Shown here piece after piece: positions 1-64,000 of a stretch of 64,000 nt of DNA. The stretch comes from Paramacrobiotus metropolitanus. Its lineage: Eukaryota > Tardigrada > Eutardigrada > Parachela > Macrobiotidae. Positions within the stretch are counted from its first letter, which is position 1; the number at the start of each line of letters is the position of its first letter. The position numbers and the translations under genes are program-made. The stretch covers positions 372,001-436,000 of the forward strand of contig NW_026570307.1 in assembly GCF_019649055.1 (NCBI RefSeq), written 5' to 3'. The notes beneath the pieces are model-generated. The model did not search any database, was not told the origin of the DNA, and worked only from the letters and a program-made list of their open reading frames with translations.

Positions 1-3000
1 TGTTGATTAGCAGCGCATATATAATGATCTTTGGAGATACACCATGCTGACTAGCCAGATCAACAACCATCTTAGTATCCGTACGCAGGCCATCCGGGCT
101 CTCTGACGGAGAGACAATCTCGCTGTCCACGCATTTTCCTGGCAAAGCAGACTTCGCTGCAGCTGCCTCCGATCCGGATGCATCGTTGGTGACAGCCGTA
201 AGCTGGCACAGCTCTGCAGGCAATAATTCCGTCGCATCACTACCTTCCGTGGTAATTTTAGCCGGAGAGTCTCGCAGTGAGGTGGATAGCGCAGAATCGT
301 GTCGTGGAGACAGGGGTAAATAAAGGGAATCTGGAGTTTCGCTGACTGAAGAGCATCCAGCAGTTAAGGAACTCTCACCCAATGGTAATCCAGAATTCGG
401 AGATTTCGAAGACATATCAGGAGATTCGACACCTGCAAAAGAAACAGCTGGTATCAGCGTTTACGCTGTTTTCAACAAATTACAGTGTGTGCAGGATGGA
501 CATAACAAAAATATATATCTGTAAAAGTATCCCTTGCAGCAGCTGTAAAAAGGCGGCATACGTACTTTCGCTAGGAATTATTTCTGGGTCGTCCCTTTTG
601 GATTCGATGTCCGCTGTTGGACTTCTTAATATTCCACGCACCGTTTCCGAGCCACCACTCAGGCCATTCTGATTCGACACCACCCTTTTCCTTTTCACAA
701 GAAAACCCGAAACAGGAACCGGTAGCTCTGTTAACAACAACCAAGTTATTTCTTTCTTTGTGTCCACCCATCAATTTTACTAACGTTATTCACCATCATC
801 CGAAACAGTATCTGGAATGGGAGCGAATGTAACCCTTTTCAATTTCTGCTGAGGAAACCGCACCGGCGAGCATCCTCGATCGACCTTGATAACCGGTATC
901 AGACTTAGGAAGGTTTGCGTAGCCTGATCAACCATCCCAAGGCAGGACTGATCCGTCTGAACTGTTCCATTCTCCGTGGACTCCTGCATTCGCACCTGGC
1001 ACGCCTGATCGTTACTAGCGGGCTTCTCGTTTTGGCCGTCCTGTCCGGATGATCCTGCCTGGCCCCTCTTTTGGTTTGCGAGTAACCACGCGATGTTCGC
1101 CTGACAGGCCACAGTTCTCGTCGAGAACTGTACGGGTACCGCCACTTCTACTGGTTGTGGCTCTGCATGCAAACGCAGTTCTTCGTTTACAGCACTAATA
1201 AAGCATTGCTATAAAACAGCATACCTGAACCGGTTATATTCGGCTGGCATTCCGGAATTTCTTCGGAATCTGGACGAGTAATGGGCGCACTAACTTCAGT
1301 GGGCGGAAGAGCATTACTGGTATTGCTAGCCATTTCTCCGGGTGGCGCATTCGAAGGGGCGGGATCGTTCAGTTCTAAAAAGATACTTAACTAACAATAA
1401 ACAACCACTTCAGTTAACTGGCTAAAATACGGTAGTGTAACTTTCTCACCATACGTCGTCAACCGTTTTTTCGACTTAGCCACAATATCAATATCTACGA
1501 ACAATCGGCATAATAAAATAATGGACATCAAACATTTTTAATAAGAAACAAATTTATCATTCTACCTGGAACAGGCCCCGCGATTCTTTTCTTGGGATTG
1601 TCAGGTTTTCTCCGCCTTTTCTCTTGGCTGCTAAAAGGATGTTCGCCATTTGGTGGCTTCTTGTGGAATATGGCTAAACAGCAAAGCAAAGAATCAATAA
1701 GTGCATGGAAACTATGCAAAATACAATATTTCGGCTTCTTACCTTCCGGATCGAATTCATGTAGGTATGTTACAAAGACGATTAAAACGTATTTCACCAA
1801 GCAAAATTTGGTGGCTGACCAAACAAATTACAGAAATTGTGGGTTTCGAAAAACTGTAGATAAAATGTGTGCTTATGACTTACGAGTAGGCAACAACGCA
1901 TCATGAGAAGGCTAGAGAACATCAACTGATAACTTACTCTTTTCCACTTCACCAGCAATCAGTCCATTCGATGGTTTCGAAACTATAAAGCAAAGCATAA
2001 TATAGTAAAAAGTACGCAGGTAAACACAATAATCAGGTTAAGACATACCTGCAACCGGGCGAGAGATAACTGGAGCATCGTCTCCCTTCTTCGACTTCTG
2101 CATTTTCAGTCTTTCTTGCTTCGAACGTATGCCTTCGTCCTCATTTATCATTACTACCAGCAAAAACCATATTGCAAACAATAACGGAACGAGAGTACAC
2201 GTATAACCTCTGCTGGATAGGCATTACGTAAAGAGCAATTACGAGTTTCATAGTGAAAGTCTAGAAATGAGTACCTGCGTCATCGTCGCCGTCAAGAAAA
2301 ACTTGTTCCGCAGGCACCGGATTCCTTTTGTTTTGGAAAACAGCCTCTGCAAGATACAAGTTATACATACAAGATACCTCTACACACAAGACACAGGCCA
2401 GAATTAGTAGTACAAGTGAGATAAACCAAAGAAACGAATATCTTCCACTTTACGGTCTTTACAGAAACGCAATGCGGCCATTCTTACGGGGTTTAATTAC
2501 TGGAACGGCTTCCGGTTCTTTCGCGTGCAGCGATGTCCCTGGGCGATCATCTTTCAGCACTTTTCCTGAAAAACGAACATCTCGATTATTCACAAATATA
2601 GATATCCCATCTGACGCAATGCGGCGCTTTTTGCATAAGCTTTTGTTTTTAGCTTTTGTATAAGCAAAACCACTTCATATTCGTGTTGATACTGAAAGAC
2701 AAATAAAGGAATACCCGAAAGCAAAAATTAAAACTGAAAGTTTCTGAAGCTAAACTACACGAACCTGTCGACGCTCATATCACCAGTACAACTGTAGAAG
2801 CACAAACGTTTACAACGAAACGGAAAAATGTGTGAGTGTGGAGCTTCACGCAAATATGTAGCTAGCTGTCTCTAACCTGATTGCTTATTCTTTCTGTGCT
2901 CTTCTTCCAGCATCACTGCGTAAAGCGCATTATTTGTCAGGGCATATTTATATTCCACAGGTACTTTATAATTATCGATGTTCTTCTTGATAATCTGCAG

Positions 3001-3693
3001 TCGCGCCATAATGCTGACTGGTGTATGCCGTTGAGCAATCTGCAACAACCATTAATACGAGTTAATACAGCAAAAATATAAATTAGGCTAAGCATACAAA
3101 AATAAAAATTAAAATTACAACAAAACGAGTACGGTAATACCTAGCATAATCAACAGCGATCGCAGCAATAAATAAATACAGTAATAAATTAGCGGGTCCA
3201 AATCACATTTCACAAATCCACAAAACTGATACAGTAGAGTGAAAAATAAAAGAAATTAATCCAGCGACAGCAGCATCAGCTGGTTTTAGCACCTATGCCA
3301 ATTTCACCAACAAGGCAACAACCAGACACTGGTGAATTTTGAGCTCTGCAAGTACTTCCTGCCATCAGGACTTTTGTACAATACCTTGGGAAATTTCTTG
3401 CACAATGCCACAGCAATCGTGCCGCCGGTGTTTTTTTCTCCGCCCAGATGGCTATGCGTCGCCACAAATTCGATGATCGCCAGATCTTCCTCCAGCTGAA
3501 ACAATGTCCGTGTGGACTTCTGGCGACCCCTTCCCAACTTCATCTGTTCGGCCACGCCAGTCGTTCTTGATGCGTGTGAGGACGCTGTCGAGGCAACGGA
3601 GGATGGTTTCTTGACTGGCGCAGTCTCGTGAATACTATCATCACTGCTGGAGTCTGATGTTCGGCGTTTACGTTTTTCTTGTTCACAAGCCAT
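1..3693 (-). CDS. Rap1 (TERF2IP)-like Myb-domain protein, 3' end beyond the window
   Basis: I read eleven exons: 3693-3385, 3039-2877, 2565-2488, 2346-2275, 2153-2049, 1982-1938, 1673-1566, 1374-1225, 1162-794, 727-566 and 432 to the edge. All junctions are GT..AG and keep frame; the intron 1224-1163 is only 62 nt. The ATG at 3693 opens a Ser-rich, basic N-terminus. Exons 1 and 2 join into a Myb/SANT-like fold: acidic first helix (LEEDLAIIEFV), then FPKIAQRHTPVSIMARLQII, like the HSxxSLxxRY helix of Rap1 Myb domains. A long charged, Ser-rich linker follows. The last visible residues (KMVVDLASQHGVSPKIIIYA) resemble the helical Rap1 C-terminal domain. Rap1 binds TRF2 at telomeres and also acts in transcription. 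No BRCT domain is seen before the Myb domain, unlike vertebrate Rap1. It could be another Myb-like protein; the missing C-terminus would decide. Confidence 0.55.
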
Positions 3694-4442
3694 AGTCGCC
3701 GTTCACCACGAGGAAGATGCAACAGCCGCGGGTACCAGCGCGTACTCCTTGACTCCTTGTAAATGCAGATACTGCGGGCATTCGATCGTTTCGATGGTTC
3801 CACAGCATGCATGCACGGAATAAAACCAATGGTAAAAGGAATACTGCCAATTTGAAAGTATTTTTCATACTATATATATGTTTACTGCACGTGTCGCAAA
3901 CTTACTTATGGATCTAAACAAAAATTTATTTAAAATTAGATTTAGATAAAATTACCATACTCGAGTCTAGACTTCTATTTTTTTGAAACCTTCTTGAAAC
4001 CACGAAGTGACAAAGAGAAGCGCAAAGCCAAGTATTAAAGGATTATGCAAGTGGCGTTGATGTTGTACGTACGTGCGTACTGCGCAGTGCACAGCCGCCC
4101 ATGACTGTCAGCTATGGACAGTGGTGTTTTGTGTGGTTGCCTGAACTTGCTAGAAGGCAGTACTCGCAGTAGAAGCCGAAGGGAGCCGAGTCGGTGCAGA
4201 ACAGAGAGCGATAAGATCAGGAATCAGGATACCGTACTTACTTAGATCGACCAATAAATTTTCACCGTGTCCTTGATCCCTAGATCTCCACAAGCTCCAC
4301 AAAATCAAGACGTTTTACACGTTTGAAGTCTTCCACTGCGGTCTGCGATCAGTCTTATCCTTTCACAGCCACAGACACTTGCAGGTTGATACTGTCCATT
4401 GTCCAAAGTGTCCACATTGCATTTGACATTGCATTTGCAGTC
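3694..4442. other. intergenic, divergent promoter region
   Basis: This stretch lies between the Rap1-like gene (-) and the membrane-protein gene (+). No convincing coding exon is seen. It probably holds both 5' UTRs and promoters; no TATA box stands out. Confidence 0.4.
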
Positions 4443-5746
4443 ATGTCATCGATATTATCAAAATTGGTTCCCTTGACGTGGTCTTGTATCGCTGGTAACT
4501 TGGGTAAGTGACTTCCGTCAAGCTGCAACTTCCAAGCGCTATTATAAGTGTGCAAACATTACTGGCGTTAGTTTTACCGTTTTTCTAAAACATGAAAATG
4601 TGAAAATTTTTATACCTAACTGCCGGTTGGCGTTACATATACAGTTTAGCCGATCAAGTATTAGGGATTTTATGGTATCTGTCGGCGCTTGTTAAATTAG
4701 AATCGGTTGATTTGTTAGGTTTCTCGCGTTCGAGTATATGTCCTGGAAACTTACAAGAAATCCGAATTCCAAGCAAGCAGAGCCGCTGGGTGGTGAAAGA
4801 GCGGTGTGGACAATGATCGTGATGTATGCTGTTCTGGGAATTTATACGATTCTGAAGCTGAAGTTCATGCGCCGCTCGGATAACAATGACAGACCACGGG
4901 TAGGTATTCAACGAGGGGCATTTCCGGTCTTCCACACTTTGTGGACGATTGTCGAGCATGTATTCCGTGTTTGTCAATTTTTGAAATAATTCAAGGCTGT
5001 GTTTTTCAGGATGAACCGGCGGACATCCATTATTTGGATCAATTTTTTACCATGACTGTATCCAAATTTCTAATGTTCTCATTGGCGTGGACTTTTGGAA
5101 AAGTGGGCAAGTGCTGACTTTTGTTTGATTCTATTAAGAAATTTTCGTGTAACTGTTTTATACTGGAATATAAATTGTTATAACTACGAAGTTCTTGACT
5201 TTGTAGAATAATAATAGTTTTTGTTTTTTTGTTGTGAAGAGATGATTTATAATTAGTTAAAGGTCTCCTAATCTGACCACCTACTTAGCTTGCTGGTTTT
5301 TCATCAGAATAATTTTATATCGGATTTGGTGTAGGACAGCGTGCGTATGAGTATATGACCTGGAAATATCTATATTCCAAAGATTCACAGGAAGCTCCAT
5401 TGGCCGGTGTGGAGGCGGCTTGGGTGACCGGGATAGTGTTGGTTCCTTCTACCGTTTTCCTTATGATATGTCAGACGTCTGATTTGCTCAAGCGCCATCA
5501 GAATGGAAAAGCTGGTGATGTCGGTCGCGCTCAAGAACACAATCGTAAGTGCCTAGTAAGAGACATTCGCAGTTTTTTGAACAAGAGACATTCACACTTT
5601 TTGAAATTTTTTGTTATGATTTCGCTGACCATGCAGTGCAGTCATGATCATTCGTCAAGAAAATATGTTTTCTGGCTTTAGTGTTATGTGTTTCTGCATT
5701 TATCGCTACTAAAGAACTCTGATTTTTTTTAACTTCAGATGTTTGA
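4443..5746 (+). CDS. unrecognised multi-pass membrane protein with duplicated halves
   Basis: I do not recognise the family. Exons 4719-4899, 5010-5106, 5335-5544 and 5739-5746 join in frame and end QEHNHV-stop. Two units look related: the segment AFEYMSWK, then PLGGERAVWTMIVMYAVLGI, against AYEYMTWK, then PLAGVEAAWVTGIVLVPSTV. A hydrophobic segment precedes each unit (near 4455-4500 and near 5058-5095). The protein is rich in predicted membrane helices, with a basic loop (MRRSDNNDRPR) between units. The 5' end is uncertain: an ATG at 4443 opens a fitting hydrophobic exon with donor at 4504, but it does not join exon 4719 in frame. Translation might start at the ATG at 4738, or an upstream exon is missing. 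The junction after 5106 needs a GC donor (GCAAGT) to keep frame. Confidence 0.45.
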
Positions 5747-6154
5747 AACAACTTGGAGACAGGCAAGTCATGACCCAGTGCAGTGGCGGTGCTGAACGTT
5801 GACTTTTTGCACTTGTGCGAGATTGCAAGAAAAAAGTCATACTTTGGGGATTTACTGGTGGTGAGGTTTTTGCTTTGCATGTTCTTTTTAATTGAGTTCC
5901 ATTTTTCTCGTTTTATGGTCGTAGCCGTCTTCTAATCTCAGTAATCTGGTTACCTGAATGCGGCAGCTACCTATTTTAATTAATGAGCACGACTGTGGTT
6001 CATAAAAGGCATGATTTGGCTGTAGAATAGACGTACAGATACGGTGTAACATGCGTTGGAATTTTGAAAAAAACAGTAAAAAAAATTAATTCAGTTAATC
6101 AAATCAGTATTGTTTTCCTATTGGGTGATATGTCCAAGTATGGCTGTGTGGTGG
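5747..6154. other. intergenic, convergent 3' ends
   Basis: This lies between the stop codons of the membrane-protein gene and the BTB gene. It is AT-rich with short open frames only. I looked for a PHR domain belonging to the BTB gene here and saw none. Confidence 0.4.
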
Positions 6155-7692
6155 TCACTTGGTTGACCGCTTCAGTCTGGAGAAACTGGATTTCCAGTGC
6201 TTTCCCCCATCACCGTTGCCGATGCTCAGCAAAATCTCCAGTTGTTCATCTTTGCTTAGCACTCCCGACATACAAGGGCCTTTGGCGAATTCCTCGCTGT
6301 CCATGGATAAAAAACGAAATTCAAATAGTACCGGGGCCAGCACTGCTCGTAGGCGTTGGTTGACTGCAGAACCGCCTCCCACGAGAGACCGTTCGGGAAC
6401 ATTTACGGCGAGCATTTCCGACGGCGGTAATTGTCCGAGTTTTTCTTTTGCCCACGCCAGTACGCGGTCAAATAGCAGAGATTCCGATAAGCCTTTGAGT
6501 TCATCTTGCTGCATGAAATTCTTGAGAAATCCCACCGTCACCTTCTCGAAATCTGGACTGTTGATTATGTGTACGGCTTGTGAACGAATCATTTCCCAGC
6601 TTTTTCCCATCAAATCCTGCAACAAACAGATTAAAGTTCAAGATAGGTCGGAATCCGGTTAATTTCTTGGACATGATTTAACAAACAGATACAACGGCTA
6701 ACCCGTTGTTCCCGAATACCTTTGCCAACTATGCAACTTTGTGGAGAGTTCGAATGTAAACGTTATGACGAATTTAGCAACATTTATTAGGTGTACAATA
6801 ACACTAGTACTTCTCCATTCTCCATCACAATTCTTAAAGTGATCCTTTGTGTAATTATTTTTTAAGCAAATTCATACCGTAATTTTATGCGCGGATTATA
6901 TCGTTACAAAAATTATATAAAAAATGTTGCAGATTACAACATATTTAAATGCACAAATTGTATTAACAATAAATTTCCGAGTGCATAATTTCACTCGTGT
7001 AATGAATTGTTCGTTTGCGTGGTGGCTACGACACCGGTTCATAAATAATTTTCCTTTGAATGCATCAATGCAAGTTTGCAACCGCTGACCTTTAGATCCA
7101 TTCGTGTAGATTGTTCCAAAATGTATACAGCATTTTCAGCATTTAGCATGTTTTTAAGCATTTCCATACTGGCTTCCACCAGGGATGGCACAACGTATTT
7201 TTGTCCAGCATATAACATCCCAAAAATCTGTTGACTGTCCGCTTGCGATGGCATAATTTTTGCGTAGATAAATCGCAAAACGGCAGGAAAAATACTGACT
7301 TCCATATCATCAATTAAAATTTGTGCAGTAGATGTTTGCATATCCGAGAAGATTTTTCGGAATATCGGACTTCTTCCTGATAGAATCAATCTGTGCCCGT
7401 AACATTTTGCATCGCTGTTGGGAAATGTGAACTGGACATCCGCTAAGTGCTGCATGTTAGGATCGTCCAGAAGTAATAGCAGCCAGTCCGCCGCAGAGGC
7501 GGCATCGTTTTTCCTGTCGAAATCCGTCAGACCGTTTTTGATGAAATTATATAATGTGGTCAGGGTGAATGGATGAATTTGTTCATTGGATGCGCCATTG
7601 GGAATGTCGTTTATTGTTAAAGTGGGAAACAAGCCAAGGAGTACTGCTGTGACTACTGTGACCTTATCCCAACACTTCCGATTTGAGCACAT
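6155..7692 (-). CDS. BTB-BACK domain protein (BTBD3/6-like) lacking a PHR domain
   Basis: Two exons (7692-7090 and 6616-6155) join phase 0 into 354 residues. The BTB/POZ fold begins near residue 85: LADVQFTFPNSDAKCYGHRL, then SGRSPIFRKIFSD, with the H of the (C)HRL helix preserved. The BACK domain follows after about residue 190, with the IINSPDFEKVTVGFLKNFM and LFDRVLAWAKEKL helices. Such proteins are usually substrate adaptors for CUL3 ubiquitin ligases. In BTBD1/2/3/6 a PHR domain follows BACK; here the protein stops about 35 residues after the segment equivalent to FANGAAQSGVL, so PHR is absent. The N-terminus carries a short hydrophobic run (VTVVTAVLLGLFPTL) of unclear meaning. The intron 7089-6617 holds AT-rich sequence and no further exon. 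Confidence 0.8.
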
Positions 7693-8076
7693 AGCCCGTA
7701 ACAGGTATTAAAATGCAATAATACTGACACGTACGACAAAGAAAGCAAAGCACAAGCGCAATATATATCCGATCAGAAACGTCACACAATGCAACAAAAC
7801 TACGAGTATTGTGTACGCAGACTGCAAATTTTACATGCCACACACGGGATGTTGTGTGATTTAATGTAACAACGTAGGCGAAATAATTATCACAAATCCA
7901 GACTCCAGTAAAATTCGCTAATTACATATAATTAATGTTATTGCATTAGCCAAGCGCAGTGTAAAGTAAGTCCATTGTCGAATAGGTACAGTGTCAGTAC
8001 GATGTGTGTGATGACCAAAGAAGCACTTGCAAATTTGGAATTTTACACGCGTAACAAGATGTTTTACGTGGTACTT
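7693..8076. other. intergenic
   Basis: This is AT-rich sequence between the BTB start and the LanC-like stop, both on the minus strand. It should contain the BTB promoter and the 3' UTR of the LanC-like gene. No gene is seen. Confidence 0.35.
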
Positions 8077-10480
8077 CTAAGAAACCGAGGTCAGGTACAT
8101 GCTTGGTAAATTATTGTCTCCTGTTACGCGTCTTTTTAAAGTCGATTTGCATTCCACCAACACGTCAAATAATGGAAACGCACTCTGCATCGGGTCGGCT
8201 AAATCCACGTAATAGCACAGTGTGCCGGCTATTCCTTCGTATAATCTGAAAAGTGCAGCTTTTCAATCTATGGGTGTTTATTTTTTTAAAAAAACTTAAC
8301 TCTATCACTGTCGGTCGGTGTACGCCTAAAATATATATTTCTTGGCGTGCAAGCTGCATGTTGTTTTACAGAATTTTTCGGTTAACTTAAGCTTTTATAA
8401 TCGTCACTGCTTTTGCCAGGTTTTTTCTACTGCTATAATTGAATAAGGATGTATTTTACTGTACATCCCATCCATATAAGTATATTGCTACCTCAGAATT
8501 AGTATTATGCTGTTTTACAAATACTTCTAGTAAAAATTCTTACGAGTATGGATGATCCGGCAACCGCGATGATTCCCGAATGGATGGCTGAAACATCACA
8601 TCAGCAAAACAGTTCGCGCGATAGAGATATTCCGCATCTTCTGTAATTCTGTAGATAAGTAGAAACGCGTAACCGCTACCGGAAATTCCGTGACATAAAC
8701 CCGGTCCTGTAATAATCGGCAACAAGTAGTGATTTAGCTTATCGACGTGAAATAAATTATATCCCGTGTACTGATTTACTCATGCAATATCCTAATAGAA
8801 TTTTACCAACCCTTTTTTAACAAGCCTTTTTTCCACAGTATGTCTGCGCACTTTTTACAAGCATTCAGATATTTATCTTCTTTCCAAAATAAATATGCCT
8901 TTGCGAGGGAATATATCACACCTGCAGAACGATGCCAAACTTGTTGTTTTGTTCAATTTAAATAAATGGTACGTACTCGTAGTGCAAAAGTATTGCAGTT
9001 GCAGCTTGCATTCTTCGCCGCACTAGCAACGATGAGAAGCAATACATATAAGCGCAGTTGCAGTCTTACCGGCAGCGCCATGACACCACTGCACAAGTTC
9101 CGATGTTTCATCCTCAACTGCTCCAAATATATTCGGAAAATTTCCGCTATCACGTTGACTGGATAGAAGATACTCGTACGTCGCCTTGATATCATTAATC
9201 GCTCCTGGAATTTCGGCTAAAATTGTTGGAAACCCAAGAAGTGACTGCAGTATAGTCGAAATTCCATGAGCCGCACCTATCAAAATAATAATTATGTAAA
9301 CTGTATCAGCGTAGATTTCAAAACAGCATGGTCATACATTGGAAAATAAATCATCAGCGCAAATTCAGTTTACCGTGTCTACCCAAAACTGTACTCAAGG
9401 GGTTAGCACTCAAGGAGTGCTAACCCCTTGAGTACAGTTTTGGTCTACCACATTACCAACCAGTCAGTACGTAGAGATCAAGTCTCACAGTAGTGATCAA
9501 GTTTTAATGTCACAATATAACATTATTGTAATAAAGAAAAACAAAATATTTACGCCATAATGGTAAATTTTGACAGGAAATAATTATAATGTATAATGTT
9601 TCTGTATTTATTTGACTGTTATGCTATAAACCGATTACTGATATACCATAAAATAACTGACAAGTGAGAATAAAATTGTTCCTGTTGCGCATACCTACAT
9701 ATTCAGCTTCATAATGGAGGAACATCAGTGGACTTAGCGTATGGAATCCCCGCATATTACTATACTCTCGTCCAGACGCCAGTATGGCTCTGATAATTCC
9801 CGCAACCGGCACTTCAAACAAAATCTATATAAAATACTTCCTTTCTGCTCTACATATAGGTATAGTACAAGCAGTTCTACTTCTACAAGCAGGCAGCAGC
9901 AGTTCTACTTGTAATTTACCGAATGCTCCGGAAAACGTTTCCATAATTCCAGAAACCCAACTAAAAACCCACACCGTCCCGTAAACAGTTCATCACCACT
10001 CGATCCGGTTAAGGTCATCCGCTCCACCCCAGCACAGCACCCCACATACTCCTTCAGGGCCTTTTCCGCGTCGGTCATCCGGTCCAATTCCGCATAGACC
10101 AGGGCTGCCGCCATCCATACTCCGGCATCCCCGTTCATCAGGGATTTGTCCCGGCCCAGTGTTGCGCGGTGTTCCGTTAATATTGAATCAATAATGTTAG
10201 CACACAGGCGCTGGATGTTTTCTCGGTCCTGATTATCATCCGGCAAATGCTGCAGTAATCGCACACAGGCGTAGGCGATACCGGCGCCACCGGTGTAGAG
10301 GTCACGACGCTTCCGACTGGGATTAGATGTATAGTATGTGTAGATATCCTGCATGAGACCCAGCGCCTGGTCCATATATTGGGACTGGTCGGTCAGAGGC
10401 TGGTTGGAGTATTCAGCGAACTGGTTGTTGAAGTATCGCTGACCGGCATCTTTGACCTCGGATCGATGGTGTTGGTCCAT
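8077..10480 (-). CDS. LanC-like protein (LANCL family)
   Basis: Six exons join in frame to 446 residues: 10480-9920, 9824-9695, 9276-9070, 8921-8811, 8706-8544 and 8245-8077. The family's Gly-rich helical-barrel motifs appear in order: LYTGGAGIAYACVRLL, DELFTGRCGFLVGFLELW, VGAAHGIS, LVQWCHGAAG, GPGLCHGISGSG and YEGIAGTLCYY. The cysteine of WCHG and the Cys-His of LCHG are the zinc ligands of LanC proteins. Animal LANCL proteins bind zinc and glutathione and add glutathione to dehydroamino acids in damaged proteins; they are cytosolic or membrane-associated. No myristoylation start is seen (it begins MDQHH). The exon 4 to 5 junction needs a weak donor, GTTGGT at 8810, to restore the KKGPGLCHG reading. 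Which paralogue (1, 2 or 3) is not clear. Confidence 0.9.
9383..9443. repeat. perfect 29-bp hairpin with 3-nt loop
   Basis: The left arm 9383-9411 and right arm 9415-9443 are exact reverse complements around the loop AAG. The hairpin lies inside the LanC-like intron between exons 9824-9695 and 9276-9070. It may be a tiny foldback element or a structured RNA precursor. Confidence 0.9.
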
Positions 10481-12111
10481 TGCAAATGTGGTACGCAGGT
10501 TAATATTTGGATCGTGGTTACTTTAACAAAATTTTTTTCGATTGCAGTTCAAACGAGCAAAACGATCACACACGAGATAAACAGAATTGGGCTTGCTGTA
10601 CAGCTGTGTTCTGAGCTCTGATTATACACTCAAAACATGAATTTCTTTTGTTGCCGCGAAACGATTAAAGTGGAAATCGCACAACATATATTTGTATTAA
10701 TATCGTAAATACTAAATTTTGTAAAGTGTGATATTTATTATAAGTAAATTTACCTAGTAAGCACAGGACGTACTAATTGCAAAATATGTTTGTACATATC
10801 GAACTTTCGATATCCACCGCGTTGTTTCTAAGTTTTTCTAACGGATCAAGCATATTTAATTTTGATTACTTGTCAAAGTACTACAGTAGTGGTGTAAAAG
10901 CACTTGCAGGTTTACAATCTGGTGTACTCGTATTGTACCGGATCGCAGCAGCAATTTTTTTGTAGTGCGTTTTGAGTTTATGTTATTACTGAATCAAATT
11001 CATACGGTAAATAATAAGCTTCTATAACTATACGGTAAATAATAAGCTTCTATAAAAATAAAATACTTCTATAACTGGATATCGTACCGAACAGACATTG
11101 CCTTTTGTATTGTCGTTGGTTAAAATAAGATCTGCGCAGGTTGCGCCGAATGCGCTCCGGATCTACTCGTAGTCGATTATAGTATGTCTATATTATAATA
11201 CATAGTAAATAGAAGCAATTTTAAGTTGGTATACCTATTGTTGGTCTAAACGTACGCTTGTGGTTAAAACAAACCTTAAGTACTGCATTTAGTGCATTAC
11301 AAAGACATATCGGATGCTGTTTGAAAATGTTAAAGCAAGGCAAGTATTTCCGTAACCCCAATAATAATAACTCTTACTCTTAGTACAGTACAGTAAATAG
11401 AAACGATCTATGGATTGCATGCGATTCGACGGCACAGTAGGCAACTATACCTACGTAATAATTATGTTGATTGTTTATGTTTGCATAACGCCAGATTGTT
11501 TATCTTCTAGGCGAAACCTGTTGTGCTTGCAAAACAGTGCTAATAAATACCGATATTGTACTGAAAGCTTAGCGTAGAATTCTCCACTCCATGAAGATAT
11601 AGATATTACAAAATGTAGGATTGTAATGCAGCTAGACGGTACTGCTAACCGGTGATTACGTGGTACAAAGGTCATCGATTGCAAGCCAAACAACTCCAAG
11701 GTGGAAGTACACGAATCATGGGAATTTTACGCACATTCTCTGAATCAGAGTTTATCAGTGAAAATAGCACGTTATATGCAAACACATGCACTAGTGGTCA
11801 TTCTACGTCGATCAGTTTACAGTACATCCAATCACAACATTTGCGAGAAACTGGCGCGTCTTATCAACACGTGGATTTTGCCGAAACGGGAGCAACGAAA
11901 ACTACTATTCCGTAGGCAAATAATCTGAGCAAAATAATCCTAATCTGTCCGTATATAACGAACGGTTATAATGCACTTAAACAGCACTTTCATGCAATAC
12001 GCTCAGCTTGCAACGCAACCTACAAGTGAATAATCAACGTTTGGTTAATTTTAGTTTGTAGTAACCGAGTTATTTTTTTCTGGAATACATTTTTCCGAAC
12101 CACAGCCGAAA
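10481..12111. other. intergenic, divergent promoter region
   Basis: This 1.6 kb lies between the LanC-like gene (-) and the small acidic-protein gene (+). It is AT-rich with no supported exon. It holds a short tandem duplication at 11002-11055. Confidence 0.4.
11002..11055. repeat. 28-bp tandem duplication
   Basis: The 26-nt unit starting ATACGGTAAATAATAAGC occurs at 11002-11027 and again at 11030-11055, a period of 28. A truncated third relative (ACTTCTATAACT) follows. It looks like a simple local duplication. Confidence 0.8.
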
Positions 12112-12453
12112 ATGTTGGGAATGTCTGCTGTTCATTACCGCGTTAAAACTGACCACATTCCACTGGTGTCCCAAACGGAAGCACTTCCGGTCTCTTCACC
12201 TTCTGTCAACGCTGATTCCGATGAGAGGGACTCTGAGAACTTCCTGACACATCTCAAAGATGCTATCCGCCCGCGTCTATCATCCCTTTCCAATCTGATT
12301 CGACGTAAAAAGGCAGCAAATTCCATTTCCGCATGCACATCGTCTGTACCAGCACCGCCGCCCGCCCCGGAACTTTTAAGCCAAGCACGATTGGAGTTCA
12401 ACGATGATGAATCCGATGATGATTTTATCGATCTCACTCCTTGCTTTCAGTGA
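12112..12453 (+). CDS. small acidic-tailed protein with SUMO-interaction-like motif
   Basis: This is a single-exon open frame of 113 residues, unrecognised as a family. It has a Ser/Asp/Glu-rich middle (NADSDERDSENF), a basic stretch (SNLIRRKKA), a proline run (PAPPPAPELL), and an acidic end that closes in DDDFIDLTP. A hydrophobic core (FIDLT) next to acidic residues is the usual form of a SUMO-interacting motif. The reading frame is clean from ATG to TGA. It is convergent with CDK5, whose stop is 367 bp downstream. It may be a real short nuclear protein, or a chance open frame in a G+C-richer patch; no homologue is known to me. Confidence 0.5.
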   Translation: MLGMSAVHYRVKTDHIPLVSQTEALPVSSPSVNADSDERDSENFLTHLKDAIRPRLSSLSNLIRRKKAANSISACTSSVPAPPPAPELLSQARLEFNDDESDDDFIDLTPCFQ

Positions 12454-12819
12454 TAGGCTTCCATTTCTATTTTTGTTTAAGCAGATCTGACCTGGTATGT
12501 TGTCCAGCTAGTAAAATAATGAACTAACCTATCCAAATGTATTCTGCAACAAAATCGCAGCTTTTTTATACGATTACGTATTTTTTACTAACTTATTCCA
12601 TGGAGAAACAACTATGACAAAATCAATAAAGTGAATCTCCAAAACGGCAATTTAAAACGACAGAAAAACTGAGCGAGTACATTTGTAATTATTCTTAGAC
12701 TGGACAGTTTGATCATTAACAAAAATCATTCTTAAGAATAAAACAATACCAAACCGGAATATCAGTGTCGAGATCATTGATAACAAACACAACTTCCTCA
12801 TTTACCAAGCAAACTGGCT

Positions 12820-14748
<1,929 letters not shown>

Positions 14749-15751
14749 GGTCAGGAGACTCCGCACTGAATAAGTTTGCGAAAAAATTCCTGTATAATGT
14801 TGTGATAAACCTTATACAAATCACTGAAATCAGAACTCCCAGAGCAACATGCACACTGAATTCTCCAGAAACATAGTCTTTGTGGCACCACGAGTCCACG
14901 ACTAGGCAGCACTGGCAGCAGCGGCGTGGTTGACTGGTTGACTACATACGTAAACCAGGAATCAAGCAGCACAATAAAAACAGAAAATTGGGAAATAAAC
15001 AAAAAACAAATGAATCGCAAAGTGCAAACAAAGTTTAAACACACAGCTGCTTGTACAGTACAAAGTAGACATGCATGATGCAAACAGCAAAAATCAACAA
15101 ATTTCAAAAATAAACTTCTCTTCCTGTAAATTTCAATGTGGTATGGCAAGCCGGGCGCCGTAACACCGGAACAGGCACAATGGTAACCCGTTTGGACTTT
15201 GGCACCGCAAACTTTGGCCTTTTAATGGAGTGGGTGGGCCAGAGCGACACTGGCCGCTATCCAGCGACTGTAGCAAAATTTAATATTTTAGTGGTAAACG
15301 ATAATATTACTTTGGTGCCCACTAGGTAACAAAATACAAAACTAGAAAAATTTTATAGAAGTTATTGGTAGTTGGTACGTCCGGTACCGGTTACCGGTAG
15401 GAGCAAAATTTAAAACAGGAAGTGTATGCAAAGCCCGTCTTTACTGTAACTTAACCGCCCGTCTTTAACTTAACCTTTCTAAACCAGTTTTCTGGAAAGA
15501 TAATTTTGCCGAAATGCAGTATTCCCTCCATATCATGGCCGAAGTTTGCACCTTTCAATCTGAAAATGTCCTCATGCCCGTGCTCATAGTAGCTAGAGTG
15601 CAAATTAAACTTTAAAATTACAAATCCTGTTTATTAGAGCATGGACCGGTTAAGAAGTTTTAGTGATTTGTTTTATTCTACGGAAACTGAACATTTAATT
15701 TGGGTAGTACAGTAAAGTTACAGCAACAGAAAAGTTATCTTTAACAGTAAC

Positions 15752-15803
15752 GTTGTAAATTTTAATACCGGCAGCAGCTGCTGCCGGTATTAAAATTTAC
15801 AAC
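15752..15803. repeat. perfect 52-bp palindrome
   Basis: The left half 15752-15777 and right half 15778-15803 are exact reverse complements with no spacer. The centre is GCAGCAGCTGCTGC. It sits in the CDK5/BAF60 intergenic region, one base from a second palindrome. Confidence 0.95.
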
Positions 15804-15804
15804 T

Positions 15805-15832
15805 GTTAGGTACAACTGCAGTTGTACCTAAC
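15805..15832. repeat. perfect 28-bp palindrome
   Basis: The half-site GTTAGGTACAACTG is followed directly by its reverse complement. It is separated from the 52-bp palindrome by a single base. Confidence 0.95.
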
Positions 15833-16416
15833 TTGTAATACGCCGGTAAACTCTGTAGTCTGTAGTCAAGATGATATTGATACTTAGTTGATACAGCCGG
15901 TAGTCAAGATTGTAGTCAAGCGAAATTGTGGATGTTCAATTTAAATGTGTGCTTTCTTTCGAATTTGTAATGAAAATTTAATATAAAAAATTATAACAAT
16001 AAATTTTCATACTAAGAAAATACAAATTATTACAAAAAGTATTAATCATGACAAGTTTAAGCTGGAAAAATAACGCCCATAGTAGGCCAGTGCGAACCAT
16101 CAGTAAGTAACTGAATCCGCCTAATAACTGATTGTGACTTTTCTACCTTGTCCGGATACCCGACTTATTCAAGGCGACATCCAGCTCGTCCCTGTAGCTA
16201 TCGACGTTATTGACCTGGATATGGCTGTGCTTGTTCACAGAGGATGCAGAATGCGCAAATCTCCGCTGTGTATTATTGACTACCCATTGCGCACACAGCA
16301 GAGCATAATCGCCGTCTGTCTCTCTTTTCAAAGTTGAAAGTTTAATCAACACAGAAAATTATTATTACCGAGGGGACCATCGTTTGGCCTGGTTAAAGAG
16401 GCGCACTCATACGAAT

Positions 16417-19400
16417 ATGTCAATTCAGCAGTCGGCTTATCAGGTTTGTTAGTCTATTTTTATTAGTTTGTTCGCGTACAACAAGTCACAGCCTCTCACG
16501 GCAGTCGCACAGGATGCTGTCTTTTCTATCACGGGAGAGATGGTGATACTCTCAGGATCGTCTCACTCTCCCGTTACTCTTTGTTGGGTGCCACTGTATA
16601 ATTATTGATTTTTCTTATCCAAAGGGCCAAGTTGCTGCACCATCCGCCGCAGCCTTACCCATCAACACCGCCACTAATCTCAATCCATTAGCGGCCCCCC
16701 TCACACGGCCACCCTATCCCGGGGGCCCTGCGTCATCCTTTCCTTCCCAGCCGTTCACCCCCCAACTACCGGTCCGCAATGATATGCCCCGCCTGCTCTG
16801 CCCTACAGTCCCAGTGGAGGACGGGCCGCGCTGACCGCGGCGCTGAAACGACCCCCGGCAGCCGGGGCGCCCCCCTTGGCCGGGACTCCGGGCTCTTCCA
16901 CTGCTCCATTCCCCACTCCCATGATGCATCGTGCACCCGCCGTGCCAGTGCCTGCTCCGGCGGCCAGTACTTCGGGCCCGGCGCAGCCTGCCAGAAAGAA
17001 GCGCAAGACGGCCGACAAAAGTCTCCATCCTGGGGTACTGTGAATAGTTTGATTTTGTTTGGATAATTATGATAAATAATTTATCTCTTATTTATACGAA
17101 TAATTATCCTCTTTAAGTCTTTTGAAGTTAATTTGTGATTTACCTTATCACCGTTCAGATACCGGGAATAGGTTCTGTCGTTCTGATAATAGGCACTTCG
17201 TAATAAAACAGTTTGCTGTAGCAAAAAATTCATTGCCGATGCGATTCGGATTTTTGTTCGAATTTCGAATTACATTCGATTTTCCTGCTTAAGATACGTT
17301 GCCTGATTAAGCATCTGTTATTCCAGATCAAGCATATTGTACCAGAGTCCAAAGCCTATATGGATTTATTGGAATTCGAGAAGAAACTGGATTGTACCAT
17401 ATCTCGCAAAAAGATTGAAATCCAAGAAGCTTTACGCAAGCCTCAGAAGGTAGTTTTGGTCCATAGTTTCAGTTGCTTATCTGTATTCCAGCCAGAGAGC
17501 TTCTTAATATGCGGTAGTGTGGTGGTATTGCAGTTCTCTTTGTGAATTATACAGATCAAAAAGAAGCTGCGAATTTTTGTGTCACATACCTTTACGCCTG
17601 GGAAGCCGGAAACAGAAGCTGGCGACGGGTCGTATCCGATGTGGGAATTGCGCGTAGAAGGGCGATTGTTGGAGGATCTTAACGTAAGCATATAGTGTTC
17701 TGCAGATTTGTATTGTTCCTTTGTCAGTATGTAGTGATTACATTTTTTCATGTGGATTCATAGAAGTAGTGTTAATACTTGACATGTAGCTTGTGTTCTT
17801 TGTTTATGTTAGAAGCAGCAAGCTGCCGGCACAGACGCCGCTGCGAAGCCACCAGCTCCGGAAGCACCCAAATCTCGACGGAAATTCTCTTCGTTCTTCC
17901 GCAGCTTGATTATCGAATTGGATCGGGAGTTATATGGCCCAGATAATCACCTTGTCGAGGTAAAGCATTAAAGCATTTGCCTTCTGGTTATGATCCCTGT
18001 GCACAGCTGAAAAGGTGGTCAAATTAAATTACTGTATACGTATACGTGTAGTTGTAAAACAGTAGCGAAGAATACAGTAGTCGCCAAGTGAAGAATGCAT
18101 GGAATAATGGATGCCAAAATTACTGTACTGCTTCTTTAAAATGTGGAACGAAAAATGTAAATAGGGTGTCATATCGTCTCGAATTCGTACAGCATGTCGG
18201 ACGAGATGATCTGTTTCTATGTAAGTAAAATTGTAAACATGGTGAGGGAATTCTTCTTAAATTTTGTCACAAAATATTGTTGTCGTATTTCTAATATTGT
18301 TTTGGTATCTTGTTATGGTCTTTACTCTTGAAGAGGAAACTCGCACCGCATAACAGTAAACGGTGAATACGTGTGTTAATGTCTTTCTTATGTTACAGTG
18401 GCACCGATCGGCCAGCACTCAAGAAACAGATGGATTTCAGGTGAAGCGCATTGGCGATCGCAACGTTAAGTGCGTTATCATGCTGATGTTGGATTACACA
18501 GTAAGCCATCGCAATCGTTTGAAGTTTCCACTTTGAGTTTACTCGTACTTACTTTAATATTTTGTGGCTGTAGCCTCCTTACTACAAACTGGACAATCGG
18601 TTAGCGAAGTTGTTAGGCTTATATGTGGGCACAAAAATCAGCATCTTCAGCCATTTTTGGGAATACATTAAGCGGAATAAACTGCAAGATCCGTCTCATC
18701 CCGACTATCTAAATTTGGATGCCCCGTTACAAGTGGTACGTATTGTTGCTGCACTTCCTTGTGTGTGATTGAGATTTTGTTACCTGTTTTGCATTTGATG
18801 CTACTTTTTATCGCCTTGTGACTCGCGTAATATTACATTAACAAATTTCATATTTTTATTTTATATACAGGTAAGTACTATTATGCCTATCGGCTATCGT
18901 GACAAGTGTTGTGCACGCACCACATTGGAAATTCACTACAAATTTTGCGGCGTTGGAATAAGCATTTTGTTTTTGCTGTTTATCTTCCGTCTTCTTAACT
19001 TTTCAGCTGTTCAGCACCAAACAGATTCGAATGCAAGAAGTGGCGCAGCGGCTGCAGGCATTGCTGTTTTCCCCCGATCCCATCATCATTCATCATATGA
19101 TTACGTGAGTATATTGAAATTCGGGAATTTGCCGTGTAGAAATACCGGCTAAGCTGGACTGGGTGTCTTCACATGGGAAATTGGGTGTAATGCGCAGGGT
19201 GGATAATAGCGAAGGACGGCGCACCGCCTGTTATGATGTTGATGTGGATGTTGATGATCCGGCTAAGCCCCATATGACCAATTTCTTCCAGGGCGTATCA
19301 CAGACACAAGAGATTCAGCAGCTGGATAACAAGGTACTTAGACGCGCCTGGCCCATAGCAATATATCATCCCAAATTGGACCCGGGTTAATTCTTGTGTT

Positions 19401-19874
19401 TTCGTTGCGTTTTTGGCAGTTTATTAAATCAGATTAAGCCTGTAAAACGTAGTCGGCATTTCAGAGTTTAAATATCTTTTGCTGCACCGAAATCAGTGTA
19501 GATTAGGAAACGGTAAATTCATAAATTATATTTACGGCTGCTTGAAATAATGATGCGGTGGAATAGAATTTCGGATGTAAAGTGACGGTGATTTTTTGCA
19601 GATTTGTGAAACAGTGGAACACATTAATCAGCTGCGTATAAGTCGGGAGTTTTACATGAGCTTCGCCAGTGATCCACAGAAATTCATTGCCCGCTGGATT
19701 CAGTCGCAGGCGTCAGATCTGAAGTCTATGACCGATGTGATCGGTGTGCCGGAACAGGAGCGACGGGCGGATCATTATATCGGGGATTGGTCGCGGGAGG
19801 CGATACACCGCTATTTCTACAATAAACTCTTACAACGCCGTCAAGAACTGGAGCAGGCGCTCAATATCAAGTAG
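16417..19874 (+). CDS. SMARCD: SWI/SNF subunit BAF60 (SMARCD)
   Basis: Exons join in frame to 516 residues: 16417-16443, 16625-16752, 16809-17034, 17327-17449, 17555-17683, 17813-17959, 18399-18500, 18574-18735, 19007-19104, 19198-19333 and 19602-19874. Human BAF60a has 515. The N-terminus is Pro/Ala-rich, then [26 protein letters not shown] and [32 protein letters not shown] and [17 protein letters not shown] lead into the SWIB domain ([18 protein letters not shown]). The end ([12 protein letters not shown]) is the family's. The intron 16753-16808 is only 56 nt and is needed to keep frame. BAF60 links chromatin-remodelling complexes to transcription factors. It lies tail to tail with the GPCR. 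Confidence 0.95.
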
Positions 19875-20316
19875 ACAGTCACCATCGCGCCCTGTGTGTG
19901 CATCGACAATTCCCACTTGTTGGTCGTCCGTATTCTCTTTAGAAGGGAATTTGTTTTGACCCTCTTTTACCCCTTTGGGGATTTGTTTAATTTAATGTTT
20001 AGCGGCATGAGTTTTGTTGTTTTGACTTGTTTGTATATTTGTTCCACTGTTTTTACTTGTCGGGATTTTATTCGTCTGTCTTGCTGACGCAACTTGTGCG
20101 GGACGTCATTATCGTGGAAGTATACCAGATTTAATGCGAATAATGGGCATTTGTATGAACGTATGCAAAATGATCAGTATAAATGCGTTAATCTGATTTG
20201 AAAAGGTTAAGCGTGGAAGAAAGATAAACTGTACATTTGGAAAATATACAACCCATTCAGAAATTTCGCAGATTATCTTGGAAGCAGTGCGAAACGTGCG
20301 AGGGATTTGCGTTTTC
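19875..20316. other. intergenic, convergent 3' UTRs
   Basis: This lies between the BAF60 stop and the GPCR stop. Nothing else is seen. Confidence 0.35.
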
Positions 20317-23300
20317 TTATAAGAGAACCAGTAATCCGCTGCCTACTTGGTACAGCGCGTCGCCCCGTAACCAGATCTGAATGGGCCGCGGAGGTGTGCA
20401 ACCGGTCTTGGACAATGGCGGTTGACTGGTGGTCGCCGCGGTGCCGGTCAATTCCCGCAGGGTGTTGGTTTCGCGGATGAGGATGGTGGCATTGACGGCG
20501 GATTTACTGTTGGCTGTTCCGCCGCCACCACCACCGCTGGCCGCCGGATGGCATTTCCGAGAACGCTTAAAGGCTTTTGAGTAACTCTGCTTAAAGTTAT
20601 CGCTCAGTACCGCGTACAGGATGGGATTAATGGCGGAGTTGGCAAAACAGAAGCACTGCAGGATCAAACAGACGACGACTACCACGCGACCATCTTCCGG
20701 TCGCAGTGATTCCAGGTAGTCGCCAGATAGAACAATAAATAGCTGAAATACCCTGAAACAATGTTACAATATCACAATAATGTTTAAGGTAAAAAGCTGA
20801 AAGTGTACGATAAAATGCTCCCACAGACAATATAATATTACACGTTTTTTATGGTTAGACATTATATGTGTTTGGATTACCAACAGCTAAATTCGGGTAC
20901 TGAATGGTGTACTTGGCGAATACTGTTGCCGTAATTTTTACCGGATCGCTTAAAACGTTTACGATTGTCTTGAATTTTACAAATTCTTAATATAAAATCT
21001 GCAGTTATCATAGAGGTATAAAATCATGAACTCCTCCTCAAAAGATACTTACCAGTAAGGTGTCCAGCACATAATGTATACCAGGATTACAATAAATATC
21101 ATGGTGGTCACTCGACGCAGTTTGTCCGTTCGACGTTTAATACTCTGAGAAGCACTTGTCGTCGTCACCACCATATTCGTGCTGGCGATCTTCTCATGAC
21201 TGCTACGTATGCTCCGCAATACCATCCCGTAGAAAAACATCATGAGGATGACCGGAAGTGCATAGCCCAAAATAAAACAATACAACGCAAAAACGCCTTC
21301 TCCATCCAGTACCAGCGAGGTGGCATTGTAGCCCGGCCAGAATATATTGCACTGGGTTGTTTCTCCGCCATCGCTGTAATTAGATGACTGCGTTCCGGAG
21401 TACGCAAAAACGGGATACACTAAAGGAAAGATGACCCAACATAAGCGTAAACAGTAATTATTTCACCTTATACTTAACACAATATGTACAATATATGCGT
21501 GTGCTTACATATAAAGGTGAAGATTATACATTACGGTGTGAAATATTGTATAATATCGGTGTGAAATTATTATATTAGAACCATAGCATATATTATAGCA
21601 GACATTAAACAGTGACGTAAATAAATATTACAAGCAAATATGAGTCATCCATCAATGCTTGGCTCACAAAAAATGAAGTCTACAAAATCATAGTGCTGCT
21701 ACATTGCAATGGTATATCTGTAGTTGCTCATGTCAGATTGAAAACCTGAGTTTCAGTACTGAAATAGTTAATTTTCTAAAATTAAGTGAATTATTTCAAA
21801 AAATAAAATATGTGTGCATACTCAAACTCATGGCCAAACTCCAAACAAAGGCGCAGATGAGCAGAGCCGCACCCGTTGTACGTAAGCGACGACTCCAGAT
21901 CGGCCAGCTGTGCAATTAGACCAATAATAATATTGTGCCCCTCCACTACCTTGTATCTGTAATTTGTCTTGAAAACTGTGACATTTAACCGCCCCTTACC
22001 ATATCGCCAGATATCGGTCTACAAATAAATACATGCGTAACAACATCTAATACACCGTTAAATTAGTCCATTTTTATAAGTAATGCTTAGTCCCGTACCT
22101 GCACTCATCGTCACCAAGAAGAAGCTGGACGCAAACTGGTTAATGGTGCTAACGGAGTAATATCTGCAATATAAAATCACCCAGATGCATTTTAAGCTGA
22201 CATCAACGTGTTAACCGTCATGCGTCAGAGGGAAAACGTTTTGCTGGCTGACATACATTTTGCAATAAATGTTGCCAAATGGCCAGTTACCGATTATGGA
22301 TGTGACCACCAGGAGCGGTATGTTCACCAGGAAGGCAATATCAGCCAGGGCAAGAGCCAGGATGAACACATTGGTCACGGTACGCATAACCGAGAAACGC
22401 AGGATAACATAAAACTGTAAAAGCCCCCATTTGGTCATATTTTATGGATGTATGAATGTTTCGTCAACACCCGGTAATTGACACATTTACCCAGTACTTG
22501 TGCACGAATACGCAGTAAAAACCATTTCTATATGTTCGTAGCATGTTCTTACAATAACACCATCTTAATGCTAAGAAGTAAGAACATCGCTAAACATTGT
22601 ACGTCATAATCACCGTATTAGGCAAGTTGGATTTATTGTATAATTTTTTATATTGCGGTATTATTAGACGTACATCGCATAAAACTGAGTTAATTATGAA
22701 AATCAATTCTGCAGTAGATGTGCCGGTGCTTTGTACTTAATTTAGTCTTTTAGCGACCCTGGGTACGCTTTTGTCAATATACGAGGTACCCTTCAGATTT
22801 GCACGCGTCGTCAAATAGACTTCGGAGAGTAATTCCCAAGAAGTTTAACTTATGCAAAATACAAATTATACTGACATATAAAACTTGTGATGCAAATTTT
22901 ATTTGCCTTAACTGCAACGATTTGCGGTCACTTCTAGTAGTGCTTATCGATTTATTTCAAAAACGAAGCTAAAACTCTGTCTAGCCAGTGCCAGCAAACA
23001 CTACAGTGCTATCACGGTATCACCCACATTCGCGATGTATCGATATCAATAAGCCGGTTACTGGATAAGCTTTTCGTGCTGTAAAACTTTACAATATTCA
23101 TCAACCTTCTTTCTAAAGTTGACATTTTAGTGTTTCACGATACTATTCCATTAATTTATTGCGTCATTTTCTGCGCGTCTAAATATTTGGAACACTACGT
23201 AAATATCCATATTTTGTGATTAATGTATGAAATTTAGAGCAGTGCGTGACCGGCTTTTCGTGTGGATGACCGGATATGCGGTGTATACATGTAAATAGAT

Positions 23301-23720
23301 ATCTATATACAATTGTACAGACTACAGAGGCTGTACAACATTATACTTGTTACACTATAAAAGGTATGGCTTGCAACAGTAAACGATGGTCATACTGACT
23401 CATACAAAGCGACATTTTCCATAAAAAACTTTTCAGATTACTTGTTATTAAGTGTTTCCCAAGTCAAACGTGCACGTGTGTACTTAGTTATTGCCGTTGA
23501 ATAAATATCTTTCCTACCAGTCGGTGTTGTCGACGCGAGCTATACTTACCACTAAAATGTTTCCTCCCAGACCCACCACACAGATTAGCATGTAGACAAC
23601 TCCAATCCCGTAAATGTAATCGACACCGTATCCGCTAAGCTCTTCCAGTTGTTTAACCACATTATCCGGGTGGGACGAACCGTTAACTTCACTTTCCCTG
23701 GAATCCACGGCAATCTCCAT
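20317..23720 (-). CDS. allatostatin-C/somatostatin-type receptor (class A GPCR)
   Basis: Seven exons join in frame to 433 residues: 23720-23550, 22414-22257, 22163-22099, 22018-22000, 21907-21822, 21419-21053 and 20752-20317. The start is the first ATG (METs at 23720) before an extracellular tail with an NGSS glycosylation site. All seven helices are present: GNILVFYVILR, LALALADIAF, STINQFASSFFLVTMSADRY, ICAFVWSLAM, ALYCFILGYALPVILMMFFY, IFIVILVYIMCWTPYW and NSAINPILYAVLSDNFKQS. NWPFGNIYCK, the extracellular CNIFWPGYN loop and the SxxxITQFxSS-type TM3 match insect allatostatin-C receptors, relatives of somatostatin receptors. These couple to inhibitory G proteins. The DRY motif is on a 19-nt exon. 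The tail has six consecutive glycines. Confidence 0.85.
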
Positions 23721-25728
23721 AGTTGGCAAATCCGAACCTAAAACGTTTCCGCTCAATACAACACCAGTAATTTTGTATGGTTTAATAAAATTCTTCACCT
23801 TATGGAAAGTGTTAGCTATTTCCTATAGAAATGCCATTGTACGATTGCACAAGTAAGATAGCACTGAAAGAAAGAAAGCTTTCCTGACATTCGGGAAATC
23901 TTCTTGTTATCCCTTAAATATCAATGGAATAATCTGCCCGCAGGAAACATCCAAAGGGTTATTTAACTGAACCCGTAGAAGACAGCGATGTGCCCGCCTG
24001 TCACGACGGAAGATTGCGATAAAGGTGCGTGGCTGCGGCATTAATAATCGTAATCCGTGCCGCCAAATCCCCTAACGTATCGATGACGCTGGGAGTCAAC
24101 CCGGTAAACACGGAGCTTATGGAAGGTAGCAAAGGTGCAATTCTGGCGTTAGAATTAGGGTTATGCGCCGTAATGGTTGGACGACACAGCGGCGTTTGCC
24201 GCTGACCGGAAGCTGGATGTAACACCGCCTCTCGCGCGTTAAACTGTATAGTGTATAAAGGCGCTTAGCCAATCATAGCGCAGCTCGATCCGGCCGCCAA
24301 AAATTCTGTTCACATTAAGTACGTACAGTATGCTGCGTACAATACATTCAATGCGCAAAGTCAGCGTCTTAACCGGGTAAATTTAACTTTTCACCCTGTC
24401 TGCCAGTCTTCCCGGCGCAGGAATAATTTCCGGTTTATTTACAGGAAAGCTAGACTAATGTATCCGTCTGGATTCCGGTTACGCTGCAACGTGATTACGA
24501 CGGACTCGTGCCCTGGCTAGCGCATATGGTTTCGGCTGCGTAATATTGCAAAACGCGAATATACTGCTGTAGCAATTGAAATGTTGATGGGAAATGCTAA
24601 TGCTTTCGGGAAGCCATGGCAAGTGGACATTATTAAAATGATTATACCGAATCGGGGTTAGCGAAGATGTGTGTAACTGGTTTGCCCGTCACATGAACCT
24701 GGATTAACCGGAATTGTTTATTAACTTTACATTGCATGACGCACGTTTCGGCATAGTAATCGAACAGTTTTGCATGAGATTCAGCGAAGTTCTGCTGGCT
24801 ACATCGAGGATAAGCATTGTTATGGTTTTGGTCCGTTTATGAAATTAGCACTACGAACAGAGCTTTTAACTTTCCAGACTAACAGTAAGTTTAATTCAAG
24901 TGATCAGTTGTCTGGTTGAATATGTGAACTGTGGCAGGTTAGCTACTCAACGAGTAACTGTTTCAGGGTGAACTAACATTCTCAAGTATTAACGTTCATC
25001 TCGTACTACAGTAAAATTTATACAAGCGAATTCTGTTTGTGCTCAAATTATTAATAATATTGAACTACTATATTAAACTTGTAACACACTCGAATCGGTT
25101 TCGAGCAAACAGACTTCCGCAATGAAACATTATGTTTATATACTACCTTTTTTTGCAAGGCATGCTATAAGAATTAAATAATACTTGTTTTGTGTAACAT
25201 GTAACATGATTGCAGCCAGCACGACAGTTTACCATTATTGTATTGCAAGTTTTTGAGCTGGTGTAGTGGCGGCAGTTTCTCTGGGACACTCAAATAGCGT
25301 TCTACATTACACCTTCAATTGTTTCTGCTAATGAAATAAACTCTGTGATCACGTTTCTTCACGGATCATCTTTCAGAAACTCCGGAAAATAGTATCGGCC
25401 ATCTTAAAGTAGCATTTCAACAGAAATTAATACGACGTTCTCGTGCTTTAAGTTACGCTGAAATATACATCATAAATAATAACTAAAGAAACTATGTAAC
25501 AGTTATGAGCATGAGTTGAAAAGCTATTGTACGCTTTGCTATATAAACTCATTCCGCTTAAATTGTTCAAACATATTGTACAGTTCGCTTTGGCTTGACA
25601 ACTGTAATATCTACGAACTAAAGCACCTACCAACCAAACCGTTATCAATTCGTTTTTAGTTGCAAAGTACTTATTTGAAATTAGACCTTAAATCTTCAAT
25701 TTTATATAATCGTATTTGCAACTCGAAA
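23721..25728. other. intergenic, divergent promoters
   Basis: This 2 kb lies between the GPCR (-) and the secreted His-rich gene (+). No supported coding exon is seen. An open frame at 24001-24225 lacks an ATG and is not supported. A TATA box for the right-hand gene is listed separately. Confidence 0.4.
25541..25548 (+). promoter_or_regulatory. TATA box of the His-rich secreted protein gene
   Basis: TATATAAA stands about 190 bp before the ATG at 25729. The distance fits a transcript start near 25570 with a 5' UTR of about 160 nt. Sharp TATA promoters are typical of highly or stage-specifically expressed genes. Confidence 0.45.
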
Positions 25729-26631
25729 ATGTTTGGCAAATCCTTTGCATTTTCGTGGCTATCGATCACCGGTGTTCGCAATATTCTGATTGCTTTTCTG
25801 GCGATATGTTGTCTACCGTTTGGCAGCGCTGATAGCAGCAGTTCCGAGGAGCATCATCACCGGCATCGAGCATTCCCAGCGTTAGCGCCTATTTTGCCGG
25901 TGTTACCTAGTCGCACCGCGGCACCGGTTATCCAACTCAAACCGCCAACACGAGACTGTGTCTGTGTACCCGAAAAAGTGCGAAGCAGCATTAAAGATTT
26001 CCATCCGGATCGTGATGTGGAAATCACCGGAAATGTTCCTGATGTGCATCATGTGCCAGCAAGTAAGCAGTAACGATGCCCTTAATGATGTTATATCATT
26101 ATTGACTTATAATTTTAAGTGAAGACATAGTGCATTGAAAAGGTCACCAATCTTAAATCCAATTTTGCAGTAAGCTATCCGACAATTGTGGACTTGTATC
26201 CCGTACAACATCACCGCCGTTTTTACGAATCAAGCTCCAAACCCAAATCCTACAGCGATAAACAAATTCAGCAGTCGGATGATGCCGACAAACTCTATGC
26301 AGATCGCCATCCACACAAGTCAATCGGCATTGAACTCAACACTGAAGTCCACCAACACAGCCATTTTGCGGGACCCGAAAGGAAAGTACCGACCGGCAAA
26401 GGTGACCATAAAGAACAAACGGAAGTCAGCTCCAAGGAGAAAGAAAAGAGCAACGTCACTAAAGAACACTCGAAAGATCCAGTGAGGATCGATGTGAATC
26501 TGATTCCGATCGCTCACAACAAGGACACGGTCTATCATCCGCAAAACAGGTATCCGGTACACACTCCGCATATTCGTGGTCATCATTACCAACCGGCCTA
26601 TCACGACTACAAATCACACATGGCCTATTAA
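25729..26631 (+). CDS. secreted histidine-rich, disordered protein
   Basis: Two exons (25729-26062 and 26171-26631) join in frame to 264 residues. I recognise no family. The N-terminus reads as a signal peptide: basic start, then VRNILIAFLAICCLPFGSADS with likely cleavage after SADS-like residues. The mature part begins with SSSSEEHHHRHR, has one CVC pair (RDCVCVPEK), then a long hydrophilic, charged stretch with many His, Lys, Ser and Glu (HKSIGIELNTEVHQHSHFAG; SSKEKEKSNVTKEHSKD) and ends NRYPVHTPHIRGHHYQPAYH. There is little hydrophobic content after the leader, so it is probably disordered, possibly a cuticle, matrix or metal-binding protein. The TATA box upstream supports regulated expression. 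Confidence 0.7.
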
Positions 26632-27406
26632 AGGGCACTGATTTAACCGTGGGCACTTGGCAGTTCCATGCTCAACATGCATATGTTCGTCGTTGTTCTG
26701 CTTTTCTATTTCGCAAACTTTTACCTGATTATTTATACATGTACAAGCATTACGATCACGAGTGCACGGCGTGCTTTTGTGCTAATACGCGATTAATGAT
26801 GTCCAGCGAATCTGTTATAGTTTCTAGTGTTATACTGAAAGAAAAACTAAAACTTTTGGCCTAAATGCATAAAGTCGTGCAAACCCGGGAGATTCTTAAC
26901 AACAGTAGCGCGACTCCAATCTCATACACCCGGTCCACGCCTGTGTGTCCGCGTGTCATCGTTACACACGCTGACACATTGGACAAACTGCTCAACTGAA
27001 ATGATAGACATCATCAAAACGGGCCAAAAGTACTAAACCAACTCGGCGACCACAGTACCATGGCTACCTCATGCAACTAACATAGTCAAGTAACAAGTAG
27101 TGCCCTCATGTAATTACACTGCAACTACGCTGACAATACGTTCCATACATTGGCACCACTCGTGTGCAGGATTACAGCTCGTCTCGCCACGCGTTAGTAT
27201 CAATACCACAATGTTTGCCAGACGCAGAACTTGATGTTGTTTCGTTCGTTATTAATTTTTATTTATTTGAACTATTTCAGACGATTTTATGGTGCTCATT
27301 AGTCTTGTTAGACATTTTCTGGGTCCTTAATTGCCCTCTGTAACCCCGGCGGTTGATCGGTTGATTGGTAGTCCGTGGAACACTGAGGCTGAGCCTTCCA
27401 TTCAAC
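26632..27406. other. intergenic containing inverted-repeat arm A
   Basis: This lies between the His-rich gene and CLP1. Apart from the 140-nt repeat arm at 26854-26993, nothing is seen. Confidence 0.35.
26854..26993 (+). repeat. dispersed repeat, arm A (inverted relative to arm B)
   Basis: This 140-nt segment recurs in reverse complement at 31851-32010. About 112 nt, from GAGCAGTTTGTCC inward, are identical in both. The other end (GGCCTAAATGCATAAAGTC) also matches, but the two parts are joined by different linkers of about 4 and 25 nt. Confidence 0.95.
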
Positions 27407-29753
27407 ATGGACATGTCGCGGAAGGAACTGGACCTGTTGCACGGACACCAAGTGGCCATTATTCCAGGCTACAAACGCTCGGTGTATGTTGAGGTACATC
27501 CGTGACAGGGAAAACACATTTTGTATTGTGATATTGTGGATATCATGTATTGTTATGCAGCTGGTCGAAGGGCAGGCCGAAATTTTTGGGATGTTCATGA
27601 GCGCTGATGAACGCTACTGTTTCACTTATCCGCATCGTGCGGTTCTGGCCACATACGATGGCTGCCGCGTTGCGGTGGAAGCGGACAACTGCGATCTGGA
27701 AGTACAGGTGATCAAGGATGATCCGTTTCCTGCGTTGGTGGGCGCTATGCATGCTGTTCTGGAACAGCAACGCCAGGATGCGGTGAAATCCGCTGGGGAA
27801 GTGGTTGGACCGAAGGTACGGGAAATATACAGGGTGCCGTATGCTGTACGGTAGGGGCACACTGTACGCCTTTGGACTATTGGAAGTCAACATTGCGGCA
27901 GTAATCTGTAATGTTCAACCATACATTACCTTCTCTTTTATGAGTAAATACACTTTTTCCTGCCGCAGTACAATGAGTATACTGATGTGGTTACAGTTTG
28001 GCATTAATAATGGAACTGGTCTTACTGCATTTATCTTTTGGAAATGAATCTGCTTTTGCATCTTTGGCAGGTGTTGGTGGTGGGACCAATGGACAGCGGA
28101 AAATCCAGCTGTTGTCGCGCATTGCTGAATTACGCTGTCCAAGCCGGATGGAATCCGACATTTGTGGATGTTGATGCTGGACAGCAAGGTTTGACACTGC
28201 CTGGCACCCTCTGTAAGTATCAACAGAGGAATTACTTAAATGATATCGTTGCTCTTATATTTTTTCGTGTGCGTGATGGGTTCAGCTATATAAATGGTGG
28301 TGAATATTACAAACGTAGTGTATGTACGTTAATTGCTGATTTGGTGTTACATTGCTTAGCGTCGGCCATTTTGCGTGCTGGGACCAATGAACTGGGTCAG
28401 GTAGACCATGCTGAGCGGGTGGATTTGCCTTTCGGACGGGTTAACCTGAACGAAGACTGCAAGTTGTACCAAGCGCAGATTTGGAAGCTGGCGGAATTTG
28501 TCCAGTCCAGTTTCTCCAATGCCCATCTCCGTGCCAGTGGGGCCATCATCAATACTGCCGGCTGGATTGATAGTAACGGGTTCCTGCTGTTGTTGGAAAT
28601 TGCCAAAGCGTTTCAAGGTATAATAAAAAACAGTAATGCTGGTTGCGGTGATTTCTTCTTTTGTCGTTTTGCTGCGTATATATTATTTACATATAGATAT
28701 TATACTGCAGTACATCATTTCCATTATCATTCTTACAACGCGGAGCCTAGTGTTGTTTTATTGATAGGTGTACGCATTTCAGTTATATGGTGCGCAACTG
28801 CGCATTATTTGTTTGTTTATAAAAGAAGTTTGAGCTGCATAATTACTTTCCAAATTGTTTCGCACATGATAATCCGTGTTCTGGTGTGACCTTTACTTTA
28901 GTGGATAAAGTGATCGCGCTGGAAAATGTTTATTTGGGCCACCAGTTTCGCCAATGGGCAGCTGATCACGGTGTGTTGCTGGATGTGTTGTTTGCCCGGA
29001 AGCCGACGTGTCTGGCGGAGCGATCTATTGAAACGCGCCGAGATTATCGCGATTGCATGGTGCAGAGCGTTTTCGTCCGGCGACCTAAGTTTACTGTGAC
29101 TGTTCCATTGAGTAATCTGATCTTTTATCAAGTGGCATCCTTTCATGGTGAGAAACAAAGTAAAAATAAAGTTTTTCATCGGTTGCTGCATTCCGCTATC
29201 TTTAAGTTGTGCGGAGATATTTAGTTTTTATAAAGAAGCATTTATCGAAGTGTAATTTATCGAAGTTGTGTTGCAGCTGTGGAGACACGCAATGGAAAGA
29301 AGCTGGGCGTCAGCAACCAAATTGCTCACGCAGGTATGTAGATTTACACTAATTTTGGCCGTCGACAAATTCAACGCAGTTGTTTTTTGAATACACAGAG
29401 TTTACTGTAGTAGTTCTAAAATTTTGTTTTTTTTTTCTACAGGAAATTGCCGAGATCGTTTACTGGGTGTCAGCATTGCCCCAAATTTGGTAGTAGATGT
29501 CAAACAGTTCCCACTACAAGGATTCGCTGTGCTGTGAGCATGACGACAGTCCTGAAATTTTACAAAGTAGACTTTAACTGGAAATGGTAGTGTTTATGTA
29601 TTATTTACTTGCAGGTTGTCTTTCCAAACGAAAACCGACGAAGCGCGCTTAATTTCTACTGTTGATTTGAATTTGTTGCCCGCACCAGTCATTTTGTTGA
29701 GCACTGTTGTTTCCGCAGTTACTGTGCGTGAGAGTCTGGGTGTTATGAATTAA
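27407..29753 (+). CDS. CLP1: CLP1, polynucleotide 5'-hydroxyl kinase
   Basis: Eight exons join in frame to 424 residues: 27407-27493, 27561-27815, 28071-28212, 28360-28617, 28902-29147, 29277-29333, 29443-29533 and 29615-29753. Human CLP1 has 425. The N-terminal domain has LVEGQAEIFGMFMS. The Walker A loop is VLVVGPMDSGKSS, so the GxxxxGKS pattern stays while the usual TDVGKST is altered. Then come NYAVQAGWNPTFVDVDAGQQ, RAGTNELGQ and INTAGWIDSNGFLLL. CLP1 phosphorylates RNA 5'-OH ends and is a partner in tRNA splicing endonuclease and pre-mRNA 3'-end cleavage factor II. The C-terminal third is much less conserved. An AATAAA signal follows 184 bp after the stop. Confidence 0.88.
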
Positions 29754-29936
29754 CGTTAACAGTATAAGCTCTATGTTCGAATCTAATAACTTCGTATGCG
29801 CACAGTTTATTCTGTTGAAATTTATATAAGACTGCAAAATTGTACGTAATTTCTCTCGATATATCCGCATTGTATTACAAAGTTATCCGCTACGTGTACA
29901 TCCGAAAATTTCTTTAACGGCACCTAAATCATCTTG

Positions 29937-29942
29937 AATAAA
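29937..29942 (+). terminator. polyadenylation signal of CLP1
   Basis: AATAAA lies 184 nt after the CLP1 stop codon, with a T-rich stretch just downstream. Confidence 0.5.
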
Positions 29943-30430
29943 AGAAGTTATTTTTGTACCGTTGTCTGGCATTTCAAGTGTCGCCAAGTTCGGTAAACTG
30001 ACCATCGAACATGGCTGAAATTTGGGTGTGCATGCTAAAGGATGGTAAAGTGTCCTTTCATCACAAGACGCACCATCGCGATGTGCGCACGGACACTCTT
30101 GTACCGGTAACCTGAATAAAGATTAATTCCGTCAACCCCAAAATTAACGCGTCATACATTGGTATATTTCCCGCAAAGCATCTTTATTATACCAGCATTC
30201 CAGTTAGTGTAAAAATTGTCAAGTGTTATATGTACAGAAAAATTGGGCATAGAATGGTGTTGCAATTAGCGTACAAAGAGATGCTGCGTGCTCATGTACA
30301 TGTACGCCGGGGTGTACGCGTTTGATTCGGCTGCCGTAAAAGAAAAAGGGAACGCATCAATTACGTCAAGGAACAGGGACAAGGACATCAGCAATACGTA
30401 TGCCGACTGCACTCCCTAAAGCTGGAGCAG

Positions 30431-30438
30431 TATATATA
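30431..30438 (+). promoter_or_regulatory. TATA box of the neuropeptide gene
   Basis: TATATATA sits 189 bp before the ATG at 30627. The region 29943-30626 otherwise holds no supported gene; a 34-codon open frame at 30011-30115 is probably fortuitous. Confidence 0.35.
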
Positions 30439-30626
30439 CCGGTGTACGTCGCTCAGTATGGGATGTTCGTTCTGTTTGCTTATTTCTGCGGTACCGGCAC
30501 TGTGAATTTGAAAATTTCTTAATTCTTTTCTCCTAGTGGTAGCCGGTAACAAGAGCTTTTAAATACCTGCGTTGTTTTTCGACTCAGCGAAACACGTTGG
30601 ATAACGTGTTGCCAGTTTTTGTCAAA

Positions 30627-33092
30627 ATGGCCAGAATCCCGGTTGCCTTGATTTGCCCGTTCCTGATTGTCCTCGTGTTCGTCGCTCAACAATGTAAGTT
30701 CATGCGCTCTTACATGTATGTCATTCGATAAACTTACATTGTTAGTCTAATTAATTCTGAACTTTTTTATGATTGCAACCATAATATTAAAGCGCGTATT
30801 TCTCTGGTCATGGCCTTATTGGTGATAAATGTTATAGCATTTCGGTACGGCAAATCCGCTAATTGATAATTTGCTGTCAAATACAGTATATATATTGGTG
30901 GTTGGTGCAAGTTCATAATAAAACACTGATCATGCAGTTGTCAGACACTGACTGATTACGAAATTACTATTACTACTATTATCAAAACATAAATTACTAT
31001 TAATAGTATAAAGCGTTTTCAGTAGTCAAGTATTCAGCTGTGGTACGTGTTATGTGTACATGATGAATTTTCGTAACCTACAATTGGTTCACTGACCTTA
31101 AATAAGCGTATAGGCATGGTATTGTAAGGTCAGAAATAATAACGAAATTACATTACTGCCTCAGTACAGACAATTTAAATTATTTTCTCCTCATAAAATT
31201 GATTGTTGTTTGATCTGGACTTTACCCATCCCGTGACCTTATAATTTATCCTCCGGATTACGCATAATCGCGTGTAATCTGGTGCAAATGCAAAAGCCGC
31301 CGGGCTGAATGCTTAACTACAACCAACACAGATTATGTTAAATTACAACAACCCGCCCTCGTTACAACATCATAACGGGTCACAGCTTTGGCATTCCCAA
31401 GTACGGTTTTACGTAGCACAAAATGAAACTGCGTATAGGTACAACTGTACGGGTACTACTGCATTCAGGCTTTGCACAACAGTTTTGTAAATATTTGACA
31501 TGAACCTGATTAGCAACTAATGTCTGGCCTATGTTATAAATTAACATAATTATTAGTGTACATAATCGTATGCTATCGGAACACCACGTTCACCAAGAGT
31601 AAGTGGGAACCCGAGTTAGGCGAGCACGAAATCTACCAGTTGGGAAGATCAGACTCGAGTTAGCATTTGATTTGGGCGGTGCAGTGTTTTTTCATGCTCG
31701 CCCAAGTAGGACTCACTTCCTGATACTCAGGCGACAACATATGTACCGATGCATGCCGGTGGTACAAATCGCCGTCGTAATGAGCTGATAATTACACTGC
31801 AGGATGAGCCACTAGCGGAAATATTGCACTGTGTTATACGATGCCCAGGAGAGCAGTTTGTCCAATGTGTCAGCGTGTGTAACGATGACACGCGGACACA
31901 CAGGCGTGGACCGGGTGTATGAGATTGGAGTCGCGCTACTGTTGTTAAGAATCTCCCGGGTTGTTGTTAAGATGTTGTGTTGTTAAGACTTTATGCATTT
32001 AGGCCAAAACAATGGCTGCTAGCATCACGTGTATCCGGTAATGGGAGACGCTGTTAATTTTTCTACACATCCTTAATTTTCAAGGTTGCCAAAATGCGTC
32101 TAACGTTATCCTTGAAAATTAATTAAGCCCTGTGTTATTCAATGGCCCCATGACGCACTCGCAAGGAGAAAATATAGAAAAGTTACTAGAACTCGATTAT
32201 GTACTAATTCCGGTGATGATTTTCAATTAATCTTTTCGCAGAATTCACTTTCACAAAATTAAAGTATCTTATTTTAAGACAGTAATATTCGATAACGCTA
32301 AGACATAATCTCTATTACAACACTACGATACGATATATGAACTGTATATCACAACATACAGATCGTAATTTTGTTTTCTGCATTCGAATGTTTACGAGGA
32401 CATTGTAAGTTATACAATTTACATAAACACCTATAAATCGGCGCATAATTGGTCACTACTCTATTATGTTTACAACATAATACCGTACTGAGCGCATAAG
32501 TATCGATAATAATTTTATATGGATTTGAACGTTTTGTGGAAAGCCCACAGTGCAGTTTTTATCATACTGTACAAAGTACGAGTACTTCGTGGAAAAAACG
32601 TCACTGACTCTGTTTTGTGAATCGCTTGCACCGTGAAGTATCGTAACCGTATTGTGTAATTTACTCTTAGGCTCAGCCAACTCCGGCGAGTACACCAACG
32701 TCAGAGCTGTCAGGAGGATGTCCAAGGGATGCGCTTTGTGGGGCCAGGCCTGTCTGGGAGGTAAGCGCGCGCACACACACGACGTACATTAATACACACA
32801 ATACTTCATCAAGCGCAACTGTCATAAATGTAATATTTACACATGCACACAAAATTAGCCGATATATTGAACCGGGATTATACGATGTGCTTAAGGTCAC
32901 TTCAAGAAGCGCTCCAATATCAACAGCCCTGATATCCAGGACGTCTTCTACCCATGGAGAAACTCCCAGTTGAACACTCCACCATTGTTCGACGACACGG
33001 AAACCGGGGCCGCTGGCGATATCTACAACAACAATCCGCTTAATAATTATCCGTGGAATGCCTATCGCTTTCGACGCTCGATCCGCGTTTAA
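30627..33092 (+). CDS. CCHamide-like neuropeptide precursor
   Basis: Three exons (30627-30693, 32671-32760, 32896-33092) join in frame to 117 residues. The first is a signal peptide (MARIPVALICPFLIVLVFVA). After a short spacer ending in RR comes the peptide MSKGCALWGQACLGGHF, closed by KKR. The Cys-x6-Cys spacing with GGH after the second Cys is the CCHamide pattern (C-x-x-x-G-x-x-C-x-GGH). Known CCHamides end GGH-Gly-Lys-Arg, and the Gly makes the amide; here Phe stands in its place. The long remainder (DVFYPWRNSQLN; NNNPLNNYPWNAYRFRR) has a second basic site near its end. An intron interrupts the peptide between the two Gly of GGH. Intron 1 is about 2 kb and carries repeat arm B. Confidence 0.75.
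31851..32010 (-). repeat. dispersed repeat, arm B (inverted relative to arm A)
   Basis: This is the reverse-complement copy of 26854-26993, inside intron 1 of the neuropeptide gene. The first 112 nt are identical. Then a GTTGTTAAG-rich linker of about 25 nt replaces the shorter linker of arm A before the shared end. Confidence 0.95.
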
Positions 33093-33767
33093 TGGACAGT
33101 GTGCAGTTCGTTTCCGGTTGTGTGTTCATCATATGGTCACAATCATATTCATCTTGCATATATATGCATGTGTGCTTGGCGGGCCGGGGATAAATAAGCA
33201 ATTTAAAGGTCATGCACCGTTTACATCGCTGGGATAGTTCTCCTCAGTGCAGCACATAGCACCTCGCAATGCAATATTTATATACCGCCTGTCATTTGAT
33301 TCAGTTTACGCACCATACAGAGCCGTCGTTTCTTTTTCATTCCCATGTGCACATTAATATAATGATTTGTTATTTTGGGCTATATAGTTAAACAGATTCG
33401 CTATAAACGTCCGCCATATATATTGCATGCAAAATATCTATGCAGTCAAAGTTCTCTTGTTAGTTGTTAAAAATTTTAATAACTAGCGCTGTTACTACCA
33501 TAACGGTTATTTAAATGCTAAGCATTCACTTGCACAAGGACGTTGCGCTGGCGATGGGTTTATTTGCTGCACCATGTTAACGTACGAGTAATTAAAGTTC
33601 GCATCCGCTTGTAAAATATAGACAAAATACGTATACATCATTAGAATATTTTAGTCGATAGTATTTAATCGCTGTCTTAGAGAGTTTAACGCTGTACTGC
33701 AATGCACGATTCGCGCTTGAGTATGTAATTTTACCAATGCACTAATTGTTCCAAATAGTGAAAGAAA
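33093..33767. other. intergenic, convergent 3' ends
   Basis: This AT-rich stretch lies between the neuropeptide stop and the stop of the astacin-like gene. No gene is seen. Confidence 0.35.
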
Positions 33768-36700
33768 TCAGGGAAGAAGCGGCTGGGAAAAGGAACTGAC
33801 GGTAGTGGCCTGTGTCGGGGCGGCCAGAGTTGTCGATGGCGTCGTCAACAGATCCGTGCTGCTTAAATTAACCACCAAAGCCGAACTGTTGGCCGGCGAC
33901 GCTACTTCGCCTTTATATCCTGTCGGTGCATAAATACCTAAAATCAGAAACAAAAACATAGAATACTGCAGACGCAGGAATAAAAATGAGTAATTTTCGT
34001 ACCCAGAATAAACGAATGACATCGTAAACATGTAGTACTGTACTGACCTGGTGACTTTCTCAATGCACACAGCGTGTACGCGCGAAAATCAGTTTTTTTC
34101 AATTATGCCTATATAGGTAGATATATCTGTACAATTTAATTAAGACACCATCCGGTATCCGGCATAAACTGTTAACTGGTTTGAGTTATTCGAAGATTGC
34201 TATTAAAGCTATTATTATTGCTATTGCTATTGCTGGCCACTATTTGTGAAAGCTTTTTACTGGCACAAAAAGGGTCTTCTTACACGAAAAAAAGATAAGC
34301 CATGCACCGTGACAAAATAAATACAAGTTTACAACTTTCCTTCAGTCAGTGTTTATTATTGTCACTGATTTGTGCTTTATGTCAACAAAATTACGTACCA
34401 ATCAACGCCGTAGCGTTCGACACGTTCTTCAAATTGAGTGTCACCGCTGAGCCGGATTGTGGCTGGACACCGGCCACCGATGACTGACTGTTGAGCACAA
34501 AGCTATTCTGATCGGCACTACTGTTTTTCCCGGTCGTGACAAAGGTCACATTCACTTGTCCACTCATGGCGTCACCCGACAAACCCATCTGTTTGCCGAG
34601 GATATTGGAAGTCTTCTTGTCCAGGGCCATGACGTGGAACATATTGTCGTCTTTTCCGGATGGTGGGGTCAGGGTGGTCACTGTATCCGCCGGTGCCAGG
34701 AGTACATAGCTGACGTTGCGCTCGTCCGAAGTTTTAGGCGGCGAAAAATTCACATCCACATCTTGGTACGCTACGGTTACAAAGCCCTACATGACCTTTA
34801 TCTTTATCTTATTATTTCTTTTTTTTATCTTATCTGCATAATCTTTATCTTATTATTTACTGGTTTTATTTTCTTTTTTTTCTTAAACAATGACTTTTAT
34901 TATCAGTTTTCTTCGCGACAGTTAGTAACAAGTTAATTAACTATTAATTAAGCAATTTGCTGAATTTATTGCATATATACAGCTAGTTGTGTGGACCATG
35001 CACAAGCAAATCTGCGAACATACGTATACCTGTATGGAAGATGCCGTAAAAGATATCGATAGTACCCAAAAACTAGATTTTATAATTATCAGATTATCCA
35101 TGTTTCTTACGATCTGTGCAATTTTGTGCGTCGCAGCCGTACATCCAAGCCAATCCCATGCAGTCATCCCGACTGAGATGTTCCACGTAAGCAATGGTAC
35201 CATTTCCCGGTAGACTGTAGATGACGGCGTTGTCGGCCGCGTACTTAGTCACGGAGGGCATCGTGATGGAGAAATAATCAAACGGGAAGTTACCGTAATA
35301 GGCATCCGATTCATTATACACATCCAGTAATGAGCTACCTTTTAAACCTGCAGCAAAAAATCACAGAGTCACCTGAGTCAAGTGGCACAGCATCGTTACT
35401 GCAGGATACTGATGTTCAGGGAAGTGTTGATTTGTCTCCTTAAAGTGGAAACACTTGCTCCGGTGACAAAGCAGTTCAGGGTCATATTATCACATTTTTC
35501 AGCAACGGTTATTCGTGAAGCACGCGCCTGATTAATTTGAGACGATTGCAAATTGACAAAGAAAAGATGTTTTTCAATTAAATCCAATCTATCCATAAAC
35601 ATCTCTATACCGGCAATATCGACTTACAAAAGGTTTGCTGCACCTGTGTATTGCACAATATAATTAATTCTTAGGGTGTGGAAGAGATCTCGCACTGAAA
35701 ATCCCACCGAGTTTTAATTAAAATGAGGAACATCTGCTTATTTACACTAAATGCATACATATATACCGCCTTTATTATACTTTTTTTTATACGCCATTAT
35801 TTATTATATCTATATCTATTGTTTTGTGCAAGACTGATATAAATGTACTGTGCAACATTGTATACTGTGCATTGTGTTCAATCCATCGCGGTAATCAATT
35901 TGTACGCATTTCGCTTATAAAATTCTAATTTAACAAACACTGACCAGGAGCTAAGTTATCCGGGTAGACATCAATGTACTGATCGCGGTCGGGCCGACGA
36001 TACTCATTGCGCAGTCCCAGTGCATTCACTATGATACGCATCAGATCCCGCAACGATCCCATACATCCGTTCTCGCCGTTGTGGATCACCAGCTTCTGGC
36101 CATGACCCGCCGCGCGGTTCACGCGACCCAGAAACGTCACACAGGTGGGCGGTGTGGTGCTGCAATTGGTGCAGTATTGATATAATATTGATTTAATAAC
36201 CGCTGTAATTTAGACACTCAGGATATGGAATTCATTGTGAAATCCTTTTACCCATCATTCAGCGTTTTGGAGATGTATAAAAAATCTTTTCCGGCATCCG
36301 TATCGGGATCGTACTCACGGAAGTGCAAACATTGATTCGTATTATCCGCCACCGACATCATCGCGCCGTGTAACATCACTGCTTCGCCTTCATCTGCCAC
36401 AAATAAATTATTTCGTTTACGGATGGCGGATATGTTCTTTGAGTATTTTCGATGGCAAAAACCAATTCGATAATAAAAGATCTAGACAAATGCTAAAAGA
36501 ATTATGTAATCAAATACCAAGTGTATTTGACATTCTGAATCTTAGCAATGCAAATGTCTAGAAGGCTACTCGCACCTGATCGTAGGAATGTAAATATTTT
36601 TTTACAAAATAGTCGCAATATGTTGTGACTATATTAAGAAGTTATAATCAGCATCTTGCTAATTACAGCGATTAACATCGTTACATACGCTTCGATCATG

Positions 36701-37035
36701 GATACCATAATTATTATCATAATTGTGCCCGAAAGATTTTTCTGCGGTAATTAAACCGGAATTAGCGGATCACGTGTCGAGACCCGGTATTTCCCAAAAC
36801 CCGGTAGTTGCTCCTGTTACTGATTGTTATTTTTCAGGAAATTCCTCTTACTGTAAGAATCATCAATATAGTATAAAATATTTCTGGGATCTCTCCATGA
36901 ATAGTAGCGATCATCCAAGCTTTGCGCTCCGAACGTACTAGTTCCCTCGCGTAATGCTGCGTAAGGCGGGAAGCTGATGACCATCGACAATACCGCGCGC
37001 GCACACAGAACGATGCCGGCAACGTACCACAACAT
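33768..37035 (-). CDS. secreted astacin-like pseudoprotease
   Basis: Six exons join in frame to 439 residues: 37035-36852, 36393-36252, 36159-35945, 35347-35111, 34770-34399 and 33937-33768. The N-terminus is a signal peptide (MLWYVAGIVLCARAVLSMVI). The astacin frame follows: WRDPRNILYYIDDSYS at the mature start, then MSVADNTNQCLHF, NGCMGSLRDLMRIIVNALGL, RNEYRRPDRDQYIDVYPDN and LSRDDCMGLAWMYGC. The zinc signature HExxHxxGxxHE is replaced by RIIVNALGLRNE: the three His are Arg, Asn and Asn, and the catalytic Glu is Ile. The Met-turn SxMHY has become SITMP. The rest of the fold, its Cys and the RxDRD segment persist. After it comes a Ser/Thr-rich, N-glycosylation-rich tail without CUB or EGF signs. 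Confidence 0.85.
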
Positions 37036-38005
37036 CTTTCGCTTGACCGGTACAATCCCTCCAAGCTCACAATAATTAACAAAATCTCGTTCGTGTTCTA
37101 GTGATCCTCACTATGTAATTATTCGTAAAATAAGGACCAGCTAAAAAACCCTTCCACAACACACATTTAAAACTGCAGAATTTCAACTGGCCGTTTTTTC
37201 CTTGCAGTGTGCAGTGCACTTTGTATCGCATTGGTTATGTTCTTGTTGCACTCATTCATATTATGCAATCGCTAATTATTTATAGTTATCAGCGTTATCC
37301 ACTACATCAAACACGTAGAAATGACTTTCTTCATCAATCGAATGGTTTGCGAACCAACAAGCCGTAACATCCTAACAGGTTTTCTTTTAATTCACTGTGG
37401 GAACATTTGTTTCTTAGTCGTTATGGAATGCTAACATGATTTACTAAATAGTGAACAGTGAACACCGCGTTGGCGTCTGGTGTGTATAAGAACATGAACC
37501 ACATTATGGTGTACAAATTGTATTTATACCGGTACGAGTAGTCCATTTTGTACCAATACGAGTATTTGTAACAATAAAAATAGATAAAATATTTTGTTGT
37601 TCGCGAATCTGTTTATCGAACTCCACTCAATTGCACCGTTAAAATGTTCTCACCATCCGTGTTACAAAGTACGCAGTACACTGTAGGAAAGCCGGATTTC
37701 GAATTTAAGTACGTACGTATTCATACGAAGAAATATTTATTATTATTCATACAGGTTTCTTCACTGCTTAATCAGTTACAATTCACGTTTCGAAAGTCGG
37801 CTGACTTCCAGAAATATAAAAACGTTAGCGAGATCGTAATAAAGTTATCACAGTGTGGCAAATGTGGACAACGTAAGAATCTGTAACTCAATCGAAACAA
37901 AAGAGAAGCCTTAATAACAGAATAACTGCGTACCATTGTAAGGGGATTAAAAGCATAAAACTTGAGGCTAATGACATCAGGATAAAAATCGAATACAATA
38001 TGTCG
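37036..38005. other. intergenic
   Basis: This is the promoter side of the pseudo-astacin and the 3' side of Maelstrom. A short frame at 37644-37886 on the plus strand has no supporting features. Nothing is called. Confidence 0.35.
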
Positions 38006-41000
38006 TTAAACATCCAAAATTAGACTCAGTGTTTCACTTTCTGAACGAACTTCGTCCGTATCTACCTTGCACTCGTCATCTACACCCGCCGGACGATGTT
38101 TTACAGAGAGCGAAATTCCTGCTTGGTCCTTCATCAGCTGGAACACATTGTATCTAAAAGTAAGACGTGGAACTGCGTAAAAATGTAATACTTTCCTTAA
38201 GTCCAACTATGTTTAATGCTTTCCATAATATATTGTACTTTGTATTTTGGTTAAGCTGGCATACTTAATTCATGAACTGTATACTGTCGAATCAAAAATT
38301 AATGCATGCATGCATTCCTTCGGTATTTTTGACACTATAAAAGACTGATATACAATAAAAAATATGGTGTTTTTCTAAAACGTAAAAAGTCGGTATGTTA
38401 TGTACAACAATAACTAGATACTCTGCTTACACAGTGAGTAGCGCCTTGGAACGCGCACAAACAATTTCAGGAGGGCGAGTTTCGTGGTAAGCGCACCTAC
38501 AAAAAGCAGAAATACCTATGCAAAATCTAAATTAATTGGCATTTCTTATTAGTGTTGGCTCAATTAAAGGCGCACCGTTGCAATCCAAAGGGTTCCTTGA
38601 GGTTCTCAACATTCACGCCCTCTTCGATCGTCTTCTCGTCACACGATATACCGAGTAAGCCAAAGATATGCCACAGTAGATGTTCCAGAGAACACACCAA
38701 TGGCAAATCCAATATGACATCTAAAATCTCGTGATTTAATTAATTTTTCTTCCAGTAACTCATTCAGTGATATTTTGATACATACATTACAGAATTGAGT
38801 ACGAACTGTCGAAATATGAGCTTCAAATAAACCAAAATTATCGTTGCTGAAATAATACAGGTTATGCGGACTTTTGACAAACGTACCTGTCTTAATGTTA
38901 TTGGCCTCTGCTTGTTCTACAGCTCTTTCACGCAGCCATACCAAACACTCCTTCACCATCTCACAGTCTTTTAGTAACGTAAAAATTAACGGTGGCACAT
39001 CATCGGTTCCGGAACTGTCGCGTAATAACTCTGTAATGGTTTGGAACATCTCTACATAATTGCAGCTGCGATTTATGCTTTTGAGAGCGGCGATGTCCCA
39101 GCCATCGTACTGTCGATCCAGTTCGATGCAGTCCAGTTCATACCGTGGATGAAACGGAATGAAACCTTCGTAGAGGATGTTATGGTGAAAATGCGCTGTG
39201 TCAATAAAAAATGAATGAATTAAAGTCAACAAACAACACACTAACCTCTTTTACTCTTTGAAAAACTGAATCAACTCAATAAAAAAAATTTATGTGACTT
39301 AAATGCAACGGTTACTCACTAAAAAACTGAAAGCAACTAACAACTATTCATGGTACCGTATTTTACTCTAAATGTTTACTGTCTATTCTTGTTCGTATAC
39401 TCGACTGTACTATTTACCCTGTTTCCAAGCGGCTTCACTAGCCTTTTCGACTGCCCGTTTGAATTCATCCGCTTTCAGTGTGTTGCCTTTGTTCTTTTGA
39501 TAAGCCATCCAATCCAGTGCGTCGCCGGCCAGCACAAACGAATGATAGGCCAAATCATCCAATCCGTTTTGCAGAGAAAACGAAGTCAAGTAAAATTCCA
39601 GAGGATTATGCACACACCTCACAGGGTTGGGGTCACTGCTCAAAGGAATACATGAAAACACGAAAATACGCTGAGAGAGGAAATCTAAAACCAAAAATAC
39701 ACAAGTAAGAATTAATACACATTAAAGTGATTAAACTACCACAAATTTACAGAACACAAGTAAAAAACTTGAGCTCGACACTGCAGTCTACAATACCATA
39801 TTCGCATTAAATAATTATTTTCCGTCTAAAATTCCGAAATTTTAACTTCAGAATACGAATAACTAATTTATGAATAGCAAGTTAACGGGAAGATAATCGT
39901 ATTAAACCAATTGAAAAATGCCAAAATAAATTAATAAGTATTGATAAGTTACAAAATGTAGGTAAAATCTTCGGTTTATTACTGTGCGGTAAATATCGCT
40001 CCGCCAGCTGATCCATCCACTTTTCCTCCGTATCCCTCTGCTCCGCTTGCTCAAGAATGTACAGCGCTCGCAGTGTCCCAACATCCTCCGCAGCAAAACG
40101 GCCTCGAATATACGGTAATTCCGACGGCGCAGACGGGTAGAACAGCTCCATCGCGTCCAGATCCGACATCCCCTTCAGACCGACCTTCTTCCGCACATCG
40201 TCCAAAGCATCACATTTTGCTACATATTCAGCAAGGATCTCTTCGGGCTTTCTTTCTGGTAATTCCTCGGTGTCGCTATCTTCCGGTGAGTGGCAATTAA
40301 GTTTTGCCCGTTCTTCACTCTTCATTCCCTGCAATTGTCAAACGGGTTATTTAAAATCAGTGATTTTAAGTACAAAACGCACGCTGACCAAAACGGAACA
40401 ACAATACAAATGGAAGTACACCAAAATTTAAATTTCACAGCAAAAAATAGCCGAATGGAAATTATTATAAAGACTGCAGTGGTACAACCGGTACGTAAAT
40501 ATTTTTCGGACAGTAAAACATAACAAAAACATTCAACAATCATCAATCCTTCAACGAAAACTCAAGTAGTAACTTTAAATGTAGTAGAATTTAGCTAGTA
40601 CTGTAGTGTAGAAGCAGTAAACTCCTAAAACAAGTACAATTTAACTTATAAAATAATATAACTTATATTAAAGTAATAATGTCGTAATGAACTGACAAAA
40701 ATCACCAAAATATCCGAAAAAAAAACAGCAGCGTGGAGCAAAATTTCGCTAACCTTACGATGCTTCATATCAAATTTTAATTTTATTTAGGTACAGTACA
40801 ATACAACATAGAGACTATAGATATGACAATATGTGTTGTAATGTGCAGAAGTGCGAATACAATAGAATCACCCTACTTGCCACATTTTGCCATATCTGGC
40901 ATTCGCGTAATCCTCTGGTCGCACGCCGCGTCGGCACTCTTTTTCCACCATAAGCGCGATGAAACGCGCATAGCCGCCTTTCGGCGTCGATGACCCGGTC

Positions 41001-41155
41001 CCGTTGGATCGTTTGGCGCCATTCGTGACAAAACGGTGCCCTGGATCGTAATCCTTCGTACGTTCGTCGTCTTCCCGTTGTCGAGGTGCAATGGGCAGAC
41101 TCTCCAGAAACCGCCTGTTGTCCAACTGCGAAACATGGCGCAGCTGTACAGGCAT
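38006..41155 (-). CDS. MAEL: Maelstrom (HMG box plus MAEL domain)
   Basis: Seven exons join in frame to 519 residues: 41155-40877, 40328-39983, 39684-39418, 39195-38887, 38720-38576, 38496-38431 and 38153-38006. The junction of exons 1 and 2 makes an HMG-box core: GGYARFIALMVEKECRR, then NARYGKMWQGMKSEERAKL. The MAEL domain follows: NPLEFYLTSFSLQNGLDDLA, HSFVLAGD, the FHHNI segment, VPPLIFTLLKDCEMVKECLVW, then QRCAYHETRPPEIVCARSKA and YNVFQLMKDQAGISL. The RC-x-H-E...C-A pattern matches the family's conserved Cys/His core (TRCKWHEEND..FCAL in mammals). Maelstrom acts in piRNA-guided transposon silencing in germ cells. It is head to head with Vasa. Confidence 0.82.
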
Positions 41156-41859
41156 CGTATGATCGTATGATCGTATCAATAGCACAAACCAAGCTATGCT
41201 CAAATCCTGACAAAAGTTGCGTAAAAAGCCATGAATTTACATAGATGATATCTTGATACCAAAATTTCTTCGAAAACGCACACAATTTTCGATTCCTGCG
41301 AACCTGGGAGAAAAAACTTGAAGCCAAAAAGCTCTAAAAGCAAGCAGTGAGAAGTGCAGACAAAGCCACAAAGGAGATCGAATAGATAAGAGGAAGCTGG
41401 TGTCTGCCGAGCTGCCAAGCATTTTTCCACGGTGATGCGAGTGACGTCGAATAGCAAAGCCCATTCCACTCACTGGGCAAATCGGTATTCCGCTTCGCCA
41501 ACAGGGCTTTTCCAGTGCGCGCCACGAAAAGATTCGTTTAATTTGCTGAGCAGTAGTGTGGCGCGCTTCTAACATTGCTGTACGTGGACGACTCGATATC
41601 GATCTCGAGTTCGGCAAGAGTAGAGTGGCCAACTGACAGCGGTGCCCTTTCGGTTCGAAAATTTTGCTTTGTCAGAATTTCATTTTTCGTTTTTCAGCTC
41701 CGGTTGTTGATCTCTTGATTTTCCAAACACGGAAGTCCCCACTTTTTATATTTCAGTTATCTGTTTGCTCTACAGTTCTATCTGCTCTTTTGTGCAACGC
41801 AGATTATTTAATCAATTAAGTGATCATCCTTTTGCAGTTTAACTCTCCGGAGCGCAAAC
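41156..41859. promoter_or_regulatory. bidirectional promoter region between Maelstrom and Vasa
   Basis: 704 bp separate the two start codons. No TATA box stands out on either side. The region contains a G+C-richer patch around 41400-41620 and CpG-containing blocks. A shared germline promoter is inferred from the arrangement, not from a known motif. Confidence 0.5.
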
Positions 41860-44800
41860 ATGAGTATACAAACGAAGGACCCCGATACAATGAACACATT
41901 GCTAATTTCTGCAGTTGTCAAAAGTAACGATGATTGGTTTCGCTTTTTCAGGTAGATTCGGATCTCGCTTTGGGTCGTCGGACACCACAGCGACAGCGGA
42001 AGCCACTTCAGAACCGCGATCCCGCTTCGGTGCCAGCAACGGCGCTGCCGAAGCGGATCCACCCAAAGAATCGCGTTTTGGCGGTTCCGGCGGCAATCCT
42101 CCTCCCACTCGGTCCCGCTTCGGCCGTAGCAGTGATCAGCCCAGTGGAGAAGAAAGCCAAGAATCGAAAATCGGTGGTGATCGTTCCGGAGACGATACGG
42201 GCTCCCGGCGTTCGCGATTCGGCGGCGGCGGTGGTAGTTCGCAGGATCAGAATAGAGCGGAAGAGCGGAAACCGTCGCGTTTTGGCCAGACGGATACGGG
42301 AGCGGGCGGGAATAATTCCAGCAGCGAAGGCCGACGGGGTGGCAGCCGATTTGGCGGCGGTGGCGATGCGGATGACAATCGATCAGATCAGCCGCGCAGC
42401 CGTTTTGGCAATCGGGACGACGGTAATCGGGGCGGGGGATCTCGTTTCGAAAGAAATTCAGAGGACCGCGGCGATCGCCAGCAGAATCGGGGAGACCGCG
42501 AGCAGGGTGGTTTCCGTGGCAACCGTGATGAGGATCGGAGTGATTTCCGTTCGGGCCACAACGAGCATGACGACCGTAGCGAGCGACCGCCCCGGGGAGG
42601 AGATGGCGACCGTGGGGAGCGACCAGCACGCGGAGGAGAAAGCGGGGAAGGGCAAGGTCAGCAACTAGAATTTCCATTGTACTTTTGTTTCCACCTCGGC
42701 AATCAACACTAGTAATTTTTCATTATTTCAACTGAATATTCTTAGCATTTTATTGAGTATTGTAAATGGAATATTGTAATAGGTAATTGTAAATCTTAGC
42801 ATTTAATCTGATTGCATTTGAATTAATGTCGTTTTTTCTACATAAAAACTAATTTAGCGCATTTATTGACATACTATTAATTTACGGGTGTTGACTGTGC
42901 TGATTAAATGCATATATGGCTTATGAACTTTACCAAGAGCAAGTGTATGTTTTATTTATTTATTTAGGTAGCAGTGATATGTAGGTAATAATTTTTAAAT
43001 TAATTAATACGTAACAAGATATCGAAATTACTGTAGCTCGAAAAAAACAATGGTTTCCGTGTGGCATTGATGTATGGTTATTTATGGATAATGACCGACA
43101 GTTGATTGAATTAGATTTGTATCGGATCGCTGGTAAGAGTAACCGCGAGCATGCTGAATGTTAACTTATTTATGAGCATTTTTTGTAGATTTTCGGCCAG
43201 TAGGTATCGCATTTTGAAATGATAGGTTAAAACAAAAAGAAAAGGGATGGTTTGAATTCAGCTAGAAGGTTTATCAAAAGGGCTAGAATTCTAGGCTTTC
43301 GCAAATCGTTTTTAATTACTGTTTTGTGTTATAGAATCTCGCCCTGCACCAGTGAACTACGTTCCTCCAGAACGGCCAACGGAGCGTGATGATCTTCGGA
43401 AGGAACACACCACAGCTGGCATCAATTTCAAAAAGTACGGAAATGTTCCTATTAACGTTTCCGGCAACATGCTGGAGAAGCCGGTGGACAGCTTCAAACA
43501 GTCAGGCTTACATCCGACCGTACTGGAAGCAGTGGAGTACATGAAATACGAGATTCCCACGCCGATCCAAAAATACTGCATTCCTGCCATTCTGTCCGGT
43601 CAGGATATAATGGCCTGCGCCCAGACAGGATCAGGGAAAACAGCCGGCTACTTGCTGCCGATCATTTCGCGCATGCTCAAGGACAACGTCCAGCCGGCTG
43701 AGCCAACAGGAAAAAGCTATCCACAGTGCTTGGTTCTGTGCCCCACGCGTGAACTGGCCTCCCAGGTGGACAAGGAAGCGGCAATCTACACGCACGGGAC
43801 CGGGCTGAAGTCTTTCGCGGTTTACGGCCAAACCGATGTGCGTTACATGGCCAACCATCTGCGGACGGGAGTCAACATCATTGCGGCCACCACCGGACGC
43901 CTGAAAGACACGCTGGAGAGGGGAATGATCAATTTGAGCAACCTCCAGTATTTGGTGTTGGACGAAGCGGATCGCATGCTGGATATGGGTAAATATATTT
44001 TGTTAGAATACTTTTCCTGGAGAATACGTACTTAAGTATTAATCGGAATTTGAACCACTTAATTCATGGCATGATATGCGTTTTTTTCACAGGCTTCAGT
44101 CAGGACATCGAACGCATCGTGGAGAACGCTAATATGCCCAAGAAGGAAAATCGTCTGACCCTGATGTTTTCCGCGACTTTTCCTGAAGTGGTTCAGACGC
44201 TGGCCCGGAACTTTTTACGTAAAGACTATCTGTTCATCGCCACCGGTATCCTTGGCGGCGCGTGCTGCGATGTGGAACAGGAGATTATTAAATGTGATGG
44301 AAGGTCCGAAAAAAGAGAGAAACTGGATGAAATTCTGGAGAAACGAAAGGAGCTGAACAATGGCCAGGTATGGATTTCTACTATTCTGATATTACGATTA
44401 GTTCAAGCGGTGAACTTGTTCTTGCTGTCAAGATTAATTTTGATTGGGCATTTGTTGCAGTATGAGAAGACACTTATTTTCGTTCAAACAAAAGAAGAGA
44501 CCGATAAACTGGGCCTCGAGCTTGCTTGCAACAATATTTCCAGCACCACCATACACGGAGGTCGCACTCAAGAACAACGCGAAATAGCCTTGGCTGATTT
44601 TAAGTCCGGCCGAAAGGCGGTACTGGTGGCCACTAACGTTGCTGCCCGTGGTAAGAAAACTTGATATTCTTGCCGCTTCCGATTGTAACTGTGTTTTTTC
44701 AGTAACTTCGGACATAATTGCATGTCTTGGTAAATTAATTCTTTGCAATCCCGTTACTTTGTGAGCTGTGTTTTACTGTTTTGTTAAATACGCTGTACTG

Positions 44801-46336
44801 TTGTTGTCTAATTACATGACGCTGTGCGGAAGTCACGGAAAAAATCCAAACGTTTTATAAGCTCGTAGAATTGCGAAATGTGACCTTGGAAGACGTTTTA
44901 ATGAGCTTTTTCTTCTTGCAGGTCTTGATATTCCGGACGTAAAGCATGTAATTAACTGGGATTTGCCGCGCAGTGCGGACGATATGGACGAATACGTTCA
45001 CCGTATTGGACGAACTGGCCGCGTCGGCAACCAGGGTATGGCTACCACTTTCTACACGTCTCGGGATGTCAACATTGCTCCGCGGCTGATCGACATCCTC
45101 CACGGCTCGGGAGCACGTGGTCCTGATTGGTTGTATGATGAAGCGGGAATGACACCCCCGGCACCGACGGGAGAGCGGCCAACAGCGACAAAAAGTTTTG
45201 GCGCCCAGGATAATCGTGTAAGAAAATAAGTGGTTTGGTACAGAATATATAAAAATGCGGACTAATAATATTGTACAGTATTGTAAGCCATCTTCCAGCT
45301 TCATGTTGCATCGTTCTACATCCATATTATTCTGTTTTTTGTTCGCTTCTCTTAGCACAGATATTTTTAGCGTTGTTTTATTTTGATTGCAGCGCTTCCC
45401 TGCAGATGATAAGTCAGAGGTAAGAGAAGCAGCGGTTACTTATTACGAGCGTGTCGATCTCAGTTTCACTTGTGTAATGAATTGAAGGAGTCTGGTCCTT
45501 GCCGATGGGAAACGTCTGATAAGGTCACTTTGGATTGATGGGATTGATAATTCGTGAAGTAAATACATGAATGGGTTTTTTGTGCAGGAGCAGCCAGCGT
45601 CGCAGCCACAACGAAGACGTTTCGGCGATTCTGGTGCCGCAAATCGTGACCAGGAAGGCGAGGTGAGTTTTGTTTAGGAATTACGACTGCTTCTTCGAAT
45701 TCAAGTCGGTACCTTGCGGATGAGTGATATCATAGCTTATTTCTATTGCGTTCGAATTCTGTCTTTAAATTTGTGACGGTGAACAGTGTTTATATTGTAG
45801 GGAAATCGCTCACAGTCCCGCAGCGATGCTGGTCGCAACGATCAAAAGGAAGAGGTGTGTTAGCACATGGCGATGTATCTGAAAAATGGTGTACAACAAT
45901 GCAAGTGTCTTAAAGATTGTCTTCGTTCTTTCAGGCGCCTGGCTCAGCGGCAAGCTCAGTATGGCTTTCTATTTACTCATTTTTGTTAAATTTTACTATG
46001 TTTTAAAATTAATTACATTAACAGTTTAAAATTTTCCGTGCGTAGGGAGTTGTAAATTATTTTTTCCTTTTCAGACTACTCGTACACGCTTTGGCTCAAA
46101 TCGAGGCAGCGAAAGTAAAGATGATAACGTAAGTATAACAATTACTTTCTTACCCCCTAAAAAACCACCGTGAGAGTTTTATACAGTCGCTGTTTTTCAG
46201 GCATCTGCTGGTGGAAGTGGCGAATCGGTAAGCTGTGGATACTGACACCAAAATTTTCCTACTTTTGAATAACAAGCTTTGCAAATATTAACGCGTCTTT
46301 TTTCTACAGAGAAGCCGCTTTGGAAGCCGCTTCTAA
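41860..46336 (+). CDS. vasa: Vasa (DDX4) DEAD-box RNA helicase with SRFG repeats
   Basis: Thirteen exons join to exactly 804 codons: 41860-41863, 41952-42656, 43335-43988, 44093-44367, 44461-44650, 44922-45217, 45393-45419, 45588-45662, 45801-45854, 45935-45958, 46075-46128, 46201-46227 and 46310-46336. Exon 1 is ATG plus one base. The N-terminus repeats SRFG about nine times, with RGG-like stretches. Helicase motifs: [39 protein letters not shown] and [20 protein letters not shown] after motif III is the Vasa form (DDX3/PL10 differs), so Vasa is preferred. The tail, split over small in-frame exons, ends RSRFGSRF. Vasa remodels RNA in germ granules and feeds the piRNA cycle. Confidence 0.88.
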
Positions 46337-47110
46337 TTGCAAACGGTAAATGTTGCTGAATCTTAATTTCGTCGCTTATTTCCATTTTCTGCAAGTTTTC
46401 TCATCGCTCTAGCAGCAACCGAAGCAGTTTGTGCTAGCTGCTGGGCATTATTACCATGACTGTTACTTTTTCAGTGTAGGAAAGGAAATAAGTATTTGAA
46501 TCTGTTATAATGGTAAAATTTTGCTTTTCAGCTGCCGATTTGTGGATGATAATCAACAGGCACTTCATTAGCGTTTCGGATTTACCGGAATTTATATCGC
46601 CTTTAATGGATGAATCGCTCATCGACGTCGCGTTTTCATTGTATGGGTTAGTTGGCAGTTGTGGTAAAATCAGCTTTTGACACAGTTTGTCGATCGCATT
46701 ATTATGATCCTGGACTTCTGTTTCCTTTTTTTTGCTGCTAAAACTTGGTTCTTTTTTTTGTTATTATATGCCCAGATTGTTTGTGGATTCTGAATTCTGT
46801 GTTGCACTCCCTCTTTACAGTGTTTCTGCTGATATCGGATTTTGCATTTCACCTGTAAAAACAAATGTTACGAGAGAAGTGTTGTTTCCAAGCAATGGTA
46901 TTAAAATTATTCTCATTGATCGCGCGTGGGGTGGAAAGCGCTGAGACTGTCAAGTCCAGTTTGCAATAATCCGCTGTAGTACTTTCTGAATTCGTAAAAA
47001 ATGCGAAAGAAAATTTGGGAATTGGAACAGTCGAGTCAGATTATTCGTACTAAATAATTATGCAGCATTTTACCGGCTTCCTTTGTAATGCTTAGAGGTT
47101 CCTTGAATTT
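46337..47110. other. intergenic
   Basis: This lies between the Vasa stop and the aquaporin start, both on the plus strand. It should hold the Vasa 3' UTR and the aquaporin promoter; no gene is seen. Confidence 0.35.
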
Positions 47111-48408
47111 ATGGACGTAATGGAAGATCTTTTCCGCAGTGGTGTGAATACCCCGTTAGGTTCGTTTATCCAACAGGTATTGTTAACGGAAGCAACGGTA
47201 TTAGGTGTTCAGAATCTTCCAGGTGGCCGTTATCCGTTTATTGAGGAATTTTTCTATACATTCCAAGCATCAGTGCTGGGTCATGAGTTGGGTGTAATTA
47301 AAAAAGTGTACGGACCGGGACCGTATGCAGTGGGTTTTTTCTTACTCACCGTGCTGTATGCAATGACTTACTATCCCAATATTTATGCAAATTCCGCCAG
47401 TACGATCCATAAATTTGCGCATGAAAAACGAATGACCGTGCTGGAGTTAGCGGTGCATCTGTCGGTGCAGATTAGTGCGTGTCTAGTGGCACATCAGTAT
47501 GTGAATTGGGTATGGTCGTCGGAAATATTCCATTCGTTGGTCCTGCATTGGGATCCCCTGAGTCCCTGTAAAACGGACATTAAGGTTTGCAATTTTATGT
47601 TACTGGTAATCAGTTATATTTCCTTTATTATTTTTTGAATATGCTTCTGTACTTGGATCAGAATCTCGGTAATATTGTTTATTAAATGTACTCGTGTATG
47701 TACTTCATACTGGACTTCATACTGGATTTAAATTTTATACTGGAAGTAATTCATACGAGTACTGGATTTAAATTTTGTGACAGTAAAGCGATTTATTATC
47801 AATTTTGTACATCCGAAAACAGCAGATTTCAATTTCAGGTTCCATTGCCGTTAGCAATAACGGTTGAGGCAACTTTGACCTTTGCGGCGAAATTATTTGG
47901 TCATGGGAAAAGCCAGCTGCCCTTGGGCCTGTTATTACACTGCGCTGTTATTTTGGGCCTTTCTCTTATTGGTGAGAAAATTATCAAGAATGGGTTTTTA
48001 AATTTTTTAAATTTACTGCCTGTCGAATCTCGGTGTGTAATTTACTTACAATGACGTAACTGCATTGAGTGTTAATCCAGCTGACAATGAGTGTTAATCC
48101 GGCTGACAATGAGTGTTAATCCATACGTAAAGCAAAGAACATCCACCTAATAAAATGATTGACGAAAATTTTTATTCTCATAATCAAATTCTTATCAGCT
48201 GTTTATTATTAAGTACTTGTTAGAACTGGTGCTCTGTTTTTCAGGTGGACCATATACGGGCGGATATTTTAACCCGAGTTTGGCGTTTAGCTTGCAATAT
48301 CGATGTAATGGTCATACAGATGCAGAATTTTTTGCAGTATACTTTCTCGGTCCGACTATTGGTGCATTTTTTCTGGAGAATATGCCGATAGAATATGGAA
48401 AAAAATAA
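47111..48408 (+). CDS. superaquaporin (AQP11/12-like) with altered NPA boxes
   Basis: Three exons (47111-47584, 47839-47971, 48245-48408) join in frame to 256 residues with about six membrane helices. The second pore loop reads GGPYTGGYFNPSLAFSL, so NPA is NPS; vertebrate AQP11 has TGAVFNPALALSL at this place, and the next helix (AEFFAVYFLGPTIGAFF) aligns with FPQFFIVYWLAPSLGI. The first pore loop is YPNIYANSASTIHKF, where AQP11/12 have NPC or NPT; here it is NSA. Superaquaporins are usually intracellular and carry water, glycerol or peroxide. The protein ends shortly after helix 6. A 22-bp tandem repeat sits in intron 2. Confidence 0.8.
48067..48122. repeat. 22-bp tandem repeat, 2.5 copies
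   Basis: The unit GAGTGTTAATCCAGCTGACA plus two bases occurs at 48067-48088 and 48089-48110 (one A to G change), with a 12-nt partial third copy. It lies in the second intron of the aquaporin gene. Confidence 0.85.
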
Positions 48409-48924
48409 AGCCTAAAGGCAACTGGAATAGATATCGAAATGTCGAATAAACTTCTTTCCGGTGTCTGACCTTATTGTATGCCAATACAGTAATAATAATG
48501 CCATATGAAATTAATGATGGTACAAAAGTGCAGCCACCGCCCACCGGCCACTCGAAGAAACAGCTACTGCCGGATGAGGGGGGGGGGGGCTATCAAAAGA
48601 TTTTTCGAATACTGTGTACTGTACTGAGTGTACTCGTACGTTACTTCTATTCGCCCGCACTTCCAAGTTTAGTGTTTACCTAGTGTTTACAGTTTACCTA
48701 ATTTTCTCATTTTCAAATTTGTTCCAACTTCCCGCCGTTCCCGGAGAGCTGTGCTTACAAATTTTTTTCTACGCATAACGCGCGGTTAATGTTGCTCCTT
48801 GGAGCTACTCTCCTCAGAAAGCAGCAGTGTCAGCAGTACGCTGATTTTGTATCTGTTTAACATTGTTATTTGTTAGACTCATAGAGTCATACTGTCATAG
48901 ACATAATTAGTGGATCTGCAGAGA
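48409..48924. other. intergenic with a G12 run
   Basis: This lies between the aquaporin stop and the VPS25 start. A run of twelve G occurs at 48578-48589. It should contain the VPS25 promoter. No gene is seen. Confidence 0.4.
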
Positions 48925-50244
48925 ATGGCTCGAAAAACAGCTGCATTCGAGATGCCATGGCAGTACAATTTCCCCCCGTTCTTCACGTAAGGCATGTTCG
49001 CACTTCCGCACGATGCCTGATACTGGTGATAACAGTTTGATTTCCATAATCCTATAGTCTTCAGCCAAATCTGGATACGCGGAAGCTACAGCTGGATGCG
49101 TGGTGTGCGCTGGTGTTGAATTATCACCGAGCGAATCGCCTTCACGTGCTGGATATCAACGAAGCACAGACTGGTGCCTTGTTCCATAATTCCGCCATAA
49201 ACAGTAAGATCGAGTTGAAGACGTTAAAGTTTCGTGCGTGTGTTTTTCGTAATCGTATATATATTGTTATTTTGGGTAGGAAAATTATCCCTGGAAGTGA
49301 TCAGTCTTATCCTGGACGAGCTTCGACGCACAGGTTAGTTTTCTCGGTTTGCTTCTGGTACGGAATCGGAAACGCAGTTGTGATTATACGTTCTGACGCA
49401 GGCAATGTTGAATGGTTGGATAAGCAGAAGCGGCGATGTTGGATATTGTGGCGCAGTGTCGACGATTGGGCTAAAGTGATTTATCGTTGGGTGTGTCGTT
49501 TTTATGTTTTCTTTTTTAAAACCAGTTTAATCGAAATTATGTACTTCTTACAGGCTGTCGACAGTGGGATGCTGAACACAGTTTGCACTCTTTATGAACT
49601 TATACATGGACATGATACTGCCGATGAAGGTACGAGTACGTCTGTAAAGGGAGCATTTACAATTTTACAGCGTTTTATTATTTTCAAAAAAAGGCGTTTT
49701 TAACCAGATTAGTCTTCAGGATTGCTTTGCGCTCTTTGAACTACAGTTTGCATTTTCTTAAACATTGCTATTTTCGAAACTAACGGTAGGAGTATAAAAT
49801 ATGACTTGCTGACTGATTGTTGCATTTCACATCTGCATGCTACAAATTAAAAATCATGAGTTATCATGAAGTATCATGGCTCTGTTTTTAATATACGCTT
49901 TGCTTTTATTTGAAACGTTTATAAATGATAGCAAGTATTTTAAGTGTTTTTCGCCATTTTTCCGAAGCAATGGCTGCCGTACAGGCTTTTGTTACTGCAG
50001 ATTTCTCTAGAATTTTCTTTTCGTTATAGTAATTTTTATTTGATTGTTACTGTTGCAGTTTCATCTTCCAAACGTTGCTGTGCTTGATTTAGGAAATTTA
50101 ATTTGGCTTTGATCCTCTGCTTCGTTTACAGAGTTCTACGGTATGGACCAGGAGTTGATGCTACAAGCTTTGAAAATCCTAGAACGGCAAAAAAAGGCGG
50201 AATTAATAACTATTGATGGAAACTCCGGTGTCAAGTTTTTCTAG
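48925..50244 (+). CDS. VPS25: ESCRT-II subunit VPS25
   Basis: Six exons (48925-48986, 49058-49203, 49280-49333, 49402-49490, 49554-49629, 50132-50244) join in frame to 179 residues; human VPS25 has 176. It starts with the family's PPxY-like core FEMPWQYNFPPFFTLQPN. Then come LDAWCALVLNYHRANRLHVL, PLFNN replaced by ALFHNSAIN, and two winged-helix domains: RKLSLEVISLILDELRRTGN, VEWLDKQKRRCWILWRS, VCTLYELIHGHDTADEEFYG, then AELITIDGNSGVKFF at the C-terminus. VPS25 binds VPS20/CHMP6 and helps sort ubiquitinated cargo into multivesicular bodies. The stop is followed by a convergent ATG5. Confidence 0.95.
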
Positions 50245-50630
50245 CACATTATTGTAGTCAGTCTTTATAAAAATTACCACAGAGTATCTGTAAGTCCGTA
50301 TTTGTATCTCGTCTTTCTCGTTCCCGTTTCTATCGTTTAGTTTTATTCAGAGCATTTGTATTTCACACTGGTATGGAGAACAAAAACTGCGTGACACTTG
50401 AAAATCATTCCGAAATTGGTGCGATCGCTGCGAAAGACAAATAAAAACCAAGTCGCCGATAAGTCATTGGTAAACGGATTTTTACAAACATCAACTATCA
50501 AGCCACAATAACTGATAATAAATATTAGCAGCAGCATGCATTAATAACATTTCAAAAGAGCCATTCGTAACAATGTTAACAGTACTAGTACTTGTAAACT
50601 TTTAAAGCGCCTGTTAAACACAAAAAGATA
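50245..50630. other. intergenic, convergent 3' UTRs
   Basis: This lies between the VPS25 and ATG5 stops. No gene is seen. Confidence 0.35.
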
Positions 50631-52643
<2,013 letters not shown>

Positions 52644-54477
52644 TCCAAAAGTGTTATATACCACTTTCCACAAAGCAGAGAACTAAGGTGGTAACAACAA
52701 ACCAACACATCGATAAAAACTAATTCAAATTAATAAGACTGACAACTCAAACTGGCCAAAGTTTATGAAGTGTCTCATACGGATAAGCGGTATAGAAGTG
52801 GATGCGCTTAATCAGGCACACAACTTCCGGTTCGCAATTCTTTTGGAGTTTTTCTTACTTTTGCTTTTCACGGTTCATGGATTATCTGCAGATAATAATT
52901 TACGCTAAATTATTCGTCTTCTATGATGGCGCTCGAGATTTTAAGTATAATCTGCGCTTTTGCAGATTTTATTAGTTATAACCGGGGTATCATGTTTAAA
53001 ATTGCTGATCGAGACTTATCAAATAAAGTGCTATAACCGAAGCTTCCCTGTAATGCGTTTTCTCTGCTGCCGACACGCGTGTCTGTGCTCTGATCCAATC
53101 CTGCTGGAGGGTTGGGATCTGAGTTATTCACCTAATTCGGTTCATTCTGTGCACTTAACGTCTCGTGCTCAGTACAGCAATTACAATTCCACTCTCGCAT
53201 GAAATCCATTGGAAATTGTAGCTGTGCCGCGTCTATGTTAGTGATGCAACAAGGTAAAATCAAAGTTTTTTATTTCGGATCTCAACAAATAATATCATCG
53301 CCGACTGCTTAATCAAATTTTTGAATTATAATTGTAAATGCGCATTTTCAGATTAGTTCTTATTTAAGTGTGAGGAACCTTCATGTGTACAGCGAAACTT
53401 ATACACTGATCCACAAATTTGCATACACTGTTGCACTACTTCATATAAATGTTTATTGAATGTTTATTTTACCATTACTGTGCTATAATATTTCACGAGT
53501 AAACAATTTATACAAGGCAACCATTATATTTATACATTAACGCACAGTATTTATAAAAGTTATGCTACGCAATCAAAATTTATCCCTGACGGTTCTTTTC
53601 CAAACCAATTAAACGGACATTGCAAATCGCGCCCGCACAAAATAAAAGTCAGAAATTCCAAAATGAGCTTGAAAACCCAAATCTAACTTACAACCTCCAG
53701 TCAAGTAAAACTTTTGACGATACTAATGTGTGCACTCGGGTTAAGACTTTGATCTGGACTAACAAGATTACTAAGGTTTATACTCGGTTATAAACTAAAA
53801 ACAGCACTCTGGTTAAGACTCTGGTTAAAAATACGGTCAACAGACGAATCAACTGTTTTGTTCGGCTTTAGCTTAACCCCTTTCGACAAACTGACTCTCG
53901 ATCTTTTTCTGCAAATCTTCTTCGGAACTATAACTCAAATAAACTTTCGCATTGAAAATGTCTTCATTTCTTTTTTATCTTCGTTTTTTTTTCATTAAGA
54001 ATACTGAAATCAACCTTTTCGTTGAAAATGCTTTTAGTAACATCTACGCAGGGGAAGGCGCATGATATACGTACATTTCGGAATAAGAACATAAGGGCAT
54101 AAAACTCTTCCGCATATACCAATTTTAGCATAGCACAATTTGGCTTAAAAAACAATTTTAACAAAGCTTGAAAAGTTAAAAAACATACTGGATTAAAAAA
54201 AAACTAAAGCCAGCCAAAAAAGCTAATAATCTTATGAACACCACGAAAATATATTCAGAAAACACAAGAAAAGCTAACAAAAACAAGTAAAATATAAAAA
54301 AACTTAGGAAAACATTCTAATGAGATTATAGATTAGAGCGTACACAAAAAAAGACAGTAGCATGCCGAATGTCTGTGTAGCGATTCAGCAAAATGTTTTG
54401 TACCAAATTTTCTCATGCCAAAGCGTCCGCGAAAAATTGTTTTTTCATAAGCATTTTGCAAAAAATAATTATGTGTA

Positions 54478-54683
54478 GCGAAACAGTTACGATTCCTGAA
54501 TTATTGAATGATATTTGGTGTACAAATAAAGATGTTCGTGTTAGCTTTAACGAGAGTGTTAACCCGAGTACTAATGCTAGTTTTGATCAACGTATAAACT
54601 TGAGTGGTGATACTAGTTCAAAGCATGGTCTTAACCCGAGTGCTCATAGTAGTGTTGGCAAAAGTTTCAGACCAACGGAATAA
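54478..54683 (+). other. short repeat-containing open frame inside the element
   Basis: An open frame (best ATG near 54470) encodes a Ser/Asn-rich stretch with imperfect repeats (SVNPSTNASFDQ; GLNPSAHSSVGK). The repeats reflect the DNA-level CTTAACCCGAGTG repeats. It is probably not a gene; I list it because it is the longest frame in the element. Confidence 0.2.
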
Positions 54684-55574
54684 TTGCATATAATACCTAT
54701 AATGCGTTCTAAAACAATTTTGCAACAATTTCCATTACATTTGAAACGCTCTGCTACTCGGCAGTGGAAGTATATAGTAGCGTAGCGCTAGCCTCTTTTA
54801 TTTCCAACATCAGCTAAAAACAAAAAAATATACATTTTTTTTCGAAATATTTAACCAGAAAAATGGTATGCTAAGATAACTTTTTATTTTCTGCTTTTTT
54901 TTCTCTAATAATCTTTCTCAATTGAAATATAACTGTTTGGTCAACGCATATTTAGTGTTTCAAGACAACAGATTTAGCAAACGTGCAGGATGAAAAATTG
55001 TTGTGAAAAATGACGGCGCAAAATTAAATGTGCAAACAATTCAAAACTCAGGCTTTAAATCCTCGTCATTAGTAATGTCGTATATTTTTTTGCAATTACG
55101 TCATTTCGTCATTTTCAGTTTCTAGTATTCCTTTGGTTTGCCAAAAAACAGATATTACAAAATAAAATGTATAATACCATTAAATTTTCTTTGAATTTTT
55201 AAATTTGAAGTTCTGTTATAGTGCCTAACTTCTGTTATAGTGTATTTCTGGCTGAATAAACTTCACTGGTGAACATAATAATAAATTCAATTAGGTTTAA
55301 AACATTTTGTGGACGGAGGAATTTTTGAGTTTTTGGGAGAAATAACCAGAGTTCGCAAACACTAAGCTATCTGAGGTTTGAAAACCTGAGTATAAATATT
55401 AGTTTTATCAGAGTATTATCAGAATTACTGATCTTAGTTTTAAGCGTAGTCTTAACCCGAGTGTTCATCTTAGTTCTGTCAAAAGTTTCTGCTGACAAAA
55501 AAATATGTTTTTTAACAGTGTTTTATGCTTAAAATTTTAGCTATTTGCAAACGTGTCCTGGCAAGCCGAAGCAT

Positions 55575-55779
55575 ATTACAAATGGAATGAGGTGTGCTTT
55601 ATCATCTTGATTTCACTACCGCTGTTGTAGGACTGGGGAGCATCATAATGAGCCTTTCCAGCAATATGTCCAACAATATTCCTTATGTAGTTTTCAGCAA
55701 AGAAATACAAAACTACGAAACCTTGTGGCTCAAGATCCACAAGCTACTGTTTCCATGTCGCTGAATTTTCATAAGGAAC
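55575..55779 (-). pseudogene. coding-like relic inside the element
   Basis: In reverse, one frame reads VPYENSATWKQ, a stop (TAG), then LVDLEPQGFVVLYFFAENYI and GHIAGKAHYDAPQSYNSGSE, ending at a stop. The TAG could instead belong to a splice acceptor (ACAGTAG). The composition is protein-like, unlike the surrounding AT-rich DNA. I do not recognise the family. Upstream frames are closed, so it is a decayed fragment or an isolated exon. Confidence 0.35.
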
Positions 55780-56299
55780 TTGTTTTTACGATATTGCTGC
55801 AGGTGCCAGTATTTCATATTATATTTTAGTTTTCCCGTGGTAAATTGGAACCTTTCGGATATCAGTGGATGTAAACATAAATTTTATCAAAAAAAGAACA
55901 TTGTGATAACTTGGATGACTTTTTTAAAACATTGATTACCTGATTGCGAAAACCGAATGCAACACACACCAAGAAACCACAAATTCCAATGGATGTCGAG
56001 ACGTGTACAGCTGTAAACACTGCTACTGAGCGCGAGACGCAAAGTGCGTAAAATGAACCGAATTAAGTGAATAACTCAGATCCCAACCCTCCAGCAGGAT
56101 TGGATCAGAGCACAGGCACGCGTTGCTGCCGACAAATAATGCGTCATCAAAATCCCAAAACAAAAACGCCGATCCATTTCAAATTTCGAAGTCACTTGTC
56201 AGAATCAACAGTTCAATAAGCAGTTATTTTCTATTTTTTACTGCTGTGTTTTATGTTACGCAGTTTATCGGCGAGAGTATATTTTCAACTTCCCAAGCA

Positions 56300-56879
56300 G
56301 ATTATTTCTCGAACGGCAGGTAAGCTGCTTCGGCGTCAGTTTAAGCGTGTTGTCAGTATGCAATCACTAATCACTTGACTAATGTTATGGAAAAATCCAT
56401 TGCTTTGGAGTAGGAATTTAACTTTATGTTTGAAAATCAGTAAAGATTCCTCCATTTTCTGATTTATGAAAACTTGTGTTCGGTGGCTGTTGTGTTAAGA
56501 CTTTGAAGCTTTAGGTAGTATAATGTGACTCTTTACAGTTATCATTTTGCCTGAGACTGGACTTGGGTATACTACTGTAGTGATATATTACGTATGTACG
56601 GTTTATGTTCTGTTATAGCGTGTGAAGCGCTCAGCGCTGAAGTTTTACATGTGATTGTATGTTTGATTTACAGTGATGGAGTACACACTGAGCGAAGGTA
56701 CCAAGGGCGACAAGGAACCCTTGCAGCGTGAAGATCCCGTTACAGATCCAGCCAAGTTTGGCGTGCATCCGCTGCCTCCGGAATCCATCGCCAGTACCCA
56801 AACTGGCGACAAGGTAACCGATATGCAGTCCACATCAATGGAGGAGAAACATCGGACGCAGCAAAGTAAACCTTACTGA
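56300..56879 (+). CDS. small hydrophilic disordered protein
   Basis: A 67-residue frame (ATG 56676, TGA 56877-56879) lies in an exon with a good acceptor (TTTACAG, 56674). A likely non-coding first exon ends at the donor AGGTAAGC (56319/56320). The protein begins MEYTLSEGTKGDKEPLQRED, has DPAKFGVHPLPPE, and ends MEEKHRTQQSKPY. It has no Cys or Trp and almost no hydrophobic runs, so it should be disordered and heat-soluble. I recognise no family. The clean exon and splice signals, against AT-rich flanks, support a real gene. Confidence 0.5.
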
Positions 56880-58436
56880 AGCCTCTGAACGAAGAGATAT
56901 GCTTGGTGGAATTTTGTTTTTTGTTCCCAAATTGACTGTTTTAGTGGATTAATTCTCATAACAGCATAGTATGTAAGCGAATGATGTTTTTAGTAGCTTT
57001 TTGGTTAATTGGAGAGATGTGATGATCTTCGTACTGGATCCATTGCAGTTGCCGTTTGTTGTTTATTAACTCGTTTTCTAACGACGTGAACCATCGACGA
57101 ATTTCAACAAAACACTGGAAATATATCCGGCTTTAAATAATTACAACTATTGTACAAACAGAAATATGACGCGTCATAACACCGCATAAAAACATATCCA
57201 TTAGGATATAAAATGTGCTGTGCTATGCAAAGAACAACATTCTGGAAGAACGCCATAATACTGACAAAAATAAAGCTAGTCTTCAAGACGTCGCTTTTTA
57301 TACTTTTGGCCCGAGCATGTTAAGCAGAAATCCTTCGTACATGCAGCTGAATCATGGGGCGCCTCCACAGGTTTCCTCATTGGAGGAACTTAATTTTTGG
57401 TGTTTTTCTAACTGATTTTTCTCCTTCTAAAGGATGATAAGAATGTCGAGGCTTTGGATATACCGCTTGTTGTAAGGGTGCATTCGGCTTCGTGGATACT
57501 CGATCCCCTAAAACAACCGGTAAAACCACAACGAGGTTACATGAACCGCATGTAAAATATGAAAACCTTGTATCTATACTTCGAATACTGCCTTATATGG
57601 GCTCCCCTTATATTACTCTCCCTTATCTGGGCTCCCGGCTAGTTAGCAATGCCCGTCAAATTATGTTTATCGGATTTATAGCAGAACCCTTTCCTACTGC
57701 TTTCAACCGGATTTACCAGTGAGCACACCAAAGAATTCCGAAATTTCACATCTGAATTTTATTTATATGTATTATTTATATATATATTTTTCATTAATTT
57801 CAACCAGATTTGCCAATGAACAAACTGAAAAATGCCGAAATTTCATATCAAAATATTTTTTTGATTATCAGATAAGTACTTTGAAATAAATCAAAATTTT
57901 CAGTCAGTTATAATACTGATACAGCTGCGAAAGTGTGAGTAATAACGTAACCGCCCATGTAGAGGGTTGCTCATATTGCCAGGGAGCCCAGATAAGGGAG
58001 AGTAATATAAGGGGAGCCAATATAAGGCAGTAATCGAAGTATAGTCTACACTACAAAGTCCACATAGTACAGCTCATAGAAAATAAAGTAAACATTTTTT
58101 ATCAGTTGCGAGTCTGATTGTGAAAGGATTATGAAACGTCTTCCATGAAATATTAAAGCTAACTGGGCAAACGTCTTCCATTTTGCGCGCATGCTCTGCG
58201 CAGTGTTTTACGTCGTCAAGCGACTTCTGCAAAAATTGTTTTATACGACATCATCATATAAAATATTTTGATTAACAATAAGGATCAAACAAGCATGATG
58301 GTTATGACCGGGCAATTTTCTCATAGTACGAGTGCAGGCGCATGCCGCAGATATATGTAACAGACTATGATAATTTCAGTATACTATGATTTTACTCTGC
58401 ACAAACTCTGCCCTTTTCCTACTCATCCGAATGCAT
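56880..58436. other. intergenic with a MITE-like element
   Basis: No supported gene is seen here. The 471-bp MITE-like element at 57574-58044 is listed separately. Confidence 0.4.
57574..58044. mobile_element. MITE-like element with 63-bp terminal inverted repeats
   Basis: 57574-57636 and 57982-58044 are inverted repeats with two mismatches over 63 nt. Inside, 57708-57767 and 57804-57860 are diverged direct repeats (AACCGGATTTACCAGTGA against AACCAGATTTGCCAATGA). There is no coding capacity. Structure and size are those of a MITE. Confidence 0.85.
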
Positions 58437-60005
58437 TCAACGTCGTTTGCCGGGTACATAATCAACTTAGAACTTCCACAATAAAGTACTGGTAACCAGT
58501 AAGGATCACTTACCGTGTTTAAAGTCAGATCTGCGCGGATCGACATATCGAAGTGGAGGCGCTTCGATACTAATACTGCTTTTGGCTCTGCTGGCTCTAT
58601 TGGCAACGCCGGCTGCTAGAGCCTCCAAACGCATAATCACTTCATCTTCCCCATCAACACGTTGACTATCATCCAGACAGTCGTCGTTGTTATCATCGAA
58701 GATGGCCCAATCCACTGCCGGTGAGTTGTCCTCGCCCTCATATTTTTTTATAACGTTCTTTAGCCTTGAGGAAAGCCGCACGGCCCAACCGCTCTCGTAG
58801 AACATGCTAGTTTCGTTCTCTTCGTTAATCTCCGTTTCCTCCGCACGGTCACATCGCAATACAGCGGGTCGGCATTTGGACGCTTTGGAGTCTGCTTTCT
58901 TTTTTCTTTTACGTGAATTCGCCGGCACATGTTTCCGATCCAGTTCTGCGTCGGGCGTCGATCGTTCGGTGAATTCTTTTATAAGTCCCAATAATTCGTG
59001 CACCATTTGCAGCAGTTTGGTTACCGCCAGCGAAATCTTGGCGTCAGGCATTCCTTCCATTATCATCGTATTATCATCCTCAGACACAGGCGTTTCAGAC
59101 GCTAAACGAACAAAAAAAAATAAGCCTTTATACCTCGCAAACGTACATACTCGTACTTTAATTTCAAAACTGTTACTGGGCTTTCAACATACTCGTACTA
59201 AACACGGGCTAGATAACTGGACGAAATAAACAGCGACAAGACGTGTGTAAGGGTTTAGCCGCTTAGTACGAGAAATACAATAAATTCGCGAGAAACGAAT
59301 TCGCAGACAATAAAAAATTTGTTTTTGTATCAATAGTGAAAATCAGGAAATACGAGTACGATGAACAAAATGTTTAAGAAAAGTATTCTTTCACTAGTTA
59401 ATCAAAATGATTGCAAAGCTTCTTTCAGTATAGTTGGATTTATTCGAAAATTAATTTAAATGCATCTTAATGGTAGCCTGCACAGGGCACACATACGATT
59501 ACGCGCGCATATTCGATTCATAGACATTACCGCGACAATCAGTTAGGGACGAGGTATCCGAGAACGCACGGATAGGTGGAGCATTACAAGGCTGCTGAAA
59601 ATCCACAACACTGCCAGTGTCTTCCAGTTGTAGGTGTCTCTTCATAGTGGCCATCTCCGATTCCAAAACAGCGATCTTTGAAGCACACTCGCAGTGCGCC
59701 ACAGGTTTTTCACTTTTCTGGCATTCCTGAGTATTCGCTGCGATCTGCTTGGCGACCTCACTGCGGACTGCGCTCATCAGCGCCGTATCAATCAGAGATT
59801 CGCCTTGCTCTTCCGAATTTAACCCACTCAGTAGTCGATTTTCCTTCTCCGACTCCAAAGCTGCTTGCTTCGCAGCGTGGTTTGCTGCGATCTGCGTGGC
59901 GACTTCATTGCGGATTATCACGCTTATGACGCTTATCAGCGTAGTATCTAACACGGACGCGCGTTGTTCTGTCGGAATTGACTCGCGCAGCAGTTGACCA
60001 TCCAT
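58437..60005 (-). CDS. unrecognised coiled-coil protein related to the BLM N-terminus
   Basis: Three exons (60005-59531, 59101-58514, 58465-58437) join in frame to 363 residues. The N-terminal half holds two related heptad-like units: RNEVATQIAANHAAKQAALE and RSEVAKQIAANTQE, then IAVLESEMATMKRHLQLED. The C-terminal half is charged (NSRKRKKKADSKASKCR; FDDNNDDCLDDSQRVDGEDE) with a likely nuclear signal, and ends YVPGKRR. The first exon resembles the first exon of BLM next door (RGEIEAEVAKQVAKQL; IAALETEISLLKKRFTQE; both then SPAPWFSDTS or APPIRAFSDTS). It looks like a partial duplicate of the BLM N-terminus with its own C-terminal part. An upstream 5' UTR exon is possible (acceptor near 60097). 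Confidence 0.65.
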
Positions 60006-60658
60006 CCTCAAATCCGTACGCGAAAAATTATCCAGAAAAACATTTGATAAAAACGATAATCGCAGACTCGCTGTGTTCTCTGAAGTTCTGCATTCTAAAA
60101 AGAATCTCAAAATTCCTAAAACTTTTGTAAGACATGAGAAACTTCATAAAAACCAAGAACCACACGTACAATTGCGTTAACTATAGGATGCCGCTCCCCG
60201 AGGTGGTAAGTATAATCGCTGAAGTATTTACCTGTTTCCGTTGCACAGGATAAGCGTTGATAAACAGGTTGCTTCGTGCAGAGTCAGCATAGTGGCTGAC
60301 TGTGAGAGTGGAGACATCAGCGGGCGCTTTTTGTGCCAGATCGGACCTACCTGCACTTTGCAGTTTTTGATTTATGAATTACTATTACTGTTGATTATTA
60401 TCATAATTGTTTATGAATTCTACATCTTCAGGAACCTTTGTATTTTTAGTACGAGGCATATGTTTTTTTACCATGGAAATCCGCTGAATGATGAAAATTA
60501 GTACTTCTAGCTTTTTTGTTGTGAAGGCCAAAAGTGCTCTGGCTCGACTGGCTGTTTTCAGCATCTTTGCACTTTACTTAGTCTTTACTTATTGGTTTTA
60601 CTGCGTACTTCAAATGGGTGATGGTTCCTGAATCCTGCAGTATTTCAAATTACTTACC
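60006..60658. promoter_or_regulatory. bidirectional promoter region between the coiled-coil gene and BLM
   Basis: 653 bp separate the two start codons. No TATA box is evident. It may include a non-coding first exon for the minus-strand gene. The BLM start has a strong context (TACCATGG). Confidence 0.45.
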
Positions 60659-63600
60659 ATGGACGCTAAATTGTTGAACACCATCCGAGGTGAAATTGAA
60701 GCTGAAGTTGCAAAACAAGTTGCAAAGCAGCTCGCAGCCCATCAGGCACGAATTGCAGCATTGGAAACTGAAATAAGTCTTTTGAAGAAACGCTTCACCC
60801 AAGAGAATCCGAGTTCTTCGGAGAGTATTCGCAAATCTTCTCCCGCTCCGTGGTTCTCCGACACGTCCCCACAGCTTCAGGATGACGATGCTTTTGGTCA
60901 TGAGATTCGAGAGGAATCCCCTGACACGGCCAACGAAAATAATGTATGGCGCCAGTCGGACAACGATTTGTTAGCTGATTTTGAGGATGAGATGGACTAC
61001 AGCGAGCCTGCGAAACCCATGATGACGTCCGTGCTTGCTAGACCGAAAAGCCCCTTGAAACCCGTGCAATTGTCCCGTGCAAGTACGTTTTATTTTTCGA
61101 AATATGTTTGTTAACTTCATCAGCGTTATGCTGATTCTCTGCGCCATTAAAATTGGGAGAACTGAGATGGTCATTTATGTCATTTTTGTTAAAATTTAAC
61201 GTTAATAGTAATTTTCGTTTTTTCTTAAGAAGGTATTGGAATAATTTACGGTTGTCAGAATTTTTGCTGACTGTTCGGTAAAATAATTCAAAATAAGCAG
61301 GTATGTGAAAACGAAGCATGACAGTTTACAGAACGAGCGTATCTTCTTTATACTCATATAAATTATAGAAGTAGTGATTTTCTAATACTACATTCTTGTT
61401 CGTATTTTAAATTTTGCACTGAAATGCGCAAACTGGTGAAATTTATGGCTTCTGATATTGTTCCAGCTTAATGATTTCAGTCAATTTGATGTCGACATCA
61501 ATAATTTTTGTTGGTAATAAGCTGTTAATGTAAATATATAATTATGCTTGGTAATAAGCTACCGGTCGCGATTTTTCGCTAAGGAATTACGCGGAAAATT
61601 GCCTTTTACACATTTTAGATTCGGACATTCATGTGTCCTTTGGTAGTACGTTGTCTTCGACGTGCACCACATGGAATAGGCCTGTATCAACGGGATCGTC
61701 TAAACCAGGTAAAGTCGAATATTTCCACCTAATTCAATCGTTTCTTTTTAATTATATACTTTCTTTCATTAATTATATTCTGCAAATTAACAGATACGAA
61801 TGTGAGCACTAATGGCACCATGTCCAGGATGTCGTACACATCATCTGGTTATGCATCGTCTTTCCCATCTACTGTCTCAAGCAACAACACTAACTCCACA
61901 CCTATATCGGGTCCGTGTAATTTCGGCATTTGTAGCTGTAAATAAGCAATTATTATCATTTTTTACAGGCTGTAGATAAAATAATTGGTTGTAGCTCTAC
62001 TGGTGTTTTAGAACTGCAATATTAAGCTTACGCGATTCCAATGTTCCACTACGTTCTTAAGGTTAACCTCGACCGATGGCGAATGAGGAAAGCCTTGCGA
62101 ATATTTTTCTACGAGTTTAACGTCGTTTTCTCAATAAGAATGATGATCTGAAAAGCGGTTTGCTTCATTTGTAGCAGAATTCTGAACCAGTCGTGTTTTG
62201 TTACAGCGTCAGATATTTCCGATATGCCGCCCACTCCTCATGAAGAGGAATGGCTTCCTTGGGACGGAATGGATGGTATCGACATGAACGATTACGATGG
62301 TGCCCGTTTTGAACCCTCATCTCCCGCTCCGAATCCCCCTCCACCACCTTTAGCATCCGTTGACCGCCGTCTTAGTGTCATCACGCTGTCGGAGTCACCT
62401 TTACACAGGACCCCGGCTCCTCTTTCATGCAAGACAATATTTGTCTCTCCGAGTCCCGAGACATCACCGCAGAAGCCGAATGGACCGGCGGCTGTCCTTC
62501 CCAGTCCCCTCTCTCGGCCGGATACATCGGTGTCAGTTCTGAACACCTCTCTGCTATCTCAGCACGGTAAATTTAAAGGCAATTTCCGTGATGACGGCTC
62601 ATCTGGGCGCTACGAGAAGGACTTCAGTCACACGCCGAAAATGCGTGCGGTCTTCAAGGCCACTTTTGGACTGCGTACATTCCGCACCAATCAACTGCAG
62701 GCTGTCAATGCGGCCTGCCTAGGCGAGGACTGCTTTATTCTGATGCCAACCGGTGGCGGGAAGAGTCTATGTTATCAGCTGCCGGCGCTGGTCAGCGGTG
62801 GGGTGACCGTCGTGGTCTCGCCGTTGAAATCGTTGATTCAAGATCAAGTGCACCATCTCAGTGTGCTGCGGATCAACGCCAAGGCTCTCTCTTCCGACAC
62901 ACCCAGCGGCGAGCAGAACGAGATTTATCAGGATCTTAACAGCCCCAAACCGAAGATCGCTTTGTTGTATTTAACACCGGAAAAACTTTCAGAGAAGTAT
63001 GGTGCCAAGATCCGTGCGGCACTGATGACGGCGCATGGGAATGGTCAGCTGACGCGGTTTGTCATCGATGAAGCGCACTGTGTCTCGCAGTGGGGACATG
63101 ATTTTCGACCGGAGTATAAACAATTGTGTGGTTTGCGCACACTGTTCCCCGCTGTGCCCATGATGGCGTTAACCGCCACAGCCAGTCCGCGTGTACGCGA
63201 GGATATCTTGAAACAGTTGGGAATGAAGAATCCAAAGTGGTTTATGCAGAGTTTCAATCGGACCAACTTGAAGTACGAAATTCAGAATAAAAATCCGAAG
63301 GCGGCGTTTGACCAGATGGTGAAACTGATGCAGGACGAGTTTAAGAACGCATCGGGAATCATCTACTGTTTAGCGCAGCGAGATTGCGAGACATTGGCGA
63401 ATCAGTTATCGAATCAGGGCATTAATGCGGTACCCTATCATGCTGGACTGGACAAAGATTTACGCGCGGAGACCCAGCGAAATTGGATGCGCAATACAAC
63501 GCGTGTTGTGTGCGCCACCATTGCATTTGGTAAAATTTTTCTCAGATTAGTTTATTTGGTTTCGCTTAAAAAATTGAAAAGCAACTTAACCAGCGCAAAA

Positions 63601-64000
63601 TCAAAATTATTCTTAATTGTTAATTTCGCTGATTTAATTACATATTTAAAATCGTTTCGGGCTTAATGCGTTTGACTTCGCCACATATTTACTTATTAGT
63701 ATTCATTGTAATTTGTAGCATAATACTACAACGGCAACTTCCAAGCTGCCACTAGTGGAGTGGGTTAATCCACCCTTACCACGATAAACGAGGTTTGATG
63801 GTTCGTCGGTGATCTTACGATGTTAGCGAATTTCCCAAAAATCAATTATGCAACTACGAACATGTTAACCGATGCCGGCGCGATAGTCAAAGTGCACGCA
63901 CATTTGTAATCAGCAGAAAAGTCATTGGGGAAGAGCAAGGGCAAGGGCAAGAGTAAGAATGATTTCAGAACATTCAGACAATCTCAGAAGTCTAGAAAAT
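60659..64000 (+). CDS. BLM: BLM RecQ helicase, 5' part (cut by the window end)
   Basis: Four exons are visible (60659-61082, 61619-61708, 61794-61910, 62207-63529), 651 residues in frame; the next exon lies beyond 64000. The N-terminus is a coiled coil, then acidic and Ser/Pro-rich disorder. The RecQ core opens with FGLRTFRTNQLQAVNA (motif 0). It continues LMPTGGGKSLCYQLPA (Walker A), VVSPLKSLIQDQV, LLYLTPEKLS, FVIDEAHCVSQWGHDFRPEY (DEAH box), ALTATASPRV and SFNRTNLKYEI. GIIYCLAQRDCETLANQL, VPYHAGLDKD and VVCATIAFG close the visible part, before MGIDKP of motif V. BLM is the RecQ branch that fits best (versus RecQ1/4/5, WRN). With Topo III it dissolves Holliday junctions. RQC and HRDC domains are out of view. 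63530-64000 is intron. Confidence 0.92.

Follow-up and report, generated by a model that had tools for sequence, protein, structure and literature searches.

The window analysed here is a stretch of 64,000 nucleotides (G000:C87:372001-436000) of the genome of Paramacrobiotus metropolitanus, which comprises 169,799,020 bases in 533 contigs. A Maelstrom-like gene on the minus strand and a Vasa (DDX4) gene on the plus strand lie head to head in it, and the spliced models, which run from ATG to stop, leave a gap of 704 bp from ATG to ATG (Table 1). The divergent pair and the spacing reported in the preliminary description are thus borne out, and the arrangement in the window is confirmed as real. 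The two starts are less than 1 kb apart, as in bidirectional-promoter pairs.

Table 1. Coordinates of the two genes, the interval between them and the second copy (window positions unless marked C87)
Feature	Position	Strand	Description
Maelstrom-like gene	38006-41155	-	Spliced translations; PF13017 above cut-off in both models; open reading frame
Maelstrom-like exons 1-3	41155-40877, 40328-39983, 39684-39418	-
529-aa model, next exons	39195-38791, 38720-38576	-	All introns GT-AG
518-aa model, next exons	39195-38887, 38846-38791, 38727-38576	-	One weak acceptor
Last exon, both models	38153-38006	-
Maelstrom-like exon 4	38887-39195	-	Middle MAEL domain (NYVEMFQTITELL...VPPLIFTLLKDCEMVKECL); best-scoring stretch
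HMG-box-like segment	40292-40978	-	Split by intron 1 (GYARFIALMVEKECRRG...MWQ, then GMKSEERAKLN); similar to the human and Bombyx Maelstrom HMG boxes in an alignment, negative score alone
Intergenic region	41156-41859		704 bp between start codons; presumed site of both promoters; two copies in genome
Vasa (DDX4) gene	41860-46336	+	13 exons, 803 aa; spliced translation, Pfam, PDB, motif, tree
Vasa exons 1-7	41860-41863, 41952-42656, 43335-43988, 44093-44367, 44461-44650, 44922-45217, 45393-45419	+
Vasa exons 8-13	45588-45662, 45801-45854, 45935-45958, 46075-46128, 46201-46227, 46310-46336	+
Vasa helicase-core exons	43335-45217	+	GGACCDVEQ at 44254-44280
MAEL2	C87:252934-256060	+	Second copy of Maelstrom-like gene
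Intergenic copy	C87:252231-252935	-	91% identical to window intergenic region
vasa2 start	C87:252097-252230	-	Second copy of vasa beginning

The two models of the minus-strand gene differ at an additional 40-nt intron (38886-38847), which is present in the 518-aa model. This is the model that we would prefer at that junction, since the intron raises the Pfam score from 22.6 to 24.5 bits, the two genomic copies disagree at six of its 40 nt (our count on the alignment), and the downstream changes in the reading frame are conservative between the copies. Exons 4-6 remain provisional, as the acceptor before 38727 is weak. The introns of the Vasa gene are all GT-AG. Its first coding exon consists of the ATG and one base, and an unspliced reading from this ATG was rejected because it runs into a stop; the 88-bp intron after 'ATGA' resolves the reading. 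The predicted protein begins with MSRFGSRFG and ends with RSRFGSRF.

Nine of the 20 other open reading frames of the window that were submitted to Pfam scored at or above the family cut-off and represent ordinary neighbours; the families recorded were BACK, BTB, LANC_like, Pkinase, 7tm_1, CLP1_P, DEAD/Helicase_C, ATG5_UblB and CLP1_N. Neither Rfam (at the gathering threshold) nor ARAGORN gave a match on the window. Elsewhere in the genome, a query with SAHS1 (from the matched PDB chain 5xn9, 'SAHS1'), a Ramazzottius protein whose family is restricted to eutardigrades, returned 14 exon matches with 33-64% identity, 13 of which were clustered at C3:446-467 kb; the animal is accordingly most likely a eutardigrade.

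Identity of the plus-strand gene

The predicted protein contains the Pfam domains DEAD (4.2e-45) and Helicase_C (2.9e-32), and its core aligns over 437 residues with Drosophila Vasa, as is expected of a DEAD-box helicase core. Drosophila Vasa was also the top chain among the best 60 of 207 PDB matches (386.8 bits), with Bombyx Vasa at 374.8 and DDX3X at 368.4 bits. GG and TPGR are motif names in the DEAD-box core, and at two letters of these motifs the window protein departs, with GQ for GG and TTGR for TPGR. A search of NCBIfam with the N-terminal tail gave no match.

A GGACxDV-type motif marks Vasa, and GSTSENITQ marks PL10. The window protein carries GGACCDVEQ and the insect Vasas carry GGACSDV and GGASTDV, whereas GSTSENITQ is found in DDX3X and in a gene on contig C38 of the same genome, whose longest piece (133 residues) shares 67% identity with DDX3X. 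The main objection foreseen in the preliminary description, that the plus-strand gene is DDX3/PL10, fails because a separate PL10 is present on C38, and the earlier assignment to Vasa from a GGACxDVEQ motif holds. In a tree of six sequences with a partial outgroup, the window protein clustered with the Vasas of the two insects and not with DDX3X or the C38 protein, at 65% ultrafast bootstrap (IQ-TREE) and 0.761 local support (FastTree). It is 50.0% identical to Drosophila Vasa, 48.3% to DDX3X, 47.7% to the C38 protein and 46.8% to Bombyx Vasa; the higher identity to DDX3X than to Bombyx Vasa was counted against the placement. Taken together, the predicted protein makes the identity as Vasa well supported.

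An inverted second copy of the block

The block at window positions 37016-47309 occurs a second time, inverted, at C87:248904-257065, about 160 kb away. This copy is about 90% identical and repeats the head-to-head order, which is a new observation. It aligns with the window at 37016-41992 (90.4%), 42356-42809 (93.3%), 43270-43414 (89.7%) and 46330-47309 (85.7%). With the Maelstrom-like protein as a genome query, 12 matches were obtained, all on C87 and at two places. In the second Maelstrom-like gene, exon 3 has lost 8 nt and exon 5 has lost 1 nt, and both deletions shift the frame. The second vasa is without the stretches corresponding to 41993-42355 and 42810-43269, and approximately 1.6 kb of other DNA replaces 43415-46329, the location of most of the helicase core.

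Three partial vasa pieces were found besides the second copy. One of them, at C87:363568-365890, shares the replacement of the second vasa, so that the second copy, or the source of that copy, is its probable origin. The others lie on contigs C131 and C59, and both are without the first part of the core; the C131 pieces are not necessarily dead. A genome query with the Vasa core gave at least 75 exon matches, many of which belong to other DEAD-box genes (95 of 103 candidates were scored). Beyond the window gene, the searches yielded only partial pieces of Vasa, and the window Vasa is the sole complete one found.

Between the window and the C131 pieces, dN and dS of vasa were 0.109 and 0.590 (90 codons, 8 unaligned) and 0.154 and 0.684 (62 codons, 1 unaligned), and against the C59 piece they were 0.094 and 0.474 (77 codons, with 20 unaligned and one stop excluded); a second vasa exon tried against C59 gave no alignment. 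The ratio in the helicase-core exons is thus approximately 0.2, so that the window vasa looks maintained and appears to be under purifying constraint, which is no sign of expression. Within 100 N-terminal codons, the vasa copies differ by eight synonymous changes and one non-synonymous change. For the Maelstrom copies, dN was 0.034 and dS 0.072 by NG86, or 0.037 and 0.058 by YN00 (510 codons, gapped codons excluded); a ratio of about 0.5 says little on constraint.

Competing readings of the pair

The preliminary description went further and proposed a shared germline promoter and an ancient co-regulated unit; nothing was found in support of either. Under such a reading, the pair is a selected unit: a single bidirectional promoter in the 704-bp interval would serve both genes, and the adjacency would be conserved across tardigrades. 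The close divergent spacing would suit it, and so would the placing of both families in the piRNA pathway in passages on Maelstrom (PMC4408791) and Vasa (PMC10378496), the 57 matches to Piwi-domain exons in this genome, and the marking of primordial germ cells by He-vasa in Hypsibius exemplaris (passages of PMC13120685). The interval itself argues otherwise. Between the two copies, 43 of 683 compared intergenic sites differ (6.3%), which is not lower than the 81 of 1447 sites (5.6%) in introns 1, 2, 3 and the last, a sum that excludes the 70-nt intron (3/70 differing) and the 40-nt intron. Shuffling revealed no significantly conserved stretch in the interval for windows of 60, 100, 120, 150 and 200 bp (P = 0.57, 0.26, 0.28, 0.17 and 0.09, respectively), the lowest value for a promoter footprint between the copies being 0.0948 at 200 bp. 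Among the 704-bp stretches of the window, the interval is ordinary in GC content (0.435, ranking at 75%) and in CpG ratio (1.14, ranking at 56%). The initiator-like TCAGTT occurs once per strand (41753 and 41631) and TATAAA occurs on the minus strand at 41745; in a region 704 bp long, such occurrences mean little. The Maelstrom and Vasa genes are not known to be linked in human or Drosophila, which also counts against a selected unit, and we regard this reading as unlikely.

Chance is a reasonable source of the adjacency. Passages of PMC11191345 give a density of around 30 genes per 200 kb for P. metropolitanus, which corresponds to about 25,000 genes and makes close divergent neighbours unremarkable. 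If one quarter of neighbours are divergent and there are some 30 germline or piRNA genes, we estimate that approximately 0.01 divergent neighbours would be expected among them. By this estimate, finding one such pair is slightly unusual for a single genome, and chance stays reasonable since many gene pairs get examined. No description of a head-to-head Maelstrom/vasa pair appears among the titles and abstract beginnings listed for tardigrade germline and piRNA, vasa, maelstrom and bidirectional promoters; a word search of the main text of the P. metropolitanus sex-transcriptome paper (PMC11191345) gave neither vasa nor maelstrom, and the passages of PMC7943196 hold nothing on either.

The other reading of weight concerns the minus-strand gene, which could encode a rapidly evolving protein unrelated to Maelstrom that matches the profile by chance. 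Its PF13017 score is barely over the cut-off of 22 (22.6 bits and E = 9.9e-5 for the 529-aa model; 24.5 bits and 2.6e-5 for the 518-aa model) and covers part of the profile, the exon 4 match spanning positions 66-117 (529-aa) or 66-129 (518-aa, into exon 5) of 215. A comparison with three known MAEL domains by hhalign gave a probability of 19% (P = 0.0012, 44 columns), and no PDB match to the 529-aa model was obtained at E ≤ 10. Used singly as queries, the MAEL domains of Bombyx and human gave no genomic match at E ≤ 10, not even to the window gene, and PF13017 searched exon by exon against the genome had none at E ≤ 0.001 (three candidates scored). Together with the window protein, these queries revealed no second Maelstrom outside C87, and no better candidate turned up; since the three domain queries missed the window gene itself, their blanks elsewhere show little, and empty answers do not prove absence.

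An E value of 2.6e-5 in a scan of the whole of Pfam and the order of the segments count against a chance match. A profile was built from human, Bombyx and Drosophila Maelstrom (the human sequence typed from recall), and its three segments were collinear in all four gene models, with low scores: -1.7 to -2.3 bits for the HMG segment alone, 3.3-3.7 for the first MAEL strand and 12.8-13.9 for the middle. An HMG-like segment, EFxxxxxSLQxG and the middle segments thus follow one another as in known Maelstrom. The HMG box of the preliminary description corresponds to a segment that looks alike in the alignment; its negative score alone speaks for a chance match, and Pfam gave no HMG match at E ≤ 1; the Maelstrom assignment itself gains from the PF13017 score above cut-off and the segment order. 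The ECHC zinc ligands characterise the MAEL domain (passages of PMC4408791; further background in those of PMC2628886). In the 518-aa model, the Glu and first Cys align (PLEF, GISC) and the His and last Cys do not, so that the 'Cys/His core' claimed earlier was only partly right; the alignment was made for this model alone, the other three being scored only, and the region spans the provisional exon 4-6 junctions. On these grounds, the minus-strand gene is probably Maelstrom, an identity with moderate support, and an unrelated protein is improbable.

A more speculative proposal is a self-regulating germline module, in which one bidirectional promoter would serve Vasa and Maelstrom, and the decayed copy and the three partial vasa loci would give antisense small RNAs that act on the intact pair, like AT-chX on some vasa alleles in Drosophila hybrids. 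This reading is very improbable. The passages of PMC11172174 describe AT-chX as vasa-derived repeats, a piRNA source homologous to vasa in Drosophila melanogaster; those of PMC8412364 do not state the vasa link. Finally, several local duplications on C87 could have misled assemblers, and yet an assembly artefact was rejected as very improbable in view of the same head-to-head junction at two separately assembled loci, which differ at several percent of sites.

The preferred account and known systems

The divergent pair of this eutardigrade is best read as real and as either lineage-restricted or due to chance; it is formed by the sole complete Vasa and the sole open Maelstrom-like gene found. 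The gene structures, orientation, spacing and block copy are observed. Both promoters presumably lie within the 704 bp; if so, the genes share one stretch of open chromatin, and their expression in germ cells may partly coincide. The most likely origin of the arrangement is an ordinary rearrangement within the tardigrade lineage, in a genome fairly dense with genes, rather than selection for a piRNA unit. Segmental duplication would later have produced an inverted copy of 37016-47309, which would have decayed by loss of the Vasa helicase core and two frameshifting deletions in Maelstrom. The marginal Maelstrom match, the Vasa tree support of 65%/0.761 and the GQ and TTGR letters were counted against this account, which as a whole we consider likely.

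Germ-cell genes of tardigrades have been little studied. Should the adjacency prove to be conserved among tardigrades, two germline genes of the piRNA pathway would, unusually, be tied to a single promoter region; if it does not, the locus is an ordinary close divergent pair. What is contributed now are exact gene models, a correction to the Cys/His core described for Maelstrom and a duplicate-and-decay history, thanks to which the question can readily be tested in existing species. The genes and the arrangement are real and the duplication history is useful, and any biology that links the two genes is putative.

Compared with known Vasa/DDX4 proteins, the window protein has the helicase core, the GGACxDVEQ-type motif and a long Gly/Arg-rich N-terminal tail, and its genome has a separate PL10. 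It differs in its long branch, in GQ for GG and TTGR for TPGR, in SRFG repeats at both ends and in having no acidic WD/WE end of the kind typical of Vasa. The Maelstrom-like protein resembles Maelstrom (MAEL) in that MAEL-domain stretches come, in the correct order, after an HMG-like segment at the N-terminus, and in the Glu and first Cys of ECHC, but is without an aligned zinc-site His and last Cys, has insertions, and is barely similar overall. Like bidirectional-promoter gene pairs, the start codons are on opposite strands and less than 1 kb apart; unlike them, the pair carries no sign of shared-promoter constraint. The vasa pieces at four loci, with no repeat array seen, differ from the AT-chX repeats of Drosophila melanogaster, which they resemble in that extra partial vasa copies are present in this genome too.

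Copies of the Maelstrom/Vasa pair

The entire head-to-head pair is present a second time, as a decayed and inverted copy on the contig that carries the window (C87). The Maelstrom of this copy has two deletions, both of which are frameshifting, and its Vasa is without most of the helicase core. The latter still has its start codon as well as some of the N-terminal tail, which differs by eight synonymous versus one non-synonymous change (100 codons). Besides the pair and this copy, partial vasa pieces were found at three loci (on C131, C59 and C87), all of which are possible sources of putative small RNAs matching vasa.

Coordinates of the copies and repeats in the Paramacrobiotus metropolitanus genome (G000)
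Feature	Position	Remark
Decayed copy, entire Maelstrom/Vasa pair	G000:C87:248904-257065	inverted
Partial vasa pieces	G000:C131:254985-258581	
Partial vasa piece	G000:C59:679424-679712	
Partial vasa piece (third)	G000:C87:363568-365890	
Perfect inverted repeat, 112 bp	window 26882-26993 and 31851-31962	arms ~4.9 kb apart

Duplications on the contig and Piwi-domain matches

Several local duplications were observed on C87. The third vasa piece lies just upstream of the window, and its flank is matched at 74-97% by the BTB/BACK gene region (window 5110-6702). The CLP1 gene region is flanked on both sides by the perfect inverted repeat.

The 57 Piwi-domain exon matches, a count that pools Ago and Piwi, are spread across many contigs of the genome, which suggests a sizeable Argonaute/Piwi family.

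Motifs of the window Vasa

The Vasa in the window looks maintained despite unusual letters in its core (43335-43988), where VYGQ is found in place of the usual VYGG and ATTGR in place of the usual ATPGR.
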